The notes under the pieces are model-generated. The model was not told where the DNA came from. It did not search any database and saw only the letters and a program-made list of their open reading frames with translations. DNA of 64,000 nucleotides from NCBI RefSeq assembly GCF_025370755.1, contig NZ_JAMXFC010000002.1:62001-126000 (forward strand), written 5' to 3'. Position 1 is the first letter of the stretch. Each line of letters opens with the position of its first letter. This DNA comes from Laspinema sp. D2d (GTDB lineage: Bacteria > Cyanobacteriota > Cyanobacteriia > Cyanobacteriales > Laspinemataceae). Shown here one piece after another: positions 1 through 64,000 of this stretch. Position numbers and translations under genes: made by a program.

Positions 1-2
1 TC

Positions 3-1250
3 GGCCCAATCCGATTACACCCAAACTCAGCTTATTTGGGGCTATTTTTCTGGATTTTATGCTTGACTTTTTTCGGAATTAATGCTTTAACCGTCCTGGG
101 CCAACCGGAAAATTCTGCACCCCCCTTGTTGCCTCCAAATCCTTTGGAAGTTCTCATCCCTGACCCGTTAGTACCCAATCCCCCGAAGAAAAATCAATCC
201 TTAACCCCGGAACAACTTCAGGAATTAGAATTGGCGTTAAATGGTTTAGATGCAGAAGCCTCCGCTAAGTTAGGGGAGGGAAATAAGCCTGAAGCTTTTA
301 CAATTTGGTATCGAGAATTGCGGTTATGGCGCTATTTTGGACCTTTGCCGGAAGTGCGGGCTTTAACTCGGGTGGGGGCGACTGCCTGGGAACAACAAGA
401 AATTACGGCACTGCAAGCAATTGATGCTAGACTCAAGGTCATTTATCAAGAGTATTGTCTCACTCCTCAAGTTTGTGAATTGCCGCTTTTACAAGGATTA
501 GCAACGGGATTTGAAACGGTGCGATCGCGGGATTTAGCCCTCACCGTTTATCAGCAATTGCTCATCGATGCCCGCGATCGCAACGATGCCTCCGCAGAAG
601 AATCCATCCTCACAACTATGGGTCGCCTCTATTTGGAAAAACTGGATTATGTCAATGCGTCAACACCTTATCAAGGATTACTCTCCTTTGCAGTACAACG
701 ACGCGATCGCCTCCAAGAATTATCTTACCTCGAACAACTGGCATTTATCTACACCCAGGCGAATGATTCCCAAGGGGCGATCGCCACTCGACAACGATTG
801 GTTACCCTTTATAATAATCCCGAAGATATTCGCAAAATCCCTGAACTCAAGCTGGCGATCGCGACGGATTATGAACGTCTCGGACAACTGCAAGCGGCGA
901 TCGCCAGCTACGAACAAGCCTATACCTTCGCCTGGACTCAACAACAATTTTACATCGCCAGCGATGCCCTAGAACGCCTCGCCAATCTCTACACTACCCT
1001 CGAACAATTTGATGCCGCCTTACAAGTTTATGAAGCTTTATTAATCGTTGAGCGTCGCGCCTACAACTTATATGGGATAATGCATACTTATGATCGCATC
1101 GGTCAAGTTTATCAGCGCCAAAATGCCTATCCCCAGGCTATCCAAGCTTTTCAAAATGGTTTGGAGATAGCCCAAGAACTTAACTATCAAGAGGCATATT
1201 TCACTGAAAAAATTGACTTTCTGGTTCACGGATCGCGTCCCTTATTCTAA
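3..1250 (+). CDS. TPR-repeat protein, exported, 5' end outside window
   Basis: The frame is open to the left edge, so the true start is probably outside the window; the first usable codon inside is TTG at 36. A hydrophobic stretch near the N-terminus followed by a Pro-rich segment looks like a signal peptide or membrane anchor. The rest is alpha-helical with repeated TPR-like units, for example the AIASYEQAY, ALQVYEAL and AIQAFQNGLE segments in the C-terminal half. TPR proteins are protein-protein scaffolds; no catalytic domain is visible. The stop is 3 nt before the decarboxylase start, so the two are probably cotranscribed. Specific function unknown. Confidence 0.8.
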   Translation, partial: GPIRLHPNSAYLGLFFWILCLTFFGINALTVLGQPENSAPPLLPPNPLEVLIPDPLVPNPPKKNQSLTPEQLQELELALNGLDAEASAKLGEGNKPEAFTIWYRELRLWRYFGPLPEVRALTRVGATAWEQQEITALQAIDARLKVIYQEYCLTPQVCELPLLQGLATGFETVRSRDLALTVYQQLLIDARDRNDASAEESILTTMGRLYLEKLDYVNASTPYQGLLSFAVQRRDRLQELSYLEQLAFIYTQANDSQGAIATRQRLVTLYNNPEDIRKIPELKLAIATDYERLGQLQAAIASYEQAYTFAWTQQQFYIASDALERLANLYTTLEQFDAALQVYEALLIVERRAYNLYGIMHTYDRIGQVYQRQNAYPQAIQAFQNGLEIAQELNYQEAYFTEKIDFLVHGSRPLF

Positions 1251-1253
1251 TTC

Positions 1254-2714
1254 ATGTTCCCAGATCACCATCAAGCCCCTCTATTAGAAACCCTCGCCCG
1301 CTGTGCGAAAAAAACGGATGCGCCGTTCTATGCACCGGGACACAAACGGGGGCGAGGAATTCCCCAATCTCTGAGCAATCTGTTAGGAACATCGGTATTT
1401 TTAGCCGATTTACCGGAACTGCCGGACCTTGATAATTTATTTGCCCCGACCGGGGCGATCGCGGCTGCCCAAGACCTGGCAGCCGATGCCTTTGGTGCAT
1501 CCAAAACTTGGTTTTTAGTCAATGGTTCCACCGCTGGAATTATTGCAGCAATCCTGGCAACAGTCCGCCCCGGAGAGAAAATTATATTGCCTAGAAATGT
1601 CCATCAATCGGTAATTTCTGGCTTGATTTTATCCGGGGCATTGCCAGTTTTTATTGCCCCTGAATTTGATCCAATCTGGGGTTTAGCCCTGAGTATCACG
1701 CCAGCATCCGTTGCCGAGGCATTAGCGGCCCATCCTGATGCCAAAGCAGTGATGATGGTGTATCCCACCTATCAGGGAGTATGCGGGGATATTCAGGCGA
1801 TCGCCCAGGTGACTCACCCATTCGGAATTCCCCTGTTGGTGGATGAAGCGCATGGTCCTCATTTTGCCTTCCATCCCGATTTACCCACTCCGGCCCTAGT
1901 TGCAGGGGCAGACCTATCCGTGCAATCGATTCACAAAGTCCTCGGGGCCATGACCCAGGCATCCATGCTGCATATCCAAGGCGATCGCATTGATGTCAAT
2001 CGCTTGAGTCAAAGTTTGCAGTTAATGCAATCCACCAGTCCCAGTTATTTACTCCTGGCGTCCTTAGATGCAGCGCGGCAACAAATGGCGCTACAGGGTC
2101 AAGAGTTAATGACCCAAACCCTAGCCCTGGGCCGTCGTGTCCGGGAGGAGATTGCCCAAATCCCCGGTTTATCGGTGTTAACGCCGCCTGAACCGAGAAT
2201 TCCGGGATTTGTCGCAGGCGATCGCACCCGTCTGACGGTGGGGGTTTGGGAGTGGGGACTGAGTGGGTATGAAGTCGATGAAATACTTCAGGACCGTTTC
2301 GGGGTCACCTGCGAGTTACCCTCCCCGGACCATTTAACCTTTATTATCAGCTTGGGAAATACTTCAGCAGATATTGACCAACTCGTGCAAGGTTTAGTGA
2401 CTCTCTCCCACGATTATTGCCACAACCAGCGATCGCGTTCCCTTCAACCGATGCCTCCCTCGCCCGCCCTTTCCCTATCCCCGAGGGATGCGTTTTTCGC
2501 CGACGTTGAAGCAATCCCTATTACCCAGGCGATCGCGAGGGTCAGTGCTGAGTTAGTATGTCCATATCCCCCGGGAATCCCAATTTTGATGCCCGGAGAG
2601 ATGATTACCTTAGAGGCAGTTGCCTATTTGCAACAAGTGCTCACCCAGGGAGGTATCCTCACTGGATGTAGTGATCCCACTCTAACTACCCTCAAAGTGG
2701 TTAAAACTGGATAA
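1254..2714 (+). CDS. Orn/Lys/Arg decarboxylase family protein (PLP-dependent)
   Basis: A 486-residue fold-type I PLP enzyme of the Orn/Lys/Arg decarboxylase family, cytosolic, expected to decarboxylate a basic amino acid toward polyamines. The N-terminal FYAPGHKRG motif, VDEAHGPHF (PLP-contacting Asp) and SIHK with the probable Schiff-base Lys at residue 228 are all present. A smaller C-terminal domain includes the PPGIPILMPGE segment typical of the family. Which amino acid is used cannot be told from sequence; cyanobacterial members are often called arginine or lysine decarboxylases. ATG start 3 nt after the TPR gene suggests an operon. Confidence 0.9.
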   Translation: MFPDHHQAPLLETLARCAKKTDAPFYAPGHKRGRGIPQSLSNLLGTSVFLADLPELPDLDNLFAPTGAIAAAQDLAADAFGASKTWFLVNGSTAGIIAAILATVRPGEKIILPRNVHQSVISGLILSGALPVFIAPEFDPIWGLALSITPASVAEALAAHPDAKAVMMVYPTYQGVCGDIQAIAQVTHPFGIPLLVDEAHGPHFAFHPDLPTPALVAGADLSVQSIHKVLGAMTQASMLHIQGDRIDVNRLSQSLQLMQSTSPSYLLLASLDAARQQMALQGQELMTQTLALGRRVREEIAQIPGLSVLTPPEPRIPGFVAGDRTRLTVGVWEWGLSGYEVDEILQDRFGVTCELPSPDHLTFIISLGNTSADIDQLVQGLVTLSHDYCHNQRSRSLQPMPPSPALSLSPRDAFFADVEAIPITQAIARVSAELVCPYPPGIPILMPGEMITLEAVAYLQQVLTQGGILTGCSDPTLTTLKVVKTG

Positions 2715-2965
2715 CTTTGATAAAAATAATCTAAGAATTGGTTAAACCTATTACGATTGAATTTATGATTTAATCCTCTGATTTTACAAGTTAGCCTACT
2801 AAAAAGATTGTTTTAATTAAAATTATTCAAGCGAATAATGTTTCAAAACAAAATAAACGTTTATTTTCATAAAACTGGAGTTTGATATTTTATTAAATTT
2901 AATTTTTATGAAATTAAACTCAAAAATTTGTTTAAATTACTATAAGTATTACATTAAATTGGATT

Positions 2966-3568
2966 ATGAATCCTCCAGTTTGGCCTTATATTACTCCGGG
3001 TATTGCGGATGATTTATTCGAGCGGTTGCCGGGAATTCCGATGAGCAAACGAGAAACTAGATTGCTTTTACTCTCCCACCTCCGTCTACAATCTGAATCT
3101 GTCTTATGGGATATTGGGGCGGGAACCGGCACTATTCCTGTGGAAGCGGGATTACTCTGTCCAAACGGTCGAATTTTAGCGGTAGAAAGAGATGAGGAAG
3201 TTGCCGCCTTAATTCGTGCCAACTGCGATCGCTTTGGGGTTCAAAATGTAGAAGTCATCGAAGGCAGTGCGCCGGAATGTCTCTCTCAGTTACCCCATGC
3301 CCCGAATCGCGTCTGTATTGAAGGAGGGCGGCCCATTAAAACCATCTTGGAAAAAGTCTGGTCCTACTTACTCCCCGAAGGGCGAGTCGTCGCCACGGCG
3401 GCGAGTCTGGAAAATTTGTATGCCATTTCTGAAAGCTTTGCTGAGTTACAAGTCCGTAATGTGGAGGTTGTTCAGTCCTCCTTCAACCGCTTAGAAGGAA
3501 GAGGAACTCATCAAAGTTTTGTAGCCGTTGACCCGATCTTTATCCTAAGTGGAGAAAAGCTGGATTGA
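2966..3568 (+). CDS. cbiT: precorrin-6B C15-methyltransferase / decarboxylase CbiT
   Basis: A 200-residue class I SAM methyltransferase matching the CbiT family, which methylates C15 and decarboxylates the C12 side chain of the corrin precursor. The SAM-binding DIGAGTGTIPVE motif lies at about residues 49-60, preceded by the family-typical PGIPMSKRETR segment. Length is that of stand-alone CbiT rather than the CobL fusion with CbiE. It stands alone behind a 250-bp AT-rich spacer; another corrinoid gene, cobQ, lies about 34 kb away. No cobalamin riboswitch is recognisable upstream. Confidence 0.88.
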   Translation: MNPPVWPYITPGIADDLFERLPGIPMSKRETRLLLLSHLRLQSESVLWDIGAGTGTIPVEAGLLCPNGRILAVERDEEVAALIRANCDRFGVQNVEVIEGSAPECLSQLPHAPNRVCIEGGRPIKTILEKVWSYLLPEGRVVATAASLENLYAISESFAELQVRNVEVVQSSFNRLEGRGTHQSFVAVDPIFILSGEKLD

Positions 3569-3768
3569 AATTCAGCCCCGTTTCCCGGAGTCTCTTGAAT
3601 TAGACCTCTGGCAGCTTGAAAAACTGATGACCCTCTCCCCCGTGAACCAACGGGAAAGATTGGTGGATGGGTTCTCCCATATCAGGAAATGCTGACCCGA
3701 CGGAGGAGTTCAGTGAATGATGCAAGCCACCTATTTTGCTAATACTAGATTAACTATAAAATTGTTCT

Positions 3769-4659
3769 ATGCCTTTGTCTCGAATTCTCAGTACCATTGT
3801 GGCTCTCATCCTAGCGCTAGGTACGACCTTCCTAGGAGGTTGGTACTTTACGGTGGGTTTCTCTATTCTGGTTTGTATTGCTCATTGGGAATATTTGGAA
3901 CTGGTCCGGGCTAAAGGGATTTACCCCGCTGCAAAAACGAGTTTATTTCTAAGTCTGGCGTTAGTCGTGCTTTCCACCTTAGATTCCCAGTTGACTGATG
4001 CCCTCTTGCCGATCGCCGGAACTTGTATTTGTTTCTATCTCCTGTTTAAGCCAAAAATGGCAACGATCGCCGATTTAGCCGCCTCCATTCTTGGCCTATT
4101 TTATATCGGTTATTTACCCAGTTTTTGGCTACGCTTACGCACATTAGGGTCGGAGGCAGCCAGTAATCTCCCTTTCGGTGGCTATTGGCCCCAAACCTGG
4201 CCTCATTTCTCAGACCTCCCCACCGGGTTGAGTGTGACCTTACTTTCGTTTATTTGTATTTCTATGGCGGATTCTGCCGCTTATGTCGGGGGCAAGTGGT
4301 TGGGACGCACTCATTTTTCTGATATCAGTCCGAAAAAGACCGTGGAAGGGGCAGTATTTGGGATCCTGGGGAGTGTCATTTTGGCAACCCTGGGGGCAAA
4401 GTATCTCAATTGGCCGTTCTGGGCAGGGACTGGGGTCGCATTCGGGTTACTCCTCGGGATTGCCAGCTTGATGGGAGATTTAATCGAATCCTTGATGAAG
4501 CGGGATGCGGGAGTAAAAGATTCCGGTAAGCTGATTCCCGGTCACGGGGGAATCCTAGACCGGGTGGATAGTTATATTTTTACCGCTCCTTTTGTTTATT
4601 ACTTTATTACGCTGCTGTTGCCCTTGTTATCGCAATGGGTTGGGGTTTCAGGGCAGTAA
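3769..4659 (+). CDS. cdsA: phosphatidate cytidylyltransferase
   Basis: Integral membrane enzyme making CDP-diacylglycerol from phosphatidate and CTP, the precursor of phosphatidylglycerol. The 296-residue protein has about eight hydrophobic segments and ends with the CDP-alcohol signature: SLMKRDAGVKDSG followed by PGHGGILDRVD, which contains the conserved metal-binding acidic residues. Start ATG at 3769 precedes a short Leu/Ile-rich first helix. It is convergent with the DUF2993 gene, only 25 bp between stops. Confidence 0.93.
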   Translation: MPLSRILSTIVALILALGTTFLGGWYFTVGFSILVCIAHWEYLELVRAKGIYPAAKTSLFLSLALVVLSTLDSQLTDALLPIAGTCICFYLLFKPKMATIADLAASILGLFYIGYLPSFWLRLRTLGSEAASNLPFGGYWPQTWPHFSDLPTGLSVTLLSFICISMADSAAYVGGKWLGRTHFSDISPKKTVEGAVFGILGSVILATLGAKYLNWPFWAGTGVAFGLLLGIASLMGDLIESLMKRDAGVKDSGKLIPGHGGILDRVDSYIFTAPFVYYFITLLLPLLSQWVGVSGQ

Positions 4660-4684
4660 ACGGGTCTTCCTGATGCTGGAATCG

Positions 4685-5479
4685 TTATGGCAGAACGGTT
4701 AATTGCCCCTGACAGATTAAGCCACTTTCGGTAAAGGCGAGTTCCGAAAGGGCCACATCGGACCCTAGGGGTAAGATAACGGTTTCTAATGGGATTACCC
4801 CTGAGTCTAAAAGCATTTGAATCGTTGGATTGAGAAAGTGCAATTCTGAGGGGTTGCCTCGTTGTAATCCCGTTCGGAGGAGAAAGGGTTGGGCCGCTTG
4901 GGACGGGGTTTTGAAATTCCCCCGGAAGGTGAGGGTTTGCTCTGAGGATAGAATGGCAGCGCCCTCCCAGGTGAGGGTCGGTTCAGACTTCCAGGAGAAG
5001 GCGGAGGCGAATTGGGGGAAGAATAAGGGAGTGAAGGCATCCGCGAGTAAAGCCGATCGCATGGAGGCATTGAGGTCCGCTTCCGTTAGATGTAACCGCA
5101 CAACCACGGGTACTGGGTCTTGGAGACGCAAGGATTTCCCCCGCAAAATGTCCCTCAGATTGATTTGAATGCCGCTTCCCTGGAGTTGTAGGGTACTCAG
5201 GTGTAGACCTTGGTAGATGGCATCAGACCCGCACAGAGAAACCTGGGGAATCACTCCTTGGAGGATTTGGCGATCGCCTCCCTGAATCTGCACCTCTAGT
5301 TCCCTGACGGATTCCACCTGCGATCGCAACCACAATTGCACCGCACGGGAGAGGACCCAACCGAGGCGAGATGTAGAGGGGCGCAGGGGTTGAGTCACGA
5401 GTAAACCCTCTGCGGGTGGGGATAATTCCGGGCGATCGCTAGACACAGAAGCTAATTTTATAATTTCTTTTTCGCGCAT
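4685..5479 (-). CDS. DUF2993 (LmeA-like) family protein
   Basis: About 264 residues from the ATG at 5479; a longer reading to 5575 adds 32 residues without family character, so I prefer the internal start. The body alternates short beta-strand-like segments (LQLQGSGIQINLRDIL, VVVRLHLTEADLNASM) typical of the DUF2993 family, related to actinobacterial lipomannan-processing LmeA and to lipid-binding folds. No transmembrane segment or catalytic motif is seen. In cyanobacteria the function is unknown; a lipid or envelope role is only inference. Confidence 0.72.
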   Translation of the reverse strand: MREKEIIKLASVSSDRPELSPPAEGLLVTQPLRPSTSRLGWVLSRAVQLWLRSQVESVRELEVQIQGGDRQILQGVIPQVSLCGSDAIYQGLHLSTLQLQGSGIQINLRDILRGKSLRLQDPVPVVVRLHLTEADLNASMRSALLADAFTPLFFPQFASAFSWKSEPTLTWEGAAILSSEQTLTFRGNFKTPSQAAQPFLLRTGLQRGNPSELHFLNPTIQMLLDSGVIPLETVILPLGSDVALSELAFTESGLICQGQLTVLP

Positions 5480-5746
5480 AAATATTCTCAATGTAATTCC
5501 CCAGGTGCAAGGCCCTACAATCAGGGAGGTCAGCAAGCATCCGTGAAATCTTGGGGCATCCAGAACCACCCCCAACCGGGCAACTGGGGCATTTGAGTGC
5601 TTCTAACCCCTATTCTTCCGTTCTGAGTGCTTGTATTCTCCCCGATCCTGTAATATTTGTACATAGTTCAGTCTGGCAACTTGTCAGGTGGACTCAACCC
5701 CTAAAAACTTATTAGAAAAAAGCGAGCAAGCGCAGCCGTCCAAAAC

Positions 5747-6541
5747 ATGGATGCTAGACTGCAAAAAATCCTATCTGAATGGGGCATTGCCTCACGCCGT
5801 CAAGCGGAAAAAATGATTGAACAGGGACGGGTCAAACTGAATGGCGAAATTGCCCACCTCGGGCAGAAAGCCGATCCGCAACGCGATCGCATCCAAGTCG
5901 ATGGCATCCCCGTCAACCCCGGCGATCGGCCCACTCCCCTGTACTTGCTGTTAAACAAACCCACCGGCGTTGTTTCCACCTGTGCCGACCCCCAAGGTCG
6001 GACCACGGTACTCGACCTCCTGCCTAGGGACTTACAGCAAGCCCAAGGCATCCATCCCGTTGGACGGTTGGACTTTGACTCTACTGGCGCATTACTGCTC
6101 ACCAATGACGGAGAACTCACCTTCCAACTCACCCATCCTCGCCATAGCATTCCCAAAACCTACCAGGTGACCGTTGCTGGAGAACCTCGGGAATCCACCT
6201 TGGAAGCATGGCGTCGCGGCGTCGTCCTAGACGGCAAAAAAACCCGACCCGCTTCCGTTCGCATCCTCGATCGCCCCGAACAGTCCCAAACCCTGCTCGA
6301 AGTGATTCTCTGTGAAGGCAGAAATCGCCAAATTCGCCGGGTAGCTGACTTGTTAGGATACCCGGTCATTCATTTACACCGCAGCGCGATCGGCTCGATT
6401 CATCTCAATCCACCGGGGGAAGCTCCCTTGCCCCACGGCTACTACCGCCCCTTGAACCCCTCTGAGATATGTTTCTTACAAAGTCAAGTCTCCCTAAAAT
6501 CCGTAAATTTGCCAGCAGATACTCAGGAACCGACCCGATGA
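5747..6541 (+). CDS. rluB: rRNA pseudouridine synthase of the RsuA/RluB family
   Basis: A 264-residue enzyme with an N-terminal S4 RNA-binding domain (residues 1-50, KILSEWGIASRRQAEKMI) and a pseudouridine synthase domain. The catalytic Asp is D109 in the GRLDFDSTGALLLTNDG motif, and the C-terminal EGRNRQIRR segment is also diagnostic. It probably modifies a single uridine of 23S (RluB-like) or 16S (RsuA-like) rRNA; which is not decidable by eye. Its TGA stop overlaps the next gene's ATG as ATGA. Confidence 0.9.
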   Translation: MDARLQKILSEWGIASRRQAEKMIEQGRVKLNGEIAHLGQKADPQRDRIQVDGIPVNPGDRPTPLYLLLNKPTGVVSTCADPQGRTTVLDLLPRDLQQAQGIHPVGRLDFDSTGALLLTNDGELTFQLTHPRHSIPKTYQVTVAGEPRESTLEAWRRGVVLDGKKTRPASVRILDRPEQSQTLLEVILCEGRNRQIRRVADLLGYPVIHLHRSAIGSIHLNPPGEAPLPHGYYRPLNPSEICFLQSQVSLKSVNLPADTQEPTR

Positions 6542-7335
6542 AGAAGCATAAACCTAAAGCTATCCTGAAACCACAGCAGGATCCATCGGTCAAGCTGGCC
6601 GAGATGGGTGCTTATTTACGGCAAGTGCGGGAGTCTCAATCGATGACCCTTGAACAAGTCGCGGCGAAAACGATGATTCGAGTGGCTCTGTTGCGATCAA
6701 TTGAAGAAGGGCAACTCTATAAGCTCCCCGAACCCATTTATGTTCAGGGTTTGCTCTTGCGGTTTGCGGAAGCTTTGGGTTTAAATGGCGTTGAGTTTGC
6801 GAAAACCTTTCCCATTCTTTCAACCTGGCGCAAGCAGAAAATAGCCCGGTGGTATTATTTACCCATGCCTAAAGTGCGACCGATTCATCTGTACCTGATT
6901 TATATCCTTTTGATTATTGGTGCAGTCAAAGGGTTATCAGGATTTGTCGAAACGACAGCTATGCAGGAATCCAACGGACAACCACCGGAAACGGCTCAGG
7001 CTGTAGCGAGTTCTGAAGCCCCCAAGCCTGAAAAACCCACCGCCTCAACCCCCGGAACTCAAAAACCTGGGGCCAATCAATCCCCTTCTAACGCTCCAGT
7101 AAGGGTTGGGCTGATTGTTCAGGACAGTTCCTGGGTTCAAATTATCGCGGACGGTAAAACGGCATTTGAAGGGACGTTACAACAAGGAACCGAACGCACT
7201 TGGGAAGCGAAACAACAACTGGTGGTCTTAGCGGGCAATGCTGGCGGGGTCCTCGTGGCCGTCAATGATGAGCAAGCGAAACTGATGGGCGAACCCGGGG
7301 TTGCCGAAGAGGTGATTGTTCAAGCCGAACCCTAG
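6538..7335 (+). CDS. RodZ-like protein: HTH domain, one membrane span, C-terminal DUF4115
   Basis: Start at 6538 gives 265 residues and an ATGA overlap with rluB; an upstream ATG at 6469 would only add residues read across the rluB end. An Xre-like helix-turn-helix lies at residues about 19-90 (LRQVRESQSMTLEQVAAKT), followed by one membrane helix near 117-137, a Pro/Ala/Ser-rich linker and a beta-rich C-terminal domain like DUF4115. This is the architecture of RodZ, which links MreB to the inner membrane in cell-shape control. Orthology to RodZ is inferred from architecture only. Confidence 0.8.
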   Translation: MKKHKPKAILKPQQDPSVKLAEMGAYLRQVRESQSMTLEQVAAKTMIRVALLRSIEEGQLYKLPEPIYVQGLLLRFAEALGLNGVEFAKTFPILSTWRKQKIARWYYLPMPKVRPIHLYLIYILLIIGAVKGLSGFVETTAMQESNGQPPETAQAVASSEAPKPEKPTASTPGTQKPGANQSPSNAPVRVGLIVQDSSWVQIIADGKTAFEGTLQQGTERTWEAKQQLVVLAGNAGGVLVAVNDEQAKLMGEPGVAEEVIVQAEP

Positions 7336-7356
7336 AGAATGGGGAGAGTAGGGATT

Positions 7357-7424
7357 AGAAACCGGGGTTGTTCCGAAAATTTGGAGCCAGAAGGCAACCC
7401 CTCTAGGCCAGAAACCCGGTTTCT
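7357..7424. repeat. intergenic inverted repeat (agaaaccggg ... cccggtttct)
   Basis: Ten-base perfect arms at 7357-7366 and 7415-7424 separated by 48 nt, between the convergent RodZ-like and malQ genes. The arm sequence recurs in variant form in the repeats at 39551-39697, so it appears to belong to a dispersed palindromic family. It may also serve as a transcription barrier between the converging genes. Confidence 0.5.
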
Positions 7425-7473
7425 TGTCTTTTGGAGCCTCCACTTCTGGGGTTCGACCTTGAGGGTTAACTCT

Positions 7474-8979
7474 TTAGTAGCACCTACGACCATAGGTTTC
7501 GGTCAGCATTTTCAGGCGATCGCGTAAGTCCCATGTCAGCACTTCCCCGCGATAACGCCATCCCCAATTGCCTTCTGCCAATCCCGGGGTATTCATCCGG
7601 GCATCGCTGCCGAGTCCCAACAAATCCTGCAAGGGAATCAGGGCTTGATTCGCTACGGAGGACAATGCCACTCGAATCAGTTGCCAGTGAATGCCTTCCT
7701 CTGAAACGGGTCCCAAATAGGATAAAAGACCCCACCGTTCATGGTCTGAGAGTTTTTCAAACCATCCCACGGTTGTATCATTATCGTGAGTTCCGGTATA
7801 AACCACACAGTTGCGCGAGTAATAGTTAATCGGCAAATAGGGATTCCCCGGTCCAGATCCAAAGGCAAAGTGTAAAATCTTCATCCCGGGAAACTCGAAC
7901 TCGTCTCGCAGGGCTTCCACTTCGGGCGTAATTACCCCTAAATCTTCGGCAATAATCGGCAGACTCCCTAACCGTTCTCTCACCGTCTTCAGTAAGGCCG
8001 AACCCGGTGCCGCAATCCACTTGCCGTTCATGGCGGTGGTTTCCCCTTGGCGCACGCACCAGAAGGACTCTAGGCCCCGAAAATGGTCAATGCGAATGAT
8101 ATCCACATAACTCAACATGGATTGGAAACGTTTGACCCACCAATCAAAATCCTGTTTTTCCAGGCGCTTCCACAGGTAGACGGGGTTACCCCATAATTGC
8201 CCCGTGGCGCTGAAATAATCGGGCGGGACTCCGGCCATTCCTGCGGGTTCTCCGGTTTTGACATCCAGACAAAAGATGTTGGGATTGGCCCAAACATCGG
8301 CGCTATCGTGAGCGACATAGATGGGAATATCGCCGATAATTTGGATGCCGCGTTCGTTGGCGTAGCGTTTGAGGTCGGACCATTGCCGGAAAAATTGATA
8401 TTGCAGGAATTTTTGGAAAAAGATTTCTGCGGTTAACTGTCGCCGCCATTTGTCGAGGGCCTCGGTTTGCCTATTGGCGATGTCAGGTTCCCACTGATAC
8501 CAGCTTTTGCCATCCATTGCGCCTTTAATTGCCATGAATAAGGCATAATCATCAAGCCAATAGGCTTTTTCATGGCAAAATTCTTGAAATTCCTGTTGTT
8601 GCTCGACAGAAGCCTGAGTTTTGAAGGTTTGGCAAGCTTGTTGTAACAGGGGCATTTTGATGGCGATCGCCTGGTCAAAATCGACCCAATCGGCGGGAAA
8701 CTCAGGCAGGTGATTAAAATCCCAGTCTGCCAGCAGTTGGTCATCCCGCAGGCGATCGGGACTGATCAACATGGGGTTTCCTGCCATCGCGGAATAGGAC
8801 AAATAGGGAGAATTGCCAAACCCCGTAGGTCCTAGCGGCAAAATCTGCCAGTAAAGTTGGTAACTCTCTGCTAAGAAGTCAACGAAGCGATAAGCCGCTT
8901 CGCCAAGGTCACCGATACCAAACCGACTGGGAAACGAGGTGGGGTGGAGTAGAATACCGCTAGATCTGGGGAAGGGCAT
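7474..8979 (-). CDS. malQ: 4-alpha-glucanotransferase (amylomaltase)
   Basis: Disproportionating enzyme of glycogen and maltodextrin metabolism, GH77, cytosolic. I start at the ATG at 8979 (501 residues, MPFPRSSGILLHPTSFPSRFG), because the 38 residues upstream are not family-like. GH77 signatures are complete: IIRIDHFRG with the nucleophile Asp, IIAEDLG with the acid/base Glu, and YTGTHDNDTTVGW with the transition-state Asp. It stands alone, convergent with the RodZ-like gene and divergent from the Nudix gene. Confidence 0.95.
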   Translation of the reverse strand: MPFPRSSGILLHPTSFPSRFGIGDLGEAAYRFVDFLAESYQLYWQILPLGPTGFGNSPYLSYSAMAGNPMLISPDRLRDDQLLADWDFNHLPEFPADWVDFDQAIAIKMPLLQQACQTFKTQASVEQQQEFQEFCHEKAYWLDDYALFMAIKGAMDGKSWYQWEPDIANRQTEALDKWRRQLTAEIFFQKFLQYQFFRQWSDLKRYANERGIQIIGDIPIYVAHDSADVWANPNIFCLDVKTGEPAGMAGVPPDYFSATGQLWGNPVYLWKRLEKQDFDWWVKRFQSMLSYVDIIRIDHFRGLESFWCVRQGETTAMNGKWIAAPGSALLKTVRERLGSLPIIAEDLGVITPEVEALRDEFEFPGMKILHFAFGSGPGNPYLPINYYSRNCVVYTGTHDNDTTVGWFEKLSDHERWGLLSYLGPVSEEGIHWQLIRVALSSVANQALIPLQDLLGLGSDARMNTPGLAEGNWGWRYRGEVLTWDLRDRLKMLTETYGRRCY

Positions 8980-9184
8980 GGTGTATTTACCATTGGAAAA
9001 TAACTTAAGCGTTGTCGCCCAATCGTTCACTGGGCTAACGACTCTCAACTTTATCATGGGACGGGTCACCAATCGCGGCGATCGCCCTATCAAAACTTGA
9101 TGACAAATCAGCCCTGATCCCCCCTAATTCCGGATCACGAAGCTAAACCCCCAACTCTAACCCTTTCAACTGGAAAATCTAACC

Positions 9185-9613
9185 ATGACCTATCGCAATC
9201 CCACTCCGACGGTTGACATCATTATTGAGTTAGGCGATCGCCCCGGACGTCCCATTATCCTGATTGAGCGTCGCAATGACCCTTTAGGTTGGGCGATTCC
9301 CGGTGGTTTTGTGGATTATGGGGAATCTGTAGAAACGGCGGCGATCCGTGAGGCAAAAGAAGAAATTGGTTTAGATGTCGAACTGATTGAACAATTTCAT
9401 GTGTATTCTGACCCAAATCGGGACCCGCGTCAGCATACCCTGAGTGTGGTTTTTTTAGCCACGGCGACGGGGGAACCCCAGGCGGCAGATGATGCCAAAA
9501 ATTTAGACTGTTTTGAGTCTTGGCGCATTCCCAGCAATCTCTGTTTTGACCACGATCGCATCCTTAAAGATTATTGGCGATATCGAAACTACGGGATTCG
9601 ACCCCGGATTTAA
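9185..9613 (+). CDS. Nudix hydrolase
   Basis: A 142-residue protein with a complete Nudix box, [18 protein letters not shown] followed by KEEIGL, that binds the metal for pyrophosphate hydrolysis. Length and the [13 protein letters not shown] start resemble small bacterial ADP-ribose or NADH pyrophosphatase-like Nudix proteins, but the substrate is not predictable. ATG start follows an AT-poor 205-bp spacer from the divergent malQ. A strong intrinsic terminator begins 58 nt after the stop. Confidence 0.9.
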
Positions 9614-9671
9614 GGCGATCGTCACCCCCTTTATAAGCGCGTATTCGATTAAATCCGCCTCATTTCCCCGG

Positions 9672-9716
9672 ATAGACTTCTTGCCTCATTGGGATCGGTA
9701 AGAAGTCTATTTTTTG
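9672..9716 (+). terminator. intrinsic terminator after the Nudix gene
   Basis: Arms 9672-9685 and 9697-9710 pair over 14 bp with a single G-U, an 11-nt loop lies between them, and a run of T residues follows directly. This is one of the strongest terminators in the window and marks the Nudix gene as monocistronic. Confidence 0.88.
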
Positions 9717-10709
9717 TCCCTGGACTTCCGCAATCTATAACACCGAACTCTCAATGTAGAGGCGATGCGCCGCTGATCAGGGCTTTGCAATGGATTTAGT
9801 CTATCCTAATGTCTGAATTGCTGGGAATTTGACGGAAATCAGAGTTCGTTTCCCACTCCCCCGGGTCCCTTCAAACCGATGCGATCGCCTTGCCGTTTAA
9901 TAGAAAGAGTCAGTCCAACGGGATTGAGGACATCGCGTGACTCGATGAACCAACCATCCAGAGGATCGCCCTGATGATCTTTCCTCTTCAGTTTCCAGAA
10001 CTTCCTCAAACCCTCAGTTGGGGGCTATTCAAAATCTTAACGCTGCGATCGCTCTGTTGTTATTTTTCTTTAAAGACGAAATATTTCCAAACTCCCAAAG
10101 CTATATCAATCCAAGTGATACAGATTTTTATTAATGTCATCATCAACCCTCGGGTAATCCCCATTGTTCAATTTGCACTACCCTTTGCCACTCCCAACTA
10201 CCAATGCGCCCTCAACCTTGACTTAGAATAGAGTTTTTAATCCCTGCTCAACCGGAATGGCATGATAGTGAAGGACAGCCGGTTTCACTCTATTTCCGTT
10301 TCCTCCTCCCTTGTCATGAGAACACCGAGCTAGAATCCTAGAGAAAATAGTCTCGATCAAGCTCACCCTGCACCCTTCCCCTACTCAACCATCACGGGTT
10401 GTTTATTCGCAATAAATAGGTCGCCCTTGTCTATGAGAAACTCTTTGTGGATCACCTATCCCTTTTTTATAAATGGATTTGAAAAATCTATTAAAAGAAC
10501 AATTAAATTTTTGCATCACAAAAACTTAATTGTTCTTTTAAGGTTAACTTTAAATTACTAAAAAAGCCTAACAATAATCTTTTAGGGTATTTTCAGTCAA
10601 GCCTTAGCCTGGAATAGATTTTTGAAAAATGTAAACTTGCACCAGATTTAATAGTAGAACTTAGCCTATTAAAGAGCAATAAAATTTGCAGTAAATAAAG
10701 GGTAGGGTT
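9717..10709. other. about 1 kb non-coding spacer
   Basis: No convincing gene. An 85-codon open stretch at 9974-10231 has no ribosome site, no recognisable motif and an irregular composition. The right half turns AT-rich and contains one striking hairpin (10491-10541) before the PAS/GGDEF gene. Confidence 0.6.
10491..10541. repeat. near-perfect 51-nt hairpin upstream of the GGDEF gene
   Basis: Arms 10491-10506 and 10526-10541 are perfect 16-base inverted repeats. After one A/C mismatch the stem continues with 10508-10513 pairing 10519-10524, leaving a 5-nt loop (catca). The total is 22 pairs in 51 nt, about 170 nt upstream of the diguanylate cyclase start. There is no T-tract beyond the stem, so it is not a classical terminator; a regulatory RNA structure, a repeat element or a protein-binding palindrome are possible. 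Confidence 0.75.
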
Positions 10710-13700
10710 ATGAACCTTGATCGCCAATTTAGTCAAACCCCTGATGCCGTCAGCCCGGGTGAATCCATTCACAATGAATATTTCAAAATCATAGTTGAAC
10801 GCTCGGCGATTGGGTTAGCGCTTTGGGATTTGACTGGAAAATTCTTGCAAACCAACCCTTTTTTACAAACTATGGTGGGGTACGAGGAAGAAGAACTCTT
10901 GCATCTGGAATATAGCCAGATTACTCACCCCGAAGATTTTCAAGTAGAGGATGCTCTTAGGCAAGAGTGTATTGCCAGCAAAAGAGAGGGATATGAAATA
11001 AAAAAAAGATTAATTGGTAAAAATGGAACAGAAATCTGGGTCAAACAAAACTTATCCCTGATCCGAGATGGGGTAGGAAATCCAAAACTATTTGTGGCAA
11101 CTATTGAGAATCTTTGCCAAGCTTCCTCTATTGATAAGTTGCTGACACAACAGGAAGAAAAATATAAAACTATCTTTGATATTTTACCGATTGGAATTTC
11201 ATTTACAGACTCCGAGGGTAATATTACTGAATCAAATCCGGCTGCCTTAAATTATTTAGATGCTGGGGTTATAACTTCTCCGGAGGAAATCAGGATTCAG
11301 AGAGATTACCCCCTCAGTTTAATCGAACAAACTCCAGTGAATCTCAAAGAGTTTTCTAAAAAACTGGCTTTAATTAAAAATGATGATAATCGAGTTATCC
11401 AAAATTTACACGTTGAAATTGCCTCATGGGAGGGAGAAGTAGACTGGTTAAATATGATAACTGTACCGATTCCGTTAGACAATTATGGAGTGGCGATCGC
11501 CTATATCAATATTACTGAATGCAAAAAAGCTGAAATAGCCTTAAAACAAAGTGAAAGACGGTTCAGAAAAGCTGTGGATAACTTCCCAGATACCTTTGTC
11601 ATTTATGATGCTGATCGCCGCATTCAATTTATTAATCATCAGGGTATCCGAATCAGTGGGTATCGCGAAGAACAGATTTTGAATCGCCGAGATCAAGAGT
11701 TATTTCCACCGGCAATTACCGATAACTACCTCCCGCTACTCCAGCAAGCCATTGAGACAAAAATGCCTCAAAAAGGAGAATGCACCATCCTGTTAAATAA
11801 TACTCAATTGAGCGCGGCGATCGCGTACATTCCCTTGCTCAATGAAAAAGGAGAGATTTATCAGATTTTAGGAATTACCCATGATATCACCGAACGTAAG
11901 CGGGCCGAAGAATCTTTAATTAAAAGTGAAACTACCAATCGAGCTTTACTCAATACTATCCCTGATTTAATGTTTCGTGTGAAAGGAGATGGAACCTACT
12001 TAGATTTTAAACCTGCTAATTTTAGTAACTTAATCAAGCCGCAAATTTTTCAAGGCTTAAAAGTGGTGGATGTCATGCCACCACAAATTGCTGAAAACTC
12101 CATGAAATATATTCGACAAACCTTGGAAACCGGGGAAATTCAAGTGTTTGAGTATCAACTAGAAATCAGAGGTGAACTTTCCGTCTATGAAGCGCGACTG
12201 ATTGCTAGTGGAGATGATGAAGTTTTGGCAATTGTCCGAGACATTACGGCGCGTAAAAATGCAGATCGAGAAAAAAATCAATTGATTGAATCCCTCCAGA
12301 AGAGTGAAGCTAATCTCGCCCGCGCCCAAAGAGTTGCTCATGTGGGAAGCTGGGAATATGAGGTAAAATCTAAAAAAGTTACGGTTTCAGAAGAATTTTT
12401 AAGAATTTTTGACCAACCCTTAAATTCCGGATTAAGCTATCTTCAATTGGTGAAGCAACTCCATCACCAAGATAGAAAAACTTGGCGCAAGCTCATTCGA
12501 GAAGTCCTTGAACAAGGGAGTGCCAATGAAGTTGAACTGAGAATTTGGCAAAGCGATCGCACACTTCGGTATATTGAAGCCAGAGCCGAAGCCGTATTTA
12601 ACACAACGGGAAAACCCATTCGGCTCTTTGGAACTGCCTTGGATATCACTGAACAGAAAAAAGCCCAAGCTGCTCTCGCCGAATCTGAAGCCAAATATCG
12701 CTCCTTAATGAAAGATGCAGGAGATGCCATATTACTCACAGATTTAGAGGGAAATTTTTTAGAATCCAATAAAAAAGCTGAGGAATTATTGGGCTATACG
12801 AAAGAAGAATTAATCACCCTCCATGCCAGTCAAATTTTGCCCCCTCAAGAACGAGAAAGAGTGAGCGCAGTGTTTGCCTTAACGGCCAAAACTGGGGGCG
12901 GATGGTTGCCGAATACCCAACTCCGCCAAAAAGATGGGGAAACGCTTTGGGCGGATATTAGTTGTAGTGTAGTCCAATGGGGAGAGGGTCTGAAAGTTCA
13001 ACAGGCGATCGTTCGGGATATTACTTATCGAGTTCATATTGAAGCATCCTTAAGAGAACAAGCGGAACGAGAACGATTAATCTCGGCGATGCAAGAGCGA
13101 ATCCGACAGTCTCTGGATTTGAAAGAGATTTTACAAACGACGGTGGTTCAGGTGAGGCAATTTTTACAGTGCGATCGCGTGGCAATTTGTCGTTTAGGTT
13201 CCGATTGCACCGGGGTGATGGTATCGGAATCCGTTAATTCAGAATACTGCTCGATTTTAGGGCTAACGATTCGCGATCCCTTATTAGGAGAACAAGATTT
13301 ACCCCCGGAACAGTTGGGGGGAATTTATCAGGTTGAGGATATTACTCAAGCTTGGGTGAGCGAGTCTCAGGTTAATTTTTTAACTGAGGTGGAAGTCAAG
13401 GCATTGTTAATGGTACCCATTGTCCAAAGTAGCGGGTTATGGGGATTACTAATTGCTCACCATTGTGCCGCACCTCGCCGATGGCAACAGTCCGAAATTA
13501 AGTTACTCAGTCAATTGGCAACTCAGGTGGGAATTGCTACCCAACAATCCCAACTGTATGAACAGCTTAAAGAAGCCAACCAACAGTTACGGCAATTGGC
13601 AACTCGGGATGGATTAACCCTGTTATCCAATCGGCGTCATTTTAATGAATATTTAGAACGAGAATGGCGACAAATGGAGCGCGATCGCACCCCACTCTCA

Positions 13701-14108
13701 TTGATTCTATGCGATATCGATTTTTTTAAACCCTATAATGACACCTACGGTCATCAAGCAGGGGATGAATCTCTCAAACAAGTTGCTGTTGCCATTCAAA
13801 AAGCCAGCAAAAGGCCCTTAGATTTTGTGGCGCGCTATGGCGGAGAAGAATTTGCAGTCATTTTACCGGATACCGATGCGAATGGGTCAATCTGCGTGGG
13901 GGAAACCATCCGCGAGGCAGTGAAGGCGTTACAAATTCCCCACCAGGGATCTCCCACCTGTGGATACATTACCTTGAGTGTGGGAATGGCTACGGTGACC
14001 CCGGGAGTTGAGTCATCGTTGGAAACTTTAATTCATGAAGCCGATCGCGCCCTCTATCGAGCCAAGGACCAGGGCCGGGATTGTTCGGTTCATTATACTC
14101 AGATTTAA
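10710..14108 (+). CDS. multi-PAS, GAF, GGDEF sensor diguanylate cyclase
   Basis: A 1132-residue cytosolic signalling protein without membrane helices. About six PAS/PAC repeats fill residues 20-790 (recurrent ITERKRAE-type PAC ends), a GAF domain spans about 800-960 and a GGDEF domain about 965-1130. The GGEEF active site is at 1044-1048, and an inhibitory I-site RPLD at 1035-1038 sits five residues before it, as in product-inhibited cyclases. The GAF resembles the cyanobacteriochrome class (GLLIAHHCAAPRRWQ), but the expected chromophore Cys-His position reads Ser886-Gln887. It should make c-di-GMP in response to an unknown cue. Confidence 0.93.
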   Translation: MNLDRQFSQTPDAVSPGESIHNEYFKIIVERSAIGLALWDLTGKFLQTNPFLQTMVGYEEEELLHLEYSQITHPEDFQVEDALRQECIASKREGYEIKKRLIGKNGTEIWVKQNLSLIRDGVGNPKLFVATIENLCQASSIDKLLTQQEEKYKTIFDILPIGISFTDSEGNITESNPAALNYLDAGVITSPEEIRIQRDYPLSLIEQTPVNLKEFSKKLALIKNDDNRVIQNLHVEIASWEGEVDWLNMITVPIPLDNYGVAIAYINITECKKAEIALKQSERRFRKAVDNFPDTFVIYDADRRIQFINHQGIRISGYREEQILNRRDQELFPPAITDNYLPLLQQAIETKMPQKGECTILLNNTQLSAAIAYIPLLNEKGEIYQILGITHDITERKRAEESLIKSETTNRALLNTIPDLMFRVKGDGTYLDFKPANFSNLIKPQIFQGLKVVDVMPPQIAENSMKYIRQTLETGEIQVFEYQLEIRGELSVYEARLIASGDDEVLAIVRDITARKNADREKNQLIESLQKSEANLARAQRVAHVGSWEYEVKSKKVTVSEEFLRIFDQPLNSGLSYLQLVKQLHHQDRKTWRKLIREVLEQGSANEVELRIWQSDRTLRYIEARAEAVFNTTGKPIRLFGTALDITEQKKAQAALAESEAKYRSLMKDAGDAILLTDLEGNFLESNKKAEELLGYTKEELITLHASQILPPQERERVSAVFALTAKTGGGWLPNTQLRQKDGETLWADISCSVVQWGEGLKVQQAIVRDITYRVHIEASLREQAERERLISAMQERIRQSLDLKEILQTTVVQVRQFLQCDRVAICRLGSDCTGVMVSESVNSEYCSILGLTIRDPLLGEQDLPPEQLGGIYQVEDITQAWVSESQVNFLTEVEVKALLMVPIVQSSGLWGLLIAHHCAAPRRWQQSEIKLLSQLATQVGIATQQSQLYEQLKEANQQLRQLATRDGLTLLSNRRHFNEYLEREWRQMERDRTPLSLILCDIDFFKPYNDTYGHQAGDESLKQVAVAIQKASKRPLDFVARYGGEEFAVILPDTDANGSICVGETIREAVKALQIPHQGSPTCGYITLSVGMATVTPGVESSLETLIHEADRALYRAKDQGRDCSVHYTQI

Positions 14109-14526
14109 AGGGGTTCTGTCCATTGGCGATCGCCTCCGCGACTTCCCTTTGCTGCTCCTGCTAAAATAGATCGCGATTCCACCCGTCCCCCTTGGGGTAA
14201 ACTATGGAAGGCTGTTTTTTGAAGTCCCTCTGTTCTGGCGATCAGCTTCAATAGTAGGGGATGACAATCAACAGAGGGAACAAAAAGTAGCCCAAGGGAG
14301 TTGGGAGTCAGGAAGAAGGAGGCGATCGCGCCGTTCCTGAGAACTTAATGTTCAGTCCTGAAGGGGTTGAAGTGAACCGGCAGCACAACCGTAAGACTCA
14401 GGGAGAATGCGATCGTTAATCTCGGTCAAATATCCCTGAACACCGGATTAAAAATGTGTTTTCCATTCCCATTCACAAGCCAGATAAACCGTTCGGGTAT
14501 CACCCGTTCTTGAAAATCTAATCTCA
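14109..14526. other. 418-bp spacer between the GGDEF and ridA genes
   Basis: No ORF of note. It holds a perfect 10-base inverted repeat, 14225-14234 with 14270-14279, separated by 35 nt. No poly-T follows, so it may be a structured leader or repeat rather than a terminator. The region is otherwise of average composition. Confidence 0.5.
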
Positions 14527-14931
14527 ATGACTAAAACAATCATTCAGACAGACCAAGCACCCGCACCCGTTGGACCTTACAATCAAGCGATCGTCGCCAC
14601 GGGTCAGTTCATCTTTGTTGCGGGTCAAATCTGCCTAGACCCTCAGACCGAAACCCTAGTCGGGGCGGGTGATGTGGTTAAACAGACTATCCAAGTGATG
14701 GCAAATCTAAATGCTATCCTTACTGCTGCCGGTGCAACCTTTCAGGATGTGGTAAAAACCACCGTTTTTTTGGCAGATATGAATGATTTTGCTGCCATGA
14801 ATGCCGTTTATGCTAAATATTTCGATGAAGCCACGGCACCGGCGCGTGCCACAGTCCAAGTGTCACGTTTACCTAAAGATGTACTCGTTGAGATTGACTG
14901 TATCGCGGTGATTGAAGGAACTGCTAGATAG
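14527..14931 (+). CDS. ridA: RidA family enamine/imine deaminase
   Basis: A 134-residue member of the YjgF/YER057c/UK114 family, which hydrolyses reactive 2-aminoacrylate-type enamines released by PLP enzymes. Family landmarks are [12 protein letters not shown] at the N-terminus, [10 protein letters not shown], and [20 protein letters not shown], which carries the conserved Arg that binds the substrate carboxylate. Full length, cytosolic, probably trimeric as in the family. Confidence 0.95.
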
Positions 14932-15018
14932 TCTTAAGATTTAAAAACAGCAAAATCCTGATATCTTAGGGGTTTGGTGGCAAGATACTGGTAAATTTAG
15001 GGGAGGTTATAAAATTTA

Positions 15019-16155
15019 ATGACGATCCAACAGCCTACAAATACGGTAGTTACTAGCAAAGCGTCTAGTAATTCCTTTAGAACTTCCATTCTGAGCGTTG
15101 ATTTGGGCCGGACGGCGACTAAAGCTTGTGTCAGCCGGGACCCCAACCAAGTGGTATTTATTCCGTCTAATGTGGCCCAGGTCCCTGTAGAGAAGGTGCG
15201 CGGTGGGGAATTTGAATCCCGGCCTACAGATCCCTTGTTGGATATGTGGTTGGAGTATCAAGGGCGGGGTTATGCGATCGGTCAGTTGGCGGCTGACTTT
15301 GGCGCAAATCTCGGGGTTGGAGAACGGAAAGTGGAAAATGCCCTGGTGAAAGTGCTTGCCAGCGCCGCTTACTTTGGATTAAAAGATGATTTAGTGGTTG
15401 TCCTGGGTCTGCCCTATCATTCTCAAGAAGAGTTTGAGCGGGAAAAAGAGGAAATTACCAATTTGCTGACTTCGCCTCATGTGATGAGCTATCGCGGTGA
15501 GCAAGTGACCCTGAATATCACCAAAGTTTGGGTGATGCCGGAAGGATATGGCAGCTTGATCTGGTGCGAAGCTCAAGAGAAAGTGGATAAAAAAGGCGTG
15601 TCCCCAGATTTTGCCAAAACTTCGGTGGCGATCGTGGATATCGGACATCAAACTGCTGATTTTTTAATGGTCGATAATTTCCGGTTCGCACGCGGGGCCT
15701 CCAAGAGCGAACCCTTTGCCATGAGCGAGTTTTACAAGCGAGTCGGCACCGAAGTTGAAAAGGCATATAGCCAAGCGCCGATCAGCGTTGATAGTCAATC
15801 CTTGTCCTTAATCGATGCCGTGAATAAACCCAGGGGTCAACGGTTCTTCCGTCCTCGTGGGGCATCCAAACCGACGAATTTGGATGATTTTCTGCCCAAC
15901 CTGCGCGAATTATTTGCCCGCGAACTGTCTGACTTGTTGATTAAATGGTTACCGGAACGGGTCACTGACGTGATTTTGACCGGCGGTGGCGGAGAATTTT
16001 TCTCTGATGCCCTCAAACCGTTAGTTGAACAAGCGGGTTTGAAAGTTCATCTGGCCCAGCCTTCACGTCCGGCGAATGCTGTGGGACAATATTTGTATGG
16101 AGAGGCTCAACTTGCCTCCTCTTCGTACACTCGCTCCTCTAAGGCTGGAAGTTAA
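15019..16155 (+). CDS. actin-like ATPase of the ParM/StbA type
   Basis: A 378-residue actin-fold protein. Phosphate loop 1 is SVDLGRTATKA (D28, G30, T32), phosphate loop 2 is VDIGHQTADF near residue 212, and the adenosine motif is LTGGGGEFF near residue 318. ParM-type actins form filaments that push apart DNA bearing a ParR/parC complex. A GGGAGG ribosome site lies at 15001-15006. Its TAA stop overlaps the start of the next gene (TAATG), suggesting translational coupling. Found here in a chromosomal setting with no plasmid genes nearby; what it moves is unknown. Confidence 0.85.
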   Translation: MTIQQPTNTVVTSKASSNSFRTSILSVDLGRTATKACVSRDPNQVVFIPSNVAQVPVEKVRGGEFESRPTDPLLDMWLEYQGRGYAIGQLAADFGANLGVGERKVENALVKVLASAAYFGLKDDLVVVLGLPYHSQEEFEREKEEITNLLTSPHVMSYRGEQVTLNITKVWVMPEGYGSLIWCEAQEKVDKKGVSPDFAKTSVAIVDIGHQTADFLMVDNFRFARGASKSEPFAMSEFYKRVGTEVEKAYSQAPISVDSQSLSLIDAVNKPRGQRFFRPRGASKPTNLDDFLPNLRELFARELSDLLIKWLPERVTDVILTGGGGEFFSDALKPLVEQAGLKVHLAQPSRPANAVGQYLYGEAQLASSSYTRSSKAGS

Positions 16156-16649
16156 TGGTTTTTTGGTTAAGCAAGACGAAGAAACGGGTCGGATTTACCG
16201 ATGAGGTAGCCGACCAAACCTTGTTAGCGGTTGTGCAGAAAGAGTTACAAAACCAACCGCACAAGAGTTTCGGCGACTTGTGTAAAGAAGCCCTATGGCA
16301 TTATTTGTATGTCCCCGAATCGGTGAAACCGACGCGGAAATCAGCAGATGCCTCGGACACCATTGCGGAGTTACAAGGGCAATTGAGGTCCTTAGAGGAA
16401 CGGGTAGCGGCGAGGGAGGCGAGTCGATTGGATGCACTGGAACAGCAGTTGCAACAATTAAGCTTGCAGGTGGGACAGTTGGCGATCGCCCTCAATCAAC
16501 GGGGAAATTATCAACCCCCTCAACACGCCTATCTGGAACCTATACCGGAACCCCACCCAGAACCGGAATCAGAACCAGAACCCGTCGCCCCCCCCAAACC
16601 CGTGGACCCCTTACTCCAACGACTCAGCTCCTTCATTGATGATTTCTAA
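16155..16649 (+). CDS. small coiled-coil partner of the actin-like protein, possibly ParR-like
   Basis: A 164-residue protein I cannot assign to a named family. Its N-terminal 60 residues (VGFTDEVADQTLLAVV, KSFGDLCKEALWHYL) could form a small ribbon-helix-helix-like fold. Residues about 70-115 are a heptad-patterned coiled coil rich in Leu/Gln/Glu, then a Pro/Glu-rich linker leads to a short conserved-looking acidic tail, LLQRLSSFIDDF. The order of small DNA-binding head, flexible linker and C-terminal peptide recalls plasmid ParR adaptors that dock on ParM. This is inference from layout and coupling. Confidence 0.65.
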   Translation: MVFWLSKTKKRVGFTDEVADQTLLAVVQKELQNQPHKSFGDLCKEALWHYLYVPESVKPTRKSADASDTIAELQGQLRSLEERVAAREASRLDALEQQLQQLSLQVGQLAIALNQRGNYQPPQHAYLEPIPEPHPEPESEPEPVAPPKPVDPLLQRLSSFIDDF

Positions 16650-16695
16650 GTCAGTAGCGATCGGGTAGAAAAAGTCAGGATATAATCTGCAAGCA

Positions 16696-16740
16696 TCAGG
16701 AGTCAAAAGTTTTTAAAACCTTTGACTCCTGACTTTTTTT
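16696..16740 (+). terminator. intrinsic terminator after the actin-like operon
   Basis: Arms 16696-16713 and 16715-16732 are complementary over 18 positions with one mismatch, followed by seven T residues. It closes the two-gene ParM-like operon. Confidence 0.9.
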
Positions 16741-16848
16741 GGGAATATTTTATCAAGAATTTAGAGAGTATTGGTACAGTAAAGGGAACTCCAAAAAATA
16801 AAATAGAGCACTACCCTAAACTGTACCTTTAACCGCTGCATTCTCTCC

Positions 16849-17190
16849 TCACTCTTGCCCCAATTCCTGCAACATTCTTTCCACCGTCACCTTCAACGGA
16901 GGCAAATTATTCTGAACAATGGCCCAGACTAAATTAAGCGATATACGGAAATACTCATGCACCAGAATATTTCTAAAGGCGATAATCTGGGACCACGGGA
17001 TTTGAGAATATTGGTTTCTCAATTCACTAGATAGGCTATTTGCTGCTTCTCCAATAATTTGCAGATGATGAACTATCCACACTTGAATGAGTTCTTGTTC
17101 ATCAAATGCTTGCCGTCCTTGATTCGCATATCGTTCAATGGCTGAGATCGCCTCCCAAATATCTTGTAGTCGTTCAGTCTCTCGCTTCAT
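16849..17190 (-). CDS. hepT: HepT-like HEPN ribonuclease toxin (DUF86)
   Basis: A 113-residue all-helical HEPN protein. The catalytic/AMPylated motif RX4HXY is intact: R73, H78, Y80 in FRNILVHEY. In characterised HepT-MntA pairs the RNase activity is silenced when MntA adds AMP to that tyrosine. Its ATG overlaps the mntA stop by 4 nt (ATGA). It lies downstream of mntA on the same strand, the usual cyanobacterial order. Confidence 0.92.
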   Translation of the reverse strand: MKRETERLQDIWEAISAIERYANQGRQAFDEQELIQVWIVHHLQIIGEAANSLSSELRNQYSQIPWSQIIAFRNILVHEYFRISLNLVWAIVQNNLPPLKVTVERMLQELGQE

Positions 17191-17498
17191 AGCCTGACAG
17201 CCTCAAGCAAAATGCGATCGCGAATCCGCTCTTTCAACATATCCACGGTAACGATATCAACCTTGCGATTCAATAGCTGTTCTAAATCAAGCAATAGCCC
17301 CCCTGGAAACCAAGGAGTGATTTTTTCTAAATCATAATCCACTAAAAAATCAATATCGCTATCTTCCGTCGCTTCACCTCGCGCTACTGAACCAAATACC
17401 CGCACGTTATAGGCTCCATGCTTTTCAGCTAGGGAAAGAATTTGCGATCGCTGCTGATTCAACAAGTCTTGAATGCTTAATCCGATCTGATTTTTCAT
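17187..17498 (-). CDS. mntA: MntA-like nucleotidyltransferase antitoxin
   Basis: A 103-residue minimal nucleotidyltransferase from the ATG at 17498; a TTG at 17507 would add three residues. The active-site GSX10DXD motif is intact: G36, S37, D48, D50 in GSVARGEATEDSDID. It should AMPylate the HepT tyrosine and neutralise it. Translationally coupled to hepT. Confidence 0.92.
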   Translation of the reverse strand: MKNQIGLSIQDLLNQQRSQILSLAEKHGAYNVRVFGSVARGEATEDSDIDFLVDYDLEKITPWFPGGLLLDLEQLLNRKVDIVTVDMLKERIRDRILLEAVRL

Positions 17499-17694
17499 AC
17501 ATCCCAATGCTTGTCAGTTTTCCAGAATTGCTGCTTCTAGTGTGTCACTTTCCAAAACCTGTGCATCCAACTGCTTTATCAATTTTTTAAAGAAACCCGA
17601 TCGCGAAACCCGAGGACGATGGGTGATGTGCTTGTGTACCACGGTTCTCCCCTACAATAGAAAACCGATCGCATCCCCTTTAATATTTCACTCC

Positions 17695-19053
17695 ATGCAT
17701 ATCCTCGCTCTCTTGTCAAGTCTGCTGATTGCTCAAGCTCAACCAGCACCGGAACCCCAGGAAATTGTCCAACCCCAGGAAGTTCGGCCTTTACCGGGCG
17801 GTCTGGATAATGTGCCGATGTTTAATAGCAATAGTCCCGAAAAAATCGGCAGCGAAGGCATTTTACTCTCCACCTTCCCGCCCGATCGCAAAGCGTTTCC
17901 CTCTGCCCATCTCAACTTCCCTTTTCAAGGTCGCTTTGACATCTTTGCTCATCATGTATTTGGCGATCGAGAACTCGCTGATTTAACCCCCATGTATGTG
18001 GGAATTCTGGTCCATAATCCCACCAATGAACCTGTTATCCTGAATATCCTCCAGGGAGCAAGTTATCTCTCCCAACCCGATGCGCCGTTTGTTCAATTAC
18101 CGCCCTTAGTTGCCAATCCTCGGGGGGAAGTTTTCGCGGGACCCGGGGGGCGGGTGACCAATGAAATCTTGCGGGGACAGCGCCAAGATATTTGGCCCGC
18201 GCAACTGGTGATTCCGCCCCAGTCGAGTCAGATTTTGAAGAATCTGCCGATTCCCGTTCGCACCTTAGAACCGCCTCTAAATGGTCGTTCGACCTTAATG
18301 CGGTTATCCAGTAGTGGGCGAGTCTATGTGGCGAGTTTGGCGATGTATGCGCGGGAGGATGCTAATGGCAATGAGCGCGCCCCGACTCTGGAGGAATGGC
18401 AGCAGCTTTTAGAAACCGCAGATGTGGCAACGCCGCGCGATCGCACTCCCACTCCCCCAGACCAAACCGAGGGCCAAAGAATCTACGGTCGAGTTGCTGG
18501 CGTGTCCCAGGGGTCTAGTTGGATGGGTCAATTGGTCGATCGCCCGGATATTCAAGCTTTGAGTATTCCTGGATCGGGAGAAAGCTTTTCTTATGCGATC
18601 GGGACCTTACCCGGAGGACAAATGGGAACGGATCAATCCCAAAGTGCCCCGATGTTAGTCCGGTACCCCGATACGGCCTATTTTGCTCATGGGAATTATG
18701 CCTTAGAATACCGTTTACGTTTACCCCTGATTAATGAAACGAATGATACAGAAACCGTGACGGTGAGTTTACAGACAGCATTGAAAGAAGAGACTTTAAC
18801 CCAACAAGGATTACGGTTTTTAGAACCCCCAGGACCCCAGGTATTTTTCCGAGGAACGGTGCGCGTTCGCTATACCAATGATTTGGGAGTGCCAACTACT
18901 CGCTATTGGCATTTGGTGCAGCGTCGCGGACAAATTGGAGAAGCGTTGGCAACCTTAGAAATGCCCCCAGGCGATCGCCGTCTGGTCGAGGTGGATTTGA
19001 TTTATCCCCCAGATGCTACCCCACCCCAAGTCCTCACAATTCAGTCTCGCTGA
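17695..19053 (+). CDS. DUF3370 family exported protein
   Basis: From the ATG at 17695 the protein has 452 residues with an immediate signal peptide (MHILALLSSLLIAQAQPAP), which argues against a 51-codon upstream extension. The VRPLPGGLDNVPMFNSNSPE and GRFDIFAHHVF segments are as I recall in the cyanobacterial DUF3370 family. The mature protein is beta-rich with no catalytic motif; probably periplasmic or surface-associated. Function unknown. Confidence 0.8.
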   Translation: MHILALLSSLLIAQAQPAPEPQEIVQPQEVRPLPGGLDNVPMFNSNSPEKIGSEGILLSTFPPDRKAFPSAHLNFPFQGRFDIFAHHVFGDRELADLTPMYVGILVHNPTNEPVILNILQGASYLSQPDAPFVQLPPLVANPRGEVFAGPGGRVTNEILRGQRQDIWPAQLVIPPQSSQILKNLPIPVRTLEPPLNGRSTLMRLSSSGRVYVASLAMYAREDANGNERAPTLEEWQQLLETADVATPRDRTPTPPDQTEGQRIYGRVAGVSQGSSWMGQLVDRPDIQALSIPGSGESFSYAIGTLPGGQMGTDQSQSAPMLVRYPDTAYFAHGNYALEYRLRLPLINETNDTETVTVSLQTALKEETLTQQGLRFLEPPGPQVFFRGTVRVRYTNDLGVPTTRYWHLVQRRGQIGEALATLEMPPGDRRLVEVDLIYPPDATPPQVLTIQSR

Positions 19054-19125
19054 GTCGGGGATCAACGCTTTTAGTCTCTCGGGGGCGTTCATTAATCCTG
19101 CACTAAATTAGTGAATTTTATGAGT

Positions 19126-19157
19126 CAAAAGAGGGGGCGGCGATCGCGCCTCTTTTG
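19126..19157 (+). terminator. hairpin downstream of the DUF3370 gene with a HIP1 core
   Basis: Nine-base arms 19126-19134 and 19149-19157 enclose a HIP1 octamer (19140-19147). There is no long T-run after it, so terminator function is tentative. Confidence 0.45.
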
Positions 19158-19307
19158 CCATTGACAAGTTGAGTGGAGTTGTGATATAAATCACGGAAAA
19201 TCCCGATTAATATCACAGCCTATTTTTCTTTAGATCACTGGATATTCCCTAGTTTTAGTTAATACTTAAAGTATCACTTTTTATTGGTCGTGATACCAGT
19301 TCACGCT

Positions 19308-19493
19308 ATGCTTTATCAATCCAGAATTTCAGACGTATTTTTTCAAGCTTGGAAAGCCGGTTATATTACCCGGTATGAACATACCCAACTTATTAATGTT
19401 GGATTAGTAACCCGACTAAATGAAGAAGACCGGGCCGCCCTCCATCGCCTATCTCATGCGATTAAGCGGGGATGGCTGGAAGTTATTGATTAA
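19308..19493 (+). CDS. small conserved protein, 61 residues
   Basis: ATG at 19308 preferred over a TTG at 19284. The predicted helical protein ends HAIKRGWLEVID and contains AGYITRYEHTQLI. It aligns along its length with the gene at 26221-26421 (ends YAVRRGWLQLTD) and more loosely with that at 52705-52923. I do not know its function; cyanobacteria carry several such 60-90-residue paralogues. No membrane segment or catalytic motif. Confidence 0.7.
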   Translation: MLYQSRISDVFFQAWKAGYITRYEHTQLINVGLVTRLNEEDRAALHRLSHAIKRGWLEVID

Positions 19494-19705
19494 TTCTTAA
19501 ACGGTTTAGTTCAATGAGGGATTTGATAATCCTTCAAAAGTAACTAAGCCCTTTCGGTTTGTGCAGTTTTAGTAAAACCCTGGGTTCAAAATTTTTTCGA
19601 TTTATTCTAGGTCAAACTCTCTGGTTTATGGGTGCGATTTTTTACCGATTTAGGTGAAGTTGCGGCAATGAACCGGAAAATTGGATCTTTCGCAAAAAAA
19701 GGATT

Positions 19706-19757
19706 GATCCCCCCAACCCCCCTTAAAAAGGGGGGCCTTAAAAAAGGGGGGCTTTTT
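19706..19757. repeat. dispersed GATCCCCCCAACCCC...GGGGGGCTTTTT element
   Basis: Starts with the exact 12-mer gatccccccaac, also found at 31534 and 31836, and continues into C-rich then G-rich segments that pair, with the G-rich part doubled. The copy at 31836-31871 has the same order. A common kind of intergenic palindrome in filamentous cyanobacteria. Confidence 0.65.
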
Positions 19758-19783
19758 AGAATTTTGTAAGAGGTCTATTGATT

Positions 19784-19817
19784 AAAAAACCGGCACCCTT
19801 GAAGATGCCGGTTTTTT
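19784..19817. terminator. bidirectional intrinsic terminator
   Basis: Twelve perfect base pairs (19784-19795 with 19806-19817), a 10-nt loop, an A-run on the left and a T-run on the right. It separates the rightward small gene from the leftward tRNA-Lys. Confidence 0.88.
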
Positions 19818-19903
19818 ACAAGCCGTTTCGAGTGGTAAGTACAGCCTTGAGTTCCACCCGTTTCAGGTTTAGAGATCATTGGGGTGGATAGGGCGATTAA
19901 AAA

Positions 19904-19975
19904 TGGGTCACCGGGGGCTCGAACCCCGAACCAACGGATTAAGAGTCCGATGCTCTACCATTGAGCTAGTGACCC
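19904..19975 (-). tRNA. tRNA-Lys (anticodon CTT)
   Basis: Read on the minus strand: the 7-bp acceptor GGGTCAC/GTGACCC with discriminator A, D-arm containing AGCTCAATGGTAGAGC, anticodon stem CGGA/TCCG with loop CTCTTAA giving anticodon CTT, and T-arm with GGTTCGAGCC. 72 nt, CCA not encoded. Confidence 0.95.
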
Positions 19976-20031
19976 AGATTAATCACAATAACATAGTTTT
20001 AGATTGTAAGTCAAGAGGCCGATTCCTAGTC

Positions 20032-20856
20032 TTAGGCGACGGCACTGATGGGTGTGGGATGGGTTAAAAAATCATGGTCTTTAAGAAGTTTGTAAAGATT
20101 GACATCAGTTTCCAGTAAACAAGCATGACCGCTATCGGGTAATAAAACTTGTTTAGCTTTGGGAATGGAATAGGTTAAGCGGGTCGCTTCGGCAGCGGAG
20201 GGTAATAGCCGATCGCCCGTAGCGGCGATCGCCAAGACAGGTTGCCGGATGCGACTTAACTCATGAGAGTCCATTTCAAACTCTCGGAGTAAATTAACTC
20301 GCCAAGTGCTAGTCGGCTGGGGAACCGACTGCATTGCTGCTAACAAATCATTCCGTTCGGAACGCGCCATGCGACCGAGGGCGGCTAAAAAGGGTAATAA
20401 ACCCATGACCGATAAGGCGTAAATGGGGGGTGGTAACCATCCGGTCAGGTGGGAGCCAAAATGGAGCCAAGCGCGGCCCATAAAACAAGAGGCGGGATTG
20501 ACTAAAATTAGGCGATCAAACAGTTCTGGGGCATTGAGGGCAACTTTCAGGGCCAAGCAACCGCCAAAGGACTCCCCACAGAGATAAACCGTATCGGGGC
20601 GACTGCGCCGAAATTGAGCGCGCAATAAACCCACGACTTTTTCCGTTAATTGATTCCACGATGATAAATCATGGGCAGGCATGGCTAGACACTGGATATT
20701 AAAGGCGTTAGAGAGACCTTTATTAATTTGCGATCGCAGGAGTTCTCCCGTCCCATCCATCCCCGGTAAATAAACGAACAACGGTAACTCAGGTTGGTGA
20801 GTCGAGGGGGTTGAAAAATGAAACCGCTCGTTAAAATTCTGCATCAGTGAACCCAT
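20032..20856 (-). CDS. alpha/beta hydrolase, phytyl-ester-synthase-like N-terminal module
   Basis: A 274-residue alpha/beta hydrolase. The oxyanion/nucleophile region is LCGESFGG with S96, and the other triad members appear to be D215 (ATGDRLLPS) and H244 (DSGHACLLE). The N-terminal FVYLPGMDGTGELL matches the hydrolase half of plant phytyl ester synthases (ELT-type acyltransferases). The upstream gene on the same strand is an LPLAT acyltransferase, the other half of those fused plant enzymes. It probably acts on acyl esters of phytol, diacylglycerol or galactolipids; substrate inferred. Confidence 0.82.
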   Translation of the reverse strand: MGSLMQNFNERFHFSTPSTHQPELPLFVYLPGMDGTGELLRSQINKGLSNAFNIQCLAMPAHDLSSWNQLTEKVVGLLRAQFRRSRPDTVYLCGESFGGCLALKVALNAPELFDRLILVNPASCFMGRAWLHFGSHLTGWLPPPIYALSVMGLLPFLAALGRMARSERNDLLAAMQSVPQPTSTWRVNLLREFEMDSHELSRIRQPVLAIAATGDRLLPSAAEATRLTYSIPKAKQVLLPDSGHACLLETDVNLYKLLKDHDFLTHPTPISAVA

Positions 20857-20893
20857 ATCTTTCTTCCCTAAAATTCTTCCTTTTCAACCCCGT

Positions 20894-21619
20894 TTAATAA
20901 CAGCCTTGATGGAGTAAACCCGCAATTTCTTCCCGGCAGCGATCGGTAATTTCATTCACCAACCGTTTTCCCGATTTACCGGGATAGCCCTGTTTTTGCG
21001 CCGGGGTCATCCAATAGGGGCGACCGACGAGGAGATTAACGCGACGATAAATCACCAGGGGGTGGAATCCGTCTTGTTGAAAATGAGGTTCTGTGCGGTC
21101 AAATAGACTCAACATCCGAATGGGGAGACCCGAAAGGACTTGTTCTTCCATTGAGGCGATCGCTACCGGCACGATCGCCAGTTCCGACACCTTGGCACTC
21201 AGGGCTAAATGGGCGAACCCCCGATGAAACTCCCCAACTTCCGACGGCGGCGTTAACCGGACCATTGGCGTTGCCCCTTCTGGAAAAACCCCGATCGCCG
21301 CTTGTTGTTGTAGTAGCTTGCTCCCTTGACGAAAAAAGCGATGCTGTTGGGGTCCGTATGACTCTAAGACCAAGCAGCCCAACTCCGTCACAAATTCTCG
21401 TAACAGCGGGACTTGCCCCATATAATGATGGCAGGCAAAGTGGATCGAGCGTCCGGTCCCTGCCATTAATAAGGGGGCATCCATAAAACTGCGATGATTG
21501 CTCACGATCAACGCGGCACCTTCTTGGGGAATGCGATCCCGGTAGTAGACAAAGGTGCGGGTGCCAAAAGCCGTGAGAAACCCGTGGGAAATTTGCAGTG
21601 GCCTATGTTCTAAGGACAT
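20894..21619 (-). CDS. LPLAT-family acyltransferase
   Basis: 241 residues from the ATG at 21619 (TTG at 21637 possible). Acyltransferase motif I is NHRSFMD (41-47) and motif III is FPEG (112-115), as in lysophospholipid acyltransferases. The hydrophobic segment around residues 78-90 may contact the membrane. Stop is 37 nt before the hydrolase gene, so the pair is probably an operon. Cyanobacterial relatives such as Synechocystis slr2103 make triacylglycerol and phytyl esters; relation inferred from domain pairing. Confidence 0.82.
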   Translation of the reverse strand: MSLEHRPLQISHGFLTAFGTRTFVYYRDRIPQEGAALIVSNHRSFMDAPLLMAGTGRSIHFACHHYMGQVPLLREFVTELGCLVLESYGPQQHRFFRQGSKLLQQQAAIGVFPEGATPMVRLTPPSEVGEFHRGFAHLALSAKVSELAIVPVAIASMEEQVLSGLPIRMLSLFDRTEPHFQQDGFHPLVIYRRVNLLVGRPYWMTPAQKQGYPGKSGKRLVNEITDRCREEIAGLLHQGCY

Positions 21620-22283
21620 TTTCAGCGGCGCAATCAATTAACCGGCGTGGGAAATTTCAGAACTTCCCCGCAGCTTTACATTTCTGAGAGATTTTGTAAA
21701 CAATTATAAAGTAAAAATCAGGGGGATTGGGTTCCCCAGCAGCGCAATTCTCCGCTTGCGGTGCTCATGAAGTGTCCAAAGCCTCCCTCTAGTTTCACGC
21801 CCTAGAGGAGAAACAACGCCTTCAGGGTTTGGGTCCGGCTGCCGTTAAAACCTCTCCTCTGGCTTAATAGGGTGGCATGGGAGAATGGTCTGATTACCGG
21901 GGATCAAGCCCGTTAGGTCAGGGGTTCTAAAACTGGAGAGAAAGACGGCAGCACCCCAGGGGTTGGCGGGATCAATCGTTGTCGTTTTTTGATAAAAAAA
22001 CGGGGGAGACTGTAGCCGTTCAAAACCGCCGATCGCCAGAAAACTTATTCCCGAATCGCCTTCCCTGGGGGTGTCCTTTCAGGATAATCTATAGAAAATC
22101 TTTAAAAATATAGGCAATAAAGGTAAACAATTTTTATAAAATCTTTATATCTTAGAGGCATAACTCCCTGTTAAACTGCCGACTCTTGCTAAAAATTTTG
22201 TGAAATGTCGAGTAGAATGTAAGTTTGCCGTCCCTCATGTTACCATCGAAATAAAAGAATGGGGGTCGTTTTTAACCGAATCC
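21620..22283. other. 664-bp spacer upstream of metG with a candidate structured RNA
   Basis: Between divergent genes. The central 200 nt are unusually rich in nested complementary segments (separate entry), ending in a T-run. The stretch next to metG is AT-rich and could hold its promoter. No T-box-like anticodon domain is evident. Confidence 0.6.
21783..21990 (+). ncRNA. candidate structured RNA, 6S-like in outline
   Basis: Nested complementary arms: 21813-21818 with 21977-21982; 21831-21834 with 21953-21956; 21838-21845 with 21945-21952 (8 bp); 21852-21857 with 21935-21940; 21861-21865 with 21906-21910. A small local hairpin (cctctag/ctagagg) precedes them, and a T-run follows at 21985-21990. 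One long rod with internal loops, about 190 nt, is the outline of 6S RNA, but I do not recognise a conserved sequence. Orientation inferred from the T-run. Confidence 0.35.
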
Positions 22284-23891
22284 ATGAACTCTACCAAGAC
22301 CAGTAAGAACACATTTGCTATTACAACACCGCTTTACTATGTAAACGATTTGCCTCACATTGGCAGTGCCTATACCACGATCGCCGCTGATGTTGTAGCG
22401 AGGTTTGAGCGACTTCGGGGGAAATCAGTCCTGCTGATTACGGGAACCGATGAACATGGGCAAAAAATAGAGCGGACTGCCGAAGCATCGGGGCGATCGC
22501 CCCAAGAACACTGCGATACAATTGCAGCCGGATTTGACCAATTATGGCAAAAGCTGAACATTGCCTACGACAGGTTTAGTCGGACCACCAATCCCCGTCA
22601 TGGAGCGATCGTCAAGGAATTTTTCCAGCGCGTCTGGGACAATGATGATATCTATTTAAGCCAGCAAACGGGGTGGTACTGTGTAGCTTGCGAAGAATTT
22701 AAAGACAAACGGGAGTTGCTAGAAGACAATCGCTGTCCGATGCATCCCAATCGGGAAGTTGAATGGCGCGATGAGCAGAATTACTTTTTTCGCCTTTCCA
22801 AATACCAACCCCAACTAGAGGCCCTTTATCAAGAGCGTCCGGATTTTATTCGACCTGAAATTCGACGCAACGAAGTCTTAAGCTTTGTCCAACAAGGATT
22901 ACAAGATTTCTCCATTTCTCGGGTCAATGTCGCTTGGGGGTTTCCGGTCCCCGTGGATCCAAAACAGACCCTTTATGTGTGGTTTGATGCCCTATTGGGA
23001 TATGTGACGGCCCTGCTAGAACCCGATGAAGAACCGACCTTGGAGAATGCCTTATCCCAATGGTCACCGATTAATCTGCACTTGATTGGTAAAGATATTT
23101 TGCGGTTTCATGCAGTGTACTGGCCTGCTATGCTAATGTCAGCAGGGGTTCCCATTTCCGGTGGGGTGTTTGGACATGGGTTTTTAACGAAAGACGGGCA
23201 GAAAATTAGCAAAACTTTGGGTAATATTATTGACCCGTTAGATTTAGTGGAGCGGTATGGATCCGATGCACTCCGTTACTACTTTTTGAAAGAAATTGAA
23301 TTTGGGCGGGACGGGGATTTTAACGAAACTCGATTTATTAATATTCTCAATGCAGATCTTGCCAACGATCTGGGGAATTTATTGAATAGGACCCTGGGCA
23401 TGGTCAAAAAATATTGTCAAGGTCAGGTGCCGAAAGTCAATCCCGAGGAAATTGGCGATAACAATGGGTTAAAAGCAGCGGGAGTAACGTTAGGTGATCG
23501 CGTTACCCGTGCATACGAGGGCTTGCAATTTAGCCAAGGATGCGAAGAGATTCTGTCCTTGGTGCGAGGGTGTAACAAGTACATCGACGAGCAGGCACCG
23601 TGGAAACTCTATAAGCAGGGGGAACAGCAGGCAGTTGAGCAAGTGCTCTATGCTGTTTTAGAATCCGTGAGGCTCTCAGCGTACTTACTCTCTCCGATCA
23701 TTCCGAATATCAGCACTGCGATTTATCAGCAACTGGGGTATTCGATTGATTTTAATGACCAAACCTCGATCGCGAGTGCGCTGAACTTTCCGACTCATTC
23801 AAGTTGGGGGGTTCTCAGCAGCGATCGCGTGCTGGGAGAAGCCAAACCCGTCTTTGCTCGCCTAGAGTTGAGCAATCCGGCGTCTTCTTAG
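22284..23891 (+). CDS. metG: methionyl-tRNA synthetase
   Basis: Class I aminoacyl-tRNA synthetase charging tRNA-Met. The ATG at 22284 gives 535 residues; a reading from 22200 adds 28 unrelated residues. HIGH-type motif HIGS is at 25-28 and the KMSKS-type loop KISK at 307-310. The connective peptide has a zinc-knuckle pattern C133, C136, C151, H154. No C-terminal tRNA-binding EMAP/Trbp111 extension is present, so it is the short form. Confidence 0.95.
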   Translation: MNSTKTSKNTFAITTPLYYVNDLPHIGSAYTTIAADVVARFERLRGKSVLLITGTDEHGQKIERTAEASGRSPQEHCDTIAAGFDQLWQKLNIAYDRFSRTTNPRHGAIVKEFFQRVWDNDDIYLSQQTGWYCVACEEFKDKRELLEDNRCPMHPNREVEWRDEQNYFFRLSKYQPQLEALYQERPDFIRPEIRRNEVLSFVQQGLQDFSISRVNVAWGFPVPVDPKQTLYVWFDALLGYVTALLEPDEEPTLENALSQWSPINLHLIGKDILRFHAVYWPAMLMSAGVPISGGVFGHGFLTKDGQKISKTLGNIIDPLDLVERYGSDALRYYFLKEIEFGRDGDFNETRFINILNADLANDLGNLLNRTLGMVKKYCQGQVPKVNPEEIGDNNGLKAAGVTLGDRVTRAYEGLQFSQGCEEILSLVRGCNKYIDEQAPWKLYKQGEQQAVEQVLYAVLESVRLSAYLLSPIIPNISTAIYQQLGYSIDFNDQTSIASALNFPTHSSWGVLSSDRVLGEAKPVFARLELSNPASS

Positions 23892-24136
23892 ACTGGGGCG
23901 ATCGCCAATGTTTACCCAAAAAGAGCGAGTAGAATTATCGAGTATAGGGGGTGGGGTTGCAGAGGGATCCCTACCCCATTGGCAAAGCAAGGATTATCGG
24001 GGCGTTAGGGCATCGTTCCGGTATATCATCAATGGCCTGATGTTCACCGGATTCAGGTAACAACCGGGCGATTCCCTCTATCATAGATCATATGAAAAAT
24101 CAATTTCCCGATAAAAAAAACTGAGGAATAACAACC

Positions 24137-24748
24137 ATGTTGCATCATCATCCAGAAAACAACAACATATTTACCCCGGAACAGGTTTTAGAAAATCGCG
24201 GTCGAGTTGCCATTTTTATTGATGGTTCCAATTTGTTTTATGCCGCTTTGCAGTTGGGAATTGAAATCGACTATACCAAGCTACTCTGTCGCTTAACAGC
24301 CGGTTCCCGACTCCTACGCTCTTTTTTCTATACCGGCGTTGATCGCACCAATGAAAAACAACAGGGATTTTTATTATGGATGCGGCGCAATGGATATCGC
24401 GTGATCTCGAAAGATTTAGTGCAGCTTCCCGATGGCTCTAAAAAAGCAAATTTGGATGTAGAAATTGCCGTAGATATGATGGCCTTAGTAGGGTCTTATG
24501 ACACCGCTGTATTAGTCAGTGGCGATGGCGACCTTGCTTATTCTGTAGATGCGGTGAGCTATCGCGGGGTGAGAGTGGAAGTGGTTAGCCTACGGTCCAT
24601 GACGAGCGATAGTTTGATTAACGTAGCCGATCGCTACATTGACCTAGAATCCATCAAAGAAGATATCCAAAAAACCCCCAGACAACCGAACTATACCTAC
24701 CGGCCTCTTTCTAGTATTGGCATGATGGATGATGTGGAAGACCGCTAA
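24137..24748 (+). CDS. LabA-like NYN domain protein
   Basis: A 203-residue protein whose core (about 25-170) is an NYN/PIN-like nuclease fold: FIDGSNLFYAAL, LDVEIAVDMM and VSGDGDLAYSV hold the conserved acidic residues expected to bind a metal. This is the LabA/DUF88 family; LabA of Synechococcus elongatus affects circadian output, but family members are many and paralogous. Likely an RNA-processing or signalling role. Next gene follows after 39 nt. Confidence 0.88.
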   Translation: MLHHHPENNNIFTPEQVLENRGRVAIFIDGSNLFYAALQLGIEIDYTKLLCRLTAGSRLLRSFFYTGVDRTNEKQQGFLLWMRRNGYRVISKDLVQLPDGSKKANLDVEIAVDMMALVGSYDTAVLVSGDGDLAYSVDAVSYRGVRVEVVSLRSMTSDSLINVADRYIDLESIKEDIQKTPRQPNYTYRPLSSIGMMDDVEDR

Positions 24749-24787
24749 ATCCTGGGGGATTCAGACATCAACACTACTTATTAAAAA

Positions 24788-25927
24788 GTGAAAAATTCTG
24801 GTTTTTTCCTTTTGCTTTTATACGCCTTCCTGGGACTGAGTTTACCGAGTTGTGCCTTTTTTCAAAAGGGTAAGACTCCAGAGGTAACCGAGGGAGAAGA
24901 AGGGCAAGATCAAGCATTAACCTTTAACGATGTCACCCTAGAACAAGCCAATGCTGAGGGTGAAATCGTATGGAAAGTGCGATCGCCCTCCGCTCGGTAT
25001 AATGATGAACAGAAAATTACCTATTTAGAGACACCAACCGGAGAACTGTTCCAGGAAGGTCAGCTGGTTTATAAAATTGAGTCAAAAACGGGCGAGGTGC
25101 ATGGTGATGGCTCGAAAATTGTTCTCCAGGACCAGATTATTGCCACTGAACTTCAAAATAAAGCCGTCATCCAGGCGCAGGAATTAGAATGGTTACCCGC
25201 ACAAGATTTACTAATCGTTAGGAATAACGTTAGCGGCACCCATCCGGACCTACAAATTACCGCCAATGAAGCAAGGCTCAAAAGCCAAGCCCAACGCATG
25301 GAACTTGTAGGCAATGTCGTGGCTACAACCCAGAAAAATCCCGCCTTACAGATGCGTTCTGAGGCGGTGGTATGGCAGATGGAGACGGACCAAATTATCA
25401 GCGATCGCCCGGTGCAAATTGACCGTCATCTGTGTCCCAGTCCCCAAGAGTGTCCCGCCAGTGATAAGGCAATTGGCGATCGCGGGGAACTGAACCTGCA
25501 AACGAATGTGGTGACCCTAGAACAACAAGTTCAGATTACCTTGAGTGAACCCCCACTGACAATCAGCAGCGACTTGATGCGGTGGAATATTGACGCTCAA
25601 AGCGTTACCAGCGAACGTCGGGTCACCATCGTCCATCCGAAACAAACCTTGACCTTAATGGGCGATCGCGGCACCCTGGAACTTGCCTCTTCCATCATTT
25701 CTCTAGTTGGGAATGTCACCGGAGTCCGCGATCGCCCCTCAACCGAGTTCAAAGCCGATCGCATGACTTGGGTAATTCCCACGGAAGAGTTCCAAGCTGA
25801 AGGCAATGTTTTTTATCGCCAAGCTAACCCACCGTTTACAGTCACGGGACCCAAGGCGGTGGGTAAACTTCAGGATCAAAGTATTATCATGACGGGGGGT
25901 GATGTGGTTACAGATGTTGTTCCTTAA
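24788..25927 (+). CDS. LptC-like lipoprotein (LPS transport)
   Basis: GTG start; a 379-residue lipoprotein with lipobox LPSC placing the lipidated Cys at residue 22. The rest is repetitive beta-strand sequence of the LptC/OstA jellyroll type (LTFNDVTLEQANAEG, ADRMTWVIPTEEFQAEGN). LptC bridges the inner-membrane LPS exporter to LptA. It is about twice the length of E. coli LptC, as is usual for cyanobacteria, and may combine LptC and LptA functions. Confidence 0.82.
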   Translation: MKNSGFFLLLLYAFLGLSLPSCAFFQKGKTPEVTEGEEGQDQALTFNDVTLEQANAEGEIVWKVRSPSARYNDEQKITYLETPTGELFQEGQLVYKIESKTGEVHGDGSKIVLQDQIIATELQNKAVIQAQELEWLPAQDLLIVRNNVSGTHPDLQITANEARLKSQAQRMELVGNVVATTQKNPALQMRSEAVVWQMETDQIISDRPVQIDRHLCPSPQECPASDKAIGDRGELNLQTNVVTLEQQVQITLSEPPLTISSDLMRWNIDAQSVTSERRVTIVHPKQTLTLMGDRGTLELASSIISLVGNVTGVRDRPSTEFKADRMTWVIPTEEFQAEGNVFYRQANPPFTVTGPKAVGKLQDQSIIMTGGDVVTDVVP

Positions 25928-26220
25928 AGAGCCGGTTTAGTAAAGGTTATCAACTCGGATTCTTGAAAATATTTCCGCGTTGGAGTCACTTTATTAGGGG
26001 CGAGACATCGGGTTTTTTATCCGGGAGATCTAATGGTTTACCAAGTCTTAGGATACTCCGATCCCAATGCACTAACAGGTGAAAAGGAACATCGGAAGGT
26101 AAAACTGATCATCGGGGATAAAAAGGGGTTTTTCTCTATTTAGATTTATATCGGGTGTTTACGCGGATCTGATGCCCTAAATGGGCAGATCCAGCCGACT
26201 CCGAAATCGGTCAAGGTGAG

Positions 26221-26421
26221 TTAGTCCGTTAATTGTAACCATCCCCGGCGGACCGCGTAGATGAGACGATTAATTGCACTCTGTTCTTCGTCGCTGAGAC
26301 TTTCTTGTAAAAGGGTCGCTCTGAGATATTGTCGGTGTTCTGGGGTGAGTCTTCCTGACCAATAAATTTGAAAGAATAGTTCGGAAAAATTGGTGGGAGG
26401 AATCAAAGAGTGGGTATTCAT
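26221..26421 (-). CDS. small conserved protein, 66 residues, paralogue of the 19308 gene
   Basis: ATG at 26421 chosen because alignment with the 19308 protein begins there; an upstream ATG at 26493 would add 24 residues. Shares FFQIYWSGRLT, EEQSAINRLIYAVRRGWL with the paralogue's FFQAWKAGYIT and RLSHAIKRGWL. Helical, soluble, function unknown. Confidence 0.65.
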   Translation of the reverse strand: MNTHSLIPPTNFSELFFQIYWSGRLTPEHRQYLRATLLQESLSDEEQSAINRLIYAVRRGWLQLTD

Positions 26422-27236
26422 TAGGAATGAGGTAAAATAGGGGATAGTCTCTTCTAATATGACCTTGGCTTCAGGCTTTGACTGCGATCGCATCCCGTTG
26501 GCTCTGGTGATATCGATCGGCTCATGGCGTGATTTGCCTCCGATGATCCCCGGACACTCTTCAACTCAAACCTATTACAGGCCATTGTCTAAATCCCCTC
26601 TAATCGGCTCAATTTTCTGAGTAGAGATGAGAAATTGAATGAGAGAGGGAGTGAAATTTTAAAAATCAAAATTTAGGGGATAAATCTAAAGAAAATTTTG
26701 CCCGTTTCCTAGTCACCGATGAACCCGAAATCCCTTAACAAGACAACCTTCCCAAAGCAACAAAATAATCAAATATCAGCATCAGCTTTGCCTGAATCAA
26801 AGGAGAACCCTGATCGGGACCCTATTGAGGCTGGGGAGCAAGGGACCGAATGAGTCAGGCAAATCGAGGAGTGCCCCGGAGTCGAGAAGGGTTGACAGTC
26901 TTTGACTGAGAGAATTAAGGTTTGTTAGGCTGAATATAGCGAGTCTAAATGAATTGAACTATTCCCAAACGGAGTGGGAGCATCTTGCTCCGGATTAGCA
27001 GTAGGGAGCATCTTGCTCCCACCGCTCAATTCTTGGGTCAGACTCCTGCAAGAGGCGCTATAGAATAATCTGAATTCTATTACCTAAATCGGCTATCATA
27101 ACCTTGAAGGGGGCGGTTTAAACCCAGCGATGCACTTTCTCTCCGCCCACTCCAGTGTGGTGGCTTTCATCAATAGTTCTCGTCAATTAGCATTTGTTTT
27201 TTTCAACTCCCCACTTACCCCTTGAATCGAACACTT
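26422..27236. other. 815-bp spacer with palindromic repeats
   Basis: No gene recognised. Contains the gcatcttgct repeat pair (26971-27020). The part upstream of the MASE1 kinase probably holds its promoter, but no clear -35/-10 pair stands out. Confidence 0.5.
26971..27020. repeat. direct repeat of a palindromic unit (gggagcatcttgctcc)
   Basis: Two exact 16-base copies at 26976-26991 and 27004-27019, each nearly self-complementary. The left copy is preceded by ggagt, and the same ggagtggg-gcatcttgct core recurs at 44107, so this is a dispersed family. Confidence 0.7.
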
Positions 27237-29747
27237 ATGATTCCGACCCAGGGACGGTTCTGGCAATACTTAACCCCAATAGGCATCCTGGCTGCAAGTT
27301 ACTGGATCGCGGCAATGTTAGCGATTTGGATTCCCGGATTGGAGGAAAATCTCTTACCATTTGGGCCCCCTGCTGGAGTTGCCTTGGCTGGACTGGTGTT
27401 ATGGGGGGTGAAAGTTTGGCCCGGAGTGGCAATCGGGGCGTTTTTATATGCACAATCCCAGGGAGTACCGTACTGGGTAGCAGCCCTTGGGGCGATCGCC
27501 TGTGTTGTGCAAGCGATCGTAGGGACGCGCCTCTTGCAAAAGGTGGAGTTTGATCCGGCCCTAGAACGGCTGCGAGATGTAGGCTGTTTAATCGGCATCG
27601 GCGCAATCCTCTCGACCCTAATTAACGCCAGCCTCGGTGTCATGATCCTCACCCTCGCTGGACTGGAAACCTGGACGGATGCAGCTTCTCAGTGGGAAAT
27701 GTGGTGGTTAGAAGATGGAATGGGAGTATTGTTAATTGCCCCAATCTTCTTCACCTGGATCCGATTCCGCCCGAGCCATATCAAATCCCGACGGTGGGTA
27801 TTAGCGGCCAAAATTTTAGAAATCATCTTTCTCTCAATCTTGCTCCTTTCCATCAGTTGGGTGGTGTTTTGTTCGCGAACCCGGGTTTATATCGCTGACT
27901 ATCCCCTAGAATATTTACCCTTTCCTGTGGTGATGTGGGTGGCCCTGCGCTTTGAATTGCGTGGGACAGTCCTGGCGAATCTCTTAGTGGCGAGTATGGC
28001 AATTTGGGGAATCGCCCGAAAAAGTGGACCCTTTCTCAAACACGCCAGTAACGCCGAACAAGCCATTTTCTCCCTGCAAGTCTTCATGGGAGTGGTGGCG
28101 GCGACAGCCCTGATTTTTGCGGCAGTCATGGCGAGAAGGAGACAAGCGGAAGAGTTGCTACGGCAAGGGGAAGAAAGGCTGAATAATGCCCAACGGATCG
28201 CTCAGGTAGGCAACTGGGATTTAGACCGCGATCGCAAAGAACTCCACTGGTCTGATGAAATATATCGGATTCTAGGAGAAGAACCCCACAGTTTCACCCC
28301 GAGTCACGAACAGTTTCTTAAATATGTGCATCCCAGCGATCGCTCAGAAGTGCGCAAAGCCTTTAAAAAAGCCATTACTGAAGAGCAACCCTACTCCCTG
28401 GAATATCGACTCATGCGCCGGGATGGGGAAGATCGCATCGTTCATGAACAGTGCGAAATTAGTCTATTTCGGATTACAGCCACCGTTCAAGATATTACCC
28501 CTCGGATTCGGGCTGAAGCCGCCTTACGCGCCAGTGAGGAACGCTTCTCGAAAGCCTTTCAAGCCAGTCCCCTGGGGATCAGCATCAGTACCCGGGCTGA
28601 GGGCCGGTTTGTGGACGTGAATCACACCTTTTTGCACCTGCTGGGTTATGCTCCAGCAGAGGCGATCGGCAAAACCTGGGAAGAACTGGATGTCTGGATA
28701 CATCAAGGCGATTACTTCAACCAAATGCTCAGTAAAATCGAGCAATTTGGTTCAATCCGTGACCTAGAACTCCAGTTTCGCACCAAATCAGGAGAAATTC
28801 GCGATGCACTGCTCTCTATTGAACCCATTGATCTGGAAGGAGAACCCTGTCTGCTGACAATGGTCAGTGACAACACTGAACGCAAACGCGCCGACGAATT
28901 CCGTAAGGCGAAAGAAGCCGCAGAAGCAGCAAATCTCGCTAAAAGTGCCTTTCTGGCGAATATGAGCCACGAACTGCGAACCCCCCTTAATGCCATCATC
29001 GGCTACAGCGAAATTCTCCAAGAAGATGCCGAAGATTTGGGTCAATCAGATTTCATTCCTGACCTGCAAAAAATTCACGGGGCTGGAAAACAGTTACTGT
29101 CATTAATTAGTGATATTCTCGACCTCTCCAAGATTGAAGCCGGTCGCATGAGTTTGGAATTAGAAACCTTTGCCATTGATACGCTCATTTGGGAAGTCGT
29201 TACGACGATTCAACCCCTGGTAGATAAAAATGGCAATCAGTTGTCCATTGAATGCCCGGAAGATATCGGCCCTTTTCATGCTGATATTACCAAAGTGCGG
29301 CAAATGCTTCTTAATTTAATGAGCAATGCCGCTAAATTTACCAAACAAGGTCAAATTGAACTCCGAGTGAGGCGTACCTTAGAAAAACCCTTAAAAGGGG
29401 AAAATTCTTCTGTAAAATCCCGTTCCCCTTATGAAGTGGAAGGTCAAGAATGGATTTTCTTCCGCGTCAAAGATACTGGGATTGGCATGACTCGGGAACA
29501 GTTAGAACAAGTATTTAAACCGTTTACTCAAGCCGATGCCTCGACAACTCGTAAATATGGAGGGACAGGTTTAGGGTTGACGATTACCCAGAAATTCTGT
29601 CAAATGATGGGGGGAGATATTAAGGTCGAAAGCGAGTTAGGACAGGGTTCCCAATTTACTCTGTGGCTACCGGCAACCGTTGTTGCTCCCGTGGTATCCC
29701 GGGAGGATGAAGAAGGGCGGGTTGGAGGGGATGATTTCTCAGCCTAG
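27237..29747 (+). CDS. MASE1-PAS-PAS sensor histidine kinase
   Basis: ATG at 27237 gives 836 residues. The N-terminal 300 residues hold about eight membrane helices of the MASE1 type. A coiled linker (RRRQAEELLRQGEERL) leads to two PAS domains (about 320-430 and 430-555), a HisKA domain with the phosphorylated H578 in NMSHELRTPLNA, and a complete HATPase (NLMSNAAKF, KDTGIGM, YGGTGLGL). No receiver domain is attached and no response regulator is adjacent, so its partner is elsewhere. Confidence 0.93.
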   Translation: MIPTQGRFWQYLTPIGILAASYWIAAMLAIWIPGLEENLLPFGPPAGVALAGLVLWGVKVWPGVAIGAFLYAQSQGVPYWVAALGAIACVVQAIVGTRLLQKVEFDPALERLRDVGCLIGIGAILSTLINASLGVMILTLAGLETWTDAASQWEMWWLEDGMGVLLIAPIFFTWIRFRPSHIKSRRWVLAAKILEIIFLSILLLSISWVVFCSRTRVYIADYPLEYLPFPVVMWVALRFELRGTVLANLLVASMAIWGIARKSGPFLKHASNAEQAIFSLQVFMGVVAATALIFAAVMARRRQAEELLRQGEERLNNAQRIAQVGNWDLDRDRKELHWSDEIYRILGEEPHSFTPSHEQFLKYVHPSDRSEVRKAFKKAITEEQPYSLEYRLMRRDGEDRIVHEQCEISLFRITATVQDITPRIRAEAALRASEERFSKAFQASPLGISISTRAEGRFVDVNHTFLHLLGYAPAEAIGKTWEELDVWIHQGDYFNQMLSKIEQFGSIRDLELQFRTKSGEIRDALLSIEPIDLEGEPCLLTMVSDNTERKRADEFRKAKEAAEAANLAKSAFLANMSHELRTPLNAIIGYSEILQEDAEDLGQSDFIPDLQKIHGAGKQLLSLISDILDLSKIEAGRMSLELETFAIDTLIWEVVTTIQPLVDKNGNQLSIECPEDIGPFHADITKVRQMLLNLMSNAAKFTKQGQIELRVRRTLEKPLKGENSSVKSRSPYEVEGQEWIFFRVKDTGIGMTREQLEQVFKPFTQADASTTRKYGGTGLGLTITQKFCQMMGGDIKVESELGQGSQFTLWLPATVVAPVVSREDEEGRVGGDDFSA

Positions 29748-30119
29748 TGAGGCAATTCAGAGGGTTTTTTCTGAGCGATTTAAGGGGGGACCGCTGCTTT
29801 AAAATTGCCGATCGCCACTAGAAGAGTTTTACCCGAGGTGATTGCAGACTTTCGTCAAGGATGCACTCCCGATCGCCCGGAAAATTTGCCTCACAAATTT
29901 AACATTTATTATTGCTCCTTAGAAATACTTAATAATTTATCTTAAAACCTGAGAAAAACTGGGGTGGGAGAATTATCAAAATTAACCCATAATTTAGAGT
30001 TTTGCTGACGTCATCAAGGAGCAAATCAGGGTAAGATATTAGCCTGAATAGAAAAAACCGATAGGCGCGATAGAGCGTCTAATAGGTTTGGTGAATTGTT
30101 GGAGGACAACAGCAGTAAG
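29748..30119. other. 372-bp spacer upstream of malic enzyme
   Basis: AT-rich, no ORF. Ends with a strong ribosome site GGAGGA at 30101-30106. No terminator with a clear T-run was found for the kinase gene. Confidence 0.5.
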
Positions 30120-31511
30120 ATGGTAGCATTAACACCGAATTCTAGCTTTAGTGTAACGATTCGTTTGCAACTTCTCAACCGAGCCGGGACCCTGGCTACC
30201 GTGACCCAGGCGATCGCCTCCGTGGGGGGGAATCTCGGCCAAATCGACTTGATTGAACAAACCCGTGCTCATACGACTCGGGATATTACCGTGGATGCTT
30301 CTAGTACCGAACACGCCGAAGAGATTGTTCAAAAAATCAAGGGAATCTCAGACATTAAAGTGCTCAACGTTTACGATCGCACCTTTAATCTGCATCGTGG
30401 CGGAAAAATTAGCATCGAAAATAAAATTGCTCTCAAAACTCAAGCCGATTTAGCGATGGCATACACCCCAGGAGTGGGGCGAATTTGTATGGAAATTGCT
30501 AACAATCCCGAACAACTCTATAATCTGACCATCAAGCAAAATACGGTGGCGATCGTCACTGATGGTTCGGCAGTATTAGGCTTAGGCAATCTCGGTCCTG
30601 GCGGCGCACTCCCCGTCATGGAAGGCAAAGCGATGTTATTTAAAGCTTTTGCGGGAATTGATGCGTTTCCCATCTGTTTGGACACCCAAGATAGTGATGA
30701 AATTGTAGAAACCGTCAAACGGATTGCTACAGTATTTGGGGGGGTAAATTTAGAAGATATTAGTTCCCCTCGCTGTTTCGAGATTGAAGCCCGCTTGCGC
30801 CGAGAATTGGATATTCCAGTGTTTCATGATGACCAACATGGAACGGCGATCGTGACCCTTGCCGCCTCTATCAATGCCTTGAAATTAGTAGGGAAAGCGA
30901 TGGAAGATATCCGGATTGTGATGAATGGGGCTGGGGCCGCTGGGGTGGCGATCGCCCGTTTATTACGCCAAGCCGGTGCCCGCTATATGACCTTATGTGA
31001 TTCCAAAGGCATCCTCAGTCACGATCGCACCGATTTAAACGAAGAAAAACGCGAATTTGCAGTAGAAAAAGGCGGCAGTTTAGCCGATGCCATTAAAGGA
31101 ACGGATATGTTTATCGGCGTCAGTGCCCCAGGGGTATTAACTCCGGAAATGGTGCGATCAATGGCACCGGATCCGATTGTCTTTGCAATGGCAAATCCCA
31201 TCCCAGAAATTCAACCCGAATTAATCATGGATGATGTCGCCGTCATTGCCACGGGACGCAGCGATTATCCGAACCAAATTAACAACGTTTTAGCATTTCC
31301 CGGCATCTTCCGGGGGGCGCTTGATTGTCGGGCCCATACGATTACCGAAACCATGTATTTGGAAGCCGCTAAGGCGATCGCTTCCTTAGTCAAACCCTCG
31401 GATCTCAGCCGGGAAAATATCATTCCCTCAGTGTTTGATGATCGGGTCGTTACCGCAGTCTCCGCCGCCGTCCAACAAGCTGCGCGTCAAGAAGGTTCCG
31501 CCCGCCATTAG
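30120..31511 (+). CDS. NAD(P)-dependent malic enzyme with N-terminal ACT domain
   Basis: Oxidative decarboxylation of malate to pyruvate, cytosolic. GGAGGA at 30101-30106 sets the start at ATG 30120 (463 residues) rather than the TTG that lies inside this ribosome site. Residues about 5-80 form an ACT domain (LLNRAGTLATVTQAIA), suggesting allosteric control by a small ligand. The malic domain has AYTPGVG, TDGSAVLGLGNLGP and HDDQHGTAIV; the Rossmann part has NGAGAAGVAIARLL. The N-terminal ACT fusion is common in cyanobacteria. Confidence 0.92.
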   Translation: MVALTPNSSFSVTIRLQLLNRAGTLATVTQAIASVGGNLGQIDLIEQTRAHTTRDITVDASSTEHAEEIVQKIKGISDIKVLNVYDRTFNLHRGGKISIENKIALKTQADLAMAYTPGVGRICMEIANNPEQLYNLTIKQNTVAIVTDGSAVLGLGNLGPGGALPVMEGKAMLFKAFAGIDAFPICLDTQDSDEIVETVKRIATVFGGVNLEDISSPRCFEIEARLRRELDIPVFHDDQHGTAIVTLAASINALKLVGKAMEDIRIVMNGAGAAGVAIARLLRQAGARYMTLCDSKGILSHDRTDLNEEKREFAVEKGGSLADAIKGTDMFIGVSAPGVLTPEMVRSMAPDPIVFAMANPIPEIQPELIMDDVAVIATGRSDYPNQINNVLAFPGIFRGALDCRAHTITETMYLEAAKAIASLVKPSDLSRENIIPSVFDDRVVTAVSAAVQQAARQEGSARH

Positions 31512-31964
31512 GGAAGTTTAATAGGACTAGGGAGATCCCCCCAACTTACAAAGGTAGGTTTTTTACGCGGTAAATTTTTCAACAAGTTTTAGGTTCTCTT
31601 AGCCCTCCCCTTGGCAAGGGGAGGGGTGGGTGGGGTCCTCTTTACCCTGGATTAGAGGAAAGAGGTTTAATCCTTTACCTAATCAGGGTTTCATCGCCAA
31701 TTCTGGTATCAAAAGTGGTTTTTTTGCGAACTGGGTGGACCCCACCCTAACCCTCCCCTTGCCAAGGGGAGGGGACCGGAAGTCCCCTTACTCTTAGGTA
31801 AATCACCCTGAACGTAAAAAATGTACCTTTGTAAGGATCCCCCCAACCCCTCTTGGGAAGGGGGGCTTTTTCTTTCCTGTGTCACATCGCAATCGGAGGG
31901 AGGATAGTGCAGCGATCGCCACTTATATTACAATCTGTAAAGAACCATTAACAGGATAGGCAGA
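31512..31964. repeat. nested inverted-repeat intergenic element
   Basis: Three shells of complementary sequence: cttacaaaggta at 31545-31556 with its complement at 31824-31835; a 9-mer at 31674-31682 with 31794-31802; and two 40-nt blocks, about 31601-31640 and 31733-31775, that are inverted near-copies, each containing its own palindrome (ccctcccctt...aaggggaggg). The right end is the GATCCCCCCAAC element (31836-31871). A -10-like TACAAT at 31929-31934 may belong to crtQ. Confidence 0.7.
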
Positions 31965-33437
31965 ATGCGGGTAGCGATCGCAGGGGCGGGACTAGCCGGA
32001 ATGTCCACCGCCATTGAGTTAGTTGATGCGGGTCACGAAGTAGAAATTTTTGAGTCTCGTCCCTTTGTAGGCGGGAAAGTCGGTAGCTGGGTAGATGCGG
32101 AAGGCAATCACGTGGAAATGGGATTGCACGTCTTTTTCGGCTGCTATTACAACCTCTTCGACTTAATGAAAAAAGTTGGTGCAATCGACAGCTTGCGCCT
32201 GAAGGACCATACTCATATCTTTGTCAATGAGGGTGGCAAAACCGGGGAATTGGATTTTCGGTTTATTACTGGCGCACCCTTCAACGGGTTAAAAGCCTTT
32301 TTCACCACCTCTCAACTCTCGGTACAAGATAAACTCACCAATGCGATCGCCCTGGGGACTAGCCCGATTGTCCGGGGTTTAGTAGACTTCGATGGGGCAA
32401 TGAACACCATTCGCGCCCTCGATCGCATCAGCTTCGCCGACTGGTTCCGCAAACATGGCGGTTCTAATGGCAGTCTCAAGCGGATGTGGAACCCGATCGC
32501 CTATGCGCTGGGTTTTATCGACACGGAAAACATTTCCGCCCGCTGTATGCTGACCATTTTCCAGTTTTTTGCGGCAAAAACAGAAGCTTCAGTTCTGCGG
32601 ATGTTAGAAGGGTCCCCAGATACCTATCTTCATCAACCGATTCTTAAATATTTAGAAGCTAGAGGCGCTAAAATCCATACCCGGCGACGGGTCCGGGAAA
32701 TTCTCTTTTCTGAAGAGAGTGGGGAAACAGAAGTCACGGGATTGATTGTGGCGCAAGGGGAAACGGAAGAAACCATCACTGCGGATGCGTATGTCTTCGC
32801 CTGTGATATCCCTGGCATTCAGAAAGTTTTACCCCCGGCATGGCGCAAATGGCCGGAGTTCGATAATATCTACAAACTCGACGCGGTGCCCGTTGCTACG
32901 GTGCAATTGCGCTTTGATGGGTGGGTAACGGAAATGCATGATGCGGCGAAGCGTCAACAGTTGGAGGAAGCGGCAGGCATTGACAATCTGCTTTATACCC
33001 CCGATGCAGACTTCTCTTGTTTTGCAGATTTAGCCCTGACTTCGCCTTCGGATTATTATCGCCAAGGGGAGGGTTCATTGATGCAATTGGTATTGACCCC
33101 GGGAGATCCATTTATCAAGCAGAGTAACGAGGCGATCGCCCATCATGTGCTTGATCAGGTGCATAAACTCTTCCCCTCGTCCCGAGACTTGAATATGACC
33201 TGGTACAGTGTGGTCAAGTTGGCGCAATCCCTCTATCGGGAAGCCCCAGGGATGGACCCCTATCGGCCCGCGCAACAGACTCCCGTAGGGAATTTCTTCC
33301 TCGCGGGAAGCTATACCCAACAGGATTATATTGACAGTATGGAAGGGGCGACCCTTTCGGGACGGCAGGCAGCTAAAGCAATTTTAGGGCGAGTGAATGA
33401 ATTAACGGCGAGTCCTAAACCGTTGGCGATCGGTTAA
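31965..33437 (+). CDS. crtQ: zeta-carotene desaturase
   Basis: Membrane-associated FAD enzyme converting zeta-carotene to lycopene through neurosporene in the plant-type carotenoid pathway. The 490-residue protein starts with the FAD-binding [13 protein letters not shown] motif and keeps [29 protein letters not shown] and the C-terminal [18 protein letters not shown] segment typical of CrtQ/ZDS rather than phytoene desaturase. A ribosome site AGGATAGG precedes the ATG. The SRPBCC gene follows. Confidence 0.95.
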
Positions 33438-33544
33438 TTGAAAGAAACGCTAAACTGTAGAAGTAGGGTGGACCAAAGCCCACCCTACTGGTTTTAGAAA
33501 ACGAGTTCAACCGATAAACTATTAATTTAAACTTTTAAATTCTT

Positions 33545-33994
33545 ATGACAAATTGGCTAGAGCATAGCGTTTTAGTAGAAGTCAATACTCCGATTGATCA
33601 TGTCTGGGGTCTCTGGTCTGATTTAGAACAGATGCCGCGCTGGATGAAATGGATTGAATCGGTGCAAATTTTAGAGGAAGATCCAGATTTATCGCGGTGG
33701 AAGTTAGCCTCTGGGGGATTTGAATTTAGTTGGTTGTCTCGAATTTTGAAAATTGTTCCCAACCAGATTATTCAGTGGGAATCGGTGGATGGATTGCCCA
33801 ATCGCGGGGCAATTCGCTTTTACGATCGCCATCAAGAAGGCAGTGTAGTTAAGCTTACCGTCGCCTATGCCATTCCTGGAATTCTGGGACAGATTATGGA
33901 TAATTTGTTTTTAGGTCGCGTGGTAGAATCGACGATTCAAGCGGATTTAGAACGATTTCGGGAGTATGCGATCGCCGACTATGCTCAACCGTAA
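33545..33994 (+). CDS. SRPBCC family (polyketide cyclase/dehydrase-like) protein
   Basis: A 149-residue START/SRPBCC fold protein: N-terminal strand EHSVLVEVNTPIDHVWGLWSDLEQMPRWMKWI is the typical cyclase/dehydrase opening, and the C-terminal long helix is present. It binds a hydrophobic ligand in family members. Located 107 nt downstream of crtQ, an arrangement I recall in several cyanobacteria, which hints at a link to carotenoid or membrane lipid handling. Confidence 0.82.
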   Translation: MTNWLEHSVLVEVNTPIDHVWGLWSDLEQMPRWMKWIESVQILEEDPDLSRWKLASGGFEFSWLSRILKIVPNQIIQWESVDGLPNRGAIRFYDRHQEGSVVKLTVAYAIPGILGQIMDNLFLGRVVESTIQADLERFREYAIADYAQP

Positions 33995-34022
33995 TCAAAC
34001 CCGGAACTTTCTACATTCTCCC

Positions 34023-35834
34023 TCAATCACCCACTGATTCTGGAGTTAAGGGTAACGTTACCGTAAAGGTCGTTCCTACATTAACTTCACTCTCTAGGGT
34101 AATCTCACCGTGATGCGCTTCTACGCAGTTTTTTACAATCGTTAGTCCCAGTCCCGTTCCCGGGATTGTACCCACATTTCTCGCTCGCTGAAAGGACTGG
34201 AACAAGCGTTTTTGGTCCTCTAGGGGAATCCCGATCCCACTATCGCGAATTTTAAAAATAGCCTGATTGTCTTGACAAATTAAATCAAAATAAATAGGGC
34301 TATTAGAAGGAGAATATTTGCAAGCATTGGTGAGCAAATTGCCCAGAATGTAGCGCAGGAGCTTTTCATCGAGACAGGCATCGTGAGTCGCTCCGACGGC
34401 CTGAAAAATAATAGAATGACTTTGGGTATCGCTAAATTGCCGTTCTTCGACCAAATCTTGACATAATTTGACTAAATCAAGGGGATGGGGTTCATACTCC
34501 AATTGTTTATTTTCTACCCGACCCAAAACTAACAAATCATCAATCATTTGGTCCATATATTCAGCGGTTCTCTGAATCATTTGCAGATAATTAAACCGTT
34601 GTTCTTCCGTTATTTTATCGGCAAATCTTTCTAAGAGTTGGGAGGCGCATAAAATCGAAGTGAGGGGATTTCTAAATTCGTGAGTCACCATTGACGTGAA
34701 GCTTGATTTCAGTTCATTCAGTTCCTTTTCTTTAGCAAGGGCCTGATTTAATTCTTCCTGAGCTTGTTGACGTTCTACAATTTCTTTTTGCAAGAGTTCG
34801 TTCGTTTCGGTGAGTTCAACAAGCTGTTCTTCAACAGATTGCTGTAACATCTCAATCACCCGATACATTTCCATTGGATCAAAGGCTTGCAGGAGGGTAG
34901 ATTGGGTGACAATTCCTAACAGTTCCCTTTGTTCAGAGACAACGACCAACCGGCGTACAGACCACTGTTTCATCATCTGATGAGCGTTCCAGAGTGAGTC
35001 GTTGGCTTTGAGGGAAAATAAGGGCTGACTCATGACGATCGCCGCTGAGGTACTGTTTAAATCCAGATCCAGGGCATGAAATTGCACCAGGTCCCGTTCT
35101 GTAACCATCCCAATAGCTAGGGGTCCGGGTTCCCCACGAGTCTGGGATTCAGGGTCCGATCCTGGGGGAGAAATCGGGACCCCGTGAAGGGGACCCTCGG
35201 GGAGGTCAGGGATCACGGTGCCTGGCATCTGGGTAATCACCACACAGCTAACCTTATTCCGGGACATCAGTTCCGCCAGGGAGAGTAAAGATGCCGTCGG
35301 AGGAGCCGTCACAACCCCGCGAGTCATCACTTCTAAGACTGATCGCGCTTTGAGGAGATTGACCGGCTGTAGCACTTTTCGGATACTACCATGACTTAAA
35401 AGACCTAACACTTGGCCCCGTTCATTAACAATCGGCAAGTGACGAATCCCATGTTTCTGCATCAGGGAGAGGACTTGAAACAGGTCCCGAAACTCGGACT
35501 GAAGTAAGGTAATAACCTCCTTCGTCATGACTTCGGCAATGGTGATATCTACAATTTTCACCCCAGCAGCACACAGATGCACCACATCCCGTTCACTAAA
35601 AATTCCCCGTAATTGCTCACCCTCCATCACCAATACACAGCCGTCTCCTACGTCATCCAGGGGACTGAATGCCATTGATGCAGTCACATCAGTCAGGGCG
35701 CAACTCGCCCTAGCATGAGCCATTTGGGTAATGACATCAATCAGGCGGGTATCGGGAGAAACAAGCATGGGCGCTCGGTTGATTGCTTGTTCTAAGTCTG
35801 GGGAATAGAAGGATGAATAATTAGGTTGCAGCAT
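34023..35834 (-). CDS. CBS-domain sensor histidine kinase
   Basis: A 603-residue soluble kinase. Four CBS motifs (about 20-95, 95-165, 165-260, 265-325) form a probable adenine-nucleotide sensor. The third is interrupted by a Pro/Gly-rich insertion at about 205-240. A coiled coil (330-375) leads to HisKA with H385 in MVTHEFRNPLTS and a complete HATPase (NLLTNACKY, RDSGIGI, GTGLGLTIV). No receiver domain. Convergent with the SRPBCC gene (28 bp between stops). Confidence 0.92.
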   Translation of the reverse strand: MLQPNYSSFYSPDLEQAINRAPMLVSPDTRLIDVITQMAHARASCALTDVTASMAFSPLDDVGDGCVLVMEGEQLRGIFSERDVVHLCAAGVKIVDITIAEVMTKEVITLLQSEFRDLFQVLSLMQKHGIRHLPIVNERGQVLGLLSHGSIRKVLQPVNLLKARSVLEVMTRGVVTAPPTASLLSLAELMSRNKVSCVVITQMPGTVIPDLPEGPLHGVPISPPGSDPESQTRGEPGPLAIGMVTERDLVQFHALDLDLNSTSAAIVMSQPLFSLKANDSLWNAHQMMKQWSVRRLVVVSEQRELLGIVTQSTLLQAFDPMEMYRVIEMLQQSVEEQLVELTETNELLQKEIVERQQAQEELNQALAKEKELNELKSSFTSMVTHEFRNPLTSILCASQLLERFADKITEEQRFNYLQMIQRTAEYMDQMIDDLLVLGRVENKQLEYEPHPLDLVKLCQDLVEERQFSDTQSHSIIFQAVGATHDACLDEKLLRYILGNLLTNACKYSPSNSPIYFDLICQDNQAIFKIRDSGIGIPLEDQKRLFQSFQRARNVGTIPGTGLGLTIVKNCVEAHHGEITLESEVNVGTTFTVTLPLTPESVGD

Positions 35835-36275
35835 AGTAACTTGACAGAAGACTGAAGGGGCGGCACAGAAGGGCGATCGCCGTTCAAGGCATCGGAATCG
35901 CCTGGGGTGTTTCTTTTAAGATAAGCTAGAATTTTCTAAAATTTAAAATCTTTAACCCGTTAACTCAAAAGGGGGGATTCTGAGTCAATTTAAGCTGCTA
36001 CTGCATTTAAACTGGATGTTGTTCCCTAAACGGCAAGATATGAAACAAGTAGGCATAGTGAAGCCGCACAGCAGAGGAAAAACGCAGGCTTGACGCACTC
36101 TAAGAGTTTGATATTTTTCTAATATCCAATTTAGATAGGCAACAGCATACCACAATTCTGTTCTGATGATACCAACCCTTCTGTGATGGGTTGAGAGGGG
36201 GAGCAAAATTAAAGTCCCTCTCCCATTGCGGGAAAGGGATGAAGGATGAGAATTGCACCGGGTGAGATTTATGCT
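35835..36275. other. 441-bp spacer
   Basis: No supported gene; a 73-codon open stretch on the minus strand has no motif or ribosome site. Contains a short tctccc/gggaaa palindrome near 36210-36235 of a kind common in cyanobacterial spacers. Confidence 0.5.
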
Positions 36276-36515
36276 TTACCAGGTGGGATCAATATAGACA
36301 TTAATGGTGACTTGTTCTTTACCCCCAGGCACACCGGAAATACAGGAACAAACGGTGCGATCGCCATCAATTTCGACTTCACAAGCATGACAAGACCCCA
36401 TTAAACATCCGGTGGGAATCATAATTCCCGCCCGTTTCGCCACTTCTAATAGGGGTTCTCCGACCTCAGCTTTTACGGTAATGCGATCGGGTAAAAAAAT
36501 AACATTTACACTCAT
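36276..36515 (-). CDS. 2Fe-2S ferredoxin-like protein
   Basis: A 79-residue plant-type ferredoxin fold with cluster ligands C37-x4-C42-x2-C45-x10-C56 in GCLMGSCHACEV and TVCSC. It lies downstream of cobQ on the same strand (104-bp gap). Physiological partner unknown; electron transfer is the family role. Confidence 0.85.
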   Translation of the reverse strand: MSVNVIFLPDRITVKAEVGEPLLEVAKRAGIMIPTGCLMGSCHACEVEIDGDRTVCSCISGVPGGKEQVTINVYIDPTW

Positions 36516-36619
36516 AATTTTAGCGGCGGTGAAGGGTAACTCTTCATTGGGTTTTTCTCCAGGCGATCGGCCCCAGACTCATTCTCTCTTTTCCCTTTGA
36601 ACACCTAGGGATTTGCTCG

Positions 36620-38101
36620 TTATAACAAGGGGGTTAAATCTAAATGCGCTTCGACAATCGTTGCTAAAGCATCAATAATTTCTTCTCGTTGGTCTCGGTA
36701 GTTAGCAATCCCAGTGGGTAAAGATTTTAACCCTCTTTGATTGCGGAGGCGATTTAACCAAGCCCGCCGCCAAGGTCCATTATCAAACAACCCATGCAAG
36801 TAGCAACCCCAAACCGATTGCTCTTTATCCACCAGCCCCAAATTCAAATCATCAAATAGGGGTTTAATATCGGGAGATAATGCGCCATTGAACCGTTCAC
36901 TCGGTTGCGTCCGACCCTGATGAATTTCATAACCCGTAACGGGTAAACCGGGGGTGGGATAATTAGAATTAACGACCCGTTGTCGGGAGATTTTATGGTT
37001 AGTAATTACGGTTTTAATGGGCAAGAGATTCAACCCTTCAAATCGTCCTTCGACCCCTTCAACGCCTTCGGGGTCTGCCACTACTTGGCCTAGCATTTGG
37101 TATCCCCCACAAATGCCTAAAACAGTGCCGCCCCCAGCTACATAGTTTTGTAGTTCCTCCGCCATCCCTGTTTGTTTTAGAACGAGCAAATCTGCAATTG
37201 TTGTTTTAGAACCGGGGATAATCACTGCATCAGGATAGCCCAAAGATTGCTTGGGATTGATATATTTGACCGTTACACTCGGTTCGGCTTCTAAGGGGTC
37301 GAAATCTGTAAAGTTAGAAATTCGCGGTAAGCGAATCACTGCGATGGTAATTTCGCTTTCTTCTTTGTGGGTGGGAGGATTTAATAAACTTAGGGAGTCT
37401 TCTGCGGGAAACATTTCTGAGATCCAAGGAATTACCCCGAGTACAGGAATGCCGGTATATTCCTCTAACCAGGTAATTCCTGAGTCCAGAAGCGATCGCT
37501 GTCCTCTAAACTTATTAATCACCACCCCACGAATTAAAGCCCGTTCTTCTGGGTCTAATAAGGCTAAGGTGCCCACCACATGAGCAAAGGCACCGCCTCG
37601 GTCAATATCGACCACTAGGATAGTCGGCGCGTTAAGATGTTTGGCAACGCGCATATTGGTTAAATCTCGATGTTTGAGGTTGATTTCTGCTGGACTTCCG
37701 GCCCCTTCGCAGACGATGATATCAAACTCTTTGGCAAGGGAATTTAAAGATTCAACGATCGCACTCCAGCCGCGATCAAAAAACTTTTCATAGTATTCCG
37801 CTGCACCAACTCGGCCCTCGGCTTTTCCTCGGAGAATAACTTGGGAAGTCATGTCCCCTTGGGGTTTTAATAAAATCGGGTTCATTTCCACTTCTGGGGA
37901 AATTCCCGCAGCCCAGGCTTGGACCGCTTGCGCGTAGCCGATTTCTCCGCCTTTGAGGGTAACGTAGGCGTTTAAGGCCATGTTTTGTCCTTTAAAAGGG
38001 GCGACGCGCATCCCTCGACGATAGAGGATTCGGCATAGGGCCGTCGCGATCGCAGATTTCCCGGCGTGGGATGTGGTCCCCACAACCATAATGGCTTTCA
38101 T
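36620..38101 (-). CDS. cobQ: cobyric acid synthase
   Basis: Glutamine-dependent amidation of four side chains of adenosylcobyrinate a,c-diamide. 493 residues: N-terminal DTBS-like ATPase with VGTTSHAGKS (Walker A) and ILVVDIDRGG, and a C-terminal class I glutamine amidotransferase with nucleophile C331 in GICGGYQMLG and the CYLHGLFDN histidine motif. The preceding gene ends 27 nt upstream, so the two may be cotranscribed. Confidence 0.95.
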   Translation of the reverse strand: MKAIMVVGTTSHAGKSAIATALCRILYRRGMRVAPFKGQNMALNAYVTLKGGEIGYAQAVQAWAAGISPEVEMNPILLKPQGDMTSQVILRGKAEGRVGAAEYYEKFFDRGWSAIVESLNSLAKEFDIIVCEGAGSPAEINLKHRDLTNMRVAKHLNAPTILVVDIDRGGAFAHVVGTLALLDPEERALIRGVVINKFRGQRSLLDSGITWLEEYTGIPVLGVIPWISEMFPAEDSLSLLNPPTHKEESEITIAVIRLPRISNFTDFDPLEAEPSVTVKYINPKQSLGYPDAVIIPGSKTTIADLLVLKQTGMAEELQNYVAGGGTVLGICGGYQMLGQVVADPEGVEGVEGRFEGLNLLPIKTVITNHKISRQRVVNSNYPTPGLPVTGYEIHQGRTQPSERFNGALSPDIKPLFDDLNLGLVDKEQSVWGCYLHGLFDNGPWRRAWLNRLRNQRGLKSLPTGIANYRDQREEIIDALATIVEAHLDLTPLL

Positions 38102-38128
38102 AATGGCAGAACTTTCTCAGTGGTTTTG

Positions 38129-38542
38129 CTAAAAGAGTGGAAATCGCACCCAACGATTGAGGAAATTATAAAGGCGATCGCTCCAGGATGGGGGTGGAAT
38201 TTCTCCCGGGGACTGTTCCCATCCCGCCACCAGTTGCCGTCCCAAGGGCGTCAGGCGGAAACTATCGGTAATCCCTTGCCCATCAACTTCTCGACGCAAT
38301 ACACCCAGTTGAATCAGCCACAAGAGGCCGTTTTCCACGCTGCGTTCGTTCTGAGGCGATCGCGTATAGTTATTTTGGACGCCGACTGAATCGACGATTG
38401 CCAATAAAGGCACACTGCGATCGCGCATGGTCACAAATAATTCTAGTTTAAAGGGCAAACACTTCATCCCCCTGGCCGCCCGTTTTAAGGTGCGTTCGGG
38501 ATATTCAATTCGGTGGGTTTTTTGGGGTTGAACGGCAGTCAT
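38129..38542 (-). CDS. conserved cyanobacterial protein (Npun_F0494-like), winged-helix-like
   Basis: A 137-residue protein resembling a family I recall as Npun_F0494. The central segment (ENGLLWLIQLGVLRREVDGQG, FRLTPLGRQLV) looks like a winged helix. The N-terminus is basic. It immediately precedes cobQ on the same strand, but a role in cobalamin synthesis or its control is not shown. Confidence 0.7.
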   Translation of the reverse strand: MTAVQPQKTHRIEYPERTLKRAARGMKCLPFKLELFVTMRDRSVPLLAIVDSVGVQNNYTRSPQNERSVENGLLWLIQLGVLRREVDGQGITDSFRLTPLGRQLVAGWEQSPGEIPPPSWSDRLYNFLNRWVRFPLF

Positions 38543-38925
38543 GGCGATTCGGAAGACTAGAGCCTAGATCGGGTTAGATTAACTCCGATCTTACCCTCTC
38601 TAGCCCTGAAGTTGAGCTTCTTCCGGCATTAACTCTCCACCGGATTTCCCTCTCACGCCTCATTGGACTCCTTGTCGGGGTCTCATTCGGATTGACAAAA
38701 TCACCCGAACCTGATAAAAAATTCGCCAAAGTCCCCGGGGCAACTAAGGAAGTGGCTTCCCCCAGAGGCGATCGCCTCCCCTACCCTTTCCCATTGTGAT
38801 GAGTCATTCCCTATTCACATAATTTAGTACGGAAATCTCCCCCTTACCCCACTCTTTTTCGGTTGTCGAAATTCATCTTTGATGATACAATTATTGGAAA
38901 TCAAAGTTAGGAAAAAACAGCATTT
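38543..38925. other. 383-bp spacer between divergent genes
   Basis: Holds the prxQ promoter at its right end (separate entry). The rest has no gene or clear structure. Confidence 0.5.
38863..38891 (+). promoter_or_regulatory. sigma70-type promoter for prxQ
   Basis: TTGTCG at 38863-38868 and TACAAT at 38886-38891 with an exact 17-nt spacer, 35 nt upstream of the ATG; AGGAA ribosome site at 38909-38913. Good consensus match but not experimentally mapped. Confidence 0.7.
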
Positions 38926-39366
38926 ATGACCTTACCTGTTGGCACAGCAGCCCCGGCATTTACCGCCCGAGATACCAATGGCAATCTCGTCAAACTCTCT
39001 GATTTTGCCGGAAAAACCCTAGTATTGTACTTTTACCCCAAAGATGATACTCCGGGCTGTACCAAAGAAGCCTGTAGTTTTCGCGACTCTTACTCCGAAT
39101 TTAGAAACAAAGATATCGGCATATTAGGAGTCAGCCGAGATGATGAAGCTTCCCATCAACAATTTACTCAAAAATTTAGTCTTCCCTTTCCCCTATTAGC
39201 GGATACGGATGGTTCCATTACCAAAGCCTATGATGTAGAAAAGGGCACCTATTCTAAGCGGGTCACTTACATCATTGATGCGATCGGTAAGATCTCCCAA
39301 GTTTACGAAGGGGACAATCTGAATACTGAAACACACGGTCCCGATATTCTCGCTGCCATCCATTAG
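38926..39366 (+). CDS. prxQ: peroxiredoxin Q (BCP family)
   Basis: Thiol peroxidase reducing H2O2 and organic hydroperoxides with thioredoxin. 146 residues, with peroxidatic C45 and resolving C50 in TPGCTKEAC, the C-x4-C arrangement of PrxQ. The C-terminal part (SKRVTYIIDAIGKISQVY ... DILAAIH) is echoed by a decayed copy just downstream. Confidence 0.94.
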   Translation: MTLPVGTAAPAFTARDTNGNLVKLSDFAGKTLVLYFYPKDDTPGCTKEACSFRDSYSEFRNKDIGILGVSRDDEASHQQFTQKFSLPFPLLADTDGSITKAYDVEKGTYSKRVTYIIDAIGKISQVYEGDNLNTETHGPDILAAIH

Positions 39367-39397
39367 AATCGACGAACCAAGGCGATCGCCTTGTTCG

Positions 39398-39517
39398 GGT
39401 GTCAACTCTTCTAAGCGAGTCACTGACGCGATCGGCAGCGAGGGCAAAATCGCTCAATTTTATGAGCCAGTCAATACCAGCATTCATGCTCAAGATATTC
39501 TGGCAGCAGTCTCCTAA
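39398..39517 (+). pseudogene. remnant of a second PrxQ 3' end
   Basis: Reading from 39398 gives GVNSSKRVTDAIG, KIAQFYE and AQDILAAVS followed by TAA at 39515, which aligns with the C-terminus of the intact PrxQ just upstream (SKRVTY, DAIGKISQVYE, PDILAAIH). Nothing N-terminal to it survives apart from a possible TKA fragment one frame away, so the remnant cannot encode a peroxiredoxin. It looks like a tandem or older paralogue lost by deletion. Confidence 0.75.
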
Positions 39518-39854
39518 TTTCTAACTCCCTTGGGGGTAAAATAAAGCCTAAAAACCGGATTTTTCAATAGTTTTGGCAAATTCCCACAAATTTAGGCAAA
39601 AAACCCGCTTTCTGTTAACCCAACCAGGTTAGAAAGCGGGTTTTTTCAATAGTTTTGGTAAATCGCAGCAAATTCAGCCAAAAAGCCGGTTTCTGGTCCC
39701 GAGGATTTAATAGCCACCCCATTAATCCCCTAAATTCATCAGGATCAGTCAGGGTAAAAGATTATTCCGGATAAAATATACGCTCATAAGTAACAGGGTC
39801 TTATGGGGTAGGCAGGAAGTCTTCCTCCTGTTGATATTACTGTGAGCAGAACCG
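39518..39854. other. 337-bp spacer with a direct repeat and terminator-like hairpin
   Basis: Two imperfect copies of a 64-nt unit (39551-39614 and 39633-39696; shared core caatagttttgg). A perfect 13-bp hairpin, 39601-39613 with 39631-39643, forms across the junction and runs into six T residues. Confidence 0.7.
39551..39697. repeat. imperfect 64-nt direct repeat
   Basis: Copies at 39551-39614 and 39633-39696 share ttttttcaatagttttgg and an end resembling gccggtttctg. The ends resemble the arms at 7357-7424, so this belongs to the same repeat family. The hairpin between the copies could terminate prxQ transcription. Confidence 0.65.
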
Positions 39855-42218
39855 ATGAGTTTAGGCAATTCCTTCACTTTTAAAATTCTCCAAGACACTT
39901 TTTTAAAAGTGTCCACCGCCTCATCTTCTAGCTTAACTGCCAACCATAAAGTAGCAGTCAAAGCAGGGGAAACCGTTGAAATTAAAAGCTATGAATTGAG
40001 CGAAGGTCATTTCCGAGTCCAATTAGCCAAAGGAATCGCCCCAGTGGGTGAAACGGGCTACTTTTATGAAAAACACATCGAACTTATTCCCAACCTGGTT
40101 AACTGTACCTTCAACAGCGGTAACTCCAGCGAACCCCCCCCAGGTTTTGGGTTGCTAACCCTCCTTGAAACTACGAAAATAAAAGGCAAACCCGAAGACT
40201 CCTCGCAACTGAGCGATCGCGAACAAACTGAACTGCAAGCGGGTCAAACCTTTTTAATCACCGGCTATGCTTGCATTTCTAGCCATTTTCTAGTTTCTCT
40301 CTCCGAAGAAATTCCGGGATTTGGGAACCGTGGTTATCTGTATCATCCCCATGTTAGTCTCAAAAAAGATGGCAAAGCGATCGACTACGATCCCAATGCC
40401 ATTACCTTGACCATCCGCCAAAATAACCCCTTCAAAAAACAACCCATTGACTCTAGTCAACTTCCCCCGGAAGAACAATATTCCTTCAAATCCGGTGAGA
40501 TTTATGGTGTATCTAGCTATGCAATGGAAGCTGGTCATTTAAAAATTTCTCTGACTGAAAACTTGCCACAATTTGGCAATACCGGCTATCTTTTCCCAGA
40601 TTTTGTGCAATTAAATCGGGGCAATGCCGCCATTAGCACTGGGTTTGGCCTCAGCTATCAAGGTCCGACGGAAGTTTTAGTTGAAAAGCCTGTGATTCTC
40701 AAAGGCACTTATGACCCTCAAAAAATTGCCACCGTCACCGTATCCGCCGAAGATAAATTTTCCCTGCCGGTCCAATTAAATCCCAGTGCCGGGACTTGGC
40801 AAGTTGATCTCAACAACGGATTTAGTGGCGTGGGATCTCGCTGGTTACGCCTCAAAGGAACCGATACCAAAGGTCAACTAATTGGGTCGGACGTGATTAA
40901 TATTACCGTCACCACCGATCCAGCAACAGTTGGAGAAGCTTTAACGTTAAAAATTCAGCAGGATACTTTTTTTAAGGTTTCCCCTGTGGATTCGGCCAGT
41001 CTAAGCGCCCAACAAAAAGTCTTAGTCAAGGCAGGAATGATCGTTAAAGTCAGCCGCTATGGATTGTTAGATGGTCATCTCAAGGTCACCCTTGATACTC
41101 CGATTCAACCCATCGGTGAATTTGGCTATTTTTATGAAGGTCATGTTCAACTCAGCAAAGGGAGTAAAGTCTTCAATTTTAATATTGAGGATGTCCAGAT
41201 TTCTGGAACTCCTGCTCAAATGTTGGTGACAAAAACCACGTTAATTAAGGCGCAACCTGTCGATTCAGCGAATCTCTCTTCGGGACAAAAAGCTGAGTTG
41301 CTGCTGGGTAAAACCCTGGGAATTACGGGCTATGCCTGTACCTCCGGCCATTTTCGGGTAACTTTGAGTGAATCGATTCCCGGTTTTGGCAATGTGGGGT
41401 ATGTGTATTGGCAGCACGTTCAAATTAAGAACCGCAATCAGGTGGTGTCTTATGATTCCGATGCGTTAACAGCCACAATTCGCGAGACGACGGCGTTAAA
41501 GAAACAACCTGTGGATGCGGCCCGGTTGAGTGCTACGGATAAGGTGACTTTACCCCTGGGACGAGTGTACGGGGTGGCAAGTTATGCGATCGAATCGGGA
41601 CATTTGAAAGCGTCATTAACCGAAGAGTTTCCTGGGTTTGGAAATACGGGTTATCTGTTTCCGGGACATCTGCTGATGCAGCGTGGGGGTCGTACCTTTG
41701 ATCCAGTTCCCAATCAAATCGAACTGAATGTGCCGTATTTTTCCCAACGGGATAATCCTCGGTACTATTGGTCTACCTGCAATGTAACCTCGATCGCGAT
41801 GGTGTTTCATTACTATGGCCTCCGGTCTAAGCATGGGGGTCAGTTGGAGGATGAACTGTTGCAATGGTGTTTCAACTATGGCGGAGTCGGGTCCCAAACG
41901 GATCACAGTGTTCTATCGGCGCTGGTTCGCGCTTATGGGTTCAAGCATCGCTTTATCACGACCAGTACCTGGTCTGAGGTGAAGAATGAGCTGATTAATC
42001 GCCGTCCGGTGGTGATTGCCGGATACTTTACGGCAACGGGGCATATCATCACGATTATTGGCTATAACCGCCAAGGGTTTATTGTGCAAGACCCTTGGGG
42101 AGATGCACTGACGGGTTACAGCCATACGGAAGGACGCCGGTTGATGTATCCCTACAGCTATATGGACCAGGTGTGCGGTCCTGATGGCAATGTTTGGATT
42201 CATTCGATTCAGAAGTAG
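39855..42218 (+). CDS. modular protein: two triplets of beta modules, Ig-like linker, C39-like cysteine peptidase domain
   Basis: 787 residues without a classical signal peptide. Modules of about 75 residues ending in G-F/Y-FGN-x-GY-x-F-type turns occur in the order A-B-C (7-250), then an Ig-like domain (about 265-355), then A'-B'-C' (about 360-610). The C-terminal domain (about 620-787) resembles peptidase C39-like folds: C642 in STCNVTS, H730 in TGHIITI and D746 in VQDPWGD form a probable triad. It may cleave peptides or cell-wall-linked substrates, with the modules binding them; substrate unknown. Confidence 0.85.
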   Translation: MSLGNSFTFKILQDTFLKVSTASSSSLTANHKVAVKAGETVEIKSYELSEGHFRVQLAKGIAPVGETGYFYEKHIELIPNLVNCTFNSGNSSEPPPGFGLLTLLETTKIKGKPEDSSQLSDREQTELQAGQTFLITGYACISSHFLVSLSEEIPGFGNRGYLYHPHVSLKKDGKAIDYDPNAITLTIRQNNPFKKQPIDSSQLPPEEQYSFKSGEIYGVSSYAMEAGHLKISLTENLPQFGNTGYLFPDFVQLNRGNAAISTGFGLSYQGPTEVLVEKPVILKGTYDPQKIATVTVSAEDKFSLPVQLNPSAGTWQVDLNNGFSGVGSRWLRLKGTDTKGQLIGSDVINITVTTDPATVGEALTLKIQQDTFFKVSPVDSASLSAQQKVLVKAGMIVKVSRYGLLDGHLKVTLDTPIQPIGEFGYFYEGHVQLSKGSKVFNFNIEDVQISGTPAQMLVTKTTLIKAQPVDSANLSSGQKAELLLGKTLGITGYACTSGHFRVTLSESIPGFGNVGYVYWQHVQIKNRNQVVSYDSDALTATIRETTALKKQPVDAARLSATDKVTLPLGRVYGVASYAIESGHLKASLTEEFPGFGNTGYLFPGHLLMQRGGRTFDPVPNQIELNVPYFSQRDNPRYYWSTCNVTSIAMVFHYYGLRSKHGGQLEDELLQWCFNYGGVGSQTDHSVLSALVRAYGFKHRFITTSTWSEVKNELINRRPVVIAGYFTATGHIITIIGYNRQGFIVQDPWGDALTGYSHTEGRRLMYPYSYMDQVCGPDGNVWIHSIQK

Positions 42219-42273
42219 GTCTGAACAAGGGCTAATCTAGGATACGGATGCCCTATCAAAGGTGAAATTTGAA

Positions 42274-42306
42274 AACGGGAGGGTGCGATCGCCCTCCCGT
42301 TTCTTT
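42274..42306 (+). terminator. intrinsic terminator with HIP1 in the loop
   Basis: Ten-base arms 42274-42283 and 42292-42301 flank a HIP1 octamer (42285-42292) at the apex, followed by a short T-rich tail. Downstream of the peptidase-like gene. Confidence 0.75.
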
Positions 42307-42464
42307 GTTTATTAGCCCCCAGATGTCGTGACTTGAGCCGGTATTGTTATCAAGGCACAGCGGAGTTCAAATCTAAAATCTCAACGCTCAAATCCTCTAG
42401 CTGCGTTATCCTGAGCTTAGAAAGCATTTAAGTATGAATCATTGATACTCAGGAGATTAAATCG

Positions 42465-42938
42465 ATGAGTTGGAACAGTTCTACCCCCGTACCCGATCGC
42501 ATTTTTGCAAGTTTGCCCTACCTCCTGCCTTTGATTGTGGGGGTGCAATTTGGCGTTTTTTTGTTCCAAGAGTTTCCCGTTCTCGCCAATCTGTTTAGAC
42601 CCCTACAACCTTTAATGAGCCTGTATTATGGCATTCCATTTGCAGGACTGATTATCTTTTTCGTCCTGCTGTTTGCTGTAGTTAGAAACGACAATATCAG
42701 CCGCTTCATTCGGTTTAATACCATGCAGGCGATTTTGCTCGATATTATTTTAGCTATCACGGGTTTTGTAGTGGAACTGCTCGGAAAGGCCCTCCCTGCC
42801 TTAGCGGTGCAGACTCTGTTTAATATGCTGTTTTTGGGAACGATCGCAGCGGTGGTTTACTCTGTGGTGCAGTCCTTGTTGGGGCGCTATGCCGAAATTC
42901 CGACGATTTCTGAAGCCGTTCATATGCAGGTTCCCTAG
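42465..42938 (+). CDS. Tic20 family protein
   Basis: A 157-residue protein with four predicted membrane helices and the RIFASLPYLLPLIVGVQFG opening typical of cyanobacterial and plastid Tic20. The FIRFNTMQAILLDI segment is also family-like. AGGAG ribosome site at 42451-42455. In plastids Tic20 is a subunit of the inner-envelope import machinery; the cyanobacterial role is not settled. Confidence 0.9.
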   Translation: MSWNSSTPVPDRIFASLPYLLPLIVGVQFGVFLFQEFPVLANLFRPLQPLMSLYYGIPFAGLIIFFVLLFAVVRNDNISRFIRFNTMQAILLDIILAITGFVVELLGKALPALAVQTLFNMLFLGTIAAVVYSVVQSLLGRYAEIPTISEAVHMQVP

Positions 42939-42993
42939 AACTGACCAGCAGCCGATGGCTGCTGGTGCAGCAATTGAGGCAGCAGACGACTAA

Positions 42994-43785
42994 CTAGAGA
43001 GCCGATGGGGTCAGGCGTTGCCTAACGGTGTTTTCTAAGCTGCCAATGCCTTCGATTTCGACCCGGACGCGATCGCCCACTTGCAATGGCCCTATCCCTT
43101 CTGGGGTTCCCGTCAATACCACATCTCCTGGGAGTAAAGTCATTACTTGAGAAATATAAGAGACCAGAACATCTGGAGGAAACACCATATTATCAATGAT
43201 GCTCGATTGCACCGGCTCGGGGGCGTCATTGACAAAGGTCTGTAAACAGGCTCCTGCACTGAGTTCTCGGACAATCCAAGGGCCGAGAGGACAAAAGGTA
43301 TCAAATCCCTTACCTCGGGTCCATTGACCATCTTGTTTTTGTAAGTCCCTCGCCGTCACATCATTGGCGATCGTGTAGCCCCAAATTTTTGCGGTTGCCT
43401 CCTCCGGCGTACAATCGACGCACCGTTCTCCAATCACAAGGGCCAATTCGCCCTCATAATCGACCCGCTCAGACTGAGGCGGATAGGCGATCTCGTCTCC
43501 ATCGGCAATCACGGCAGTGGGGGGTTTCAAAAAGAGTAGCGGTTCTCTCGGAACTGGCGTTCCCATCTCAGCGGCATGATCTGCATAATTTTTGCCGACG
43601 GCGACAATTTTTGACGGAACGCAAGGCGCTAAAAGCCTATACGTTTCTGGTTCTAGGAACCGCTCAGTCGGTTGTCCCTTTAACCAGGGGGGCGCATCAA
43701 GCAACTGAACGCCTCTACTCAATTGAAGTAATCCATAGTAAATCCGTCCCTCTGGGGTTTGGATTCGGACGTAGCGCTGTGCCAT
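42994..43785 (-). CDS. fumarylacetoacetate hydrolase (FAH) family protein
   Basis: 263 residues with the FAH catalytic fold: the metal-binding acidic residues appear in RVDYEGELALVIG and YTIANDVTARD, and GDVVLTGTPEGIGPL is the conserved C-terminal segment. Members hydrolyse or decarboxylate acylpyruvates, oxaloacetate or isomerise 2-hydroxyhepta-dienoates; the substrate cannot be chosen from sequence. Confidence 0.88.
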   Translation of the reverse strand: MAQRYVRIQTPEGRIYYGLLQLSRGVQLLDAPPWLKGQPTERFLEPETYRLLAPCVPSKIVAVGKNYADHAAEMGTPVPREPLLFLKPPTAVIADGDEIAYPPQSERVDYEGELALVIGERCVDCTPEEATAKIWGYTIANDVTARDLQKQDGQWTRGKGFDTFCPLGPWIVRELSAGACLQTFVNDAPEPVQSSIIDNMVFPPDVLVSYISQVMTLLPGDVVLTGTPEGIGPLQVGDRVRVEIEGIGSLENTVRQRLTPSAL

Positions 43786-44106
43786 AACGTTGATTTATGC
43801 CCTCTGTCGTAGTGTGATGTTTGGCTCTTCTGACCCTAGTCTTAGGAGTTTTAGAATTAGTCTTAAGCACTTCTTTAGCACCCTCTTCATCGCCCCAAAT
43901 GGTATCCTGTCGTTGGGTTAAAAAGATCTCCTTTTGTCATCACATCTAAAAAAAATATCTCATTAGTCCACTCCGGTTAAATAAAAAAACTATCACTCTC
44001 CCTTGGGGTTGTTGTGACTACAAGAGGGAAATAGCAAATTCGGGAGAGGGTGGATAGAGGGGTTCCCGGAGTGCTGAGTTCAGGTATCTAATAAAAAAGC
44101 AGCACA

Positions 44107-44165
44107 GGAGTGGGCGCATCTTGCTGGCTGTTGCGACGATAGCAAGCAAGATGTGCGCACTCCCA
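44107..44165. repeat. imperfect palindrome, gcatcttgct family
   Basis: Left arm ggagtgggcgcatcttgct at 44107-44125 and right arm about 44146-44164 pair with two mismatches around a short spacer. It shares its left-arm core with the repeats at 26971-27020. Confidence 0.65.
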
Positions 44166-44243
44166 AGTTTTAACTCCCTCGTTTGTAACTCATATTGTGA
44201 AAGATCTATAAAAAACCCCTGAAGGGTGGGGCTAAACAAACCA

Positions 44244-44261
44244 AGCCCGCACAGGCGGGCT
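44244..44261 (-). terminator. compact hairpin, inverted copy of the hemB terminator stem
   Basis: agcccgc/gcgggct stem with loop acag. It is the exact reverse complement of the 18-nt stem-loop at 47161-47178. On the minus strand it precedes a region with a further hairpin and a T-run near 44211, so a minus-strand terminator is possible; no gene ends there. Confidence 0.45.
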
Positions 44262-44551
44262 CAAGAGAAAATCGACTTTTTATAACCGGATTTGGTATCA
44301 CCGGACTGTCCAAGGCGATCGCCTGCCATAAATGTCACCGGAGTTTTTTTGCAAGGGTGCAGAAATCCGAAATCGATATGATAAGATAAAAAATTGCGCG
44401 TAAAATCAAGGCGAAAAGGGAGAGACTCCCTAAACCTTGTCATGCCTTGCTTCTTCACAAGAATGGCCGAACACCAGCCAGTTTGACAAGATCTGCGGGC
44501 GATCGCGCCAAGAGCGAAGAAGCCATTTAGTCCATAAGGAGATTCCCTTCC

Positions 44552-44881
44552 ATGCGGTATATTTACGAAACCATGTACATCCTGCGTCCCGACCTCGGTG
44601 AGGAACTCACCGACGGGGCGATCGCCAAATATCAAGGCATCTTACAAGAAAATGGTGTAACCACGGTTGAGACTCAACACCGGGGTAAACGTCGTCTTGC
44701 CTATGAAATCGGCAAGCATCGCGATGGCATCTACATTCAAATGAACTATGAATGTGATGGCAGCCAAGTAGCCCCCTTAGAACGTGCCATGCGGTTGAGT
44801 GAAGACGTGATCCGCTATCTCACCATCAAGCAACCTGTTCGGGAAGTCGAGGCGGAAGAAGAGGTTGAGGCAACCGCTTAA
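44552..44881 (+). CDS. rpsF: 30S ribosomal protein S6
   Basis: 109 residues with S6 signatures [14 protein letters not shown] and [17 protein letters not shown], ending in an acidic tail. Strong AAGGAG ribosome site. Unlike in many bacteria, no ssb or rpsR follows; L21 and L27 come next after 211 bp. Confidence 0.96.
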
Positions 44882-45092
44882 TCGTTTGCAACCCTAGGAA
44901 CCCTACCCTCCAAGTTGTTGCATCCATCGCCCAGGCCAATTCATTGACAGGCGATCGGCGATCGTGCAACCATAAAAGATTGGCTGTCTATATTAAGCTC
45001 GGATCAGGTTCAGCCCTGATAAAAGCTGGGGCGATCGCTCATCTATAGACCGATCAACCGGCTACCTGTACGGCACACTCCACCAGAATTCT

Positions 45093-45476
45093 ATGACTTA
45101 CGCAATTATCGAAACCGGCGGCAAACAATTACGAGTAGAACCCGGTCGTTTCTACGACATCGAGTTACTTCCCGTAGATGCCGAAGAAAGCATTACCCTG
45201 GAAAATCTCTTACTGATTCAGCATGAGGATCAGGTTCATATCGGTCAACCCTTTGTAGAAGGTGCGACCCTCCAAGCGACCGTCATGCAGCATTACCGGG
45301 GTCGCAAGGTGATCGTCTATAAGATGAAACCCAAAAAGAAAACCCGCAAAAAACGCGGACATCGCCAAGAAATCACTCGGCTGATGATCAACTCGATCAG
45401 CTTGAATGGGGCGGTGTTAGCCTCAGCGGAAAATAATACCCCCGCTTCATCTACCTCCTCAACTGAGGCAGAATAA
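45093..45476 (+). CDS. rplU: 50S ribosomal protein L21
   Basis: 127 residues; starts TYAIIETGGKQLRVEPG and keeps the basic KMKPKKKTRKKRGHRQE segment that binds 23S rRNA. Short acidic/Ser-rich C-terminal extension as in cyanobacteria. Followed by rpmA, the usual pairing. Confidence 0.96.
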   Translation: MTYAIIETGGKQLRVEPGRFYDIELLPVDAEESITLENLLLIQHEDQVHIGQPFVEGATLQATVMQHYRGRKVIVYKMKPKKKTRKKRGHRQEITRLMINSISLNGAVLASAENNTPASSTSSTEAE

Positions 45477-45617
45477 GAACAGAGGGAATCGAGGAGTCAG
45501 TTGGAGGGGCATCAGCGATGGCGCAGTCCGGACAACGGACCCTCCCATTCAGCCCTTCCCGGTGCTACCCCTTCCCAGCATTCAATCCTGAAATGACTGA
45601 AGTAACACAGAGGAACT

Positions 45618-45905
45618 ATGGCTCATAAGAAAGGTACGGGTAGTACACGCAACGGACGTGACTCTAATGCCCAGCGTCTTGGCGTCAAGCGCTACGGGGG
45701 TCAAGTCGTCCGCGCCGGAAATATCCTAGTTCGTCAGCGCGGCACCAAGTTTCACCCTGGACAAAATGTCGGGCGTGGCAGTGACGATACTTTGTTTGCC
45801 CTGATTGATGGGGTTGTCACTTTTGAACGCAAGGGCAAGAGTGGTAAAAAAATCAGCGTTTATGCAGTGGCAGCAACGGCAGAACCCGTGGCAGTGGAAG
45901 CATAA
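45618..45905 (+). CDS. rpmA: 50S ribosomal protein L27
   Basis: 95 residues starting [20 protein letters not shown]; the N-terminal sequence reaches the peptidyl-transferase centre. No N-terminal cleavage extension of the Firmicutes type. Paired with rplU (141-bp gap) and closed by a strong terminator. Confidence 0.96.
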
Positions 45906-45930
45906 ATGGCTTAATCCAGTCCAAGGGATT

Positions 45931-45968
45931 AAAAAAGGGCAGATGCGATCGCGTCTGCCCTTTTTTTT
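45931..45968 (+). terminator. intrinsic terminator after rpmA, HIP1-centred
   Basis: A-run, gggcaga arm, apex containing the HIP1 octamer, the complementary tctgccc arm and eight T residues. The symmetry of HIP1 makes the whole stem palindromic. Confidence 0.92.
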
Positions 45969-46143
45969 CCTGCTTTTTTCTGAACCACCCCCGGAGATGC
46001 TCATAGCGGGACTCCACTCCCAATAACTCACCGATCGCCCAGAAAACAAGATGTTACAAAACGTAACTAAATGCGCCAGCGATCGCCAGATAACTCTAGA
46101 CTTAAATCTTGAAACTGTCGCGTATTCCTTCCTTAATTCAGAT

Positions 46144-47133
46144 ATGTTTCCAACTCATCGCCCTCGCCGTTTGCGTCAGCATCCCCAACTCCGCCGAATG
46201 GTGCGAGAAAATCTCCTCACTACCAGCGACTTAATCTATCCCCTCTTTGCAGTCCCCGGGGAATCCGTCGCCAAGGAAGTCTCATCCATGCCCGGAGTCT
46301 ATCAACTCTCGGTGGATAAAATTGTTGAAGAAGCTAAAGAAGTCTATGATTTGGGCATTCCGGCTATTATCCTGTTTGGCATTCCCGAGGACAAGGATAC
46401 CGAGGCAACTGGTGCATGGCATGATTGTGGGATTGTCCAGAAAGCAACGGCTGCGGTGAAAGCAGCAGTTCCCGAACTCCTGGTGATTGTGGATACCTGT
46501 CTGTGTGAGTACACCAGTCATGGACATTGTGGGTATTTAGAAGTGGGCGACTTAACGGGGCGGGTGCTCAACGATCCCACCCTGGAGTTGTTGAAGAAAA
46601 CGGCGATCGCCCAAGCGAATGCGGGTGCAGATATCATCGCACCGTCAGGGATGATGGATGGCTTTGTTCAGGCAATTCGGTCGGGATTAGATCGGGCGGG
46701 ATTTGAAGATATCCCCATCCTGTCTTATGCGGCTAAATATGCCTCCGCCTATTATGGCCCGTTCCGAGATGCCGCCGATTCCTCTCCACAATTTGGCGAT
46801 CGGCGCACCTATCAAATGGATCCGGCCAATGGTCGCGAGGCCCTCACCGAAATTGAACTGGATATCCAGGAAGGGGCCGATATGCTCATGGTTAAACCCG
46901 CCCTTGCCTATATGGATATTATCTGGCGCGTCAAACAGGCAAGCAACCTGCCCGTTGCCGCTTATAACGTTTCTGGGGAATATGCGATGGTTAAAGCCGC
47001 TGCCCTCAATGGCTGGATTGATGAGGAACGAGTGGTCCTAGAAACCTTAACGGGCTTCAAGCGGGCGGGTGCAGACCTAATTCTCACCTACCATGCGAAA
47101 GATGCAGCCCGTTGGCTGGCAAACCAGTCCTAA
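46144..47133 (+). CDS. hemB: delta-aminolevulinic acid dehydratase (porphobilinogen synthase)
   Basis: Condenses two 5-aminolevulinate to porphobilinogen for haem, chlorophyll, bilin and corrin synthesis. ATG at 46144 gives 329 residues ([12 protein letters not shown]), while the 31 residues upstream are not family-like. The motif [14 protein letters not shown] and the Schiff-base lysine regions [13 protein letters not shown] and [11 protein letters not shown] are intact. Confidence 0.95.
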
Positions 47134-47762
47134 GCGATCGGTTTCCAAAAACCCTGTTTTAGCCCGCCTGTGCGGGCTTTATTTTTGCAGCCCCAGCCTT
47201 AAGGGCATTTTGACGGTGGATATCAGAGTGCAGAATTTTTGTAGGGGAGTGGTCTGAAATAGCCCACTCGTCACCCCTGTGCAATCCGCGAGATTCCCTG
47301 AACCGGAAGGGTTGATCACCCTAGACAACTGTCGGACTATTTGTTACCGCTTTTGGTGCAAAATGTCAAGAAATTATGATATAAAAAATGGAAATTAAGG
47401 TAGTCAATTTATCAGTTATGTTATAAAAATAGTTATACGATTAAAAATTATCGGATTTTAGAAATCAACAGTAGAACCCTTTGGCTTCGACTTTATAACG
47501 CGACTGCCGAGGGGGAGAGAAAACAGCCAGTTCTTGTTGTTGGAGTGGGACACTTATTTTCAGCTTTCCTAAAAACCAGGAAACTTTCGTGGAGTGCAGG
47601 AGCTGAACGATACTCCCCTCTCATTCACAAAAGCTTATACCTTTCCATTAATACCCTGAGTTGGGGTCACTTCCTGACCCATAGCGTTAAAGAGTAGAAA
47701 GCACTCAATTTCAAGAGCGATTTGTCAATAAACCTAGAGATCAAGTGAGTAGGAAAACGACG
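47134..47762. other. 629-bp spacer after hemB
   Basis: Begins with the hemB terminator. Farther on, 47559-47565 pairs with 47601-47607 around an inner 6-bp hairpin (47565-47570 with 47578-47583), a weak two-tier structure. No gene recognised. Confidence 0.5.
47161..47187 (+). terminator. intrinsic terminator after hemB
   Basis: Seven-bp GC stem agcccgc/gcgggct, 4-nt loop, then a T-rich tail. Placed 28 nt after the hemB stop. Confidence 0.9.
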
Positions 47763-48236
47763 ATGGATTGCAGTCACATTCAATTTCGCGATCGCAAAGA
47801 AGATGTAGATATCCAACAGCTTAAACGGCTATTTGAACTCACCGCTTTTTGGGCGAGAGAGCGAAAAATTGAGGATTTAGCCATCGCGATCGCCAACAGT
47901 GATCCCGTAATTACGGTTTGGGAAGGAGAGCGTCTGATTGGGTTAGCTCGCGCCACCTCGGACGGGATTTATCGCGCTACGATTTGGGATGTAATCATTC
48001 ACCCAGAATATCAAGGGGTGGGATTAGGTCGGAAATTAGTTGAAACGCTCTTAAGCCATCCCCGGATGAATCGCGTTGAGCGAGTTTATCTGATGACCAC
48101 TCATCAACAACGATTCTATGAACGAATCGGGTTTGAGGAAAACTCAACCACGACAATGGTCCTCTACAATAACAAAAATTTCACGGAAGAACTTATGACT
48201 CGTGAAATACTCGTGGAAGCGAGCATTGAAGCCTAG
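47763..48236 (+). CDS. GNAT family N-acetyltransferase
   Basis: 157 residues from ATG 47763, preceded by AGGAAA; an upstream GTG at 47745 is less likely. The acetyl-CoA motif A is VIIHPEYQGVGLGRKLVE with the Q-x-x-G-x-G signature, followed by the FYERIGFEE segment. Substrate unknown. Its last 44 nt overlap the end of the convergent kinase gene. Confidence 0.88.
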   Translation: MDCSHIQFRDRKEDVDIQQLKRLFELTAFWARERKIEDLAIAIANSDPVITVWEGERLIGLARATSDGIYRATIWDVIIHPEYQGVGLGRKLVETLLSHPRMNRVERVYLMTTHQQRFYERIGFEENSTTTMVLYNNKNFTEELMTREILVEASIEA

Positions 48237-49218
48237 TTATTTCGGAAACCTCTGCGCCTCGAAGCTCCTCCGGTACCGGGGGAGCTTCAACTCTTTCTAA
48301 ATGGCCGCCCATGAGTTCCAAAATGCTCTGATTCATCATCAAAATTGTACCCGGAGAGAGGTCTACCTCAGTTTCCGGAGTCCGTTCCTTGCGGTTTTTT
48401 TGGAGTTGCAGAAAATCCAGGGGTTCAGAAAAACAATGAGGCGGCAGGGGAAGATCTATGGAGATAATCACATTACCCTCCGGGGTTGTACTCTGCATTG
48501 ATTGGCTTGATCCAGAACCCGGAGAAACCTTTGCAGAAATGCCGATGCGACCATTCCCAAGAGGATTAATCGCCAGATCAATAAAGGTAACTAGAAGTTG
48601 AGTCAGACATCGTTGGTCCGCCCGAATACAAATTTTGGGGTCAGGTTGAGAAATGTGCAAGGAAATATTGCGGTTTGCGGCTTGGAGTTCAGTCAAATAA
48701 TGGACTTCTTCAAACACATCCGCCAGATGCAAGATTTCCAATTTTAGGGGATTGCGACCTTCTTCAATCCGAGAGACTTCGATAATGCGATCAAGCATTT
48801 GAATCATCTTGTGAACTGAGTTATTGGCCTGGACCAAAAACTCGCGTTCTTCCGCTGGATTATCACATAAATCGCTTAAAATTAATTGATGAACGCCGAT
48901 TAAACTATTGAGAGGCGATCGCAATTCATGAGAAATTCGCGACAGAAAACCGGCTTTAAACTGACACATTTGACGAGTCAGCAGATAATCAAGCTGAGTC
49001 TCTTTGAGGCGAGTCGATAGGTTAGAATCTCCTAACTTTTTATCTTGACTTGAGGAAAAAGGGGTACTCGGATTGGGACGGTAGCGCGATCGCATCAGCC
49101 ATCCACTCCCAAACCCAAAACCCACGGCACCGATTGCATAGATCCAATAGATCCAGTCCATAGTTTGCCCGAAATTCCAACCTAATTCCTGAACGCTGAT
49201 TGCGGTTAAAAGAGACAT
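48193..49218 (-). CDS. histidine-kinase-like protein with degenerate ATPase domain
   Basis: 341 residues with one membrane helix (about 23-42) and a HisKA domain (RISHELRSPLNSLIG, intact phospho-acceptor His). The HATPase half is eroded: where the N-box should be it reads LLVTFIDLAINPLGN, no DxGxG G1 box is seen, and only a vestige of the C-terminal part remains (ILMMNQSILELMGG). It may be a pseudokinase or phosphatase-type regulator. It follows sua5 by 11 nt and is thus the third gene of a prmC-sua5 operon. Confidence 0.82.
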   Translation of the reverse strand: MSLLTAISVQELGWNFGQTMDWIYWIYAIGAVGFGFGSGWLMRSRYRPNPSTPFSSSQDKKLGDSNLSTRLKETQLDYLLTRQMCQFKAGFLSRISHELRSPLNSLIGVHQLILSDLCDNPAEEREFLVQANNSVHKMIQMLDRIIEVSRIEEGRNPLKLEILHLADVFEEVHYLTELQAANRNISLHISQPDPKICIRADQRCLTQLLVTFIDLAINPLGNGRIGISAKVSPGSGSSQSMQSTTPEGNVIISIDLPLPPHCFSEPLDFLQLQKNRKERTPETEVDLSPGTILMMNQSILELMGGHLERVEAPPVPEELRGAEVSEITRLQCSLPRVFHES

Positions 49219-49229
49219 GGCATCCCCGC

Positions 49230-49841
49230 TTATCTCCCCCTATCCTCGCTGTTTGAGTCTAACTGAATGACACCTTGACGAAGAATTTCCCAACCTGGCC
49301 CTATCCACTTTGCCACCGTAGAAGGGACCCCACTGGCCGTCGCGTTCGGTTCCGACTGTTCCCATTCCAAAGTGACCACTTGGGGAAACTTCAAATCAAT
49401 TTCTGCCATTGTTCGCAACGGGGGTTCCCCACTCAGATTAGCGCTGGTTGTGGCTAAAGGGCCAGTTTGAGCCAAAATCCGGCGGGCGATCGCCTGATCA
49501 GGAACTCGAATCCCAATGGTAGTCGGGTCAACTGGATTCATCACCGAGGGGACCGCAGCAGAAGCGGGTAAAACCAATGTTAACGCACCGGGCCAATGTC
49601 GGTTTGCGACCTCTTGCCAAATTTGCAACTCTGTTTCTGTACTCCGGACAAAAGGCCAGAGGTCTGCTTCTGTGGCCCCCATCAAAATTAGGGGTTTATC
49701 CAGACTGCGTTGTTTCACGGCAAAAATGGACTCAGCGCGATTCGGCAGGACGGCTAATGCCGGGACCGTATCTGTGGGAAAACTCACGACCTGGCCCCCC
49801 AGGGCTGCCTCAATTAAGACTTGTTCTGAAACTGCTGTCAT
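49230..49841 (-). CDS. sua5: L-threonylcarbamoyladenylate synthase (Sua5/TsaC)
   Basis: Makes threonylcarbamoyl-AMP for the t6A37 tRNA modification. ATG at 49841 gives 203 residues (TTG at 49862 possible). Motifs: VVSFPTDTVPALAVL, FAVKQRSLDKPL and ATTSANLSGEPP. Short TsaC-type form without the Sua5 C-terminal domain. Starts 24 nt after the prmC stop. Confidence 0.9.
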   Translation of the reverse strand: MTAVSEQVLIEAALGGQVVSFPTDTVPALAVLPNRAESIFAVKQRSLDKPLILMGATEADLWPFVRSTETELQIWQEVANRHWPGALTLVLPASAAVPSVMNPVDPTTIGIRVPDQAIARRILAQTGPLATTSANLSGEPPLRTMAEIDLKFPQVVTLEWEQSEPNATASGVPSTVAKWIGPGWEILRQGVIQLDSNSEDRGR

Positions 49842-49864
49842 TGTGGCGTTTAGGACCCTCAATG

Positions 49865-50794
49865 TTAACTGCGGTAAGCTCGGGCAAATCGCTCAATCCC
49901 TGCTAAATCTGAGAATATCTCAATTTGGGTATAACTGCCTTGGTCTTGTAGTAACTCCCTGACGTCAGGGGCCTGTCCCGCCATCATTTCCAAGAGCAAA
50001 AGTCCACCGGGACATAAATAAGTTGGTGCGGTAGCAATTAGATGGCGAATGCAGTCTAATCCATCGGGTCCGCCATCCAGGGCGATCGCCGGTTCATGGT
50101 TGGCGACTTCTGGTTCTAACTCCCCAAGCATGGCGGTGGGAATATAGGGGGGGTTGGAGACAATGCCCCGGAGTCGGTTGAGTCCCTGGAAGGGATGTAA
50201 GGGTTCAAACCAGGATCCGTAATAAAAGTGAATGCGATCGCCGTATCCGAGATTTAATGCATTCTCACGGGCGATCGCCAGGGCCGCTTCTGAACGGTCC
50301 ACCGCATGAAGGGTGACCTTTGGCAAGACTTCCGCTAGACCCAGGGCGATCGCCCCACTGCCAGTCCCCAAATCTGCCCAATTTCCCTCCATTAAGCAGG
50401 TTTCCGGGTGCGGGCGTGACAGGGATTGAGCCGATCGCACCGCTAAATCAATGGCCCACTCGGTTTCCGGGCGGGGAATCAGGACCCCCGGACTCACCCC
50501 TAAAGCAAAATTTCGCCAGGGGGTCACCCCGGCGAGATATTGGACCGGAACTCGGTCCTTAATTCGTTGTTGCCACTGTTCCTTGAGTTGGGCCAAGGGA
50601 CGATTGAGGGGAATTTGCGATCGCCCTTTGTAGGAGTCCAGACGCAGGGCTAATTTATCCAAATCGCTCACCGATAGTAGTAGCCAATCTAGCTCCTCCA
50701 CCGGCACATTGGCAGCTTCGGCAGCGGCGCGCGCTTCCTGACGCCACTGCCACAGTTCTAAGCCAGAAACTGCCCGATCAGATGAACGGCTCAT
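49865..50794 (-). CDS. prmC: release factor glutamine N5-methyltransferase
   Basis: Methylates the GGQ glutamine of release factors RF1/RF2. 309 residues with an N-terminal helical domain, the SAM motif ADLGTGSGAIALGLA and the catalytic NPPYIP motif. Also IPRPETEW typical of PrmC/HemK. First gene of the prmC-sua5-kinase operon. Confidence 0.94.
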   Translation of the reverse strand: MSRSSDRAVSGLELWQWRQEARAAAEAANVPVEELDWLLLSVSDLDKLALRLDSYKGRSQIPLNRPLAQLKEQWQQRIKDRVPVQYLAGVTPWRNFALGVSPGVLIPRPETEWAIDLAVRSAQSLSRPHPETCLMEGNWADLGTGSGAIALGLAEVLPKVTLHAVDRSEAALAIARENALNLGYGDRIHFYYGSWFEPLHPFQGLNRLRGIVSNPPYIPTAMLGELEPEVANHEPAIALDGGPDGLDCIRHLIATAPTYLCPGGLLLLEMMAGQAPDVRELLQDQGSYTQIEIFSDLAGIERFARAYRS

Positions 50795-50878
50795 CGATTG
50801 TTTAGTCCTTTATCTGCGATCGTTTCCCCTAGCATCAATCGTTCCGGGTCTTTTCGTCAAGGGTACACCCTGCCTGAG

Positions 50879-51670
50879 TTAGGGTTGTGCGGGTGCAGGT
50901 TGGGCCGGTTCAGGTTGGGGTCTTGACTGGAGATATTCCAGGGTTTCCGTAGAAGGAACCAAGACAATTTTGGTTACTGCGGGGTCATTATTATTTTCTA
51001 ACTCTTCGATAACTTTATCCAGATTACTGACCCGAACATCAATGCTGGGTGCCAAATCTGGCTGTTGTTGCCGCACCCGGGTTAACATCGATTCCAACTG
51101 CTCTCGATTGAAAAAGATGGGAATCATTTGCTGACCGTTTTGTTCAATGGTCAAATAGCCTTGTTGTGGGCCAATTGTTGCATAAAAGAGCGGTACGCCA
51201 TTAAATAAAGGCATTCCATTGGATTGCGGAATTTCCTGACCTTCCTGCTGGAGTTCTTCAGCGGCAAATTGCACCTCTTGTTGGACGGGAATGAAGGCAA
51301 ATTCTACGCGCTCGGGATTATTGGCATTGGCTTGTTCTAATTCATAAACCTTAGCCAGAGAAACGGGTACAACTTGAGTATTGCCTGCTAAATCGGGATT
51401 TTGTTGTTCTATTTTTTGCACAAACTGTTCGGCATCCCGTTGACTCATAAAGAAGCTGGCGATCGAAGCTTCCTGCTCATCATTGGTAACCGATGCAATT
51501 AAGGGCGTACCTTCTGCGTTCGTAACCGTAAAAACTAGGACTGATTCTAGTTTTTTCATGATTTCTTGCGCGGGCAATGCGATCGCCCGATTCATTCCGG
51601 GTAGCAATTGCCCCAGAAGAACGCTTCCCATTAAACCGAGAGTTGCACTCCAGCGTACTAATAATTTCAT
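50879..51670 (-). CDS. Tic22 family protein
   Basis: ATG at 51670 gives 263 residues with a clear signal peptide (MKLLVRWSATLGLMGSVLLG) and an AGGTG ribosome site seven bases upstream, better than the longer reading from 51727. The body has two related lobes (LVFTVTNAEGTPLIASV, LFYATIGPQQGYLTI), as in Tic22. Cyanobacterial Tic22 is a periplasmic/thylakoid protein implicated in outer-membrane biogenesis. Pro/Gln-rich C-terminus. Confidence 0.88.
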   Translation of the reverse strand: MKLLVRWSATLGLMGSVLLGQLLPGMNRAIALPAQEIMKKLESVLVFTVTNAEGTPLIASVTNDEQEASIASFFMSQRDAEQFVQKIEQQNPDLAGNTQVVPVSLAKVYELEQANANNPERVEFAFIPVQQEVQFAAEELQQEGQEIPQSNGMPLFNGVPLFYATIGPQQGYLTIEQNGQQMIPIFFNREQLESMLTRVRQQQPDLAPSIDVRVSNLDKVIEELENNNDPAVTKIVLVPSTETLEYLQSRPQPEPAQPAPAQP

Positions 51671-52301
51671 TTTGACACCTGATAGCGATACCAGTTGATT
51701 AACTTGATTCAACACATCAAACCTCAATGGGTTTTAGGTTAATTGTTTTGAGGGATTGGGTTTGTTCTTTCGCCTTTTTTTGGGAGCGATCGCCTAAGCT
51801 TTAGATAATCAAGCTTGCGCGATCGCTTGCTCCTGGCTCAATCTACAACAGATGTTCCCCTAATTACAGAATGGAAACGGATCCGGGTTGTTATCTATCT
51901 GTAGCGTTTCTATGGGCAACCCAATTGGTAGTTTCGAGGACTATTGTAAAGAGGGAAGAGTTCCGTTATCCGTTAAGATAGGAGGTAGCCTCCTCTACAG
52001 GGTTCCTGCTCGAATCTCCTGTCACCACATAGATCTGTTTTGGAATTTGCCGATCGCCCAATTATCATAAATGCAGTCTATTATAAAGGGCTGGCAATTT
52101 ATTATCATCCTCTTCGGGATACTCATCCCAATCGTTTGATTTTTCTGTAGCGACAAAATGCGACCAAAAAAACCAGGGGTAATTTTAGATATCCTCCTCT
52201 TTCTGCCGGTTGGAAGGCGATCGCACCCTGGGTACGACCTACGCCCTCTCATGAGGAAGACTCTAAACCCCTGGTTCATGTTATTGACGAAGTAGATGCA
52301 A
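51671..52301. other. 631-bp spacer with small hairpins
   Basis: An inverted repeat with a HIP1 octamer in each arm spans about 51783-51833. Further hairpins are gggttg/caaccc (51885-51890 with 51917-51922) and aggagg/cctcct (51980-51985 with 51989-51994). No gene or known RNA recognised. Confidence 0.45.
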
Positions 52302-52375
52302 TCGGGATGACAGGATTTGAACCTGCGACATCCTGCTCCCAAAGCAGGCGCGCTACCAAGCTGCGCTACATCCCG
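52302..52375 (-). tRNA. tRNA-Pro (anticodon TGG)
   Basis: Minus strand: acceptor CGGGATG/CATCCCG with discriminator A, D-arm GCGCAGCTTGGTAGCGCG, anticodon stem CCTGC/GCAGG with loop TTTGGGA giving TGG, T-arm with GGTTCAAATCC. 74 nt, CCA not encoded. Confidence 0.95.
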
Positions 52376-52704
52376 GACAGTCAGTTTTAATTATAGCATG
52401 ATCCTCCCGGGAAAAGTCAAGACTTTATTTTGGGGAGGGGGAAAGATGCAGGGGATAAACCTCTGATAGGGGTCTGTGTCCCGACAATCCCGCTTCGAGG
52501 GGACAGGTAGAGACCCAACCTAATCGGATGAAACGTTTGAAATCGCCCCCTTCAGCAATTGAACAACTTTAGCAACCCCTGGCTTAGCTTAAACCCGGTT
52601 TTTCACCCCATGCGATACCCCTGGACTAGACTCCATTTTCTCCCCAAGCCCCATCCAGGGTAAAAACATCAATAACCCAGATATTCAGACTATTTCGGTT
52701 GAGG
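52376..52704. other. 329-bp spacer
   Basis: Nothing recognised; no strong hairpin or ORF. Confidence 0.5.
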
Positions 52705-52923
52705 TTACACTGCTGCGGTTAGATGCCGATGAGATTGCCATAACTCCCGAGACTCTTGCCTAACGCGACCTTTCATCGCCTCCTTTTGCAATACCATAAA
52801 CGCCTGAAAATCTTGGAGGTCATATTGGGTCTGTTGTAACAACAAACGGAGATCTTCTTCTGCTTCAAGGCTAAGGTAACCCGTCGCCAATGCCTGCTCT
52901 ACGATTTGGCTAATTAGATTCAT
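52705..52923 (-). CDS. small conserved protein, 72 residues
   Basis: Ribosome site AGGAGT about 12 nt upstream of the ATG. Helical, sequence ISQIVEQALATGYLSLEAEE ... AFMVLQKEAMKGRVRQES. The GYL-x(4)-E-x(3)-L spacing and the ending LxxAxKxGxV loosely match the two RGWL paralogues at 19308 and 26221. Function unknown. Confidence 0.7.
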   Translation of the reverse strand: MNLISQIVEQALATGYLSLEAEEDLRLLLQQTQYDLQDFQAFMVLQKEAMKGRVRQESRELWQSHRHLTAAV

Positions 52924-53694
52924 AAAAATGTACTCCTAATTACATTATTTTGTCAAAAATCCCCTACTGAAAATCGATGACCACCCCAAGTTCTTTCTTG
53001 TTTCCTCACTGGAAATAAACCGACGGAAAATCTATCTAAAGAAATAAAGAAGTTACATTATCCTCCTTTAGATATAGATTCTTTTGAAAAATAGAGCCAC
53101 TATTGAGGCAACAAGCTGGTTTTAAGTTGCCAAACTAATTTAAACGATTAAAGCTGCCTTTAAGTTTTTTAAAAATCAAAATACAGAACAATAAAATTGT
53201 TAATAAATTTAATGAAATTTACAGATAAATTAAAGATATACATCCTAATTTTAAATAAATTAAGTTTAGAATAAATGGGTAGAGTTAAGACTTTTTAAAC
53301 CCAACCTGGGGAGTTGAATGGGTTGAGAAGTAGGAGAAATTTTGCGGTGTTAACTCAGTCTCCACAGGGGAGAGACGAGGTGATTGACATTCAGACAGTT
53401 TTATGATTAAAAAGGGCAAATAATTGGGAATCTGTTATAAAAAATCGGGGTGCTTCTTCAGGGTGGGGGAGATAACGGTTTAGGCGGTGAGGAGGCAGTG
53501 TTTGGGTGGGTTAAATCTCTGATAAAATTGGGGATCAATTAGGAAGTCTATCTAGTCAGTGCGATCGCGCTTTTGGGGATTGTCCGGCGATCGCCAGCCC
53601 ATTGATATGGAGGCAATCTCTGGGCGATCGCACCGCCTATCCAACCCACTAGAGCCAGACCCTCCTAACCTGCTAAAAATTTCGAGTTGCATAG
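52924..53694. other. 771-bp AT-rich spacer
   Basis: Strongly AT-rich from about 53030 to 53290. No ORF with a ribosome site, no clear repeat. A plausible long 5' region of the nitrilase-family gene. Confidence 0.5.
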
Positions 53695-54507
53695 ATGAAA
53701 TCTTACCTAGCTGCCGCGATTCAAATGACCAGCGTGCCGGACCTTGCCAAAAACTTGGCTCAGGCAGAAGAACTGATCGATCTGGCTGTGCGCCGGGGTG
53801 CCGAGTTGATCGGGTTACCGGAGAATTTTTCGTTTTTGGGAGAGGAATCAGAAAAGGTTCATCAAGCTGAAGCGATCGCCCTTGAAAGCGAAAAATTTGT
53901 CAAAACAATGGCACAGCGGTATCAGGTAACCATCCTCGGGGGTGGCTTTCCGGTTCCGGTGAATCAAGGTCAAGTTTATAACACCGCCATCCTGGTAGAA
54001 CCCAATGGACAGGAAGTGGCACGGTATCAAAAAGTCCATCTATTTGATGTCAACGTTCCTGATGGGAACACCTACCAAGAATCGAGTACCGTTAAAGCAG
54101 GCGAAGCCCTCCCACCGATTTATCATTCAGAAAAACTCGGCACTCTGGGATTATCAGTTTGCTATGACGTGCGCTTCCCCGAACTGTATCGCCATCTTTC
54201 TTACAAAGGGGCAGAAGTTTTATTTGTCCCGGCTGCTTTTACAGCTTATACCGGCAAAGATCATTGGCAGATTTTGCTCCAAGCGCGGGCGATTGAAAAT
54301 ACCTGTTATGCGATCGCCCCGGCACAAACTGGGCGGCACTACGGCATGAGACATTCCCACGGTCACGCCCTCATTATCGACCCCTGGGGCGCAATTTTAG
54401 CCGATGCCGGAGACAAACCCGGAGTGGCGATCGCCGAAATCAGCCCCTCGCGCCTCGAACAAGTCCGTCGGCAAATGCCCTCTTTGCAACACCGAGTTTT
54501 TATTTAA
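53695..54507 (+). CDS. nitrilase-superfamily amidase (Nit1/Nit2-like)
   Basis: 270 residues with the complete Glu-Lys-Cys triad: E43 in GLPENFSF, K113 in RYQKVHLFD and C156 in LSVCYDVRFPELYR. Length and motifs match the Nit1 branch, whose members hydrolyse deaminated glutathione as metabolite repair; omega-amidase activity is an alternative. Cytosolic, monocistronic by appearance. Confidence 0.9.
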   Translation: MKSYLAAAIQMTSVPDLAKNLAQAEELIDLAVRRGAELIGLPENFSFLGEESEKVHQAEAIALESEKFVKTMAQRYQVTILGGGFPVPVNQGQVYNTAILVEPNGQEVARYQKVHLFDVNVPDGNTYQESSTVKAGEALPPIYHSEKLGTLGLSVCYDVRFPELYRHLSYKGAEVLFVPAAFTAYTGKDHWQILLQARAIENTCYAIAPAQTGRHYGMRHSHGHALIIDPWGAILADAGDKPGVAIAEISPSRLEQVRRQMPSLQHRVFI

Positions 54508-54805
54508 CTCAGCGGTCCTGCCATTAAAACCCGTAACCCGAGTTGCAAAAGACATCTCATTAAATTTGCCCCTCGTCCTCTGACCTGAAAACCCCTTCGT
54601 GATTATAGTAACCATAAGATATTTTGCGATCGGACTCGCTCCTTATGGGAAGACAATAAGAAGACAATAAATCAAGGCTGACCCTTTCGGACCACCACCC
54701 GGATCAAGAGTCTGATCATGACTTGGAAACTTGGGTTCTGAGGTCGAGGGCGTCAGTCTTGTAAACAAAACAGGTACATTAGACAGGACGAGTTCTGCAA
54801 AATAA

Positions 54806-56245
54806 ATGGCAGAGACCCTTACATTGGTGAATTCCCTCACCCCAACGCTTTTTTCTTCCTTCCTTGACCAAACTCTACCCCTGCTGGCAACCGCAGGAAC
54901 CGAAGTGGCCCCAGCCGCTCATTCGGTAAAAGTAGACGAAGCGATCGTCGTAGCGGGAGTGCTACTGAGTTTGGTCGTCATTTACCTCGCCAGCAAAATA
55001 GGGGGCGAGATTTGTGCACGGATTAACCTGCCTCCGGTTTTAGGTGACCTTGTGGGCGGTGTGCTCATTGGGGTTTCCGTCCTCAAGCTAGTTGTTTTCC
55101 CCGAAGGCGGGGAAGATGCCAGCAGTTCAGTGATTATGAACTTGCTGCAAAGCACCACCAGTTTAGAACCCGAAGCCCTCGCTGCCACCTTTGCCGCCCA
55201 GAGTGAAGTCATTGCAATCTTGGCAGAACTTGGGGTGATCATTTTGCTGTTTGAAATTGGTCTGGAATCAGAACTCAAAGAACTGATTAAATACGGACCC
55301 CAAGCAGCAGTCGTAGCCGTGGTTGGGGTTGTCCTACCCTTTGGCGCGGGGACCCTAGGCTTAATTAGCCTGTTTCATGTCGCTACCATCCCGGCTATTT
55401 TTGCCGGGGCGGCCCTGACTGCAACCAGTATTGGGATTACCGCCAAGGTTCTGGCTGAAATTGGCCGTTTGGGTGACAAAGAAGGTCAAATCATTATTGG
55501 TGCAGCGGTACTCGATGATATCCTCGGGATTATCGTCTTGGCTGTCGTCGCCAGTCTAGTCAAAACGGGTGAAGTCGAAATCACCAATATTGCCTATCTG
55601 ATTGTGAGTGCCGGTGCGTTCCTAATCGGCGTCATTCTCCTGGGACGTTTTCTGAGTCCCTATTATGTGGCCTTTGTCAAAGAACTCAAAACCCGTGGAC
55701 CTTTGCTGATTACGGCGCTAATTATTGCTTTTGTCCTCTCTTATGTGGGTGCGGCAATTCGCTTAGAAGCGATTCTCGGGGCCTTTGCTGCTGGGTTAGT
55801 TCTTGGGGAAACGGAAAAACAACAGGAACTGCAGGAAGATGTGGTTCCCCTGGCGGATTTCTTTGTTCCGATTTTCTTCGTGGTAGTCGGTGCCAAAACT
55901 AATCTGGGGGTTCTCAATCCGGCGGTTCCCAGTAATCGGGAAGGGCTGATTATTGCAGCGTTTCTGATTGTGGTGGCGATGGTGGGGAAGGTGCTGGCGG
56001 GGTTTGCCGTTTTTGGTCAACCGGGCATCAACCGACTGGCGATCGGCATCGGCATGATTCCCCGAGGGGAAGTTGGATTAGTCTTTGCTGGGGTTGGAGT
56101 CGCCAGTGGCGCACTCTCTCCCTCCTTAGAAGCGGCGATTATTATGATGGTGATTCTAACAACGTTTGTAGCACCCCCATTGCTGCGCGTTGCCTTTAAA
56201 GATCCATTACCCGAAACGGAAAGTGCTGGATCTGCTCCCAAATGA
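54806..56245 (+). CDS. cation:proton antiporter (CPA2 family)
   Basis: 479 residues, about twelve membrane helices. GAAVLDDILGII carries the Asp pair D237-D238 typical of electrogenic CPA2 transporters; LFEIGLESELKEL and IPRGEVGLVFAGVG are also family motifs. The general form resembles cyanobacterial NhaS3, a thylakoid Na+/H+ antiporter, but I cannot separate it from other CPA2 paralogues. Convergent with the BON gene. Confidence 0.9.
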   Translation: MAETLTLVNSLTPTLFSSFLDQTLPLLATAGTEVAPAAHSVKVDEAIVVAGVLLSLVVIYLASKIGGEICARINLPPVLGDLVGGVLIGVSVLKLVVFPEGGEDASSSVIMNLLQSTTSLEPEALAATFAAQSEVIAILAELGVIILLFEIGLESELKELIKYGPQAAVVAVVGVVLPFGAGTLGLISLFHVATIPAIFAGAALTATSIGITAKVLAEIGRLGDKEGQIIIGAAVLDDILGIIVLAVVASLVKTGEVEITNIAYLIVSAGAFLIGVILLGRFLSPYYVAFVKELKTRGPLLITALIIAFVLSYVGAAIRLEAILGAFAAGLVLGETEKQQELQEDVVPLADFFVPIFFVVVGAKTNLGVLNPAVPSNREGLIIAAFLIVVAMVGKVLAGFAVFGQPGINRLAIGIGMIPRGEVGLVFAGVGVASGALSPSLEAAIIMMVILTTFVAPPLLRVAFKDPLPETESAGSAPK

Positions 56246-56539
56246 GCCAGCGATTTTCACTCTAAATCGGGATTGTCGGGTGCGTCAGAGCGAAAGGTTA
56301 CCCCTTGTAATGTAGAAGTTCTGACGCACCCTATCCACCCCTTTTCAAGGGTTAGCATTCATTGTAGATAGCCTATCTCATTATTTTTTAGAGAACCCTG
56401 CTGTGGGAAATTATCAGGGAACCCATATTCTGGCAATGCAAACAAGATAGGGGTATAGCGTTGCTATACCCCTGCAGTGCGAGCAAGAGGCTCGCTAGTT
56501 TGAAATTTGTTCTATTTTAAAGTTCCCGAAAGGGGAAAA
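56246..56539. repeat. spacer with three hairpins between convergent genes
   Basis: A perfect 12-base inverted repeat (gggtgcgtcaga, 56278-56289 with 56320-56331), then two adjacent perfect hairpins (56449-56473 and 56479-56495). The first is of a type widespread in cyanobacterial spacers. Confidence 0.75.
56449..56495. terminator. paired hairpins, probable bidirectional terminator
   Basis: An 11-bp stem with a 3-nt loop (56449-56459 with 56463-56473) and a 6-bp stem (56479-56484 with 56490-56495). No long T-run, but the position between convergent genes suits a bidirectional block. Confidence 0.5.
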
Positions 56540-56926
56540 TTAGCCAACTTTCACTTCAGTGGTTTTGACATCTTTTGCGCCATAAACCCCACGAGCAATT
56601 CCCACCACTCGATCTAAATCGGCTTGGGAAGGAATTTCTCCTTTGAATACTACGGTGCTGCCAGTTTGGGCGATCCAGAGACGGTCAAAATCAGTGGTAC
56701 TGGGATTTTCATCAATGGCGAGGGCAACACGCTTGGCGAGGCCGCTATCGTCATATTCCCCATTTAATCCTAAACGTTCTGGGGGAATGTCCGGCTTTTG
56801 GGGAGCGGCAGGAACCGTATAGTTCTGTGCGGGAGCAGAAGGATTTGAGGCTGGGGGGGCTTGAACCGTTGTCTCTTTAGATTTGTCTGGTTTTCCGAGA
56901 TTGAATAATTTTTGTAACAAACCCAT
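56540..56926 (-). CDS. BON-domain protein
   Basis: 128 residues: a short N-terminal helix (MGLLQKLFNLG), a Pro/Ala-rich linker (about 20-50) and a C-terminal BON-like domain (about 65-128) with IAQTGSTVVFKGEI and VVGIARGVYGAKDV. BON domains bind membranes or phospholipids. The lack of a signal peptide suggests a cytosolic or membrane-peripheral location. Confidence 0.8.
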   Translation of the reverse strand: MGLLQKLFNLGKPDKSKETTVQAPPASNPSAPAQNYTVPAAPQKPDIPPERLGLNGEYDDSGLAKRVALAIDENPSTTDFDRLWIAQTGSTVVFKGEIPSQADLDRVVGIARGVYGAKDVKTTEVKVG

Positions 56927-57485
56927 TTGTCATTGACTCCTAAATTTTTAAGGGTTTCCAGATTTTATGCGAACTTCAGAGTGGTTCTATTCCATCTCTA
57001 GGAGGATTTCTCAGGCAGTTACTAGAGCAAGCTGCTGTTTATCCTTGTTCGCGCCCCATGCTATCTTCCGATAGTCGCTATCATTGTAGCGCTATTAACT
57101 CTCCAGCACCCTAGCAGCCCGGGCTAGGATGGGGAATCAGGTCCCTGGGTAGGGGAACTGAGGCATTTTTCGGGGGAGATTCTGGGGATCCGGAAAACAG
57201 CCTGTCCCGAAACTCCATTCCGCAAGGGCATCAAACGAAAATCGCCTAGGGGGGGTCATGTTAGAACGGGGTCAGGGTTGGGAATTTATGAATCGGCAAT
57301 GCTTACAGGTTGGGGGTTTCCCGAGAAAGATGGGGGGTCAGTGGTCCCAAGCATAAATGACCAGAGTTGAGGATTTTCTTAAAAAATTGGGGTTACCCCG
57401 GCAGGTCAGGATAAAATTAGCTGGCATAGACTGAATGGAATACAAAAAATAGTAGCGATCGCCCTGGTTGGGTCGCTTTTGTCCT
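56927..57485. other. 559-bp spacer upstream of ilvN
   Basis: No gene recognised. No attenuator-like leader peptide with clustered Leu/Val/Ile codons was seen. Confidence 0.5.
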
Positions 57486-58016
57486 ATGAAACATACTCTT
57501 TCGGTTTTGGTGGAAGATGAAGCCGGTGTTTTGAGCCGGATCGCCGGACTATTTGCGCGTCGCGGGTTCAATATCGAAAGTCTGGCGGTGGGTCCCGCCG
57601 AACAATTAGGCATTTCTCGGATTACGATGGTAGTACCCGGGGACGATCGCGTGATTGAACAGCTTACGAAACAACTGTATAAGCTGATTAATGTGATCAA
57701 GGTGCAGGATATCACGGAGACTCCCTGTGTGGAACGGGAGTTGATGCTGCTGAAGGTGAATGCGAACAGCAATAACCGCCCTGAAATTGTGGAACTGGCT
57801 CAAATTTTCCGAGCCCGGGTGGTAGACGTAGCGGAAGATTCCCTGATTATTGAAGTAGTTGGAGATCCGGGTAAAATGGTGGCGATCGTCCAGGTGCTCG
57901 CCAAGTTCGGTATCCGGGAAATTTCCCGCACGGGTAAAATTGCTCTGACTCGTGAATCTGGGGTGAATACGGAGTTTCTCAAGTCTTTGGAAGCGAAAAT
58001 GTTTCCAATTTCTTAA
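57486..58016 (+). CDS. ilvN: acetolactate synthase small (regulatory) subunit
   Basis: 176 residues from ATG 57486. N-terminal ACT domain ([24 protein letters not shown], residues 1-75) binds valine for feedback inhibition, and the C-terminal domain ([16 protein letters not shown]) matches IlvN/IlvH. It acts with the large catalytic subunit, which is not in the window. Confidence 0.95.
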
Positions 58017-58056
58017 CGCCGGTGTCGGCAATTCATCAGATTCCAATGAAAAAAGC

Positions 58057-58105
58057 AGTGGGTTGATTGAACCTGTGCCTGTTGCAGGGAGTTCAATCAC
58101 CCACT
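58057..58105. terminator. hairpin between ilvN and the 35-codon gene
   Basis: 58057-58072 pairs with 58091-58105 with a single bulge, and an inner cctg/cagg pairing continues the stem. No T-run; it probably separates the converging genes. Confidence 0.5.
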
Positions 58106-58241
58106 CTTGGGGCGATCGCCGGTTTATTGCAAGGCGATCGCTAAATTTTTTTTCTCTAAATCAACTCAAAAAATTGGGTAACAACTCAAGGCGCACCTGT
58201 GAATCATCCCGCCTCAAGGAACAGTGATAACGGATTACGCC

Positions 58242-58349
58242 TTATGCTGCCTGTTGTTGTTGTTGCTTCACAACCAACCATTTCCCTGTGTCGGGGTCGC
58301 GATAGGTCATAAAGGGATTCTGTCGGAGTGGTTTGGTTTGGTTTGCCAT
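58242..58349 (-). CDS. 35-residue conserved small protein
   Basis: ATG at 58349 is preceded by a strong GGGAGG ribosome site nine bases upstream. The product contains KPLRQNPFMTYRDPDTGKW and ends in a Gln run (VVKQQQQQAA). I recall similar NPF-x-x-YRDP-x-TGKW microproteins in other cyanobacteria but no assigned function. The strong ribosome site and sensible sequence make it a real gene despite its size. Confidence 0.72.
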   Translation of the reverse strand: MANQTKPLRQNPFMTYRDPDTGKWLVVKQQQQQAA

Positions 58350-58649
58350 TGCAAAAACCTCCCTCAGTTGGTTCTATATTTAGCTTATTCTGGAAATAAG
58401 CAGAGGAAGGTGATAAAACCGAGGCCAAGATATGATTGCGATCGCACATTTGGGGTACCAGGCGCACTGACAGAACTCACCAAATAAGTATTTCCTACTG
58501 ATGACGACTCCCTATGGACCAGGTTATGCTAAAACCAGCTAACAAGTGGGACTTTGGTGCGACTTCCGGAAATAACCTGTAAAGTTAGACTCTACAAGTC
58601 GTCCCCTCACTCCCCTTGTTAGCGTCTTTTAAAACAAAACTGCTTTAAC
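58350..58649. other. 300-bp divergent spacer with a possible structured RNA
   Basis: Between the divergent 35-codon gene and the TROVE-like gene. Contains complementary segments described in the ncRNA entry. No other gene. Confidence 0.5.
58503..58603 (+). ncRNA. possible structured RNA upstream of the TROVE-like gene
   Basis: 58503-58509 pairs perfectly with 58597-58603, and 58520-58527 with 58572-58579, giving a two-tier stem of 7 and 8 bp around an internal loop, 101 nt in all. TROVE proteins are known to bind Y RNAs, often encoded nearby, of about this size. The pairing could be chance; no conserved Y-RNA sequence is recognised. Confidence 0.25.
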
Positions 58650-59642
58650 GTGGACGCCCACTGGTCAAAACAGGTTTCCCAAATTGAACGGCAAGATTTA
58701 GTCATGTTTATTAATGCCTGTCTCTCTTGTACGGGACAGCGCGAATTTTATAGTAATCAGAACAGTCAAGGTGTTTCTATTGATTTTTTGCACGACTATA
58801 TTTTAGGCAATTATCGATTATTATACGCCCGCACCTTAGCCGCAGGCATCAATCATTTTAATCGCGCTCAAATCATTTTAAAACTGTTGGCAACGGGACG
58901 AGATACCTCACCGGAACATCGCCAGGAGGAAGGGGCATTAATTGCCGCTGCCTTAAATGAATTGCCGCCACAACGGGCGTGGAAACTTTTAGCAGAAATT
59001 CGCCGCAGGGGAATCAATAACCGGCGCAGTCGGGCGATTGTGAGAGATTATATCCAGTCTCGCCGGGACATCAGCTTTCAAGCGGTGAAATATCGCTCGA
59101 AATTACGGGCAGTCGCCATTCATAATCATCTCAAATTAGAGACGGAACTCGCAGCATTTTTATTCGACCCGACGAAAATCAAAGCCTATCAAACGAAGAT
59201 TTTCGAGGATTTTCGGAAAGCAAAGTATAATAAAGAGGCGATTTATGCTTTACCCTTAACTGTTGCTGAAGGATTTGCAGCACAACAGGGAATTAAACGT
59301 GAGATTTTCCTGGATCGCATTCAGCAACAGATGACACCCGGGGAAAAATTACGGTTGCAAAAAACAGCCAATCGGGGGAAACAGGAAATTGCGGTAGATT
59401 TAGGCCAGATGCCCTTGACAAAATTAGCGCTTTATGTGCTATCGTTATCCCGGGCGGAACGAGGCGATCGCATTGCTATCCTAGATGAAGCCCTCGACAG
59501 CGCCGCCCGCCGCACTTTACAACGCTCTCCCCTGCACCTGGGACGCGTCGCCACAGTCCTTGATTGCAGTTATTCCGCCTCCGGTTCCTCAGAAAAGCGG
59601 CGGCGTCCTCTGGGGATTGCCTTAGCTGCCCATTACTCCTAA
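58650..59642 (+). CDS. TROVE-like/vWA protein, N-terminal part (gene broken by frameshift)
   Basis: GTG start, 330 residues to a premature TAA. The helical repeat part (about 20-290) resembles a TROVE domain of Ro60/Rsr (ISFQAVKYRSK near residue 145), and the end begins a vWA domain: VLDCSYSAS is the metal-binding DxSxS. The following frame continues the domain without loss (next entry), so a one-base deletion near 59636 is indicated. Ro60/Rsr proteins bind Y RNA and misfolded RNA. TROVE assignment is by eye and tentative; the vWA part is clearer. Confidence 0.7.
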   Translation: MDAHWSKQVSQIERQDLVMFINACLSCTGQREFYSNQNSQGVSIDFLHDYILGNYRLLYARTLAAGINHFNRAQIILKLLATGRDTSPEHRQEEGALIAAALNELPPQRAWKLLAEIRRRGINNRRSRAIVRDYIQSRRDISFQAVKYRSKLRAVAIHNHLKLETELAAFLFDPTKIKAYQTKIFEDFRKAKYNKEAIYALPLTVAEGFAAQQGIKREIFLDRIQQQMTPGEKLRLQKTANRGKQEIAVDLGQMPLTKLALYVLSLSRAERGDRIAILDEALDSAARRTLQRSPLHLGRVATVLDCSYSASGSSEKRRRPLGIALAAHYS

Positions 59643-60094
59643 AAGCCGCAGCGCAAGAGTATCGGGCATTTTGGACCGTTCCAGGAAGCGAGGCGCTGTT
59701 AGTCACCCCCCGGGGACAAACGGACTTAGCAACGCCGGTATTAGATGCCTTGGAATGGGGTGCGGATTTAGTGGCGATCGTCTCCGATGGTTGGGAAAAC
59801 GACCCACCCCGAGGTGCGGCACAAGTGCTGGAAATTTATCGCACCAAGTTAGACATTCAGGGACGGACCGCTATTGTTCATTGTAATCCGGTGTTTGATT
59901 CCGATGACTTTTTATTACGCAGTCTCACTCCCGCGATTCCTACGGTGGGATTGCGGGAAGCGGAGGATTTGCCCACCCTGCTGGGATTTGCCCGCTTTGC
60001 CGAGGGAACGGCGGAATTAGCGGATTTGGAAGCATATCTCGCAGCTAAAGTGAGACAATTGTTGGGGGAGAAGCGGGAAGCGAATGAGCAATAA
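59636..60094 (+). CDS. vWA domain C-terminal part, frame-shifted continuation
   Basis: Reading the -1 frame from 59636 gives LLKAAAQEY, then RGQTDLATPVLDAL (second MIDAS residue, Thr) and AIVSDGWENDP (third, Asp), completing the vWA metal site begun in the preceding frame. No ATG lies at the join (first in-frame codon is a TTG at 59564), so independent translation is unlikely. The sum would be one protein of about 480 residues. The end overlaps the next gene by 11 nt, as in an intact operon. Confidence 0.7.
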   Translation, partial: LLKAAAQEYRAFWTVPGSEALLVTPRGQTDLATPVLDALEWGADLVAIVSDGWENDPPRGAAQVLEIYRTKLDIQGRTAIVHCNPVFDSDDFLLRSLTPAIPTVGLREAEDLPTLLGFARFAEGTAELADLEAYLAAKVRQLLGEKREANEQ

Positions 60095-61268
60095 AATATC
60101 ATTGTTAGAGAAATTATCCTTGCGCGGGTTAGAGATTGCGCCATCCCAGGTGTATGGAGGGGTTCGGTTAGTGCCTTTGTTGCGATCGCATTTCCGCCCG
60201 GATTTACGCCTGCGACAGCGCCGTTACCGGGAAGATTTCTCCTCGGTGGCAGTGGAGGGGAAGATGCAGAACCCGGAGATGAGCTATATTTCCTATATTC
60301 CACATGGGTTAGTGTTGTCCTGGGACGAGGGGACAACGGATGTGGCATTCGGGACACAATTGCAGGGACGGGATGGCAAAGTGGTGGATTATGGTTGTGC
60401 GAAAGTGCGACTAATGCACCGGATGGTGAAACGGGAAAACGAGAATTCCCTGAGATTTCTGCCCATGCATTTAGCAATGGAGGGATTTTTGGGGATGTTC
60501 TTTTCGGGACCAGCGATCGCATGGCAGGAGTATTCCCGGCAAGCGCTATCGGAGGGATTGGGTTCGCGGGGGGAGGTGTCATACAGTGGACGGGCAGTCG
60601 GGGGATTTGCCGACGCCTTGCGGGTGTTTGAAATTCACGAGAATCAAGTGGGAGTGTTGGTGTTTGTTGCCGATGCGATCGCCTCCGCCTTTATCGTTCC
60701 CAACCCCCAAGATTATCGCGCCTTACATAGCAGTTTGTTGGAAGATTTTTATGGAGAATTGATATTTCAATATGGGTTACTTTATGATACCCCATTGCCG
60801 ATGGATGTTGCCATTGAAGCGGATAAAATCCAGAATTTGGAGGAGTTAAGGAAGGCGGTGGCTGAGATGCGATCGCACTGGGGAAAGTTTCACGGATTTA
60901 TGGCAGGGGATTTATTAGGGCGATCGTTAAAAAGTCAGCGAGTTTACACCTTAGAAACCTTTGGACTACAGCGGTTTATCACCGAACTCGAACCCAAGGG
61001 AGAGAATCATATCGGAGAGGCGATTATTTCAGAAGACGGAGAGATTCAATATTTAAAAACCTATCGCTTATCCGCCGCCCAAACCCGCCGGGTCTATTTG
61101 TTAAGTCAGTTAGCAAAACATGACTGGAATTTAGAAATAACCGCCCGGGAATTGGGACAGAGTAAGGATGAATTAGTCTTGCGGTTGGACAAGGCAGGGT
61201 TTGGGTATTTGTTGAAGCAAAATCTGTTAGAAGTAGCGCGGAAGAATCAGAAGAAAGGCAGGAGGTAG
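60084..61268 (+). CDS. partner protein with C-terminal Fis-type helix-turn-helix
   Basis: 394 residues. I do not firmly recognise the first 330; the opening GGVRLVPLLRSHF and the mixed alpha/beta pattern recall ARPP-type domains reported alongside vWA/TROVE genes, but I cannot confirm this. The C-terminal 50 residues (LEITARELGQSKDELVLRLDKAG) form a Fis-type HTH. The ATG overlaps the vWA reading by 11 nt, so translation is coupled. Likely a DNA- or RNA-directed partner of the TROVE-like protein. Confidence 0.75.
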   Translation: MSNKISLLEKLSLRGLEIAPSQVYGGVRLVPLLRSHFRPDLRLRQRRYREDFSSVAVEGKMQNPEMSYISYIPHGLVLSWDEGTTDVAFGTQLQGRDGKVVDYGCAKVRLMHRMVKRENENSLRFLPMHLAMEGFLGMFFSGPAIAWQEYSRQALSEGLGSRGEVSYSGRAVGGFADALRVFEIHENQVGVLVFVADAIASAFIVPNPQDYRALHSSLLEDFYGELIFQYGLLYDTPLPMDVAIEADKIQNLEELRKAVAEMRSHWGKFHGFMAGDLLGRSLKSQRVYTLETFGLQRFITELEPKGENHIGEAIISEDGEIQYLKTYRLSAAQTRRVYLLSQLAKHDWNLEITARELGQSKDELVLRLDKAGFGYLLKQNLLEVARKNQKKGRR

Positions 61269-61370
61269 CGATGCCGACACCGTGAATGATGCGGCTACAG
61301 GAAGGGGTTTTTACTTTTGCGATCGCTCCTATCTGTTAGGCGATCACTGCTACCTGCTGGCCTATCACTC

Positions 61371-64000
61371 CTATCGATTGATCTTCCGTAACGCATCCAA
61401 TTCCTCGGAAGTAAAGGGATTTTCACCCGCATTCAATGCCTCTACCCATCGCTGTAGTTGTTGGCCATCATTACCATAATAGGGAAAGCGTCCACGATCT
61501 AAAACGGCATGAAAATCTATTAAAGCCCCATCTATATCCCCGACCAGAGCCCTAGCAAGTCCACGACTATGTTGATATTCAATAATATCAGGCGCTAGAC
61601 TCACCGCTTGTTCACCTGCATTAAGGAAATCAGCAGTAAGGGCATCAGTAGCATTGCCATATACACAGCCATACCAGCACAGAGCATTCCAAAAGTCAGC
61701 AGAAATTAGCAAATTTGGATCAAGCTGTTGAGCATTCTGGTAAGCTGCAATTGCTTCTTTAACTTTGCCTTCCCTCACCCAACTGCGACCCTGACTCAAG
61801 ACAACCGCAGCCAAAAATTTGGGGTGTCGTGCTAATTCTGGAGAGACCCCCGTAGCTTCATGCAATCCGATAGCATTTTCCCATGTTGTACCAGTATCCC
61901 AAACCATTGCGGTAAGGTAGGCACGGCTGAGGTTGGCGCTACTGATGTCGGCACCGCTGAGGTTGGCATCGCTGAGGTTAGCACAGCTGAGGTCAGCATA
62001 ACTGAGGTTGGCACCGATGAGGTCGGCACCGATGAGGTCGGCATCGCTGAGATCGGCATAACTGAGATCGGCACCACTGATGTCGGCACGACTGAGGTTA
62101 GCACCGATGAGGTCGGCATCGCTGAGATCGGCATAACTGAGATCGGCATAACTGAGGTTGGCACGGATGACATTCGCACGGAAGACGTTCGCACGGCGGA
62201 GGTTGGCATAACTGAGGTTGGCACCGCTGAGGTCAGCATAACTGAGGTTCGCACCGCTGAGGTCAGCATAACTGAGGTTCGCACCGTTGAGGTCAGCACC
62301 GTTGAGGTTGGCACCGTTGAGGTCGGCACGGATGAGGATAGCATGGATGAGGTCGGCATCGCTGAGGTCGGCATCGCTGAGGTAGAATCCTATAATTTTG
62401 AGAAAAGCGAACACAGCGACACAATCACTGTAGCCGATAATCTGAAGCAAGCGCTGTGGTACAAACTGGTCTGTATTCGGTTCACCACAGGGATAGAAAT
62501 AGATTTTATCTTTCAGTTCATCCTGAGTTTGTGCGTAACGGTGCAACTCTAGCAGGAGAATTATCACATTCAGTCCGGTATGGAGATCCACCTGTCGCTG
62601 TCCCAATTGAGTCTCTACCACTCCCAACTGCTCCTTGAGCAGACGCATCTTAAATTGAGGCAGGGTTTCCGGTGGTGCATCGATAAACTCGCCCTCACAC
62701 CAGCGCAGATAAAAGTCCTGCAATCGTTCAAACAAGCGAATCGGCTTCACCTCTGGGTTCTTTGCCCATAATCCGGGCAGATATTGCACGATTTCTGGGG
62801 TTAACGGTCCATACCCGAGCAAATCGTAAATTTCCTTATCCATTTCTTCTGTCTTTACATCGTCTTCCTCTCCGCGACGTCGGGTTACGGTCCGAGTCCA
62901 ATCTATACAACTTTCGATGAGTCGTTCGGCAAACAAAAATTCCCCAAAACTCTTGTGAGTAAACTCCACCGAACCCCCTCGGTCCCCGGAGGCCGGTTTG
63001 ATGTAGAATGCAGCCAAGAGATTATTCAACGCTTTCGGTTGTTCTAACTGGGTTTCTTTTCTAGCGTTCTCCAGTAACTCAGCCACTGGGTTATGAGTAT
63101 CCTTGAGTCGCACTTCCAACATGGCGACCCTGGCACATTCATTCCCCGACTGGACCACACATAACGCCGCCTCTGCCAGAAATCGCCGCAAATCTTCCGG
63201 TTCCAGTCCCGTCAACCGCAGATTTTCATCCTGACGCTGTTTCTCAATGATCCAGTTTACGGCTTCATCATAGATACGGATTTTTGCAGTAATTTGGTCC
63301 GAGGTTCCAACAAACATCGCGGCATTCAGTGCCTGTTCCCGGTGCATTCGCCCTAGGAGATACAGAAGTAACGGTTCTCGGGCCAGATTATCATTAATTT
63401 CTGCGGGACAAGCCTGTAAAAACTGCTGGAAATTATCCGCTTCTTGGGTTCCGACTTTATTCGCCCAGTTCTCTAACCAGATGTGGCGAATCTCGTCATC
63501 CATCGGCAAAATCGCCACTCGTTCTAACTGTTGGGTTTGGGAGAGTTGGCGATCAATTCCTTGCAATGCCAGAGGACGCCCAGTGATTAAAAAACGATGG
63601 TGGCTATGCCGTTGAAAGTCCTGGACTTGCAGCAAAAAATCCTTGAGTCCACCGCTGGCAAGTCCTTGGAGCAACAATTCATCAAACCCATCCAGCAAGA
63701 ACAAAAATCGCGTATTTTTATCCGTTAGCCAACCCGAGTCGCTCGTTACAAAATCTAAATTTTGCAGGTAAGTGTTTAAAGTTTCTGTGAGATTTCCGGC
63801 TAAAGCGCGCAACTCCCGTAACCGAATCAAAATCGGGGTAAAGTTGGGATGCCAGTTTTGCCGCACCCAGTCCGCAAACATCCGACAAAAAACGCTTTTC
63901 CCGCGTCCCGCTTCCCCCTGGATAAACAACACTTGCTTATCTTTCTTGGAGTCCTGGAGCATCATTTTCACCCAGTCCTCCAGTTGCATCGGGTCTTTGT
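61371..64000 (-). CDS. NACHT NTPase with pentapeptide and TPR repeats, 5' end outside window
   Basis: At least 875 residues; the frame stays open through the right edge, so the N-terminus is missing. The NTPase has Walker A GEAGRGKSVF and Walker B FLFLLDGFDELL, then winged-helix and helical parts. About 33 pentapeptide units (A-D/N-L-x-x) fill residues about 550-720, encoded by 15-nt DNA repeats at 61918-62390. Two or three TPR units end the protein (AIAAYQNAQQLDP). STAND NTPases of this type act as signal-triggered switches, some in phage defence. Effector domain, if any, lies beyond the window. Confidence 0.88.
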   Translation of the reverse strand, partial: KDPMQLEDWVKMMLQDSKKDKQVLFIQGEAGRGKSVFCRMFADWVRQNWHPNFTPILIRLRELRALAGNLTETLNTYLQNLDFVTSDSGWLTDKNTRFLFLLDGFDELLLQGLASGGLKDFLLQVQDFQRHSHHRFLITGRPLALQGIDRQLSQTQQLERVAILPMDDEIRHIWLENWANKVGTQEADNFQQFLQACPAEINDNLAREPLLLYLLGRMHREQALNAAMFVGTSDQITAKIRIYDEAVNWIIEKQRQDENLRLTGLEPEDLRRFLAEAALCVVQSGNECARVAMLEVRLKDTHNPVAELLENARKETQLEQPKALNNLLAAFYIKPASGDRGGSVEFTHKSFGEFLFAERLIESCIDWTRTVTRRRGEEDDVKTEEMDKEIYDLLGYGPLTPEIVQYLPGLWAKNPEVKPIRLFERLQDFYLRWCEGEFIDAPPETLPQFKMRLLKEQLGVVETQLGQRQVDLHTGLNVIILLLELHRYAQTQDELKDKIYFYPCGEPNTDQFVPQRLLQIIGYSDCVAVFAFLKIIGFYLSDADLSDADLIHAILIRADLNGANLNGADLNGANLSYADLSGANLSYADLSGANLSYANLRRANVFRANVIRANLSYADLSYADLSDADLIGANLSRADISGADLSYADLSDADLIGADLIGANLSYADLSCANLSDANLSGADISSANLSRAYLTAMVWDTGTTWENAIGLHEATGVSPELARHPKFLAAVVLSQGRSWVREGKVKEAIAAYQNAQQLDPNLLISADFWNALCWYGCVYGNATDALTADFLNAGEQAVSLAPDIIEYQHSRGLARALVGDIDGALIDFHAVLDRGRFPYYGNDGQQLQRWVEALNAGENPFTSEELDALRKINR

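Follow-up and report, generated by a model that had tools for sequence, protein, structure and literature searches.

Organization of the locus

The window, a 64,000-nucleotide stretch of the Laspinema sp. D2d genome, carries on its forward strand a unit that extends from 58501/58503 to 61268: a promoter-like element comes first, followed by a structured RNA, then a TROVE-like/vWA gene and finally an ARPP-2 gene. A preliminary description had proposed an RNA, a TROVE-like/vWA protein and a partner with a helix-turn-helix (HTH) domain between 58503 and 61268, and all three are found there. Overlap of the two genes, which it described as translationally coupled, is seen in the window (11 nt, 60084-60094); in relatives they overlap slightly or lie up to about 2 kb apart (at most about 110 nt in the majority). 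Convergent with it on the reverse strand (61371-63989) lies a gene for a NACHT NTPase carrying both pentapeptide and TPR repeats; proteins of this STAND type are found in conflict systems.

A structured RNA resembling Y RNAs

The RNA at 58538-58623 (forward strand) is structured. It scores 84.4 bits with our covariance model R1 and comprises a terminal stem of 8-9 bp, a bulged pyrimidine at 58547, a GGGA/UCCC stem that is almost invariant among the copies, a 9-bp inner stem and a distal 4-bp hairpin. Folding of the window copy alone gives z = -2.5, a single-sequence value. An alignment built with MAFFT and RNAalifold without any prior structure yields 17 pairs, 11 of which show two-sided changes. 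Among 26 copies aligned with R1, 96.5% of cells are paired, both sides have changed in 17 of the 25 pairs, and the covariation score is 0.631, compared with 0.216 for shuffled alignments and 0.06-0.13 when the partner strand is slid. A held-out set of 17 copies, drawn from 15 genomes not used in building R1 and aligned by fitting to that model, scores 0.522 versus 0.225 shuffled, with 95.5% paired; two of five measures in this set are not clearly above the shuffles (pairs with two-sided changes, 15/500; pair types, 433/500). The small RNA that had been listed as a possibility upstream of the genes is therefore backed by covariation. Two pairs are broken in the window copy, 17:68 and 20:65, the latter being unpaired also in two relatives (L050 and L052).

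No Rfam family matches 58538-58623 at gathering score. Matches obtained at relaxed E-values are at chance level and were set aside, among them a tracrRNA hit of 19 bits against a cut-off of 70. After eight terminal pairs, position 9 is a bulged pyrimidine in all 43 copies (C in 31, U in 12), the window copy having U. Ro60 binds human Y RNAs primarily at the bulged C9, and bacterial Y RNAs retain a bulged C (PMC4030889). From its sequence and predicted pairing, the RNA thus appears to resemble the Y RNAs bound by Ro60, and we refer to it as Y-RNA-like. It has in common with Y RNAs, including bacterial YrlA, an end-to-end terminal stem with one bulged pyrimidine after eight pairs and a position beside a Ro-type gene. 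Unlike them, it is only 81-86 nt long, has a single short distal hairpin, lacks an Rfam match and contains no tRNA-like module recognized by ARAGORN, a program not built for YrlA-type modules.

A divergent relative of Ro60, frameshifted in the window

The gene that follows is split between two frames on the forward strand of the window. Its 5' part (58650-59642) begins with GTG, encodes an alpha-helical ring and the start of a vWA domain with the MIDAS sequence DCSYS, and is ended by a frameshift; its 3' part (59636-60094) encodes the rest of the vWA domain in the shifted frame, tblastn showing the two to be continuous in relatives. Relatives in Oscillatoria and Laspinema have one continuous frame of 475-481 aa. 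At the site the relatives have CATTATCTCCTAAAA (or CATTATCTGCTAAAA) and the window has CATTACTCCTAAAA: between 59635 and 59636 the window lacks one T that is present in 5/5 relatives compared. The possibility of programmed frameshifting was rejected, since position 59635 shows no evident slippery heptamer and none of the close relatives is shifted, and we therefore prefer a one-base deletion. The window gene is either a true pseudogene or the product of a sequencing error.

Structure was modeled with AlphaFold2 for an intact orthologue (L013; mean pLDDT 84), not for the broken window gene. The model contains a helical-repeat ring followed by a vWA domain. All eight of its significant Foldseek matches are Ro60/TROVE proteins, as are the top 10 in VIA-align (Z 13.3-17.9, rmsd 4.5-5.4, 401-410 of 475 residues aligned); unrelated vWA domains rank below these in VIA-align and cover the C-terminal part alone. 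Profile comparison by hhalign with canonical cyanobacterial TROVE gives a probability of 95.9 and an E-value of 5.9e-9 over 381 columns. The TROVE/vWA assignment made in the preliminary description is thereby upheld with regard to the Ro60-type fold, but not with regard to a single open frame, as the frameshift had been overlooked.

Sequence models alone miss the relationship. Pfam TROVE (PF05731) does not match, and vWA_Ro60 (PF25045) reaches 11.8-13.8 bits against a cut-off of 27.7; because these scores fall under the curated detection threshold, we call the protein TROVE-like and do not assign it to the Pfam family. Scanning the single TROVE-like protein against Pfam, NCBIfam and PADLOC returned nothing useful and no known defense family. 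The TROVE-like profile did not retrieve Ro60 from PDB sequences either, which made fold comparison necessary. Two residues, K147 and H160, are invariant in 17/17 sequences and align with K170 and H187 of human Ro60, residues at the Y RNA contact; contact by H187 is documented (PMC4030889). Of the MIDAS residues, D305, S307, S309 and D380 are invariant, and position 358 is T or S.

Judged by the model, this protein branch has the TROVE fold, and the comparisons support a very divergent Ro60 relative. Similarities to Ro60/Rsr proteins (Deinococcus radiodurans Rsr, 2NVO; human Ro60; Thermus phage phiLo Ro60) include the predicted helical-repeat ring with a MIDAS-bearing vWA domain, the equivalents of K170 and H187, and the Y-like RNA encoded beside the gene. 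The TROVE-like proteins differ in being only 10-14% identical over the fold, about 60 aa shorter and paired with an ARPP protein, as well as in scoring below the Pfam threshold.

The ARPP-2 partner

The second protein (60084-61268, forward strand) matches Pfam ARPP-2 (PF22549) at 386.5 bits, far above the cut-off of 27, over residues 11-290, as had been guessed from the sequence. A Fis-like HTH is predicted at about residues 331-376. The Fis-type HTH of the preliminary description is borne out weakly, HTH_8 being detected in 5/25 members of the ARPP-2 family, relatives of the window protein, with a best E-value of 6.6e-4. The C-terminal ~70 residues are helical in the ARPP-2 model, a poor one (pLDDT 57) that found no fold match, being too poor for fold search. 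Among the 25 members, the only Pfam families above noise are ARPP-2, ARPP-1 and HTH_8, with no AAA+ sigma-54 interaction domain.

ARPP-1 matches 24 of the 25 members weakly, indicating that ARPP-2 and ARPP-1 are distantly related. ARPP-1 is known from conflict operons and has been proposed to act on ribose moieties via a conserved cysteine (PMC9503650). This cysteine is present in 8/9 aligned ARPP-1-type proteins and variable in ARPP-2, the window residue being T84, which makes a binding or regulatory role more likely for ARPP-2 than a catalytic one. Compared with the described ARPP-1 and ARPP-2 families (PF20208, PF22549), the window protein has the ARPP-2 domain with its conserved residues Q22, Q188, E183 and W147; relative to ARPP-1, window-type ARPP-2 would have lost the cysteine and gained the Fis-like HTH. 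The ARPP partners listed by Iyer et al. 2022 are ARG systems, HIRAN, WYL and a deacetylase, and TROVE is absent from the main text of that study (PMC9503650).

Three-way co-inheritance in cyanobacteria

The TROVE-like protein, the RNA and ARPP-2 are co-inherited. ARPP-2 occurs in 12 of 194 cyanobacterial genomes and the TROVE-like protein in exactly those 12 (Fisher p = 2e-19); a strong RNA match occurs in 9/194, all among the 12 carriers (chance 2.5e-13). These p-values treat the genomes as independent, though they are related by shared ancestry. Among the three remaining carriers, a divergent RNA occupies the corresponding site in two (L025 and L026), and the contig of the third (L010) ends too early. 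The pair of genes is thus kept together across cyanobacterial genomes, including five in which the TROVE-like gene and RNA are on one contig and ARPP-2 on another (G078, G101, G203, G227 and G236). The preliminary description would have been refuted by an absence of TROVE similarity in HMM or structure comparison together with a gene pair that is not conserved; both the similarity and the conservation are observed. Distances among TROVE-like proteins and among ARPP-2 proteins correlate at 0.966, a value that vertical descent could give likewise.

In a survey of 342 genomes, the RNA accompanied the ARPP-2-type TROVE branch in 15/15 held-out genomes, and ARPP-2 did so in 13/15; the TROVE-like gene is truncated or cut by a contig end in the two genomes without ARPP-2. 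Canonical Pfam TROVE occurs in 25 of the 194 genomes, 16 of which lack ARPP-2. It is also present in 9 of the 12 carriers (G018, G024, G038, G042, G078, G091, G101, G167 and G191) versus 16 of the 182 other genomes, an association that may reflect shared ancestry.

A separate transcript or a leader

At all intact loci examined, the ~84-nt RNA lies directly 5' of the TROVE-like gene, always on the same strand, and at those measured the gap to the start codon is 22-53 nt. In the window, a putative promoter, ATGACG-N18-TATGCT (58501-58530, forward strand), has a -10 box that ends 7 nt before the RNA. The ATGAC and TTA..CT positions of this element are invariant in seven members of the genus, the most distant of which (L052) has an otherwise unrelated flank. 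Tandem RNA copies occur at four places (L021, L022, G450 and G453). In another genome (G232), a second copy (L186 2816-2898, forward strand) is preceded by the same upstream box and lies ~3.6 Mb from a truncated TROVE-like gene that is adjoined by transposase-like frames; no TROVE-like or ARPP-2 match was found around this free-standing copy, in which one GGGA pair is broken. In Laspinema palackyanum (L017), which has lost the TROVE-like gene together with most of ARPP-2, the RNA carries 11-14 changes, as against 0-5 among relatives. From these sequence comparisons (the promoter-like box, the tandem and free-standing copies and the RNA decay in L. palackyanum), we favor a trans-acting RNA that depends on the TROVE-like protein.

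Mobility, decay and a second ARPP branch

The unit is mobile and has repeatedly decayed. It occurs on Nostoc plasmids, two of three of which are typed as conjugative. On two of these plasmids, XisH/XisI lie between the TROVE-like and ARPP-2 genes (L061 7234-7973 and L063 7234-7973). Broken copies recur, in the window, in G167 (by a stop codon), in L. palackyanum and in G232, G261 and G202. In G261, at the contig ends L184 and L185, ARPP-2 has two stops and a short tandem repeat appears between the RNA and the TROVE-like gene. Such patchiness, mobility and recurrent loss are typical of genes with accessory roles in stress or conflict.

More divergent TROVE-like genes lie beside ARPP-1 at six cyanobacterial loci, on the Alkaliphilus plasmid pB6464 (L123 3761-6333) and in an uncultured 462-kb jumbo phage genome, LR756500 (L124 3402-6013). 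In the 342-genome survey, ARPP-1-type TROVE-like proteins were found in 17 genomes, with a weak ARPP match in 14 and the RNA in 0/17; a search of seven ARPP-1-type loci using R1 with filters off likewise revealed no such RNA. This distribution identifies the TROVE-like protein and ARPP as the core, the RNA and HTH being specific to the ARPP-2 branch. IMG/VR scans returned no relatives of A3 or A4. Four ARPP-1-type loci (L126, L129, L130 and L131) have a repeated TGTAGTA(T/C)-like motif 5' of the TROVE-like start, in some cases after TTGACA, which may be a promoter or operator.

Discussion

We propose, with a probability of roughly 0.6, that the unit specifies a mobile ribonucleoprotein of the Ro60-Y RNA type with a dedicated sensor or regulator as partner. 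The RNA would be made from its own promoter or processed out of an operon transcript. Its terminal stem, with the bulged pyrimidine, would dock on the outer face of the ring protein, stabilizing the ring and gating the access of other RNAs, as Y RNAs do for Ro60/Rsr. Without the putative catalytic cysteine of ARPP-1 but with an acquired Fis-like HTH, ARPP-2 may act as a ligand-sensing, non-catalytic regulator that turns the unit on, most likely upon RNA or nucleotide damage. We infer in the same way that the unit may serve in RNA damage or phage conflict.

ARPP-2 would thus hold a place like that of RtcR, the regulator of the Salmonella RNA repair operon (PMC7790460; PMC8394870). A Ro-type protein, a Y RNA and a sensor-HTH regulator would be common to the present unit and the RtcR-controlled Rsr-YrlA-RtcBA operon, whereas ARPP-2 has neither CARF nor sigma-54 AAA+ domains, ARPP presumably taking the sensor's place. 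No RtcA or RtcB was found by Pfam among the window neighbors scanned. Cyanobacteria are not known to have sigma-54, which would fit an HTH regulator that lacks a sigma-54 domain.

Several other readings were weighed against this one. The RNA might be a cis-acting leader, with autoregulation by the TROVE-like protein binding to the 5' UTR of its own message and no trans-acting Y RNA involved. Its constant strand and short distance from the start codon are what such a leader would show, but tandem copies, the free-standing copy 3.6 Mb away with its conserved upstream box, the promoter-like element just ahead of the RNA and a bulged stem of the Y RNA type all speak for a separate RNA, and we consider a leader unlikely. 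Still less probable is ordinary Rsr-type RNA quality control with ARPP-2 as an unrelated passenger. In its favor, the protein is a Ro60-fold relative and canonical Rsr systems act in rRNA decay (PMC8394870), but ARPP accompanies the TROVE branch almost everywhere, across phyla and also when unlinked, while most genomes with canonical TROVE lack ARPP-2.

The unit might also be an anti-phage or plasmid-conflict device. Foreign or cleaved RNA would then be sensed by the ring-RNA particle, with ARPP as the effector or switch; this purpose is compatible with the proposed ribonucleoprotein and is possible, if on balance doubtful. The patchy, plasmid-borne distribution, the jumbo phage copy, the repeated decay in related strains and the known occurrence of ARPP-1 in conflict operons (PMC9503650) are in its favor; the lack of any match to a known defense family, the absence of a conserved nuclease or toxin gene alongside and the missing ARPP-1 cysteine in ARPP-2 are not. 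As to the window, the ring gene is frameshifted and the unit is therefore probably inactive in this particular genome. We lean toward a dead locus in this strain, given the frameshift together with the two broken RNA pairs, one of them shared with relatives, but the ARPP-2 gene is unbroken, its product sharing 92-97% identity with the closest relatives, and the single missing base could be a sequencing error.

On a broader and more tentative view, to which we give a little less than even odds, the cyanobacterial units, the Bacillota plasmids and the jumbo phage carry one hitherto undescribed class of mobile Ro60-Y RNA particle. In this class ARPP, either the enzyme-type ARPP-1 or the sensor-type ARPP-2 with an HTH and a Y-like RNA, would couple RNA-damage sensing to the ring in phage and plasmid conflict.

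Bacterial Ro60-Y RNA systems are already known; the present branch and its RNA escape Pfam TROVE and Rfam. A literature search found nothing on the pairing of TROVE-like and ARPP proteins and no functional paper on the ARPP-2 domain; because its coverage of the primary literature on bacterial Y RNAs, Rsr and RNA repair was incomplete, an earlier description may exist. With three parts so strictly co-inherited, direct tests by genetics and binding assays are easy to design. The function of Ro60 and Y RNAs is still debated, and experiments rely mainly on bacterial examples. A compact branch that is carried on plasmids and has a partner protein of its own would serve as a minimal system; it would also widen the Ro60-Y RNA partnership to include proteins missed by sequence models and would place ARPP-2 in a functional context for the first time.
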